A DNA stretch of 29,525 nucleotides from a virus. The notes beneath the pieces were generated by a model. It was not told the origin of the DNA, searched no databases, and worked only from the letters and a program-made list of their open reading frames with translations. Shown piece by piece: positions 1-29,525 of this stretch (the stretch's first letter is position 1; each line of letters begins with the position of its first letter). The translations under genes and the position numbers were made by a program. The stretch lies in the IMG/VR virus record IMGVR_UViG_3300020445_000046, positions 1 to 29,525 of that record, one strand, 5' to 3'.

Positions 1-33
1 AGTAGCAAGGTATCTCTATTTCTTATCAAATGA
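1..33 (+). CDS. 3' end of an upstream tail gene (partial)
   Basis: An open frame runs from the first base and ends at a TGA (31-33) that overlaps the ATG of the next gene as ATGA. This is the same coupling seen throughout the module. Only ten residues are present, so the product cannot be named. In lambda-like modules the gene just before the chaperone pair is a tail terminator, completion or tube gene. That is context only. Confidence 0.4.
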   Translation, partial: SSKVSLFLIK

Positions 34-362
34 GTTTTATTAGAAAAAAAGTATCTGCTTATCCTTGGCCTGTTGAAGTTAGGAAACCTTCAGAAGAAGT
101 CGCTGGTGAGTTTGAAACCCATAAGTTTATTGTTAAGTTCAAAAGATTATCAAAAAAAGCTTTAAATGAATTTACAGAAAAAGAAGATTTAGAAGCTTTG
201 CAGAAAATTGTTGCTGGGTGGTCAGACATAAAAGATGAAGATGGAAAAGATATTGTTTTCTCACCTAAAGCTTTAAGAGAGATGGCAGATGATATTGATT
301 TCGTAAATGGTGTTGTTGCTGCTTTTACAAAGTTCTATGCAAATGCAGATGAAAAAAACTAA
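30..362 (+). CDS. Tail assembly chaperone, gpG-like (pre-frameshift product)
   Basis: A 110-residue, charged, probably helical protein placed immediately before the tape measure. This is the position of lambda gpG, which coats the tape measure during tail assembly together with its frameshifted form gpGT. It starts at the ATG in the ATGA overlap with the preceding frame. Its last sense codons are GAA AAA AAC, followed directly by TAA, so the stop sits right after a classical -1 slippery heptamer (353-359). The -1 frame continues open to 703. The function rests on position, size and the frameshift signal, because primary sequence in this family is poorly conserved. Confidence 0.8.
   Translation: MSFIRKKVSAYPWPVEVRKPSEEVAGEFETHKFIVKFKRLSKKALNEFTEKEDLEALQKIVAGWSDIKDEDGKDIVFSPKALREMADDIDFVNGVVAAFTKFYANADEKN
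353..359 (+). other. -1 programmed ribosomal frameshift site (A AAA AAC)
   Basis: The heptamer A AAA AAC is in the correct register (codons gaA AAA AAC) and is followed at once by the zero-frame stop TAA. Slipping back one base continues at CTA ACT GAT and joins the open frame that ends at 703. The predicted fusion has about 224 residues, 110 before and 114 after the slip. Tail chaperone genes of this kind in siphoviruses are a known site of programmed slippage. I see no strong stem-loop just downstream; only a weak CTGC/GCAG pairing is visible. Confidence 0.8.
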
Positions 363-703
363 CTGATGCTGCTCTTTATTGGGTTTCGGGTGGCAGTGAA
401 TCAGAAGTACAGGTAGACGAAGATGCCAAGATATTTGGCATCAAACTACCTGAGAAGCCTAAAGACAAAGAAGAAGGATGTGTTGTGTATGACCATAACT
501 GGGAAACAGTATTAATGTTTTTAAGGATGCAAACTCAATGGGCTGTTTCAATGAGTGGTTATGTTGGATTGAAATATGAGGTTTTATTAAGTGCAGGAGG
601 TTTGTTTGACCTATACAATGTAGATAATCGTGTTGCAATGCTCGAAGATTTAAAAATCATGGAAGCAGCAGCATTGAAAGAATTAAACAAGGATTCTAAG
701 TAA
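359..703 (+). CDS. Tail assembly chaperone C-terminal extension, gpGT-like (frameshift product)
   Basis: This is the -1 frame entered from the slippery site at 353-359. It reads LTDAALYWVSGG and continues to a TAA at 701-703 that overlaps the tape-measure ATG as TAATG. The second half has a tryptophan followed by MFLRMQTQWAVSMSGYVGLKY. That resembles the small tail-chaperone extension domain (DUF1799-like) with its typical tQW...G..GL pattern. A GTG at 485 could give a free-standing 72-residue product. However, the frame is open and coding-like from the slip point, so the fusion is the better model. The expected role is to recruit tube subunits to the tape measure-chaperone complex. Confidence 0.75.
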   Translation, partial: LTDAALYWVSGGSESEVQVDEDAKIFGIKLPEKPKDKEEGCVVYDHNWETVLMFLRMQTQWAVSMSGYVGLKYEVLLSAGGLFDLYNVDNRVAMLEDLKIMEAAALKELNKDSK

Positions 704-3700
704 TGGCAAGTCAGTCAATAGCAGATTTTGCCGTAAAGATAGGCATCCAAGGAGAAGAAGCGTTACAAGGCTTAGGTAAAGAAGTTGGTGTTTTAACTAA
801 ATCAGTAAAAGTAAGTAATGACGCTTTTGAAAGAGCCGCTACAGGTATAGCTAAATATGCAAAAAGATCTAGAACAACGACTGAAAGTGTAAGAGCGCAA
901 ATTTCAGCTTTTAAAAAGCTGCAAGATCAGGTTGGAATAACGAGTAGAGAATATAAAAATATGGCAGGTCAGATTAGATCTTTAGAACAAATACAAAAAA
1001 GAGGAGCAACTAATAAACAATTACTGGCTCAGTTTGAAGGTGGAAAGCCAGGCACGATGAAGAATCAGATAAGGGCAGCAGCAGAAGAATTAGAAAATAT
1101 GAGTTTTGTAAATGGTGAATATAGAGATGGTTTGATAGACGTAACTAAAAGACAAAATAATTACAATCGAGCGTTAAAAGAACAAGAAATCATTGCAAAA
1201 AACTTATTTGCAATGGATCAAAACCGTCCTTTAGAGACAACAAGGTTTGAATTACCTGATCCAAAGCAAGGTAGTCAGGGTGTAAAACTGTTAAGTCAAA
1301 AGACAGGAATAGAAAGGTTTTTCCATTGGTTAATGGAAAGTCCTGATTGGAGAAAGGCAAATAGGATGCCTGACCCTGGTGAGGCATCGCCTTATGGAGG
1401 GTATTACGCAAGACAAATACAAGAAAAAACACAGTTTGCTTATGGCACTCCAAAGTTAGGGCCAGAACTCCCAAGAACATCTAATAATTTTCAATTTCAA
1501 CTTGGCAAATTACAAGAAAGTCTTGGAGATTTAACTGTTGGATCAAAGCAATGGAACACGCAGATTGAAAAAATTTCTAAAGCACAACATGATTACAACC
1601 GAGTTTTAGCTCAAACAAATAGGGCATTAAAAAATGCTGCTGCATTGCGTCCTGTCTCTACAGATTTAAGAACAGCTAGACGTAATCTTGCAGGATCAAG
1701 AAGAATAAGAGATCGTGTTGGTGGTGGGTTTAATCAATTTTCTCAAGATGCTGAATTTGGAATTTATGGTGATAGTACTGCAATACAAAAATCTATAGAG
1801 AGACACCAGAGAAGGCAGAACAAGATAAAAGGTTTTAGTAAAGCTCGTAATAACCCAATGGCGGTTAGTGGTTTATATGATCAGATTTCTCAAATTGGGA
1901 TGTCTGATGTAAGTGGAAATATTGATCGTATGGGCAAAAGCTATAAAGAAGTAAGAAAAGACATAATGTCGGCAACTCGTGCTGGCAATAAAAGCACCAA
2001 TGCTTTAACAGCACAAAGAGCAGCATTAGAACAATTAAGAGGAGGGTTAGAGATAGGTAGTAAAGGTTATAAAAAACTTTCTAAAGATTTACAGCAGGTA
2101 GAAATAAGACTTAGACGAGTAAATAAATTTAGTGGTAAAAACTTTGCAAGAACAGGTCAATCAATATTAGGTGCTGCTTATTTTGGTGGTCCAGCAGGTG
2201 CTTTAGGGGGATTAGCAGGTGCAGGTATTGAAGCCTTAAGGCCAGGTGGTGATATGGCTCAAGGTGCAATTAGTGGTGGTCTTTTAGCTAGTCAAATTGT
2301 TAGTCCAATAGCGAATTTCACTTCTCAAGCTGCTACTTATTCATCTGATATTGCAAAATTACAAATTGCTTTAGAAAAAGCAACTGGGCCTGGAGAAAAT
2401 TTTGCAAAAGCAATGAAAATGGCAGAACATGTAACTGCTAAATTCAATGTTCCTCAAGAAATTGCAACAAGAGGAATGACAAGATTAGCGGCTGCTGTTC
2501 AAGGTGCTGGTGGTACAACTGAACATGCAGCTTTAGCGTTTCATAATGTAATTGCAGCAATAAAAGGTACTGCTGGTAGTTCCGAAGATGTCAAATCTGC
2601 GATCACTGCAATGGTGCAAATCTTCAGTAAGGGCAAGGTATCTGCGGAAGAATTAAGTGGACAATTGGGTGAAAGATTTCCTGGCGCAGTAACAAAATTC
2701 CAAGAAGCTAATAGTCATATTTATAAGTCAACTGCTGAGTTGCAAGATGCACTTAAGAACGGAACTGTTGGTCTTAATCAGTTAATGGAATTTGTAATGT
2801 TATTAGGTGAAGAATATACAAAGACTGCGGCAGATATAGGAAAATCTGATGAAGAAGCTGGAGCAAGAGCAATAATAAGAATTAATGCTTTAAAGATACA
2901 ATTAGGTAATTTAATTAAGCCTATTGGCGCACAATTCCAAATATTAGCTGCTGAAGCGTTAGAGATATTAATTCCTGCTGTTGTAGCAATCGGAAAGATA
3001 GGGGTAGCAGTTTCAAATGTTATAATTACTTCTCTTAAATTTGTTATTAAGAACTTTAGAGAATTAACAGAGGTTGTTCTTATTTTTGGTGGTGGTTTAG
3101 TTCTAGGAAAACTAATGGGTGGTATAGCTGCTTTAACAATATCTAAATTTGCTTTACTCAGAGTCGTGGTGAAGCTTAAAAACGCAATGAAATTACTTAA
3201 CCTTACGTCTTTGGCTAATCCTTGGGTTGCTTTAGCCGCAGGAATTATTGCAGCGACAGTTGCTTTAGATAGATTTTTAAATAGAAATAAAAAACTGGCA
3301 GAGAAAGCAGCAAGTGGTGATCCTCAAGCATTAGAAGCAGCACAAAAAGTGCTTGATCAAGAAATGGCTAATGTCAAAAAAAGGAGGGCAGAATTTCAGG
3401 AATATATTAAAGATTTTAAAGAAGGTGGTATAGCTTATAAGGGTGCAACGGCTAATTTCAGAGATGAAATTGCAGTTTCAGAAGAGAAAATCAAATTATT
3501 TAGTAAAGCTATTTCAGAAGGACATTTAAAAAATGAAGAGGACGCTTCGGCTTATATAGACGCTCTTAAGAAGGCTGTTGAAGATATGGGTATGATTTGG
3601 CCTGAGCTTGATGCTGCGGCTAAGAAAGCTGGAGAAAATTCACCGTTTAAACAATTCCAAAAGGAGCTAGATAGCTTTAATGAGTCACTTGAGCAAGTAG

Positions 3701-4377
3701 GTGTGAATGGATTCAATAAATTAACAGATACAATTATGCAATTTGTAACTACAGGAAAACTTGCGTTTAAAGATTTAGTTACAAGCGTTTTACATGAATT
3801 AACTCGTTTAATGATCCAAGAGACAGTTACTAAACCTTTGTTTGGGATATTTAAAAAGGCTTTAGGTATTGGACTTAATGCTGCTGTCCCTGGTACCAGT
3901 GGTATAGGGCCAGTTGCTGATCTTGCCACTTACGCAAGTGATATTTCAGGTTTCACTGGGGGCTTAGATGCGATGAATGACATAGAAGCTGGAAGGAGAA
4001 ATGCTTTAGGTAACGCATTTGCCAAGAATGGTGTTGTCCCTTATAGAAAAGGCGGTGTTGTTGGTAACCCCACTTTGTTCAAATATGGCGGTTCACGACT
4101 AGGGATCATGGGAGAAGCAGGCCCAGAAGCAATACTACCTCTCAAGAGAGGAAGAGGTGGAAGACTTGGGGTCGTAATGCAAGGCGGTGGCGGTGGCACA
4201 ACCAATGTGAATTACACAGGGCCAACATTGAACTTTAATGGTGATGAATATGTACCAAGATCTGCTGTGGGTGGCATCATCAATGCGGCTGCAAGGCAAG
4301 GTGCTTCAATGGGAGAAACATCAACAATTAGAACATTGCAAAATAATCGTTCTTCTAGAGGGAGGTTAGGAATCTAA
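703..4377 (+). CDS. Tail tape measure protein
   Basis: A 1224-residue protein that sets tail length and is ejected during DNA delivery. Residues 1-470 are charged and coiled-coil-like. Hydrophobic glycine/alanine-rich segments lie near residues 490-540 and 740-870. Around residue 645 it has GKVSAEELSGQLGERFPGA, the signature of the tape-measure N-terminal domain family. Near residues 1015-1050 the block GKLAFKDLVTSVLHELTRLM followed by KPLFG matches the lambda gpH-like C-terminal region. The end carries GGVVGNPTLFKYG and GEAGPEAILPL, typical of lambda-type tape measures. At 0.15 nm per residue a full-length helix would be about 180 nm, a rough upper bound on tail length. The start overlaps the chaperone stop by one base. 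Confidence 0.95.
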   Translation: MASQSIADFAVKIGIQGEEALQGLGKEVGVLTKSVKVSNDAFERAATGIAKYAKRSRTTTESVRAQISAFKKLQDQVGITSREYKNMAGQIRSLEQIQKRGATNKQLLAQFEGGKPGTMKNQIRAAAEELENMSFVNGEYRDGLIDVTKRQNNYNRALKEQEIIAKNLFAMDQNRPLETTRFELPDPKQGSQGVKLLSQKTGIERFFHWLMESPDWRKANRMPDPGEASPYGGYYARQIQEKTQFAYGTPKLGPELPRTSNNFQFQLGKLQESLGDLTVGSKQWNTQIEKISKAQHDYNRVLAQTNRALKNAAALRPVSTDLRTARRNLAGSRRIRDRVGGGFNQFSQDAEFGIYGDSTAIQKSIERHQRRQNKIKGFSKARNNPMAVSGLYDQISQIGMSDVSGNIDRMGKSYKEVRKDIMSATRAGNKSTNALTAQRAALEQLRGGLEIGSKGYKKLSKDLQQVEIRLRRVNKFSGKNFARTGQSILGAAYFGGPAGALGGLAGAGIEALRPGGDMAQGAISGGLLASQIVSPIANFTSQAATYSSDIAKLQIALEKATGPGENFAKAMKMAEHVTAKFNVPQEIATRGMTRLAAAVQGAGGTTEHAALAFHNVIAAIKGTAGSSEDVKSAITAMVQIFSKGKVSAEELSGQLGERFPGAVTKFQEANSHIYKSTAELQDALKNGTVGLNQLMEFVMLLGEEYTKTAADIGKSDEEAGARAIIRINALKIQLGNLIKPIGAQFQILAAEALEILIPAVVAIGKIGVAVSNVIITSLKFVIKNFRELTEVVLIFGGGLVLGKLMGGIAALTISKFALLRVVVKLKNAMKLLNLTSLANPWVALAAGIIAATVALDRFLNRNKKLAEKAASGDPQALEAAQKVLDQEMANVKKRRAEFQEYIKDFKEGGIAYKGATANFRDEIAVSEEKIKLFSKAISEGHLKNEEDASAYIDALKKAVEDMGMIWPELDAAAKKAGENSPFKQFQKELDSFNESLEQVGVNGFNKLTDTIMQFVTTGKLAFKDLVTSVLHELTRLMIQETVTKPLFGIFKKALGIGLNAAVPGTSGIGPVADLATYASDISGFTGGLDAMNDIEAGRRNALGNAFAKNGVVPYRKGGVVGNPTLFKYGGSRLGIMGEAGPEAILPLKRGRGGRLGVVMQGGGGGTTNVNYTGPTLNFNGDEYVPRSAVGGIINAAARQGASMGETSTIRTLQNNRSSRGRLGI

Positions 4378-4928
4378 TGAGTGCTATTGCTTTAGTTACG
4401 TTTATAGAAATTTATGATCCGAAATTAGTTCCAGCTTCAGGTGATATATCTGGTGCTATTCACCATCGTTTTCAAAATAGTGAGCCAAGTAAGGCTGGAA
4501 TAAAAGATCCAAAAATAGGTAATAATGAAAAATTTAGTTTTCTTTCTTTTCTTTATCAAGGTGCGACTAGAAGTAAAGATGGAAATAATCTTGAGTCATC
4601 TTTGATTTTGGCTAATGAAAGTGAGGATAGAGAAGGGTCTGGAGCTATTGGTGCAAATAAATTATCAATGAGTTATGCAGCCGAAGCAGTCAATAATGGT
4701 TGGAGTATAAGAGTGTCTACTTGTAAAATGACTGATTTAACTTTTAGTTCTGTAGAGTCAATTTTGGCTACTGATATTTGGAAAATAGCCTCAATGGGAT
4801 ATGACAACGCAACAATTGAAATTTTATTAACTTCAACGATAGATGCTGTTGGTGGTAATACTGGTCGCTTTTTAAGTAGTAGCTTGGTGGGGCATTTACC
4901 TGTAACTGGTCGAATGATTTCAAGGTGA
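4377..4928 (+). CDS. Minor tail protein, probable gpL-like distal tail protein
   Basis: A 183-residue beta-rich protein that overlaps the tape measure stop (TAATG) and, at its own end, the next start (GTGA). It lies between the tape measure and an NlpC/P60-like gene, the slot of lambda gpM/gpL. The C-terminal stretch GRFLSSSLVGHLPVTGRMISR is a closing segment that recurs in this kind of minor tail protein. The cysteines that bind the Fe-S cluster of lambda gpL are not evident, as only one cysteine is visible. A distal-tail or tip-initiator role is inferred mainly from gene order. Confidence 0.6.
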   Translation: MSAIALVTFIEIYDPKLVPASGDISGAIHHRFQNSEPSKAGIKDPKIGNNEKFSFLSFLYQGATRSKDGNNLESSLILANESEDREGSGAIGANKLSMSYAAEAVNNGWSIRVSTCKMTDLTFSSVESILATDIWKIASMGYDNATIEILLTSTIDAVGGNTGRFLSSSLVGHLPVTGRMISR

Positions 4929-5296
4929 AAACTGCAATGTTGTTAGGGTTGCCTTATCGCTTAGGGGCAAATCCAGATCAACATCAAGCTGCTGATTGTG
5001 TCTCTCTTGCTGGACAAGTTATTAGAAATTATGGAATAGATTTTCCTTTGCAAAATCGTGAGTGGTACAGGCGTTTAAGAAAAAAAGATTATGAGGTATT
5101 TCGTGATGAACTGAAAAAGTGGGGAACACTTACAACAACCGCTAATATCGGAGTTGTAGCCCTTTGCAAAGCAGAGAAAGGTTACGGATTAGCTGTTTAT
5201 TGGAAAGGCGGTTGGCTATCATTCGCAGACAAGACGGTTCGCTGGAGTCCCATCGGAGGATTGGAGGTTATCGAACTTTATTACCCTACGAAGTAA
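4925..5296 (+). CDS. NlpC/P60-like tail tip peptidase domain (gpK C-domain-like), possibly inactive
   Basis: A 123-residue protein starting at a GTG that overlaps the previous stop (GTGA). It has the N-terminal NlpC/P60 pattern GLPYRLGANPDQHQAADCVSL, with C25 in the position of the catalytic cysteine. It lies before the J-like gene, where lambda encodes gpK (Mov34 plus NlpC/P60 peptidase) and gpI. Here only the NlpC part is present. After the cysteine I see no histidine in the region that normally supplies the catalytic His (GYGLAVYWKGGWLSF). The protein may therefore be a structural relic rather than an active peptidoglycan hydrolase. Tandem Shine-Dalgarno-like GGAGGA and GGAGG (5255-5267) lie near its 3' end, ahead of the J-like gene. 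Confidence 0.65.
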   Translation: MKTAMLLGLPYRLGANPDQHQAADCVSLAGQVIRNYGIDFPLQNREWYRRLRKKDYEVFRDELKKWGTLTTTANIGVVALCKAEKGYGLAVYWKGGWLSFADKTVRWSPIGGLEVIELYYPTK

Positions 5297-8200
5297 AACT
5301 ATGTGAATCTATAGGCATTACAGATAAGGAATATTTTGAATTTTTAGATTTAATTGAAGCAAAACCTGTAGAGGCAGACATCGTAATGATGCCTCAAGTT
5401 TTAGTAGCAGCAGGGTTGGCTACTGGGTCATTTGCAGCAGGAACTTTTGCTCTTACATGGCTAGGGCAAATTGTAGTTAGTGTTGCACTTGCTGCTATTT
5501 CATATCTCCTCACACCAAAGCCAAAAGATCCAGGTCAACAACCAAGATTAACGATTGGGGGTGTTCAAGGTAGAAGTCGTTTTAATCCTACAAGTGGATT
5601 TGATTCTCTTCAAGATTTAGCTTCACTAGGTTCGTTTATACCTTTGGTTTATGCAAGGCAGGGTGTCAGAGTTTCTAGTCAACTTTTATGGTCACAAATT
5701 AGAACAACGCAATATGGGCAAACCATGAACGCAATTGTTTTGTTTTCTAATGGTGAGATTGGAGCAAAACCACAATTTGAGTCATTAGCTTTAGGTGAAT
5801 CTTTTTTAGCTGATTTACCTTTATCAAAACAAAAAGTATATTTTTCTAGAGGTGCGAGAAATAATGGCAGGCTGCAAGGTGTGGCTGATGATGAAACACC
5901 ACACGCAACAGATGACGATCAATATCAAAAAGGTTCAGCTTTAAATGAAAATAATTATTTATCAAGAGGTGAACGAGAATATGATGATGTTGATCCTTTT
6001 AAAGTAAAAGTTTGGGAAGAAACTTATAGCGGTGGAAATGCTAATTTTGAATACAGGCCAAGTTTTTCTAGTGCAAAAACTCCTAGTACAAATAATAAAT
6101 TTGGTCTTTATTCTCCAATGCCAAATGGTAATGCTTATAAAATTAATTGGGAATTAATATTGCTTTTACGGGATGCAGATGATGGAGTAAAAAAAGATTT
6201 AAGAATAAAAATGGGTAAGCTGGTTCATAAATATCCTAGATATGTAGGGATAACAAATCATGGTCATTCTCCTCTTTATTCAACTGCTGGTAATAGAGTT
6301 GTTTTAGAACCTACTCAAATTGATATAGATCAAGGTTTATTTGTTAATTATCGTATTTATCACGATACAAATGAATCAGCATGGATTGATTCTTCTATAG
6401 CAGATCCAGATCCAAATAAGAAATGGAATAAATTTTCTCCTTGGGGTTCATCTGATGCTAAATCAGTTGCTGACACTACTAGAGAAGGTGTTGATGATTC
6501 AGTAAAGATTGGCGACCAGTTTATGGTTGGGTCAACTTTAATGACGGCAACCTATGAAGATAATGGAAATATATGGGTTGGAGGAGCAGAAGGTTTTCAA
6601 AAAGCTATTAAGTTTGAAGCCGATGAACCTGGATATTTAGAATTTAGAAATACTGATGAGGTAGCGTTACCTTATGAATCTTTAATTGTTCAAAAAGTAG
6701 ATTTAGCAACTTTTTCAAACTCAAGACAATGCAATATTACAGAGATAGGACTTAAAAGTACAGTTTGGAGGCAAATAAATGGTTTTCCTAATGTCAATCA
6801 AATGCCTTCGCAAGCACGTATTGAATCTTACGAAAGACAAAACGGTACTATTCAATTAGGTCAAATAAGCAAATATATTAAACGTATTAGTTGTTTTAAA
6901 TTACAAGCTAAAAAAATCAATTCTGGAGATGATTTTGTTGATATAAGTCCTAAAATTTTAGCTGTTCAAGGTTCTAGTCCAACGGCACAATATAATGCTA
7001 TTTTTGTTCATCATGACAAATTAAGTCAGTATGAATTTAGATTTCTACCTGTTGCTGGCAATGTTATATTAAATCATTTTGATGATCGAGTAATTCATGT
7101 CTTAGGTTATGCAGAACATTTGCAATCGCATAGAAATGATGAGCTAGATTTAACAATTTCATATCATGCAAAAGAAGGCCAATTGCCTCTTTCTGGAGAG
7201 ATAGAAGAAGGTAGTAATCTTACAAATAATCCTGAATGGATAAGAGGAGGTTTAGGAATAGGTTTGCCTATTGTTGATGACGATGGAAATGTTATTACAG
7301 GTGGGGCTGTTAATAATTTCACTCCTAGTTCCCAAGGAGATGATCTATTTAGTCCTCCTAATTATAATTTTATTCATGACATTTTTCAGCCTGATAATGT
7401 AACCACTTATGATGGAATAGGGGCAGGTAATCAATATGGTAATTGGACAAATATTACTCAAAGAAATTTAAAAGGGATTCCTGCTGATGGAGGTAATGCT
7501 TATTACAGTCCTTATCACGGAATAGCAGCAACAGCAACAAAGATAAATTCTACTCATTGGATATGGAGTTTTCATTTTGGAGGAACATTAATTCCATTAG
7601 GTTCTTTAGGCTCAATTACTCTTCCTATTGGTCAATATCCAACATCAGACAACCAATTCACTAAGGCAGTAGAAGAATTAGATCAAAATGGAGTGGGAAC
7701 TGGAAGATGGCATAGATTTAGAGTCGCTGTAAATCCTACGTCTTTAGGTGGTGCTGAAGATTGGAGAAGGACAGTAAATGGTAGTTATCATTTCGCTGTT
7801 TGTGTTCAAAGAGCAGATAGGCAGCCAACTCCAACAGAAACTACTGTTATAAGAGATACAACAACAACAAGAGGTGTAGGAAGTGGTTTAAAAGTTGCTG
7901 TGACTACGAAAACAGACGGTTCTAATACATTTAAGAAATTTGCTCTTCATGCTTCAGGAGATGGTTACTTTGATGGAGATACGGCAACTATCAACAATGA
8001 AAGTCCAACTGTTACTTTAAGTCTTATAGGAAAAGAGAAACCAAGTAATGTTCCTGATGTAGATGAACATTCAGATTGGTCATCAGATGGAACTGCTGGG
8101 TTTTTTACAGATTATTGGCAAGTAACTAAACATAATCGTAATACTGCAATATCTGATTATTTTTTATTTGATGCAGAAAGATCAAGCCATGAACAAGGTA

Positions 8201-9543
8201 GTGAGCATGAGGTGACTTATGTAAATGAGATTGTTCATGAGGACATTGGTAATGTACCTCAAATTAACTATGAAAAACTTGCAATAGGTGGACTAAGGAT
8301 GGGAGCATCGGCTTCTGTTAGTAGTTTTAATTCGTTTTCAGCTTTTATACAAGAAGGAATAAAAGTAGATCGTTTAATTCCAGATGCAAATCCTAATCAA
8401 GATCCTCCAGTATATCTAAATAGAGAAACTGATCCTAATAATTTTATTGCTACCGATGATTTTGTAGAAATAGTGCATGATTTATTAACAAATAATGTTT
8501 ATGGTGCTGGTGATCTTGTAGGTCATGATGGTGTTGATCGTAGGAATATGATTGAAGGGGCTAGATATTGTAGAGCTAATGGGTTCCGTTGGAATGGCGT
8601 TATTGATCGTACTTTTAATTTAAGAGAATTTATTTTTGAACATGCTGCTTATAACTTTTTAGATTTTTCTATTTTAGGTGGTCGCTTTAGTCTTAAACCA
8701 AGTTTTCCTATAAAAGAGGATTATACAATTGATTTTGATGCGACTATTGATAACAAAGGAATTGAGATAAAGGCGTTATTTACTGATGGAAATATGAACG
8801 ATATTAAAGTTAGTTTTTTAACCCCAGAAGAAAGAAAAATGTTTAAAGCAACTGTTATCTATAGGGATGACAAGATAAATAGCAAAAATATAGCTGGTTT
8901 CCCTGAAAATATTTCTAAAACTTACGCATACAATTCAAATCCATCTGTTGTTTTGCCTGAAACTTTTCTTCCTACAGCAGAAAACCTTCCAGAAGAGGTA
9001 TTTGATTTAAGCAATTGGTGTACGCATGAAAGACACGCAAAATTGTTTGCTGCTATTGCTTTAGTTATAAGAAAAGAAGTAGATCATGGGATCGTTTTTC
9101 AGACCCCACCAAGTTCTGTGTTTGGATTGATGGCAGGTGATTATATACGAGTATTAACAGAGGCGACACATACAAGTCGTTTTAACAATGGAAGTATTGA
9201 TGTAGATGGAAAAGTTATTTGTAGATCGACAATTTCTGGTCAGATAAATGTTTATGTTTGGAGTCCTGGTTCATTGGGAGGAGTTGAGTCAAAAAGTTTT
9301 TCAGTTAATAGTGACGGCACTAACTCAGCAGGATTAAAAAATAAATTATTTGCCCAAGTTGACACTACCGAGGAAGATAGAGTTTACAAGGTTGAATCTA
9401 TTACTTACGGTGAAGAAGGATTGATTAAGGTAGCAGCTAGTCATGTTCCTTTAACAGATAATAATAAATTGGCTGTATTAGAACATTCAAATCCTGACAA
9501 CGAAACAGTTTTTGAATCTTATTTCCCTGAATTAACAACCTAA
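5212..9543 (+). CDS. Tail tip attachment / central fibre protein, gpJ-like
   Basis: A protein of about 1440 residues that should form the tip of the tail and the base of the fibres. Near the N-terminus lie LCESIGITDKEYFEFLDLIEA and a hydrophobic segment ending SYLLTPKPKDPG, typical of gpI/gpJ N-termini. The C-terminal third has the J-family pattern VEIVHDLLTNNVYGAG followed by RRNMIEGARYC and LGGRFSLKPSFPIKEDY. It is longer than lambda J (about 1130 aa), with an extra beta-rich central region. The start is uncertain. The first in-frame ATG is 5386, but the conserved block lies upstream of it. The frame is open back to a TTG at 5164, and TTG 5212 is the closest upstream NTG that keeps the block. 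It ends TAATG on the next gene. Confidence 0.85.
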   Translation: MAIIRRQDGSLESHRRIGGYRTLLPYEVKLCESIGITDKEYFEFLDLIEAKPVEADIVMMPQVLVAAGLATGSFAAGTFALTWLGQIVVSVALAAISYLLTPKPKDPGQQPRLTIGGVQGRSRFNPTSGFDSLQDLASLGSFIPLVYARQGVRVSSQLLWSQIRTTQYGQTMNAIVLFSNGEIGAKPQFESLALGESFLADLPLSKQKVYFSRGARNNGRLQGVADDETPHATDDDQYQKGSALNENNYLSRGEREYDDVDPFKVKVWEETYSGGNANFEYRPSFSSAKTPSTNNKFGLYSPMPNGNAYKINWELILLLRDADDGVKKDLRIKMGKLVHKYPRYVGITNHGHSPLYSTAGNRVVLEPTQIDIDQGLFVNYRIYHDTNESAWIDSSIADPDPNKKWNKFSPWGSSDAKSVADTTREGVDDSVKIGDQFMVGSTLMTATYEDNGNIWVGGAEGFQKAIKFEADEPGYLEFRNTDEVALPYESLIVQKVDLATFSNSRQCNITEIGLKSTVWRQINGFPNVNQMPSQARIESYERQNGTIQLGQISKYIKRISCFKLQAKKINSGDDFVDISPKILAVQGSSPTAQYNAIFVHHDKLSQYEFRFLPVAGNVILNHFDDRVIHVLGYAEHLQSHRNDELDLTISYHAKEGQLPLSGEIEEGSNLTNNPEWIRGGLGIGLPIVDDDGNVITGGAVNNFTPSSQGDDLFSPPNYNFIHDIFQPDNVTTYDGIGAGNQYGNWTNITQRNLKGIPADGGNAYYSPYHGIAATATKINSTHWIWSFHFGGTLIPLGSLGSITLPIGQYPTSDNQFTKAVEELDQNGVGTGRWHRFRVAVNPTSLGGAEDWRRTVNGSYHFAVCVQRADRQPTPTETTVIRDTTTTRGVGSGLKVAVTTKTDGSNTFKKFALHASGDGYFDGDTATINNESPTVTLSLIGKEKPSNVPDVDEHSDWSSDGTAGFFTDYWQVTKHNRNTAISDYFLFDAERSSHEQGSEHEVTYVNEIVHEDIGNVPQINYEKLAIGGLRMGASASVSSFNSFSAFIQEGIKVDRLIPDANPNQDPPVYLNRETDPNNFIATDDFVEIVHDLLTNNVYGAGDLVGHDGVDRRNMIEGARYCRANGFRWNGVIDRTFNLREFIFEHAAYNFLDFSILGGRFSLKPSFPIKEDYTIDFDATIDNKGIEIKALFTDGNMNDIKVSFLTPEERKMFKATVIYRDDKINSKNIAGFPENISKTYAYNSNPSVVLPETFLPTAENLPEEVFDLSNWCTHERHAKLFAAIALVIRKEVDHGIVFQTPPSSVFGLMAGDYIRVLTEATHTSRFNNGSIDVDGKVICRSTISGQINVYVWSPGSLGGVESKSFSVNSDGTNSAGLKNKLFAQVDTTEEDRVYKVESITYGEEGLIKVAASHVPLTDNNKLAVLEHSNPDNETVFESYFPELTT

Positions 9544-9971
9544 TGGCTGATTTCCCTGCTGTTCTCCCTGCCCCATCCTCAAGAACTTATTCACCTGGTG
9601 ATTATCCTCAAGTTGAGTTTGAGGCTCAAAATGGTGTTAAAACTGTTATTCGATATGGGAAAAACAGGACTGGTTCTTCTTTAACATTGTCATATAATAA
9701 TATTTCTGATGATTTGGCAGGGCATATAATCGCTAACTATGTTGCGGTGATGTCTGTTTACGATTTTGTTGATTTTGAAAATAGTAAAGCAATGGATGGC
9801 ATCGAAGATACACAGGCAGGTTCAGGATTTGCTTTAAGGAAATACATGAAAGAATCTCCTGAATTTTCTGCTCAAAAATGGCGATATGACGGCCCTCCAG
9901 AAGTGACAAGTGTCTACCCTGGACGTAGCAATGTTCAATGTAAATTTGTTGCTTGCCTCGATTCGCCTTAG
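9543..9971 (+). CDS. Minor tail protein downstream of J-like gene
   Basis: A 142-residue protein whose ATG overlaps the J-like stop by one base. It opens with PAVLPAPSSRTYSPGDYP and ends with KWRYDGPPEVTSVYPGRSNVQCKF. I associate this pattern (vLPaPs...; WRY.gPP.v.sv.PG.s.V) with small tail proteins next to tape-measure and J genes in marine and cyanobacterial siphoviruses. No membrane segment or signal peptide is seen. A tube-tip or baseplate component is likely, but the exact role is unknown. Confidence 0.55.
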   Translation: MADFPAVLPAPSSRTYSPGDYPQVEFEAQNGVKTVIRYGKNRTGSSLTLSYNNISDDLAGHIIANYVAVMSVYDFVDFENSKAMDGIEDTQAGSGFALRKYMKESPEFSAQKWRYDGPPEVTSVYPGRSNVQCKFVACLDSP

Positions 9972-9979
9972 AATATAAT
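9953..9979 (+). promoter_or_regulatory. Putative promoter ahead of the tube genes
   Basis: A perfect TATAAT -10 box lies at 9974-9979, with TTGCCT at 9953-9958 as a weak -35 (15-bp spacer; TTGCTT at 9949 is an alternative with 19 bp). It would start transcription about 17 nt before the GTG at 10003. The text after the box, TATAATGACTGT followed by TTAAAGATT, resembles the element before the giant fibre gene at 11337. Confidence 0.45.
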
Positions 9980-10002
9980 GACTGTTTAATTTAAAGATTG
10001 TC

Positions 10003-10455
10003 GTGGGCTACTATTCAGGCGGTGATGGGTTGATGAAAGTGGATGGAACCGCTGTCGCAACCGTCACTACATGGAGTTTTACCGCATCACAAGAAACCTT
10101 AGATGTCACCACATTAGGTGATCACGATAGAAAACTTGTTGGTGGAACTCGTAGTGTTTCTGGTTCTGCTTCTATTTCTTGGTATTCAGCATCAGGTGCA
10201 AGTGCTGGTCACACACAAGCAACTACGTTGTTGAACAAACTTGTCAAAGCTAATGGGGCTGCCCCTTCCGTTGTTTCAGGACAGGATTACAATACTTCTT
10301 TGACATTAGGAATAACTGATTATGACGGTGATGAAAAAAGCATCACTATGGGAGTGATCTTAACCAGTATTGCTATGACAAATAGCCAAGGTGAAGTTCT
10401 ATCTGCTGAAGTTTCATTTGAAGCAACTGATCATCCTTCTGCTCTATCTCTATAA
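10003..10455 (+). CDS. Major tail tube-like protein
   Basis: A 150-residue protein starting at GTG. It has the tail-tube pattern G..MKVDGTAVATVTTWSFTASQETLDVTTLGD, then VGGTRSVSGSASISWY, and a closing beta segment ending SAEVSFEATDHP. This matches the single-domain tube fold family, in which ..vttlGd...k...g...v.Gsasl.. is typical. It is one of the few genes here with its own promoter-like sequence, as expected for an abundant structural protein. Its place after the J-like gene, rather than before the tape measure, is unusual. A second tube gene could lie left of the window, so it might instead encode a tube-related tip ring. Confidence 0.7.
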   Translation: MGYYSGGDGLMKVDGTAVATVTTWSFTASQETLDVTTLGDHDRKLVGGTRSVSGSASISWYSASGASAGHTQATTLLNKLVKANGAAPSVVSGQDYNTSLTLGITDYDGDEKSITMGVILTSIAMTNSQGEVLSAEVSFEATDHPSALSL

Positions 10456-11325
10456 ATGCCCACCTATTTAGGGAGTGGAGGGTTCATTGAACTCAAAAGA
10501 ACATCAATGGAGCATAGTTTAAATGCTTCATTGGTTCCTAGTGACATTAATACTTCAAGAAAAAGATTTTCAGTAACTGGAGTTAAATCAAATATCATTA
10601 CTGGAGATAAAGTTGAAATAAAAAGAACAGATAGTACTGCAAATTTAGAATTAGTTTCTGGTCATTCGGCTAATGATGGTAGTTGGTTTGTTCATGTGGA
10701 TGATATAGGAGGGATTCGTTTATATGAAACCTTTGCTTTAGCTGTAGGAGGAACAAAAGCAAATGCGTTAACTTTAGTTGTTCCTTCTGGCAACCAAGAT
10801 ATATCAATAAAAGCAAGAAATACTAGTTTTAGACCTTTAGCAAGAATTGAAGAATATGAGTTCACAACACAGAGAGATCAAATAGAAATTAGTCAATTAG
10901 GCGATGTTTTTAAAAGGCAATATGACAATGGAATGATTCAAGGACAAGGTTCAATGACTTGTTTTTGGGAACATAGATATGTAGCGACAGATCCTGATTA
11001 TTCAACAGGGCAAGAATTTTCTTCTTATTTAGCTCGTCTGATTTTACGAGTACAGCAGGGGTCAGATTTTTTTGGTCGATTTTTTCTTTATAGAGAATCT
11101 GCTTCTTCTGCTAATAATGCTTGGTATGAATGTGATGCTCAAATAACAAGTTGTAGCGTTACTATTCCTAATGTTGGGATAGTAAAAACTCAAATTGATT
11201 TTATTACTTCAGGAGAATTTAGTCTTCAAGTAGGTGCAACACCTGGTTATGTCTTACAAGAATCTACTGATCACCTATTACAAGAGGATGGAAGCAAGAT
11301 TTTCTTAGAAGATGATGCGACATAA
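10456..11325 (+). CDS. Tube-like / minor tail structural protein
   Basis: A 289-residue protein starting directly after the stop of the tube gene with no gap. The central part reads EEYEFTTQRDQIEISQLGDVF and GMIQGQGSMTCFWE. This echoes the tube signature of the preceding protein (TLGD; SGSASISWY), so the second half looks like a tube-type domain behind an N-terminal extension of about 120 residues. The C-terminal tail GYVLQESTDHLLQEDGSKIF is a short repeat of LQE/LED units seen at the ends of some marine phage structural proteins. The role is probably a tube-associated or tail-decorating structural protein; the exact function is unknown. Confidence 0.55.
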   Translation: MPTYLGSGGFIELKRTSMEHSLNASLVPSDINTSRKRFSVTGVKSNIITGDKVEIKRTDSTANLELVSGHSANDGSWFVHVDDIGGIRLYETFALAVGGTKANALTLVVPSGNQDISIKARNTSFRPLARIEEYEFTTQRDQIEISQLGDVFKRQYDNGMIQGQGSMTCFWEHRYVATDPDYSTGQEFSSYLARLILRVQQGSDFFGRFFLYRESASSANNAWYECDAQITSCSVTIPNVGIVKTQIDFITSGEFSLQVGATPGYVLQESTDHLLQEDGSKIFLEDDAT

Positions 11326-11336
11326 TATATATAAGG

Positions 11337-11342
11337 TATAAA
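11337..11342 (+). promoter_or_regulatory. Putative -10 element ahead of the giant fibre gene
   Basis: The 41-bp gap 11326-11366 contains TATAAA (11337-11342) followed by ACTGTCCCTAAAGACT, about 20 nt before the ATG. TATAA, ACTGT and TAAAGA(T/C)T are shared with the gap before the tube gene (9974 onward). The stretch CATAATATATATAAGG just upstream could also serve as a -10. No clear -35 is seen. Confidence 0.35.
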
Positions 11343-11366
11343 CTGTCCCTAAAGACTAAGAGTTAA

Positions 11367-14300
11367 ATGGCTGACCTTCAAATAAGTCAACTGCCTCAGT
11401 TAGCTGAAGCAGATTTGGCAGGTGGGGATGAACTTGCAATTGTTGATGATAGTGCATCAGAAACCAAACGAATTACGGCAAAAGCTTTAGTTGAAAAAGG
11501 TGTCGCTTTAATTGATGCTGGGTCAATACCTGGTACTGCGTTAGCAAGTCTTGGAGCAGGAACTGTAAATACAGCGGCTGTAGCTGATAACGCTATAACA
11601 GCAGCTAAAATTGTGGCAGGAGCAGTAGGCGCAAGTGAGATAGCTGATGGATCAATAACAGCTACAGAAATAGCAGCTAATACTATTACCGCAACACAGA
11701 TAGGAACAAATGCAATTGGTGCAAGTGAATTAGCCGATGACGCTGTAGATAGTGCTGCTATAGCCGCAAACGCTGTAACAACTGCCAAAATTGCAGATGC
11801 AAATGTCACTTATGCAAAATTAAATCTTAGTGACGGCGATATAGCAGGAGCAAAAATTGCAAATAATTCAATAACAGCAGGACAAATTGCCGCTGATGCT
11901 GTTGGAGCTAGTGAACTTGCTAATGATGCTGTAGATACCAATGCAATAGCCAACTTAGCTGTTACAGGAAACAAGATAGCGAACGCAACAATTACAGATG
12001 GAAAGATAGCGAACGCAACAATAACAGGAGCGAAATTAGTTAATGACACAATTACAGCAACACAGATAGCTGCTAATGCAATTACAGCTTCTGAATTAGC
12101 AGACGATGCTGTAGATACGGCTGCAATTCTTGATGATGCTGTAACTTCGGGAAAACTTGCTGCTGGTGCAGTTGACACAACAGCTTTAGGTGCAGCGGCT
12201 GTAACTGGAGCAAAGATAGCTGGAACAACTATTACAGCAGCAAATATTGCCGCTGGAACTATTACAGCTACTGAACTTGCAGCCAATTCTGTTGGTGCTA
12301 GTGAGATTGCGGCTAATGCTGTAGGTGCTAGTGAGTTAGCTGACGATGCGGTTGATACTGCTGCCATAGTTAATGCAGCAGTCACCAATGCAAAGATTGC
12401 TGATGCAACTATCACTTATGCAAAGTTAAATCTTGCAGATGGTTCTATTCCAAGTGCAAAAATTGCTTCTGGAGCAATTAGTAGTAGTCAAATAGCAGCA
12501 AATGCGGTTGGTGCAACAGAACTTGCAAATGACGCAGTTGATACCGCTGCAATTCAAAACTTAGCGGTAACAGGAGCAAAGATAGCTGCTACTACAATCA
12601 CTGGAGCAAAAATAGCTGCAACAACAATTGAAGCTGGAAATATAGCTGCTAATACAATTACAGCCTCAGAAATAGCAGCAAATGCAATAGGTGCTTCAGA
12701 GTTAGCAGACAATGCAGTTGATACAGCGGCGATAGTAGACGCAGCAGTTACTAACGACAAAATTGCAAATACAACGATTGCTTATGCAAAATTAAATTTA
12801 TCAAATGGAGATATTGCTGGAGCGAAGATTGCTGATAATTCTCTTACAGCAACTCAAATAGCTGCTAACGCTATAGGTTCTAGTGAGCTAGCAGATAATG
12901 CAGTTGACACCAATGCCATTGCAGATGATGCCGTAACAGGAGCAAAAATAGCTGCAACAACTATTACTGGAGCCAATATTGCAGCTACAACAATTGCAGC
13001 AGGAAATATTGTTGCAAATACTCTTACTGCAAATGAAATAGCCCCTAATGCCATAGGTGCTTCAGAACTAGCAGATGATGCAGTAGACACAGCAGCAATA
13101 GCGAACTTGGCAGTTACAGGAGCCAAGATTGCAAACGCAACCGTTACAGCAGCAAAGTTAAATTTATCTGCTGGAGATATTGATGGAACAAAAATTGCTA
13201 ATGATTCACTTACAGCAACTCAAATTGCCGCAAATGCAATAGGTGCTAGTGAATTAGCTGATAACGCTGTAGATACCGCTGCTCTTGCTGCTAATTCTGT
13301 AACAGCCGCAAAAATAGCAGCCAATGCAGTTGGAGCATCAGAACTTGCAGACGATGCGGTAGATACAGCAGCCGTAGCGAATGGAGCAATAACGACAGCA
13401 AAAATTGCTGATGGGGCTGTAACAACAGCCAAGCTTTCAGGAACTATTGAAGCTGGAACTCTTGCTGATGGTGCTGTTACAACTGCAAAGCTTGCAGATG
13501 ATGCGGTTACAGCAGCCAAGATTGGAGCAGGTGCAGTCGATACAACTGCTTTAGGAGCAACTTCTGTAACAACAGCAAAAATTGCTGCTGCGGCAGTTAC
13601 TGATGCAAAAGTAGCCACTGGAATTAGTGGAACAAAACTTACTGATGCAACAATTACTGCTGCAAAATTAAACACAGCAAATATCGACAGATCGCTAAAT
13701 GTAGCTTCTGGAAATTTAGGGATCAATAATGTTATTTCTGCTGGAACATCTGCTGGAATTACATACAACGCTCAAGGCTTAATAACCGCTGCAACTGCAC
13801 TGGTAGCAAGCGATTTGCCAGTTGCGACAACATCTGCTGTTGGTGGTGTTTCCATTTCTAGTACTGGTGGATTATCTGTTACTGGTGCTGGTGCTTTAGC
13901 AATTGCAGCGACAACGACTGGTGCTACAGCAACAAAAGTCACTTTTAACAACTTTGGACAAATAACAGGAACAGCTTCTCTTGCTGCTGCTGATTTACCT
14001 GTTGCAACGGCAAGTGCTGTTGGTGCTGTATCTGTGCCTACAGGCGGCCCACTTTCTATTGATTCAAATGGTGCAATTACCGTTTCTAATTCTGGAGTAA
14101 CAGCAGGAACAGGAACAAAAGTAACAGTTGACGCTAAAGGTCGAGTTACTGCTCTTACAACTTTGGCAGACAGTGATATTCCTAACCACAGTGCAGCATT
14201 AATAACTTCTGGAAGTATTCCAACAGCAAGAATTGCAAATAATGCAATTACTGGAACAAAACTTGCAAATGCTTCAACAACGCTATTTGGCTCTGTAGGT

Positions 14301-17300
14301 CAGACTGGGTTCCCGACATCCGAGTTTACAGGGCAATTTTTCTTCGATTCTGTCTCTGAAGATTTATACATATATGATGGAAATGCTTATCAACCAATAA
14401 CAACTTTAACAAAAGGTTCGCTGGTTTTTGGTGGTACATTTAATGCTTCAACAAGTAAAGTTGCAAGTGTAACAACAGCAGGTGCAGCAGCAGGTTTAAG
14501 CGTTGGATCTAATGTTCCAACGCCTACAAGTTCTACTGATGGTTTATATTTAGTAGTTGAAAATGCTGGTACTCCCAGCGCACCAGCACCTGTAGTTGCT
14601 CTTGCACCACCAGATTACATTTTAGGTGTTACAAACACAGGTGGAAGTTCATGGGAAGAAATTGATTTATCGCAGACCGTAGCAGGGCAGGTCGCAAGCA
14701 ATATTACTTTCACACCTTATGGGCAAATTAGCTCGACTAATGTACAAGATGCGTTACAAGAATTAGAGACTGAAAAGTTAGCACTAACTGGTGGTACTGT
14801 TACAGGTCAGGTTCTAATTGGTAATACTGGAAGCATTGTATTTGAAGGTTCAACTGTTGACGCATACGAAACAACTTTAGGTGTAGTTGACCCAACTACA
14901 AGTGATAAAACAATACTTTTACCTAATATTTCTGGAACTTTAATAACAAATAACGATTCTGGAACAGTAACCAGCGCAATGCTTGCTGATGGAACCATCG
15001 TTAATGCTGATATAAATGCTTCTGCTGCTATTGCCCTCACCAAATTAGAAGGCATAACTGCTGCGAAAATAATTGTTGGTAATGGATCAGGCGTTGCTGC
15101 TCAAGTTTCTGTAACAGGTGATATATCCATATCTGATGCTGGGGTCGTTGCAATTACGGCGGCTTCCATTGTTGATGCTGATATTTCTAGTTCTGCTGCG
15201 ATTACGGGTTCAAAGGTCACAACTGGAACGACAAGTGCCGTTGGTGTCCTTCAATTAACAGATAGTGCAGCTTCTACTTCTGCTACTACGGCTGCTACTC
15301 CTGCTGCTGTAAAGATTGCAAAAGATGCTGCTGATGCTGCTGCTACAACAGCTAATGCAGCGTTGCCGAAAGCTGGCGGCACAATGACTGGCAATCTAAT
15401 TCTGGACAATGCTTCAGAATTGCGTCTAACAGAGGCCGATTCAGATGGTGCAAATTACACAGCATTAAAAGCACAAGCCCAGACTTCAGATATAACACTT
15501 ACTCTTCCTGCTACAGCACCAACTGCTAACCAAGTACTTAAGGCTAATGCCAGCACACCTACGACTCTTGAATGGGCAACTGATACAACCAATACTGCTG
15601 CTGCTGATTTAACAGGAACAACTCTTGCTTCCAATGTTGTTGCAAGTTCTCTTACATCAGTTGGGACTCTTACTTCTTTAACAGTTAGTGGAACAATAAC
15701 TGGAGATGTAACTGGAGACTTAACTGGTAACGCAGATACAGCAACAATACTTGCAACTGCAAGAACGATAGGAGGAGTTAGTTTTAACGGTTCAGCAAAT
15801 ATAGATCTACCAGGCGTTAACACTGCTGGAAACCAAAACACAACAGGCAACGCAGCAACAGCAACAAAGTTTGCTTCTGCGGTCACTATTGGTGGCGTTA
15901 GTTTTGACGGTTCAGCAAATATTGATCTTGCAGGTGTTAACACTGCTGGTACTCAAGACACTTCAGGTACAGCAGCACTCGCAACCCAATTCACAGTCAC
16001 AGCAAATAATGCAACAGATGAAACTGTTTATCCGATTTTTGTAGATGCAGCTACTGGATCACAAGGTGCTGAAACAGATTCTGCTTTAACTTACAACCCT
16101 TCAACTGGAGCTTTAACGACAACTACTTTTGTTGGAAATTTAACTGGAAATGTTACTGGAAACGTAACTGGAAACGTAACTGGAAACGTAACTGGAAATT
16201 GCTCAGGTACAGCAACATCGTTAGCTACAGCAAGAGCAATAAATGGAGTTAACTTTGATGGTTCAGCAGACATAACAGTAACGGCGGCTGCTGGTACGTT
16301 AACTGGAGCAACATTAGCTAGTGGAGTAACGGCTAGTTCTTTAACTTCGGTTGGAACACTTACAGGTTTAACAAGTACTGGTGATATTAATCTGAACGCT
16401 CAAGCAGACCTTCGGTTTAAGGACGCTGATAGTTCTCATTATGTCGCTCTTCAATCTCCTGCTTCTGTTGCAAGTAGTTTTACTCTTACTCTCCCTTCGA
16501 CTGACGCTGCTGTTTCTGGCTATGTCTTAGCTAGTGATGGTTCAGGAACTTTATCTTGGGTTGATCCAGGTTCAACATCATCACCAACATTTACAGGAGA
16601 TGCAACTCTTACAAACGATGGTGCTTTAGTTGGATTTTCAAATTTAAATGGAACTTATACAGGAAACGCAAAAACATTAACAGTTACGGTTGCAAGTAAA
16701 ACTGGCGCACATCGTTATAACGGTTCTGGTTCTGGTTTTGGATACAAAATTGATGGAAAAGAATCTCCTTTCTTAACTCTTACGCCAGGCCGTACATATA
16801 AATTTGATCAAGCAGATAGTTCTAACGCAAACCATCCACTTCGTTTTTACTTAGAAGCAGACAAAACAACTGCTTATACAACAGGAGTCACGACCAACGG
16901 AACAGCAGGATCTTCTGGAGCTTATACACAGATAGTCGTTTCAGACACAACTCCACAAGTCCTTCATTATCAATGCTCTGCTCATGCCTTAATGGGTAAT
17001 AGCGTTCAAACAAATAGCAATGTCTCTTCAAAATTAGCAACAGCAAGAGCTATTAACGGAACAAACTTCGATGGTTCCGCTGATATTACGGTTACTGCTA
17101 ATGCTGGCACATTAACTGGTGCGACTCTTGCTGGTGGAGTAACAGCATCAAGTTTAACTTCTGTTGGCACTCTTGGAAGTTTGGCAGTTAGTGGTAACGC
17201 AACTGTTGGTGGAAATGCAACTATCACTGGGAACCTAGTTGTAAATGGAACTACTACAACAGTTTCAAGTACCACTGTTGAAGTAGCTGACAAGAATATT

Positions 17301-18260
17301 GAACTTGGTAAGGTTTCAAGTCCTGATGATACAACCGCAGATGGAGGAGGTATAACTCTTAAGGGTGCAACAGATAAGACATGGAACTGGGTTAACGCTA
17401 CTGATGCTTGGACATCTTCTGAGCATATTGCTTTACCAGATGACAAGAAAATATTATTTGGGGCTGGAACAGACTTAAGTATCTATTCAAATGGAACTGA
17501 AGGAATACTTGGTATTCCAGATGGAGGAACACTAAAGGTTAAAGATGGCACAAATACTTTAGTTACTTTTTCTGGGGCTAGTAATCAAATAGATTTTCAT
17601 AATGAGGTTGTTTTTATTGGTCAATCTAGTAACGCTGTTTGGGATTATTCAAACAGTAGATTTAGTGGAACAATTACAGAGATAAATGTTACTGCTAATA
17701 ATTCAACAGATGAAACTTGCTACCCATTATTTGCTGACGGTGCAACAGGTAGTCAAGGAGCCGAATCAGATACAGGTCTAACTTATAACCCTTCAAGTGG
17801 ACTATTAACTTCAACAGGATTTGTAGGAAATGTAACTGGAAATTGTTCTGGAAGTGCTGCAACAGTAACAGGTGCGGCTCAGACGGCAATTACTTCTGTT
17901 GGCACATTAACGGGGCTGACTGTAAGTGGGAATATTGAAATGACAGGTACAGGAGCAATTGATGTTCCTGCTGGTACAACTGCTCAAAGGCCAGGTTCTG
18001 CTTCGGCTGGAATGTTTAGATATAACTCAACAACTACCAAGTTTGAAGGTTATACAACAGGTTGGGGTGCTATTGGAGGTGGAGGTGGTGCAACTGGTGG
18101 AGGTGCTGATGAAATATTTGTAGAAAACGATCAAACAATTACGACTAATTACACAATAGGTAATGGATCTGCAAAAAATGCTAGCTCAGTTGGCGATTTA
18201 GCTATAAACTCAGGAGTAACGGTTACAGTACCAGCAAATGCTCGCTGGGTAATTCTTTAA
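11367..18260 (+). CDS. Giant repetitive tail fibre protein with cupredoxin-like domain
   Basis: A 2297-residue fibre. Residues 1-60 (MADLQISQLPQLAEADLAGG...) are a virion-attachment type N-terminus common in marine phage fibres. Residues 65-770 are 70 consecutive near-decapeptide repeats of the type DAVDTAAIAN / NAVTTAKIAD. The middle region carries fibre modules such as ATARAINGVNFDGSADITV, SSLTSVGTLTGL and tandem VTGN. Residues about 1769-1882 form a domain with H1823, C1870, H1873 and M1876 placed like the copper ligands of amicyanin. The C-terminus (RPGSASAGMFRYNSTTTKFEGY, then GGGGG and VTVPANARWVIL) is a common fibre end. It should bind the host surface together with the next genes. Long reverse-strand frames across it are shadows of the repeats. 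Confidence 0.9.
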   Translation: MADLQISQLPQLAEADLAGGDELAIVDDSASETKRITAKALVEKGVALIDAGSIPGTALASLGAGTVNTAAVADNAITAAKIVAGAVGASEIADGSITATEIAANTITATQIGTNAIGASELADDAVDSAAIAANAVTTAKIADANVTYAKLNLSDGDIAGAKIANNSITAGQIAADAVGASELANDAVDTNAIANLAVTGNKIANATITDGKIANATITGAKLVNDTITATQIAANAITASELADDAVDTAAILDDAVTSGKLAAGAVDTTALGAAAVTGAKIAGTTITAANIAAGTITATELAANSVGASEIAANAVGASELADDAVDTAAIVNAAVTNAKIADATITYAKLNLADGSIPSAKIASGAISSSQIAANAVGATELANDAVDTAAIQNLAVTGAKIAATTITGAKIAATTIEAGNIAANTITASEIAANAIGASELADNAVDTAAIVDAAVTNDKIANTTIAYAKLNLSNGDIAGAKIADNSLTATQIAANAIGSSELADNAVDTNAIADDAVTGAKIAATTITGANIAATTIAAGNIVANTLTANEIAPNAIGASELADDAVDTAAIANLAVTGAKIANATVTAAKLNLSAGDIDGTKIANDSLTATQIAANAIGASELADNAVDTAALAANSVTAAKIAANAVGASELADDAVDTAAVANGAITTAKIADGAVTTAKLSGTIEAGTLADGAVTTAKLADDAVTAAKIGAGAVDTTALGATSVTTAKIAAAAVTDAKVATGISGTKLTDATITAAKLNTANIDRSLNVASGNLGINNVISAGTSAGITYNAQGLITAATALVASDLPVATTSAVGGVSISSTGGLSVTGAGALAIAATTTGATATKVTFNNFGQITGTASLAAADLPVATASAVGAVSVPTGGPLSIDSNGAITVSNSGVTAGTGTKVTVDAKGRVTALTTLADSDIPNHSAALITSGSIPTARIANNAITGTKLANASTTLFGSVGQTGFPTSEFTGQFFFDSVSEDLYIYDGNAYQPITTLTKGSLVFGGTFNASTSKVASVTTAGAAAGLSVGSNVPTPTSSTDGLYLVVENAGTPSAPAPVVALAPPDYILGVTNTGGSSWEEIDLSQTVAGQVASNITFTPYGQISSTNVQDALQELETEKLALTGGTVTGQVLIGNTGSIVFEGSTVDAYETTLGVVDPTTSDKTILLPNISGTLITNNDSGTVTSAMLADGTIVNADINASAAIALTKLEGITAAKIIVGNGSGVAAQVSVTGDISISDAGVVAITAASIVDADISSSAAITGSKVTTGTTSAVGVLQLTDSAASTSATTAATPAAVKIAKDAADAAATTANAALPKAGGTMTGNLILDNASELRLTEADSDGANYTALKAQAQTSDITLTLPATAPTANQVLKANASTPTTLEWATDTTNTAAADLTGTTLASNVVASSLTSVGTLTSLTVSGTITGDVTGDLTGNADTATILATARTIGGVSFNGSANIDLPGVNTAGNQNTTGNAATATKFASAVTIGGVSFDGSANIDLAGVNTAGTQDTSGTAALATQFTVTANNATDETVYPIFVDAATGSQGAETDSALTYNPSTGALTTTTFVGNLTGNVTGNVTGNVTGNVTGNCSGTATSLATARAINGVNFDGSADITVTAAAGTLTGATLASGVTASSLTSVGTLTGLTSTGDINLNAQADLRFKDADSSHYVALQSPASVASSFTLTLPSTDAAVSGYVLASDGSGTLSWVDPGSTSSPTFTGDATLTNDGALVGFSNLNGTYTGNAKTLTVTVASKTGAHRYNGSGSGFGYKIDGKESPFLTLTPGRTYKFDQADSSNANHPLRFYLEADKTTAYTTGVTTNGTAGSSGAYTQIVVSDTTPQVLHYQCSAHALMGNSVQTNSNVSSKLATARAINGTNFDGSADITVTANAGTLTGATLAGGVTASSLTSVGTLGSLAVSGNATVGGNATITGNLVVNGTTTTVSSTTVEVADKNIELGKVSSPDDTTADGGGITLKGATDKTWNWVNATDAWTSSEHIALPDDKKILFGAGTDLSIYSNGTEGILGIPDGGTLKVKDGTNTLVTFSGASNQIDFHNEVVFIGQSSNAVWDYSNSRFSGTITEINVTANNSTDETCYPLFADGATGSQGAESDTGLTYNPSSGLLTSTGFVGNVTGNCSGSAATVTGAAQTAITSVGTLTGLTVSGNIEMTGTGAIDVPAGTTAQRPGSASAGMFRYNSTTTKFEGYTTGWGAIGGGGGATGGGADEIFVENDQTITTNYTIGNGSAKNASSVGDLAINSGVTVTVPANARWVIL
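11559..13676 (+). repeat. Array of 70 decapeptide-coding (about 30-bp) repeats
   Basis: Reading the fibre frame, 706 consecutive residues split without remainder into 64 units of 10, four of 12 and two of 9 residues. The consensus is (D/N/T/G)(A/T)(V/I)(T/D/G)xx(K/E/A/Q)(I/L)(A)(D/N/A), with aliphatic residues at positions 3 and 8, so the underlying period is five residues. DNA copies are diverged at third positions, so the array is old or under purifying selection and not a recent expansion. The fold is unknown. A pentapeptide-like beta-helix or an intertwined trimeric fibre are possibilities. Confidence 0.9.
12417..13310 (+). repeat. 366-bp higher-order repeats inside the decapeptide array
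   Basis: The marker YAKLNL plus a 12-residue unit (S/A.GDI.GAKIA) recurs at 12417, 12783 and 13149, exactly 366 bp (122 residues, 12 units) apart. The units between follow the same order (TATQIAA, IGASELAD, VDT.AI, AVTGAKIA, TTITGA.IAA, ...). Two copies are complete and the third degrades after about 160 bp. An earlier marker at 11811 is 606 bp before the first copy, 20 units away instead of 12. This indicates segmental duplication of whole blocks. Confidence 0.8.
15996..16151 (+). repeat. 156-bp fibre module, copy 1
   Basis: Codes for VTANNATDETVYPIFVDAA through YNPSTGAL to FVGNLTGN. The same 52-residue module recurs at 17688-17843 in this gene and at 18760-18918 (degenerate) and 18997-19152 in the next fibre gene. 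Confidence 0.85.
16140..16202 (+). repeat. Tandem 12-bp repeat (VTGN)n
   Basis: The unit GTAACTGGAAAC is repeated head to tail and encodes LTGN-VTGN-VTGN-VTGN-VTGN-CSG. Three of the copies are identical at the DNA level. Replication slippage here would change length in steps of four residues without losing frame. Confidence 0.8.
16671..17012 (+). other. Cupredoxin-like domain within the giant fibre
   Basis: Fibre residues about 1769-1882 have a Greek-key-like string of short beta segments. They contain TPGRTYKFDQAD, then NHPLRF (His1823), and near the end HYQCSAHALMGNSV (Cys1870, His1873, Met1876). The spacing C-x2-H-x2-M, with an upstream His about 47 residues earlier, is the type-1 copper ligand layout of amicyanin-type cupredoxins. 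The surrounding Y.C..H..MG text is also characteristic. Copper binding is inferred from the motif alone. Confidence 0.65.
17688..17843 (+). repeat. 156-bp fibre module, copy 2
   Basis: Codes for VTANNSTDETCYPLFADGA through YNPSSGLLTSTG to FVGNVTGN. It has the same length as copy 1 and is closer in sequence to copy 4 in the downstream gene (18997-19152) than to copy 1. Confidence 0.85.
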
Positions 18261-18261
18261 A

Positions 18262-19605
18262 ATGGCTTACGGAACACTTAAAGCAGATTCGATTGTTTAC
18301 GACAATTCGGGATCAGATGTATCAGTTACTGTCTCAACCATACCTAGTGCTGCATCTCCTACATTCACTGGGAATGTAACTATAAATGCTCAAGGTGATC
18401 TTCGTCTTGCTGATAGTGATTCAAGTAATTATGTAGGCTTTCAAGCTCCTGGCACAGTTTCAAGCAATGTGCTTTGGACGCTTCCTGGAGCAGATGGTTC
18501 CGCAGGTCAGCAGCTTACTACGGATGGATCTGGGACGTTGAGTTGGTCTGCTGCTGTCAATGTTGCAGCAGCTAGTTTAACTGGAACAACGATTGCAGCT
18601 AATGTCGTCACCAGTTCTCTGACAACAGTTGGAACTTTAACTGGACTGACTATTGATGGCGATGTCACATTCACAGGGGCAAGTTCAAACGGCACATGGG
18701 ACAAGTCAGCAGATGCGTTCGTTGGAAATTTAACTGGTACTGCTTCTATAGCTACTACAGTCACAGTTGCAGATGAGTCTTCAGATACAACTTGTTTTCC
18801 ACTATTCGCAACGGCTGCTACAGGTAATTTAGCTCCTAAGTCAGGAACAAATTTAACTTTTAACTCAGATACTGGAGCGTTAACAGCTACTTCCTTCGTT
18901 GGTGCATTAACTGGAAACGTCACAGGTAATGCTTCTGGTTCCTCTGGATCTTGTACTGGTAACGCTGCTACAGCTACAGAAGCAACAAACGTCACGGTTA
19001 CAGCTAATAATTCAACTGATGAGACTGTTTATCCTTTATTTGCTGATGGTAATACGGGTACTCAAGGGGCAGAAACTGATACAGGACTTACTTACAACCC
19101 TTCAAGTGGACTTCTTACTAGTACAGGGTTTGTAGGAAATTTAACAGGTAATGCTTCTGGTTCTTCAGGATCTTGTACTGGTAATGCTGCAACAGCAACA
19201 GTAGCTAGTGGTCTAACAGGCTCACCAAATATTACTGTTGGGACTATAGGTTGTGGTGCTATTACTGGTACATCAACCATAACTGATGATAAAGGCAACG
19301 TCCGTTCTGTCCCAACCAGAAACGAAACAAGTGCCTATACACTTGTGGCGGCTGACGCTGGTAAATGTGTTACTGCTGATAATGGTGTAACGGTTCCAAA
19401 TGGGGTCTTCTCTGCTGGAGATGTTGTCACTATTATCAACATGGCAACTTCAGATAAAACTATTACTCAAGGATCAAGTTTAACTATGCGAAATGTTGGA
19501 GATGACGGTAATACTGGCAACGTATCAGTTAAAAAGTATGCTATGTGTACGCTTATATTTACATCATCTAGTGTTTGCTTCTTTTCTACCACTGCTAAAG
19601 CATAG
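18262..19605 (+). CDS. Second tail fibre protein, paralogous to the giant fibre's C-terminal half
   Basis: A 447-residue protein, one base after the stop of the giant fibre. It starts MAYGTLKADSIVYDNSGSDV, a distinct N-terminal module. It then repeats modules of the big fibre: QGDLRLADSDSSNYVGFQAP with SGTLSW, SLTTVGTLTGL, two copies of the VTANNSTDET module, and TGNASGSSGSCTGNAATAT twice. The last 100 residues (TLVAADAGKCVTADNGVTVP ... GDVVTIINMATSD ... CTLIFTSSSVCFFST) form a C-terminal domain that I recognise as common in marine phage fibres. It lacks the decapeptide array and the cupredoxin-like domain. It is likely another component of the host-binding apparatus. Confidence 0.8.
   Translation: MAYGTLKADSIVYDNSGSDVSVTVSTIPSAASPTFTGNVTINAQGDLRLADSDSSNYVGFQAPGTVSSNVLWTLPGADGSAGQQLTTDGSGTLSWSAAVNVAAASLTGTTIAANVVTSSLTTVGTLTGLTIDGDVTFTGASSNGTWDKSADAFVGNLTGTASIATTVTVADESSDTTCFPLFATAATGNLAPKSGTNLTFNSDTGALTATSFVGALTGNVTGNASGSSGSCTGNAATATEATNVTVTANNSTDETVYPLFADGNTGTQGAETDTGLTYNPSSGLLTSTGFVGNLTGNASGSSGSCTGNAATATVASGLTGSPNITVGTIGCGAITGTSTITDDKGNVRSVPTRNETSAYTLVAADAGKCVTADNGVTVPNGVFSAGDVVTIINMATSDKTITQGSSLTMRNVGDDGNTGNVSVKKYAMCTLIFTSSSVCFFSTTAKA
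18760..18918 (+). repeat. Fibre module, copy 3 (degenerate)
   Basis: Codes for VTVADESSDTTCFPLFATAA to FVGALTGN. It aligns with the 156-bp module with one extra codon and several substitutions. Confidence 0.7.
18997..19152 (+). repeat. 156-bp fibre module, copy 4
   Basis: Codes for VTANNSTDETVYPLFADGN through YNPSSGLLTSTG to FVGNLTGN. It is 156 bp long, like copies 1 and 2 in the upstream gene. Confidence 0.85.
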
Positions 19606-19609
19606 GAGG
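19604..19609 (+). promoter_or_regulatory. Strong Shine-Dalgarno (AGGAGG) for the adhesin gene
   Basis: A perfect AGGAGG overlaps the TAG stop of the preceding fibre gene and sits 8 nt before the ATG at 19618. Most neighbouring genes rely on overlap coupling with weak or no visible ribosome binding site, so this fixes the start and suggests high expression. Confidence 0.75.
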
Positions 19610-19617
19610 TTTTAATT

Positions 19618-20433
19618 ATGCCAACTTCACAGATTCTTTTAAGTCAAGGGGGTGAAGCAGGACCTGTAACAGGTGAAGACACCTATGAAACCGTTGGATC
19701 ATTTACTTGGACAGCACCTGCTGGTGTCACAAAAATTTCTGTAGCTGGAATTGGGGGTGGTGCTTCTGCTGGTGCGGGTGGTGCTGGTGCTGGATTAGGT
19801 TATAAAAACAACCTATCAGTAACACCAGGTACTTCTTATACAGTGGTCGTTGGGGCTGGCGGTGGTGGTTCTACTGGCTACCCAGGCAATGCGGGGGGTA
19901 ATAGCTATATAACTGTTGGTGGGACAGAATACGGCGGTCAAGGTGGACAAGGTGCTTACACGGCAGGTACCAAAATGAGTAGTTCTGATGGCGGTGGAAC
20001 TGGCGGTGGTCAACCTGGTTACGGTGGTGGCCCTGGTGGTGGGTCTGGCGGTTGGTCTGGTAATGGTGGTGGTGGTGCTTTCCCTCATCCGTACCCATTT
20101 GGTTCACCTAATGGTAATGCTGGCGGCGGCGGCGGCGGCGGCGGTGGGGCGCATAGTGCGTCTAGCGCTCAGACAGGTGGGGCTGGCGGTGGCGCAAGTA
20201 TTCAGGGTGGTAATGGTGGTGCTGGTGGAAATTCTGGTGGCGGTACTGGTGGGGCTGGAGGCACTGGCCCTTATACAAGTAAAACTGCTGGTGGGGCTGG
20301 TGCGGCAAACATGACTGGGCCTGGCGGTGCTTGTGGTGGTGGCGGTTCATCGAACAATACTGGTGGAAGGGGGGGGTTTAAAATCGTTTACCCAGGAGAT
20401 ACAAGACAATTTCCTTCTACAGCTATCTACTAA
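19618..20433 (+). CDS. Glycine-rich tail tip adhesin
   Basis: A 271-residue protein, 12 bp after the second fibre gene. Residues 20-60 (ETVGSFTWTAPAGVTKISVAGIGGG) match the start of glycine-rich phage domains (fT.PaGv..i.v...GGGG). The rest is dominated by Gly runs with Ser/Asn/Ala, including a run of 9 Gly, and ends GRGGFKIVYPG. The protein resembles in kind the polyglycine-loop adhesins such as T-even gp38, in which glycine sandwiches present variable receptor-binding loops. It follows the fibres and precedes an assembly chaperone, the expected place for the receptor-binding tip. It holds a (GGC)7 tract (20122-20142) and a G8 tract (20369-20376). Its G-richness stands out in the AT-rich window. 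Confidence 0.8.
   Translation: MPTSQILLSQGGEAGPVTGEDTYETVGSFTWTAPAGVTKISVAGIGGGASAGAGGAGAGLGYKNNLSVTPGTSYTVVVGAGGGGSTGYPGNAGGNSYITVGGTEYGGQGGQGAYTAGTKMSSSDGGGTGGGQPGYGGGPGGGSGGWSGNGGGGAFPHPYPFGSPNGNAGGGGGGGGGAHSASSAQTGGAGGGASIQGGNGGAGGNSGGGTGGAGGTGPYTSKTAGGAGAANMTGPGGACGGGGSSNNTGGRGGFKIVYPGDTRQFPSTAIY
20122..20142 (+). repeat. (GGC)7 trinucleotide tract in adhesin gene
   Basis: Seven in-frame GGC codons are followed by GGT GGG, coding polyglycine. Length changes would add or remove glycines without a frameshift. Confidence 0.9.
20369..20376 (+). repeat. G8 homopolymer near the adhesin 3' end
   Basis: Eight consecutive G residues span codons AGG GGG GGG. A one-base slip would replace the last 19 residues (from FKIVYPG on). 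Confidence 0.9.
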
Positions 20434-20442
20434 ATTTCTATT

Positions 20443-20952
20443 ATGTTTTATATAAAAATCGAAAACGGAAGTCCTGTTAACAATGCTGTAATTGAAAGCA
20501 ATTTACGGGTTTTGTTTCCTTCATCAAACTTTTCAAATCCAATACAACCTGAAGAAGTAAAAGATTTAGGGTATGAGCCTTACATTCATTCGGAAATACC
20601 TTCACTTGAGAGGTACGAAAAAGCAGTAAATCCAACTCCTGTTTTACGTGGCGATGGTATATGGATACAACAATGGAAAGTTGAACCAATGACTGATGAA
20701 GAGAAAAAAATAGCAGATGATAATCAGGCATTGAGGATGCGTGTAGGTCGTAATGAGTTGCTAAAACTTTGCGATTGGACACAACTTAATGATTCTGAGG
20801 TTCAATCCAATAATGATGAATGGCTTGCTTATCGCAAAGCATTGCGTGATGTTCCAACACAAGCTGGTTTTCCGTGGGATGTAACTTGGCCTGCTGATCC
20901 TGGTTCGTTACTTAGTAAAAATCTTAGGGATTTTGATGGAACTCCATCTTAA
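20443..20952 (+). CDS. Phage tail / fibre assembly chaperone
   Basis: A 169-residue cytoplasmic protein. The C-terminal half has MTDEEKKIADDNQALRMRVG, then LLKLCDWTQL, WLAYRKALRDVP, GFPWDVTWP. This is the signature of the phage tail assembly chaperone family that sits behind fibre genes (R..LL..CDWTQ...W..YRqaLRd.P...gfP..v.WP..P). The N-terminal part (MFYIKIENGSPVNNAVIESN) is typical of proteins placed last in the fibre operon. It probably assists trimerisation or folding of the fibres or adhesin and is not expected in the virion. It lies 9 bp after the adhesin stop. Confidence 0.8.
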   Translation: MFYIKIENGSPVNNAVIESNLRVLFPSSNFSNPIQPEEVKDLGYEPYIHSEIPSLERYEKAVNPTPVLRGDGIWIQQWKVEPMTDEEKKIADDNQALRMRVGRNELLKLCDWTQLNDSEVQSNNDEWLAYRKALRDVPTQAGFPWDVTWPADPGSLLSKNLRDFDGTPS

Positions 20953-20968
20953 AGATAGACAGTAGGGC

Positions 20969-20974
20969 TATACT
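20969..20974 (+). promoter_or_regulatory. Putative -10 element ahead of the small-gene operon
   Basis: The 45-bp gap between the chaperone and the next gene holds TATACT (20969-20974) about 24 nt before the ATG at 20998. No good -35 is seen; ATCTTA lies at the 17-bp spacing. It is one of only three short gaps in the left 24 kb, and all three carry a -10-like box. Confidence 0.3.
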
Positions 20975-20997
20975 TTAGAAGTAAATACACTTTATCT

Positions 20998-21195
20998 ATG
21001 TCTACTATCTCTGAATTAGACGCTGCTGTTGAAGAATACAACGGTGTTGTTAAAAGACATAAAGCTGAACTTCAGCCTCTTGCAGTAAGAATCCAAGAAT
21101 TACAAGGCAAAATTATTAACGAAGCTAGAGAAGCTGATCAGAATCCACATGTTTGTGATCCAAATGCTAATAACGGTGAGGCATCTCCTGAATGA
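20998..21195 (+). CDS. Small coiled-coil protein, unknown function
   Basis: 65 residues, MSTISELDAAVEEYNGVV through LQPLAVRIQELQGKIINEA, predicted as a single long amphipathic helix, with a short tail containing one Cys and an acidic Pro/Asn end. It is the first gene after the fibre module and overlaps the next start as ATGA. Small helical proteins next to a small membrane protein can be lysis or virion accessory factors, but nothing in the sequence fixes the role. Confidence 0.6.
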   Translation: MSTISELDAAVEEYNGVVKRHKAELQPLAVRIQELQGKIINEAREADQNPHVCDPNANNGEASPE

Positions 21196-21398
21196 TAAAA
21201 ATCATAACTTGGATTAATTTCGCTGCCTTCATCTTGGGGGTAGCGAGTTTAGGTGGTGCATTTATTTTTAGATCAAAAATCTTTGATGCTGTTTTAGATG
21301 GCGTTAAAAAAGAACTTCCTTCTTTAGTGCAAGGAGCTATGCCAGAAATGCCCAAAGTGCCTGAGATGACTGGCCCTGTGCTTCCGTTCGGGAAATGA
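21192..21398 (+). CDS. Small single-pass membrane protein
   Basis: 68 residues. An N-terminal hydrophobic helix (ITWINFAAFILGVASLGGAFIF, residues 4-26) is followed by RSK and an amphipathic part, then a Pro/Met-rich tail MPEMPKVPEMTGPVLPFG. It overlaps both neighbours by four bases (ATGA). Size and topology would suit a small holin, pinholin or spanin-type component, but there is no specific motif, so the function is unknown. Confidence 0.6.
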   Translation: MIKIITWINFAAFILGVASLGGAFIFRSKIFDAVLDGVKKELPSLVQGAMPEMPKVPEMTGPVLPFGK

Positions 21399-21952
21399 TT
21401 CAATTTAAATCATTTAACGGCCTAACTTCTTTAGTGTTAGGCGGTGGACTCATTGCCACCAATTTTATGAGCTTAAACTTACTGGCTCGTAAAGATTCTG
21501 GCATCCCTGATATAGCAAAGCTTTCTAATACTCCTTATAGTTCAATTCAAATTAGAAGTGAAACTGGTGCTGATGGTGGAGAAGAATGGAGTTTTGCCAG
21601 CCGTCAACACGATCCAAAAACAATGCTTCAGTATGAAACAAGTGAAGCTCCTACCTTTAATGGTGGTGTAAAGACTAGACATACGCATAAAGAATCTGTT
21701 GCTCAGTTCATTACATATCCGCAAGGCTCAGACGGAAAACTTACTGATAAACAAATTGAATGTATCGAAAAAATGGCGCAGGGTCGCTCAAATGGACAAT
21801 TAATTGCTGACGCTGGATCAGTTCAAGTTACACCTGCAATCGCTGGAATCCCAATTTTAGGCCCCGTTTTGGCAGGTCTCTGGTTTGGTCAAAGTCGGAA
21901 AGCTGTGGGTAATTTAAGTAGTGATCTTGCTGGTCAATGGAATGATTGCTGA
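21395..21952 (+). CDS. Membrane-associated protein of unknown function
   Basis: 185 residues. It has an N-terminal hydrophobic segment (GLTSLVLGGGLIATNFMSLNLL, residues 9-30), a polar middle with a histidine-containing TRHTHKESVAQFITYPQGSDG, and a second hydrophobic stretch near the end (VTPAIAGIPILGPVLAGLWFG). The start is the ATG of an ATGA overlap with the preceding gene. The 3' end overlaps the next gene by 11 bases. No family recognised. Confidence 0.6.
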   Translation: MIQFKSFNGLTSLVLGGGLIATNFMSLNLLARKDSGIPDIAKLSNTPYSSIQIRSETGADGGEEWSFASRQHDPKTMLQYETSEAPTFNGGVKTRHTHKESVAQFITYPQGSDGKLTDKQIECIEKMAQGRSNGQLIADAGSVQVTPAIAGIPILGPVLAGLWFGQSRKAVGNLSSDLAGQWNDC

Positions 21953-22634
21953 TACCGATATAAGTTTTTACGGAGGAGAGACACGAATTGGTTCTTTTAG
22001 AAGACAAATTTTTTCTACTCCTATTTTTGTTGGGAATACAGATTTGGATTTAGCTAGAAAAGCCGAAAAATTGGCATTGATATTTAAAAATCAAACCAAC
22101 AAAAAAGAAAATTTAGTAGGAGAAAAATGGTATGAAGGTGCTGTAAGCAAAGACAAAAATGATTTTGATAAATATGGAGTAACTTCTTTTAATTCAAGAA
22201 ATCTTGCACAAGAAGAAAAATGGCAAGATATCAAATGGGAATTAGAAAACGTATGTAAATACATGTTGAAAGAAAGTATAAATCAAAGTATTGATATAAG
22301 TATTAGCAATATGTGGACAACTTTATATCCAGAAGAGTCTTTTATTCCACAACATATTCATCCAAATGGTGAATGGAGTGCTGTTTTTTATGCTAAAGCT
22401 GAAAAAAATTGTGGAGATATTGTTTGGCAAGATCCTAGTTGGATTGCTAAAACAATGAATCAAAGTGTAAAAACAACATTAAATGAGTATCATACTACTT
22501 ATCAAATAACCCCGAAAACTGGAGGTGTTATCTTATTTCCATCTTTTTTGCCACACCAAACACGACCAAACAAGTCAGGAGAAGAAAGAATTATTATTAG
22601 CTTTAATTTATCTTTAGTACATGAAAATAAATGA
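21942..22634 (+). CDS. Putative 2OG-Fe(II) dioxygenase (PF13759-like)
   Basis: 230 residues from ATG 21942. A GTG at 21921 would add seven residues, but the ATG gives the usual short overlap. The core reads SFIPQHIHPNGEWSAVFYAK, then CGDIVWQDPSW, then FPSFLPHQTRPN and ERIIISFNLS. This is the double-stranded beta-helix layout of the putative 2OG-Fe(II) oxygenase family common in marine phages. Candidate iron ligands are H138/H140 and H205, with R216 placed to bind 2-oxoglutarate. Substrate unknown; hydroxylation of a protein, nucleobase or sugar is possible. It overlaps the next gene, a second dioxygenase, as ATGA. Confidence 0.8.
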   Translation: MIADTDISFYGGETRIGSFRRQIFSTPIFVGNTDLDLARKAEKLALIFKNQTNKKENLVGEKWYEGAVSKDKNDFDKYGVTSFNSRNLAQEEKWQDIKWELENVCKYMLKESINQSIDISISNMWTTLYPEESFIPQHIHPNGEWSAVFYAKAEKNCGDIVWQDPSWIAKTMNQSVKTTLNEYHTTYQITPKTGGVILFPSFLPHQTRPNKSGEERIIISFNLSLVHENK

Positions 22635-23197
22635 CACAATTTGAAGAAAAAGGATTTCAAAAAGTTGAAGGATTTATTCCTTCTTTCTTTTCAACGTATC
22701 TTAGAAATTATTTTACTCTTAGGGTTCAAAATGATCCTAGTTTAACAGGAGATCCTGCTGTTCCTAATTCTCATTGTGTTTATGGAGATCCTGCGTTTGA
22801 ATCGGTAATGATAATGGCAATAGCAGATATTGAAAAAATTGTAGGTAAAAAGCTAATACCACAATATACTTATGCAAGAATTTATAAAAATGGATCTGAT
22901 CTTTTTAAACACAGTGACCGTCCAGAGTGTGAATATTCAGTAAGTTTATGTTTGGGTGGAGAGTATGAAAAAACTTGGCCTATATGGATAAAAGATTATG
23001 CTGGTAACAGTAATGAGGTTCCACTTGAGGTAGGGGATATGGTGGTTTATCACGGGACTAAATTAGAACATTGGAGAGAAAAATTTGAAGGTAATATGCA
23101 ATATCAACTTTTTATGCACTATGTCGATTCGGAAGGTGAATTTAAAGATAGATTATTTGATGGTAGATCTAATCTTGGATTAGTTAGGTGGAATTAA
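22631..23197 (+). CDS. Putative 2OG-Fe(II) dioxygenase (prolyl-hydroxylase-like)
   Basis: 188 residues. It contains YARIYKNGSDLFKHSDRPEC (H94-x-D96), EYSVSLCLGG, WPIWI, then PLEVGDMVVYHG and LEHWREKFEG (H147). This is the HxD...H facial triad arrangement in the jelly-roll order of small prolyl-4-hydroxylase-like phage enzymes. The expected basic 2OG-binding residue after H147 is not obvious. Its start lies in an ATGA overlap with the upstream dioxygenase, so the two are probably translated together. It differs clearly from the first, so the pair is not a recent duplication. Confidence 0.8.
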   Translation: MTQFEEKGFQKVEGFIPSFFSTYLRNYFTLRVQNDPSLTGDPAVPNSHCVYGDPAFESVMIMAIADIEKIVGKKLIPQYTYARIYKNGSDLFKHSDRPECEYSVSLCLGGEYEKTWPIWIKDYAGNSNEVPLEVGDMVVYHGTKLEHWREKFEGNMQYQLFMHYVDSEGEFKDRLFDGRSNLGLVRWN

Positions 23198-23994
23198 ATC
23201 CTCCTTTTATAAATGAACCGAAGGTTAAAGATTTACCAGAATTAACAATAATTCCTCCTGCGGAAATAATTCCTCCAACTACTTTTGGTCAATTACCGTT
23301 TGGATTTGTTCCCATTATTGAACTTCCTTGTGTTGTAGCCAGAGATAAAAAAACAGGTACAGGTAGCGAAATGTTTAATGTAGATCCCGAAAATAATCTC
23401 ACGGTCTGCGATTTTGCTCCTCCTATGTACATTGCTCCTGATCTTTATGCTGATATACAACCACCAAAACCTAATACTGATTTAGTTAAAGGCTTAAACA
23501 ATGTAGGAGAGGAAGTGAAAAAAGAGGATGGAAAAAGTGACGAGAAAGGCGATTCCAACGTAGGTCAACAAAATACAAACACCTCAAATATTGATGGACA
23601 GTTTATTGCAGAAGTTTTGCCTTGCCCACCATTAGACACACTTGCTAAAACTCCTATTGGTTCTTTAGGAAAAGGAGGACTTGCAAGAATTAAAGGTTGG
23701 AGAAGAGATCCAGTTACAAATAAATGTGAAACGGTATGGCAAGGTTTAAACCCACTTGAAATAGCAGGAAATTATTCTCCCCCTGTTCCATTATTAGTTT
23801 CAACATCTGCAATAGCTGTCACCAGTATTTTGGCTGTTGGTACGTTGCAGCCCTACATAAAAATCGTTCAAAAGCAGATCCAAAAACAGGTCAAAAAAAG
23901 ATCTAAAAAACTTGCAAAGAGTTTATTTAAGAAGAAGGAGAAGATACTGTCCCTTTCTGAAAGGAGAAAGGCTCAGAGGGATCTTCGGAAATAG
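23188..23994 (+). CDS. Proline-rich membrane protein with basic C-terminal tail
   Basis: 268 residues from a GTG that overlaps the dioxygenase stop by 10 bases. The first 100 residues are Pro-rich (NEPKVKDLPELTIIPPAEII...). Residues about 112-138 are a charged, low-complexity linker. One hydrophobic helix lies near residues 203-222 (LLVSTSAIAVTSILAVGTLQ), followed by about 40 very basic residues (KQIQKQVKKRSKKLAKSLF). The positive tail predicts the C-terminus in the cytoplasm and the N-terminal part across the membrane or in the virion. Its last 68 bp overlap the 3' end of a minus-strand gene. No family recognised. Confidence 0.65.
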   Translation: MELNPPFINEPKVKDLPELTIIPPAEIIPPTTFGQLPFGFVPIIELPCVVARDKKTGTGSEMFNVDPENNLTVCDFAPPMYIAPDLYADIQPPKPNTDLVKGLNNVGEEVKKEDGKSDEKGDSNVGQQNTNTSNIDGQFIAEVLPCPPLDTLAKTPIGSLGKGGLARIKGWRRDPVTNKCETVWQGLNPLEIAGNYSPPVPLLVSTSAIAVTSILAVGTLQPYIKIVQKQIQKQVKKRSKKLAKSLFKKKEKILSLSERRKAQRDLRK

Positions 23995-24649
23995 AGTGAG
24001 TGTGATCTATCAAGGTATTAGGTTTTGAGACTAATTCAATATCTGAGCATAATATTTCGTACTTAGTTCCTTTCTTAAATTGCACTCCATTTTTCAAAAG
24101 ATCTGCACAATGCTTGGCCCTTCCTAATTCATACGATAAACGTGCGTCTTCGTGTTTTGCCTGTAAAAGGTTTACTAAATGAACTTGTCCTTCCCTGCAT
24201 TTTCTTACACTTTTTCGATCTAGATTTACATTGAAAGATAAACTTATTCCAGGGCTAATTGCAAAATTAGTTTTTTCAAATCTTTCTACTGTTCTATAAC
24301 CACGAATCAATGTTGGGTCGTCAACCTCTCCATCACCTATTTCATTCCCGTTTTCATCTGTAGCACCCTTTACGTCTTTAGTTGAATAGATAGGCTCAAG
24401 GAAACTGTCAACCTTTGGTAGCCCTCCAGAATAATTGCCCATCAAAAAAGGTTGAATAACCAAAGTATCACCTTGGCATTGAACTTGATTTAATGATAAA
24501 GTATTTGTAAATTGTTTACTCGCATAGTTCATTACACCAATATTTGATACCGACCCGGAACTATTACTTACCGGGTTGTTAGTCATGTTTGTATCTGCAA
24601 TTGCAGGACTATTTATTAACAATAGTGCTGCAAATAAATACCTCTTCAT
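23927..24649 (-). CDS. Exported protein of unknown function, last gene of the minus-strand cassette
   Basis: 240 residues with a clear Sec signal peptide (MKRYLFAALLLINSPAIA, cut before DT). The mature part opens with Asn/Ser-rich text (NMTNNPVSNSSGSVSNIGV). It carries FTNTLSLNQVQCQGDTLVI, FEKTNFAISPGISLSFNVNL, and CREGQVHLVNLLQAKHEDAR with AKHCADLLKNGVQF, where paired cysteines could form disulfides. It overlaps the upstream cassette gene by four bases. Its 3' end overlaps the convergent plus-strand gene. No family recognised. Secretion through the host Sec system is the firm inference. Confidence 0.7.
   Translation of the reverse strand: MKRYLFAALLLINSPAIADTNMTNNPVSNSSGSVSNIGVMNYASKQFTNTLSLNQVQCQGDTLVIQPFLMGNYSGGLPKVDSFLEPIYSTKDVKGATDENGNEIGDGEVDDPTLIRGYRTVERFEKTNFAISPGISLSFNVNLDRKSVRKCREGQVHLVNLLQAKHEDARLSYELGRAKHCADLLKNGVQFKKGTKYEILCSDIELVSKPNTLIDHTHSISEDPSEPFSFQKGTVSSPSS
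23952..23971. other. Stem-loop within convergent 3' overlap
   Basis: CCTTTCT (23952-23958) and AGAAAGG (23965-23971) form a perfect 7-bp stem with a 6-nt loop, inside the coding overlap of the two convergent genes. It lacks a T-tract on either strand, so terminator function is doubtful. Confidence 0.25.
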
Positions 24650-25068
24650 TGGGTAAATGTTGACATTGTTTCTGTGACAGATTCGGTAACAATATCTCTA
24701 TTTATTCGAGTAAAACTTTTCAAACCAGGTCCGTGATAACTTTCAATTAGATTCGTCGCTGCTCCTTGAGTCTGCATAGTAACCGTAGGTTTAGAATTAA
24801 GGTCGATCCCATGATGAGTAGTAGTAACTCCATCTACAACGTGGCTCCCTGTAGTAACAGTAGTAGGTAATAAATCACCTTGAATGTTTAAATTAGTACC
24901 CCCAACAGAATATTCATACCCAGTCGAATATGACCACGATTCTATTAACTCAGTTGTATTTTGTTTGCTTTCTGTTCTAGAAGTTGTACTTCCACTATTA
25001 AATCCAGGTATAACTGGAACTGCTTGTACTGGAACGGATAATAAGGTTATTAATAATAAATAACGCAT
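24646..25068 (-). CDS. Small exported protein of unknown function
   Basis: 140 residues with a short signal peptide (MRYLLLITLLSVPVQA). The mature part is rich in Thr, Ser and Gly and free of Cys. It contains TELIESWSYSTGYEYSVGGT and VDGVTTTHHGIDLNSKPTV, and ends in a Thr/Ser/Glu tail. It is predicted all-beta. The start overlaps the stop of the upstream cassette gene by one base, and the stop overlaps the next start by four. Function unknown. Confidence 0.65.
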   Translation of the reverse strand: MRYLLLITLLSVPVQAVPVIPGFNSGSTTSRTESKQNTTELIESWSYSTGYEYSVGGTNLNIQGDLLPTTVTTGSHVVDGVTTTHHGIDLNSKPTVTMQTQGAATNLIESYHGPGLKSFTRINRDIVTESVTETMSTFTQ

Positions 25069-25580
25069 TAATCACCTATCGATAAAGATGAAGTTATTGA
25101 TCCAGTTACAGATGTCCCGGACTTGCCTGGAGTAAGTCCTATCGTGCCACCAGATACACTTGTAATTGTTGCAGCTAATCCAGTATTATCTCCACCAGTA
25201 TATGTAATTGTATCTCCCAACATTGGAAGACTTCCGACTGCTCCATGACTTATAGATGTTGCACTTGGAACATCATCACCCTGCAAAAATGTTTCTGAAA
25301 AAGTTGTAGCTGCCCCGGCAGTCGTCTGAGTATAAGAACCGCTGCCATGCGTTGCAGCAACTCCTGTTAGAGAGTTATTTGATGATGCTGGAACATCTAA
25401 ATGTCCCATTGTTCCTGCTGTTACTCCAGAGCTACTCATTGAATAAGTTGAACCTATTCTTTTCGCATGAGAGTAACTTCCATCAACAGAAGCTTGTGCT
25501 GTGGCTGTGATCTTGTGGGTGATGCCTCCTGAGTAGGCTGGTGTTGCTAATAAAAGCAAAAGGGGAAGAAAGCGTTTCAT
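25068..25580 (-). CDS. Exported Ser/Gly/Thr-rich protein of unknown function
   Basis: 170 residues with signal peptide MKRFLPLLLLLATPAYS. The mature protein is Gly/Ser/Thr-rich (ITHKITATAQASVDGSYSHA, SYTQTTAGAATTFSETFLQG, GDTITYTGGDNTGLAATITS), predicted beta-structured and without Cys. The composition suits a surface-exposed or fibre-like protein. It is unusual for virion parts to carry Sec signals, because phage structural proteins assemble in the cytoplasm. The gene is two bases from its upstream neighbour. Function unknown. Confidence 0.65.
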   Translation of the reverse strand: MKRFLPLLLLLATPAYSGGITHKITATAQASVDGSYSHAKRIGSTYSMSSSGVTAGTMGHLDVPASSNNSLTGVAATHGSGSYTQTTAGAATTFSETFLQGDDVPSATSISHGAVGSLPMLGDTITYTGGDNTGLAATITSVSGGTIGLTPGKSGTSVTGSITSSLSIGD

Positions 25581-25582
25581 GG

Positions 25583-26143
25583 TTAGTCAGGCAGCAAATA
25601 CAATGTTTCGCTGATTTTCTTTGCTGTTACATTAGCTATTTTATCTACTGGACCTTGTTCATAGGTAACAACTAAGACTCCCCAAGCATCCTCCTTCCCT
25701 GTAATAGGACAAGCAACATTGATAAAAGCTCTATCTAATTTGGTGCATTGAGCTAATACAAAATGCCCTATCACCTGTTCATCTCCTGGCATCCAATATC
25801 CAGTAGGCACTGGATCGACTGATGTTCTAGGGAAGTTGGCAATAGGAACAATATTTCTAGCGTCAGGCCAGTCATACAGCCAGACAGAACTTATATCTCT
25901 GTTCTTGGTGAGGATTCCATTTAACAAAGCTTCTACTTTTAGTTTCTTGCTTGGATCTTCTTCAAATAGAACGCTGATTTCCTTGTCGCCTCCATCATCA
26001 ACGATTTTTGATTCGTTATAAGCCTTAAAGCCAATTAGACCTATTGCTGAAATAGCAGATAGGCCCACGATCTTCATTAAAAACTTGCTCCAGTTTTGCT
26101 CTGGAGAAATAATATTTTTAACGGTTTCTATTGCTGCCTTCAC
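25583..26143 (-). CDS. Membrane-anchored protein with exported sensor-like (GAF-like) domain
   Basis: 186 residues. A basic N-terminus is followed by one hydrophobic helix (FLMKIVGLSAISAIGLIGF, residues 21-39). This predicts N-in topology with the remaining 145 residues outside the cytoplasm. After a helical part, LLNGILTKNRDISSVWLYDWPDARNIVPIANFP and CPITGKEDAWGVLVVTYEQG read like the strands of a GAF/PAS-type small-molecule domain. That is by eye only. It starts in a four-base overlap with the holin-like gene. A role in monitoring or remodelling the envelope is conceivable but unproven. Confidence 0.6.
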   Translation of the reverse strand: MKAAIETVKNIISPEQNWSKFLMKIVGLSAISAIGLIGFKAYNESKIVDDGGDKEISVLFEEDPSKKLKVEALLNGILTKNRDISSVWLYDWPDARNIVPIANFPRTSVDPVPTGYWMPGDEQVIGHFVLAQCTKLDRAFINVACPITGKEDAWGVLVVTYEQGPVDKIANVTAKKISETLYLLPD

Positions 26144-26583
26144 GTTAATTTACCTGTCTGTGGATCTACTTCCTTGCCAGAAATAGGATCAATTCGAGGC
26201 TTATCAGGCACAAGCTTTATTGGAGTTTCAACTCTAATAATAGTATATGGCACTCCACTGTCATAGCCTGCTCCCTGAGCCTTCTTTTTCTCTTCATCAG
26301 CTTTGTAAGTTCCATCACCTCTTTTTTTTGCTGTCTCTAAACCAAAACTTGCCAGGGCGCCCGTGAAAACCGAAGCTATGAAAGTCGGGTCGATCCTTTC
26401 TTGTTTACCTAAACCAGGCAATTCTACATAGTTTAATGTTAAAATAAAGCCACTCCAGATGACAACGCCAAGCCTCACGAATGTAGACAAGACTTGCAGT
26501 TGTTCTTCTTTATCATCTAATCCCTCTTTAAGTTTTTGAAGAGGATTTTTCTTTTTCGGTTCGTCTACTTTTTGTTCTGCCAT
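26140..26583 (-). CDS. Two-helix membrane protein, holin-like
   Basis: 147 residues and the first gene of the minus-strand cassette. A charged N-terminus (KKKNPLQKLKEGLDDKEEQL) is followed by two hydrophobic segments (FVRLGVVIWSGFILTLNYV, about 37-55, and FIASVFTGALASFGLET, about 69-85), with LPGLGKQERID between them. A hydrophilic C-terminal tail contains VETPIKLVPDKPRIDP. Two short helices with charged ends fit class II holins, and small proteins with a similar middle region are annotated as holins in marine phages. The tail is longer than usual. No endolysin is visible in the window. It is divergent from the plus-strand gene at 26635. Confidence 0.5.
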   Translation of the reverse strand: MAEQKVDEPKKKNPLQKLKEGLDDKEEQLQVLSTFVRLGVVIWSGFILTLNYVELPGLGKQERIDPTFIASVFTGALASFGLETAKKRGDGTYKADEEKKKAQGAGYDSGVPYTIIRVETPIKLVPDKPRIDPISGKEVDPQTGKLT

Positions 26584-26634
26584 GCGGAAAAAGCTGAAAA
26601 CATTACTAATCTAGACATAAATGGCTTAAAAGTA

Positions 26635-26826
26635 ATGAAATTCCTTTCCCAAGCTCAAAAGGAAGTAATAGCCGAAGCTCATGGCATAACTGTTGAATCT
26701 ATAAATAAAAGAATTGAGTTATGGAGCATCATTAATGATCCAGATATATCACAGCCTGATCTTGTAGAAGCTCAAAAGGCATGGATTAAGATACAGCAAG
26801 GAACTTGGCCTAATGTAAATGTCTGA
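26635..26826 (+). CDS. Small hypothetical protein
   Basis: 63 residues from ATG 26635 (MKFLSQAQKEVIAEAHGI). A longer frame reaches back to 26536 but would run antisense through the start of the holin-like gene, so the internal ATG is preferred. The N-terminal helix SQAQKEVIAEAHGITVESIN has a helix-turn-helix-like look, though it is too short to claim DNA binding. Its stop overlaps the next start by eight bases (ATGTCTGA). Function unknown. Confidence 0.5.
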   Translation: MKFLSQAQKEVIAEAHGITVESINKRIELWSIINDPDISQPDLVEAQKAWIKIQQGTWPNVNV

Positions 26827-26998
26827 AATTGTTGCTGCCTTAATTGGTGCTATGGTGTCAGCCTTGCTGATGGTTCTTGGTAATCGCTCGAATAAACGCC
26901 AAGGAGACATCAGAGAGATCTTTCATCGCCTCAACGCCATAGACAAGGAATTAGTTAGGCTTGACTCAGCTAGACCTCGTAATTGGCGTGGACAGTGA
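26819..26998 (+). CDS. Small single-pass membrane protein (59 aa)
   Basis: Starts at an ATG overlapping the preceding stop by eight bases. It begins MSEIVAALIGAMVSALLMVLG, a transmembrane helix at the very N-terminus. A basic amphipathic segment follows (NRSNKRQGDIREIFHRLNAI and on to RPRNWRGQ). The layout (one N-terminal helix plus a charged helix) resembles small phage i-spanin or accessory lysis proteins, but it is too short to assign. A stem-loop follows directly after the stop. Confidence 0.55.
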   Translation: MSEIVAALIGAMVSALLMVLGNRSNKRQGDIREIFHRLNAIDKELVRLDSARPRNWRGQ

Positions 26999-27002
26999 AA
27001 AA

Positions 27003-27030
27003 CCCCTAGTGTCCTCTACGAGACTAGGGG
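27003..27030. terminator. Intrinsic terminator-like hairpin
   Basis: CCCCTAGT (27003-27010) and ACTAGGGG (27023-27030) form a perfect 8-bp stem with a 12-nt loop, four bases after the stop of the preceding gene. On the plus strand it is followed by CTTCTCTGCT. On the minus strand it is followed by TTTTT, so it is better formed for minus-strand transcripts and may act in both directions. Confidence 0.6.
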
Positions 27031-27128
27031 CTTCTCTGCTACATCAAGTCCCACCTCGACGTTTAATAACTTACTTGTGTGAGTAGTAAATTACAAAAAT
27101 ATTTTAGCCATTTCCATGAATATTTCAA

Positions 27129-27284
27129 ATGAAAAAACTTTTTTTCAGCAGCGAGCGAGGGAAACGCTTTACCCTCTGGGTACTTGAAGCTGCCACCGAA
27201 CAAACTAACAACAGTCTTAATGAATCAGACGTTGATTTTATAGAGGCTAGACTGTGGCCTAACAGGACTCTTAAGCTTCAATGA
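27129..27284 (+). CDS. Small hypothetical protein (51 aa)
   Basis: Begins MKKLFFSSERGKRFTLWVLE and ends RLWPNRTLKLQ. It is basic with a few aromatics and has no membrane segment. The stop codon shares bases with the next ATG (27281), giving the ATGA coupling used across this phage, which supports it as a real gene. No ribosome binding site is clear. Function unknown. Confidence 0.5.
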   Translation: MKKLFFSSERGKRFTLWVLEAATEQTNNSLNESDVDFIEARLWPNRTLKLQ

Positions 27285-27451
27285 TGATTCATAGGGCTAT
27301 TAAGACGGTAATGGGCAATGATGTAGTTACCGCAATGCGTTTAGATCGCCTTTACGTCTTGGATGGTCGTCATATTCCAAGTCATAAGTTACATAATTCA
27401 TACGCTGGATTAATTGAAAAAGCTGATGAGTTAGAAGATGGATTTGAATAA
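27281..27451 (+). CDS. Small hypothetical protein (56 aa)
   Basis: Starts in an ATGA overlap with the preceding gene: MMIHRAIKTVMGNDVVTAMR, then LDRLYVLDGRHIPSHKLHNS, ending in an acidic LEKADE/EDGFE-type tail. A compact alpha/beta protein is likely. Its 3' end overlaps the next small gene by 14 bases. Function unknown. Confidence 0.5.
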   Translation: MMIHRAIKTVMGNDVVTAMRLDRLYVLDGRHIPSHKLHNSYAGLIEKADELEDGFE

Positions 27452-27569
27452 TTGTCAGTGTCCTCATTGCAAAGAATTACGAAGGCAACAGCTTCGGGCT
27501 TACTTACGTCAGGAAAAATTGCTAAAGATAAAAGAAAAGCATGAAACCAGTAGATCTTACGTTTCTTGA
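27438..27569 (+). CDS. Very small Cys-cluster protein (43 aa)
   Basis: Begins MDLNNCQCPHCKELRRQQLR. Three cysteines in C-x-C-x2-C plus a His could form half of a zinc site, and the rest is a basic helix (AYLRQEKLLKIKEKHETSRS). It overlaps the previous gene by 14 bases and the next by 29. The overlap and shortness make it less certain than its neighbours. Confidence 0.35.
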   Translation: MDLNNCQCPHCKELRRQQLRAYLRQEKLLKIKEKHETSRSYVS

Positions 27570-27813
27570 GGCTTTGGCTTCAAAACCAACATTAGAGGAG
27601 GAATTGATAATTGAAAAAAGAGTGCTTGAGATAAAAGCAACCCACGACATAGACGATGTGCGTAAGTATGCAATAGCTTTACAGCGTCAAAATTTACATC
27701 AAAGCTATTTTATTGCTAATTGCTTAGAGCAAATAGCAAAGTTACAAGGAAGACTCGTAGCCAAAGAAATGAATCCTCCTAATTTCGTACAAAGATTTTT
27801 TAGGTTTAAGTAG
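27541..27813 (+). CDS. Small helical protein, possibly NblA-like
   Basis: 90 residues, predicted as two helices: KPTLEEELIIEKRVLEIK, then DIDDVRKYAIALQRQNLHQS and FIANCLEQIAKLQ. The order LE.E..i......i......dv..ya..L.rQN...s.fI...L.qI resembles the helical hairpin of NblA-type phycobilisome-degradation proteins, known in some cyanophages. The match is by eye and loose, and several other small cyanobacterial helical proteins would look similar. It converges on a minus-strand gene with an 8-bp 3' overlap. Confidence 0.55.
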   Translation: MKPVDLTFLEALASKPTLEEELIIEKRVLEIKATHDIDDVRKYAIALQRQNLHQSYFIANCLEQIAKLQGRLVAKEMNPPNFVQRFFRFK

Positions 27814-28024
27814 AAGGACAAAATTTAGCAATATCGCCTTTCATCCATTTGATTTCTTGATTAGCAACAGGAACTTCTGGATATTGAATTGAGTACCACC
27901 GATAGTCACAGGTGACACATCTCCTGCGTCTAATGGTAACTCCATCAGGGTCACGCCTAGTGCATACGACTCTAGTCCTAGTGTTCCCACATTCAGGACA
28001 GTCTGCTTGAATTTTATTAACCAT
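27806..28024 (-). CDS. NrdR-like zinc-ribbon protein lacking an ATP-cone
   Basis: 72 residues. CPECGNTRTRVVCTRRDPDG, then IRRRRCVTCDYRW, gives C9-x2-C12 ... C36-x2-C39 with the RRR block before the second pair. This is the layout of the NrdR N-terminal zinc ribbon (CP.C....trVvdsR...dg..iRRRR.C..C..R). The ATP-cone domain that follows in NrdR is absent; instead there is a 25-residue tail. It may bind DNA or act as a small transcription modulator. It starts at an ATG overlapping the upstream stop by one base. Confidence 0.7.
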   Translation of the reverse strand: MVNKIQADCPECGNTRTRVVCTRRDPDGVTIRRRRCVTCDYRWYSIQYPEVPVANQEIKWMKGDIAKFCPST

Positions 28025-28233
28025 TATGGGGCTGGAACCAGTATGTGTTGTGCGTGTTCTGACCGCCTGCCATCAGGCCATTTTACTCCGTAGTAATAGC
28101 AAATGCGGTTCCTTACGTTGTGTTTTTCTATAACCTTGATGATAGTTCCGACAGCAGGTTCTATTTGTAAAAAGACTCCTGTGTTTCTTTTTTTATTGAC
28201 CTGATCGTTAAGTTCAAATTTTGGAGAAGGCAT
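28024..28233 (-). CDS. Small SH3/KOW-like protein
   Basis: 69 residues, all-beta: FELNDQVNKKRNTGVFLQIE, AVGTIIKVIEKH, CYYYGVKWPDGRRSEHAQHI. The pattern 'lndqV......GtIi.V.e.....y.YgVkWpDG...eh....l' is that of small SH3-barrel or tudor-like proteins frequent in cyanobacteria and their phages, function unknown. Its 16-nt leader is identical to that of the dioxygenase gene upstream (28231-28249 versus 28788-28806). The gene is coupled to the zinc-ribbon gene downstream. Confidence 0.6.
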   Translation of the reverse strand: MPSPKFELNDQVNKKRNTGVFLQIEPAVGTIIKVIEKHNVRNRICYYYGVKWPDGRRSEHAQHILVPAP

Positions 28234-28249
28234 AAAAGATAATTTGCTA
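28231..28249. repeat. 19-bp direct repeat, left copy
   Basis: CATAAAAGATAATTTGCTA here and at 28788-28806 are identical. On the minus strand each reads TAGCAAATTATCTTTT followed by an ATG start. It fills nearly the whole 20-bp gap between the small SH3-like gene and the dioxygenase gene. Confidence 0.9.
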
Positions 28250-28253
28250 ATAA

Positions 28254-28790
28254 TTAGCTTAAATCTATTCTAATCCCAGATACAAAAATTTTTTTATTTT
28301 CGTTAGTGAGAAGACCTTCATGCGATATTCCCGCATGAAAAAAAACTCCTGTATTCTTTGTAGGTTTTATCTTTAGGCTAGTTCTTTCTTTATATTTAGG
28401 GTGTGTTTCATTTAAATAAAATTGTGTGTGTCCATCATCACAATCATTTAAATAAATAAACATTACAAAATCTTCGTTATTAAGATGGTTGTGACAAGCC
28501 ATAGAATTTCCTTTTCCATATTTCATCATGTGATTAAACGAAATTTGTATTTGATAAAAATTATCTATTTCAAGAAAATTGTGAATTAAATTTAATAATT
28601 CTTTTTCTCTAAAATTATTGTATTCTTCGTCTTTCCATTCAAGTAAATTACCTGTTAAATATCCTTTTCCTCGAAAACAAGGATTAGAGTCTAAAAAAGG
28701 AAAGTCTTTTTGATATTCATCAAATTTTTTATTTAAGAAATTAGTTATTCTAGATTCTACTTTAAAGGTTTTTAGTGCAGGGATATTCAT
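28254..28790 (-). CDS. Putative 2OG-Fe(II) dioxygenase (prolyl-4-hydroxylase-like)
   Basis: 178 residues. The core has YGKGNSMACHNHLNNEDFVM, FIYLNDCDDGHTQFYLNETH, LKIKPTKNTGVFFHAGISHE and KKIFVSGIRIDLS. YLND...G.T.F and 'kP..ntGvfF....sHeG......K.f..giRiDl' are typical of P4H-like enzymes. Distal iron ligand H157 and 2OG-binding R174 are clear. The proximal pair is H100-x-H102 (or H102-x-N104) instead of the usual HxD, an unusual feature. The gene looks more AT-rich than its flanks and lies between 19-bp direct repeats, so it may have been gained as a unit. Substrate unknown. Confidence 0.75.
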   Translation of the reverse strand: MNIPALKTFKVESRITNFLNKKFDEYQKDFPFLDSNPCFRGKGYLTGNLLEWKDEEYNNFREKELLNLIHNFLEIDNFYQIQISFNHMMKYGKGNSMACHNHLNNEDFVMFIYLNDCDDGHTQFYLNETHPKYKERTSLKIKPTKNTGVFFHAGISHEGLLTNENKKIFVSGIRIDLS

Positions 28791-28806
28791 AAAAGATAAT
28801 TTGCTA
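28788..28806. repeat. 19-bp direct repeat, right copy
   Basis: Identical to 28231-28249, with 557 bp between equivalent positions. It supplies the leader and start codon of the dioxygenase gene. No Shine-Dalgarno sequence is visible in it. TTATCT could be a -10 box giving a nearly leaderless transcript, or the repeat could act as a translation element. Confidence 0.9.
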
Positions 28807-28834
28807 GTAACTTTTTTTAAGTTATTTTAAGTTT

Positions 28835-28856
28835 GGAGTGGGATGGAATACGCTCC
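28835..28856. other. Stem-loop 1 in divergent intergenic region
   Basis: GGAGTG (28835-28840) pairs with CGCTCC (28851-28856), six pairs including one G-T, with a 10-nt loop. It lies 10 bp before a larger hairpin. Confidence 0.45.
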
Positions 28857-28866
28857 ACAACAGACA

Positions 28867-28908
28867 GAGAATCCCCTTTAGTCCTGATCCCCAGCTAAAG
28901 GGTTTCTC
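28867..28908. other. Stem-loop 2 in divergent intergenic region
   Basis: GAGAATCCCCTTTAG (28867-28881) pairs with CTAAAGGGTTTCTC (28895-28908): an inner 8-bp stem CCCTTTAG/CTAAAGGG, a small TC/T internal loop, then GAGAA/TTCTC. It sits in the 133-bp gap between divergent genes, 15 bp before the ATG at 28924. It could be a terminator-like insulator, a leader structure, or part of a small RNA. There is no clean T-tract on either side. Confidence 0.5.
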
Positions 28909-28923
28909 GATTCTCATGCCGTT

Positions 28924-29103
28924 ATGAATTTACTTGATTGGATAGGCAAACCTTTTGTTTACAGATCACCTAAAGAATTAGATGGTTTTAAGTCACACTT
29001 GCGACATTTTCCTAATTGGTATCTGCGGCAAATGACTGGAAAGAAGCCTATGGTCTATAGAAAGGCAGATCTTATTGATCTTATTATCAATGACCTTAAA
29101 TAG
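28924..29103 (+). CDS. Small hypothetical protein (59 aa)
   Basis: Starts MNLLDWIGKPFVYRSPKELD and ends DLIDLIINDLK. It is basic in the middle (GFKSHLRHFPNWYLRQMTGK) with many aromatics and no membrane helix. It lies 15 bp after the large stem-loop. The end overlaps the next gene by 14 bases, which supports it as coding. Function unknown. Confidence 0.55.
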   Translation: MNLLDWIGKPFVYRSPKELDGFKSHLRHFPNWYLRQMTGKKPMVYRKADLIDLIINDLK

Positions 29104-29326
29104 ATCTTGGAGGACAGCAAAAATATCCTTAGAAGATGAATTAGCTATTGAAATTGCTTTGCGAATAGCAATATCAGATGCAGGTGTGGAAGGAATAGCA
29201 GAAATAATAAGCATGATGGCTTTAGAGAATTTTAAAGCTAGTAAAATGTTGGAACAGGCAGAAGAATATATTTATGAGCTAGAGGATGTTGTTAATTCCT
29301 TGCCCAGAAACATGCACAATCCTTAG
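29090..29326 (+). CDS. Small helical acidic protein
   Basis: 78 residues from ATG 29090. A TTG at 29075 is possible but less likely. Sequence: SLEDELAIEIALRIAISDAG, EGIAEIISMMALENFKASKM, LEQAEEYIYELEDVVNSLP. It is almost entirely amphipathic helix with two hydrophobic faces, suggesting a dimeric or partner-binding helical protein. Its 3' end overlaps a minus-strand gene by 35 bp. Function unknown. Confidence 0.55.
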   Translation: MTLNRSWRTAKISLEDELAIEIALRIAISDAGVEGIAEIISMMALENFKASKMLEQAEEYIYELEDVVNSLPRNMHNP

Positions 29327-29525
29327 CAAAAACTCCACCGCTACCTTTTCCTTCGGGAAGTCCTAAACCACACTCGGCTTTCACAACCAACCAATGTAGG
29401 CAATCAATACATTTAGGTAATCCTTGGCTTATTGCTCTAGCGTCTGCGTAAAGATATTCAGCTTCTAAAACTGCATCTTCAAGAGACTTGCTAGATAACG
29501 GTAAGTCAAGTTTTTCTTGTTTTGT
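29292..29525 (-). CDS. Cysteine-rich small protein (partial, runs off the right edge)
   Basis: Open on the minus strand from the window edge to a TAA at 29292-29294; 77 residues are visible and the start is outside. It reads LEDAVLEAEYLYADARAISQ, then GLPKCIDCLHWLVVKAECGL, and KGSGGVFAKDCACFWARN. The cysteines C-x2-C, C and C-x-C could ligate a zinc ion. The helix-then-Cys layout and codon use look coding. Its 3' end overlaps the convergent plus-strand gene. Function unknown. Confidence 0.6.
   Translation of the reverse strand, partial: TKQEKLDLPLSSKSLEDAVLEAEYLYADARAISQGLPKCIDCLHWLVVKAECGLGLPEGKGSGGVFAKDCACFWARN

Follow-up and report, generated by a model that had tools for sequence, protein, structure and literature searches.

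Phage morons are single genes inserted between two genes of a relative (PMC4378225, PMC1524935), and the mechanism of their acquisition has been termed mysterious (PMC4378225). In T4-like phages, promoter-stem-loop cassettes (PeSLs) are said, in work cited in PMC4503421, to mediate gene shuffling. The start-associated sequence (SAS) of cluster K mycobacteriophages is a 13-bp sequence with a Shine-Dalgarno core, which occurs in 11–19 copies per genome before unrelated genes (PMC3203893). In cyanophage S-PM2, the ORFanage region (9.5 kb, 33 ORFs) is lost spontaneously, for which mispackaging has been proposed; the main text of that study makes no mention of repeats (PMC4503421).

Herein we describe a locus in a 29,525-base IMG/VR record, analysed over its whole length (hereafter the window), where a single gene separates two neighbors that adjoin each other in three related marine phage contigs (L002, L003 and L004). 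In this respect the insert resembles a moron, as it does in base composition: the inserted gene, P0001, is the most AT-rich gene in the window (25.9% GC, vs. 41% in its neighbor P0002 and 38.5% in the window as a whole), which bears out the description of an AT-rich gene in the initial annotation of this DNA. Classical morons arrive with a promoter and terminator of their own, whereas this insert has only 4 nt beyond its coding sequence and a leader, and would therefore have to rely on the transcript of the recipient operon; it also differs from them in having duplicated the recipient’s leader. As far as the PeSLs are described in the citing paper, the likeness lies in a short repeated regulatory sequence beside exchangeable genes, and the difference in that a 19-nt leader is present here in two copies, with no promoter or stem-loop and no repeated use seen. 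The locus shares with the SAS a repeated sequence immediately before start codons, although the 19-mer has only two copies and contains no Shine-Dalgarno motif, and it shares with the S-PM2 ORFanage the gain or loss of genes at a single locus in a marine cyanophage. The source of the window is itself probably a long-tailed cyanophage, since 407 phage records, almost all of them Synechococcus, Prochlorococcus or cyanophage, match the protein encoded at 24646-25068, and since it has a lambda-type tape-measure protein. The features of the locus are as follows:

27806..28024, minus strand: NrdR-like zinc-ribbon protein, 72 aa, next gene of the operon (PF22811, E = 2e-7)
28024..28233, minus strand: P0002, conserved phage protein, 69 aa, phrog_1690; heads the minus-strand operon where relatives lack the insert
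28231..28249, minus strand: leader copy 1; adjoins P0002 and gives its start codon; the DNA before it is insert DNA, not ancestral upstream DNA
28231..28787, minus strand: insertion, 557 bp; a jump in the alignments to the three related contigs
28254..28790, minus strand: P0001, putative 2OG-Fe(II) oxygenase, 178 aa, the inserted gene; without a counterpart at this site in the five nearest relatives
28788..28806, minus strand: leader copy 2; gives the oxygenase start codon; directly behind the ancestral upstream region, which matches the empty alleles
28807..28923, no strand assigned: ancestral intergenic region between divergent genes; strong hairpin, present in five of five relatives
28924..29103, plus strand: 59-aa gene, divergently transcribed, right-flank marker (protein scan)

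The initial annotation had reported a 19-mer at both ends of P0001, each copy supplying the start codon and leader of a minus-strand gene, and both perfect copies were recovered. The sequence CATAAAAGATAATTTGCTA occurs exactly twice in the window (28231-28249 and 28788-28806); its minus-strand reading is TAGCAAATTATCTTTTATG, the last three bases of which are the ATG of the oxygenase (28790-28788) and of P0002 (28233-28231), and no third copy was found in the window with up to three mismatches. In shuffled sequence 0.06 matches to the 19-mer are expected, and none of 100 shuffles reached two. An exact direct repeat of at least 19 bp arose anywhere in one of 300 sequences simulated for the whole window with a first-order Markov model, and the other exact repeats of this length in the real sequence lie only inside repetitive tail-protein coding regions (~11.9–20.1 kb). 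That an AT-rich leader recurs by chance, or that the assembly is at fault, could be argued from the base composition and from the fact that the filled allele is represented by one contig only. We give these explanations almost no credence in view of the simulations, and because both copies end at the start codons of neighboring genes and both flanks are matched by one-copy empty alleles in three contigs. Moreover, 19 bp is shorter than the k-mers in common use by assemblers, which counts against an assembly artefact.

At 19 nt the sequence is too short for a promoter. Its predicted fold is almost wholly unpaired, and the leader presumably acts in translation. Many copies before unrelated genes had been named in the initial annotation as the mark of a promoter or RBS element rather than a cassette boundary; the record holds two copies, and a scan of 2.9 million viral contigs with the 18-mer core returned four, namely the three related contigs, which carry it at the orthologous site, and L001, where the match is located in unrelated DNA and is due to chance. 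In each relative the leader is present once, and no unrelated gene follows it; a second pair of ORFs with a common leader of at least 12 nt ending at ATG is absent from ~570 kb of related DNA, the one further shared-leader match being a GTG pair inside a tail gene on the opposite strand. The genome-wide and viral-wide scans thus rule out a widespread promoter or RBS element, but the absence of the 19-mer before unrelated genes removes support for a reusable cassette as well. A true exchangeable cassette, in which leader-bounded genes are swapped by homologous recombination between leader copies, would agree with the identity of the leader in the window and the three empty alleles, and recombination at the boundary is visible in the divergent P0002 allele of a further relative (L088). 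It is nevertheless unlikely, given that the 18-mer core is confined to orthologous sites and one chance match, that the ~570 kb hold no second ATG pair of this kind, and that L088 and another relative (L089) swapped or lost genes at the locus without the leader; neither other cargo bounded by the 19-mer nor a second cassette was seen in any relative.

The proposal of a cassette had also led to the expectation of related genomes with one copy of the repeat and no dioxygenase, and three were found: each of the three marine phage contigs has a single leader copy directly before P0002 and no oxygenase. BLASTN alignments of the window to these contigs stop at 28253 (28273 for L004) and resume at 28788, with flank identities of 87–89% on the P0002 side and 93–94% on the other. 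In L003, ~110 bp of the upstream region match the window base for base, as does the leader itself. P0002 itself belongs to a family with no assigned function (phrog_1690), and 140 of its relatives were counted in viral contigs. Scans with the upstream hairpin (−33.7 kcal/mol, fold z-score −2.5) and with the flanking 59-aa protein both gave the same five close relatives; a match of contig L087 to the upstream probe was attributed to chance. In the two more distant relatives, the window-type upstream region is followed in L088 by a divergent P0002 allele under a different leader, with no oxygenase, and in L089 it occurs without P0002, the zinc-ribbon gene or the oxygenase. With three exact one-copy sites and these two variants, the locus as a whole is variable.

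The oxygenase-free state is therefore found in five of six alleles at the locus (none of the five relatives carries an oxygenase here), and since these include both of the more distant ones, a gain in the window lineage is favored, as judged by allele counting and not from a rooted tree. Were the oxygenase instead ancestral and lost from the relatives via deletion between the 19-bp repeats, exactly the one-copy allele of the three contigs would result. This history is rather improbable: the gene would have to be lost several times, or once before the three contigs diverged, the other two relatives are also gene-free but have different junctions and not the one-copy leader, and the base composition of the gene is foreign to the window. 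Short direct repeats allow such deletions in phages, and precise loss of the oxygenase by recombination between the 19-bp copies is plausible from the anatomy of the locus. Because a deletion between the repeats gives the same one-copy site, loss in the three relatives is compatible with the sequence; an excision junction looks like the ancestral empty site, so that a claim of loss is one drawn from anatomy.

The insertion comprises 537 coding nucleotides including the stop codon, 4 nt and a 16-nt leader, and has a GC content of 25.5% (vs. 38.5% for the window); owing to the repeat, its limits could just as well be set up to 19 bp farther to the right. The oxygenase is its only ORF, and no recombinase, transposase, integrase or homing nuclease is encoded in it. 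Its ends match neither a promoter nor a terminator and carry no terminal inverted repeats (null 0.49). A cleanly bounded insertion between direct repeats, for which matching empty sites have one copy, is the pattern that a mobile or transposon-like element would leave if the 19-bp repeat were its target-site duplication. A transposon is very improbable, however, as the terminal inverted repeats and enzymes of such an element are missing and the oxygenase is the sole product, and the duplication stops exactly at the start codon. What stands of the modular cassette proposed in the initial annotation is hence a gain/loss module bounded by repeats that double as leaders, as indicated by the one-copy, gene-free alleles; a reusable cassette with the 19-mer as its recombination site, for which neither other cargo nor a recombinase or terminal inverted repeats were found, was not borne out.

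Moron-like gene gain by illegitimate recombination, with duplication of the leader of the downstream P0002, is the explanation that we consider probable. An AT-rich oxygenase gene would have entered between the upstream region and P0002, the first gene of the minus-strand operon, with the foreign coding sequence joined at the ATG of the P0002 leader and the phage DNA rejoined just upstream of the same leader, so that the overlap became the 19-bp duplication. One leader copy would then start the oxygenase, and the other would still start P0002. While the phage replicated, the join was likely made by template switching or by illegitimate recombination: a single switch between short matches would suffice, as would two illegitimate joins in succession. 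Both the direction of gain and this joining mechanism are what we infer from the alleles compared. The oxygenase would be read from the existing operon promoter, and selection may keep the outcome of such an event, since both genes retain a leader and would stay translatable. Insertion sites in phages rarely retain a trace, and here the trace consists of empty alleles with one repeat copy, exact limits to the insertion and duplication of the leader; an insertion that has kept its footprint is of some value given that moron acquisition has been called mysterious (PMC4378225). The locus illustrates that a gene can join an operon without a promoter of its own while the start signal of the downstream gene is kept, and whether such an insertion is reversible thereby becomes open to test in a laboratory phage.

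In order to assess recurrence, single-gene indels were surveyed in ~80 related contigs, and ~50 junctions were tested for flanking repeats. The stretch from P0002 to the zinc-ribbon gene is a hotspot of 0.2–2 kb indels. Two junctions stand out among the ~50, that of the window and that of contig L040, where a 1.6-kb insertion (L040:1902-3560) with two genes of no assigned function lies between P0002 and the zinc-ribbon gene. A 44-bp imperfect direct repeat (35/44 identity) lies on either side of it; the copy beside the zinc-ribbon gene includes the leader of that gene and reaches its start codon. As in the window, the downstream gene retains a copy of its own start region; unlike in the window, the repeat supplies the start of neither inserted gene. 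The ~45 other indel junctions showed no convincing flanking duplication, the few with p < 0.05 being short or gapped matches of the kind that the number of tests predicts, and leader duplication is thus not the rule. The two cases are suggestive of recurrence. That leader-duplicating insertion is a recurrent route of gene addition, by which genes are slotted into an operon with all starts kept and in a precisely reversible manner, and of which the window and L040 are independent instances, is an idea we put forward tentatively and hold to be doubtful. If so, the perfect 19-bp duplication of the window would be recent and the imperfect 44-bp one of L040 decayed, at neighboring gene boundaries.

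The initial annotation called P0001 a dioxygenase, which is a fair reading of a weak signal. Its match to the Pfam family 2OG-FeII_Oxy_3 (PF13640) scores 27 bits, exactly the curated cut-off of 27, and its PHROG matches are to phrog_274 (E = 7e-10) and phrog_61 (E = 1e-7), so that these weak but consistent similarities point to membership in the 2OG-Fe(II) oxygenases. The metal motif is unusual, with H100-N-H102 where relatives read HxD or HxE; H157 and K167 align with the expected later positions of the triad and the basic 2OG-binding residue. An AlphaFold run without an alignment, as a check for the double-stranded beta-helix, gave a pLDDT of 33, and a PDB sequence search with P0001 returned no meaningful match. 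None of 33 related records holds a match to P0001; PF13640-type genes sit at other positions in three relatives and are not close to it in sequence. Protein scans found no relative in viral contigs or prokaryote genomes, and phage records gave only weak S-CAM3 matches. A first alignment of ten 2OG proteins was too diverse for use as a search query. In an alignment-based scan the closest proteins were oxygenases of other phages, 25–44% identical over partial length, and the 19-mer precedes the start of none of them. On these sequence comparisons, no apparent donor gene is present among the viral contigs, prokaryote genomes and phage records searched. The window encodes a second 2OG-Fe(II) oxygenase on the plus strand (21921-22634; PF13759, E = 6e-22), also AT-rich (30.5% GC), which reads HIHPN in place of HxD and in this resembles the motif of P0001.

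Two further observations were made on the surroundings of the locus. In the window clade the 59-aa gene (28924-29103) and P0002 point away from each other, whereas in L040-type phages the relative of the 59-aa gene (L040:1535-1732) precedes P0002 and is read in the same direction; the gene has accordingly been inverted or moved. No tRNA or Rfam family was detected in the window. On the minus strand at 27125-26997, a promoter-like TTGAAA...TAAAAT precedes a non-coding stretch of ~90 bases, and a terminator, CCCCTAG...CTAGGGGTTTTT, comes next. This region has no Rfam match and is a candidate small phage RNA; its terminator hairpin is common to the relatives.
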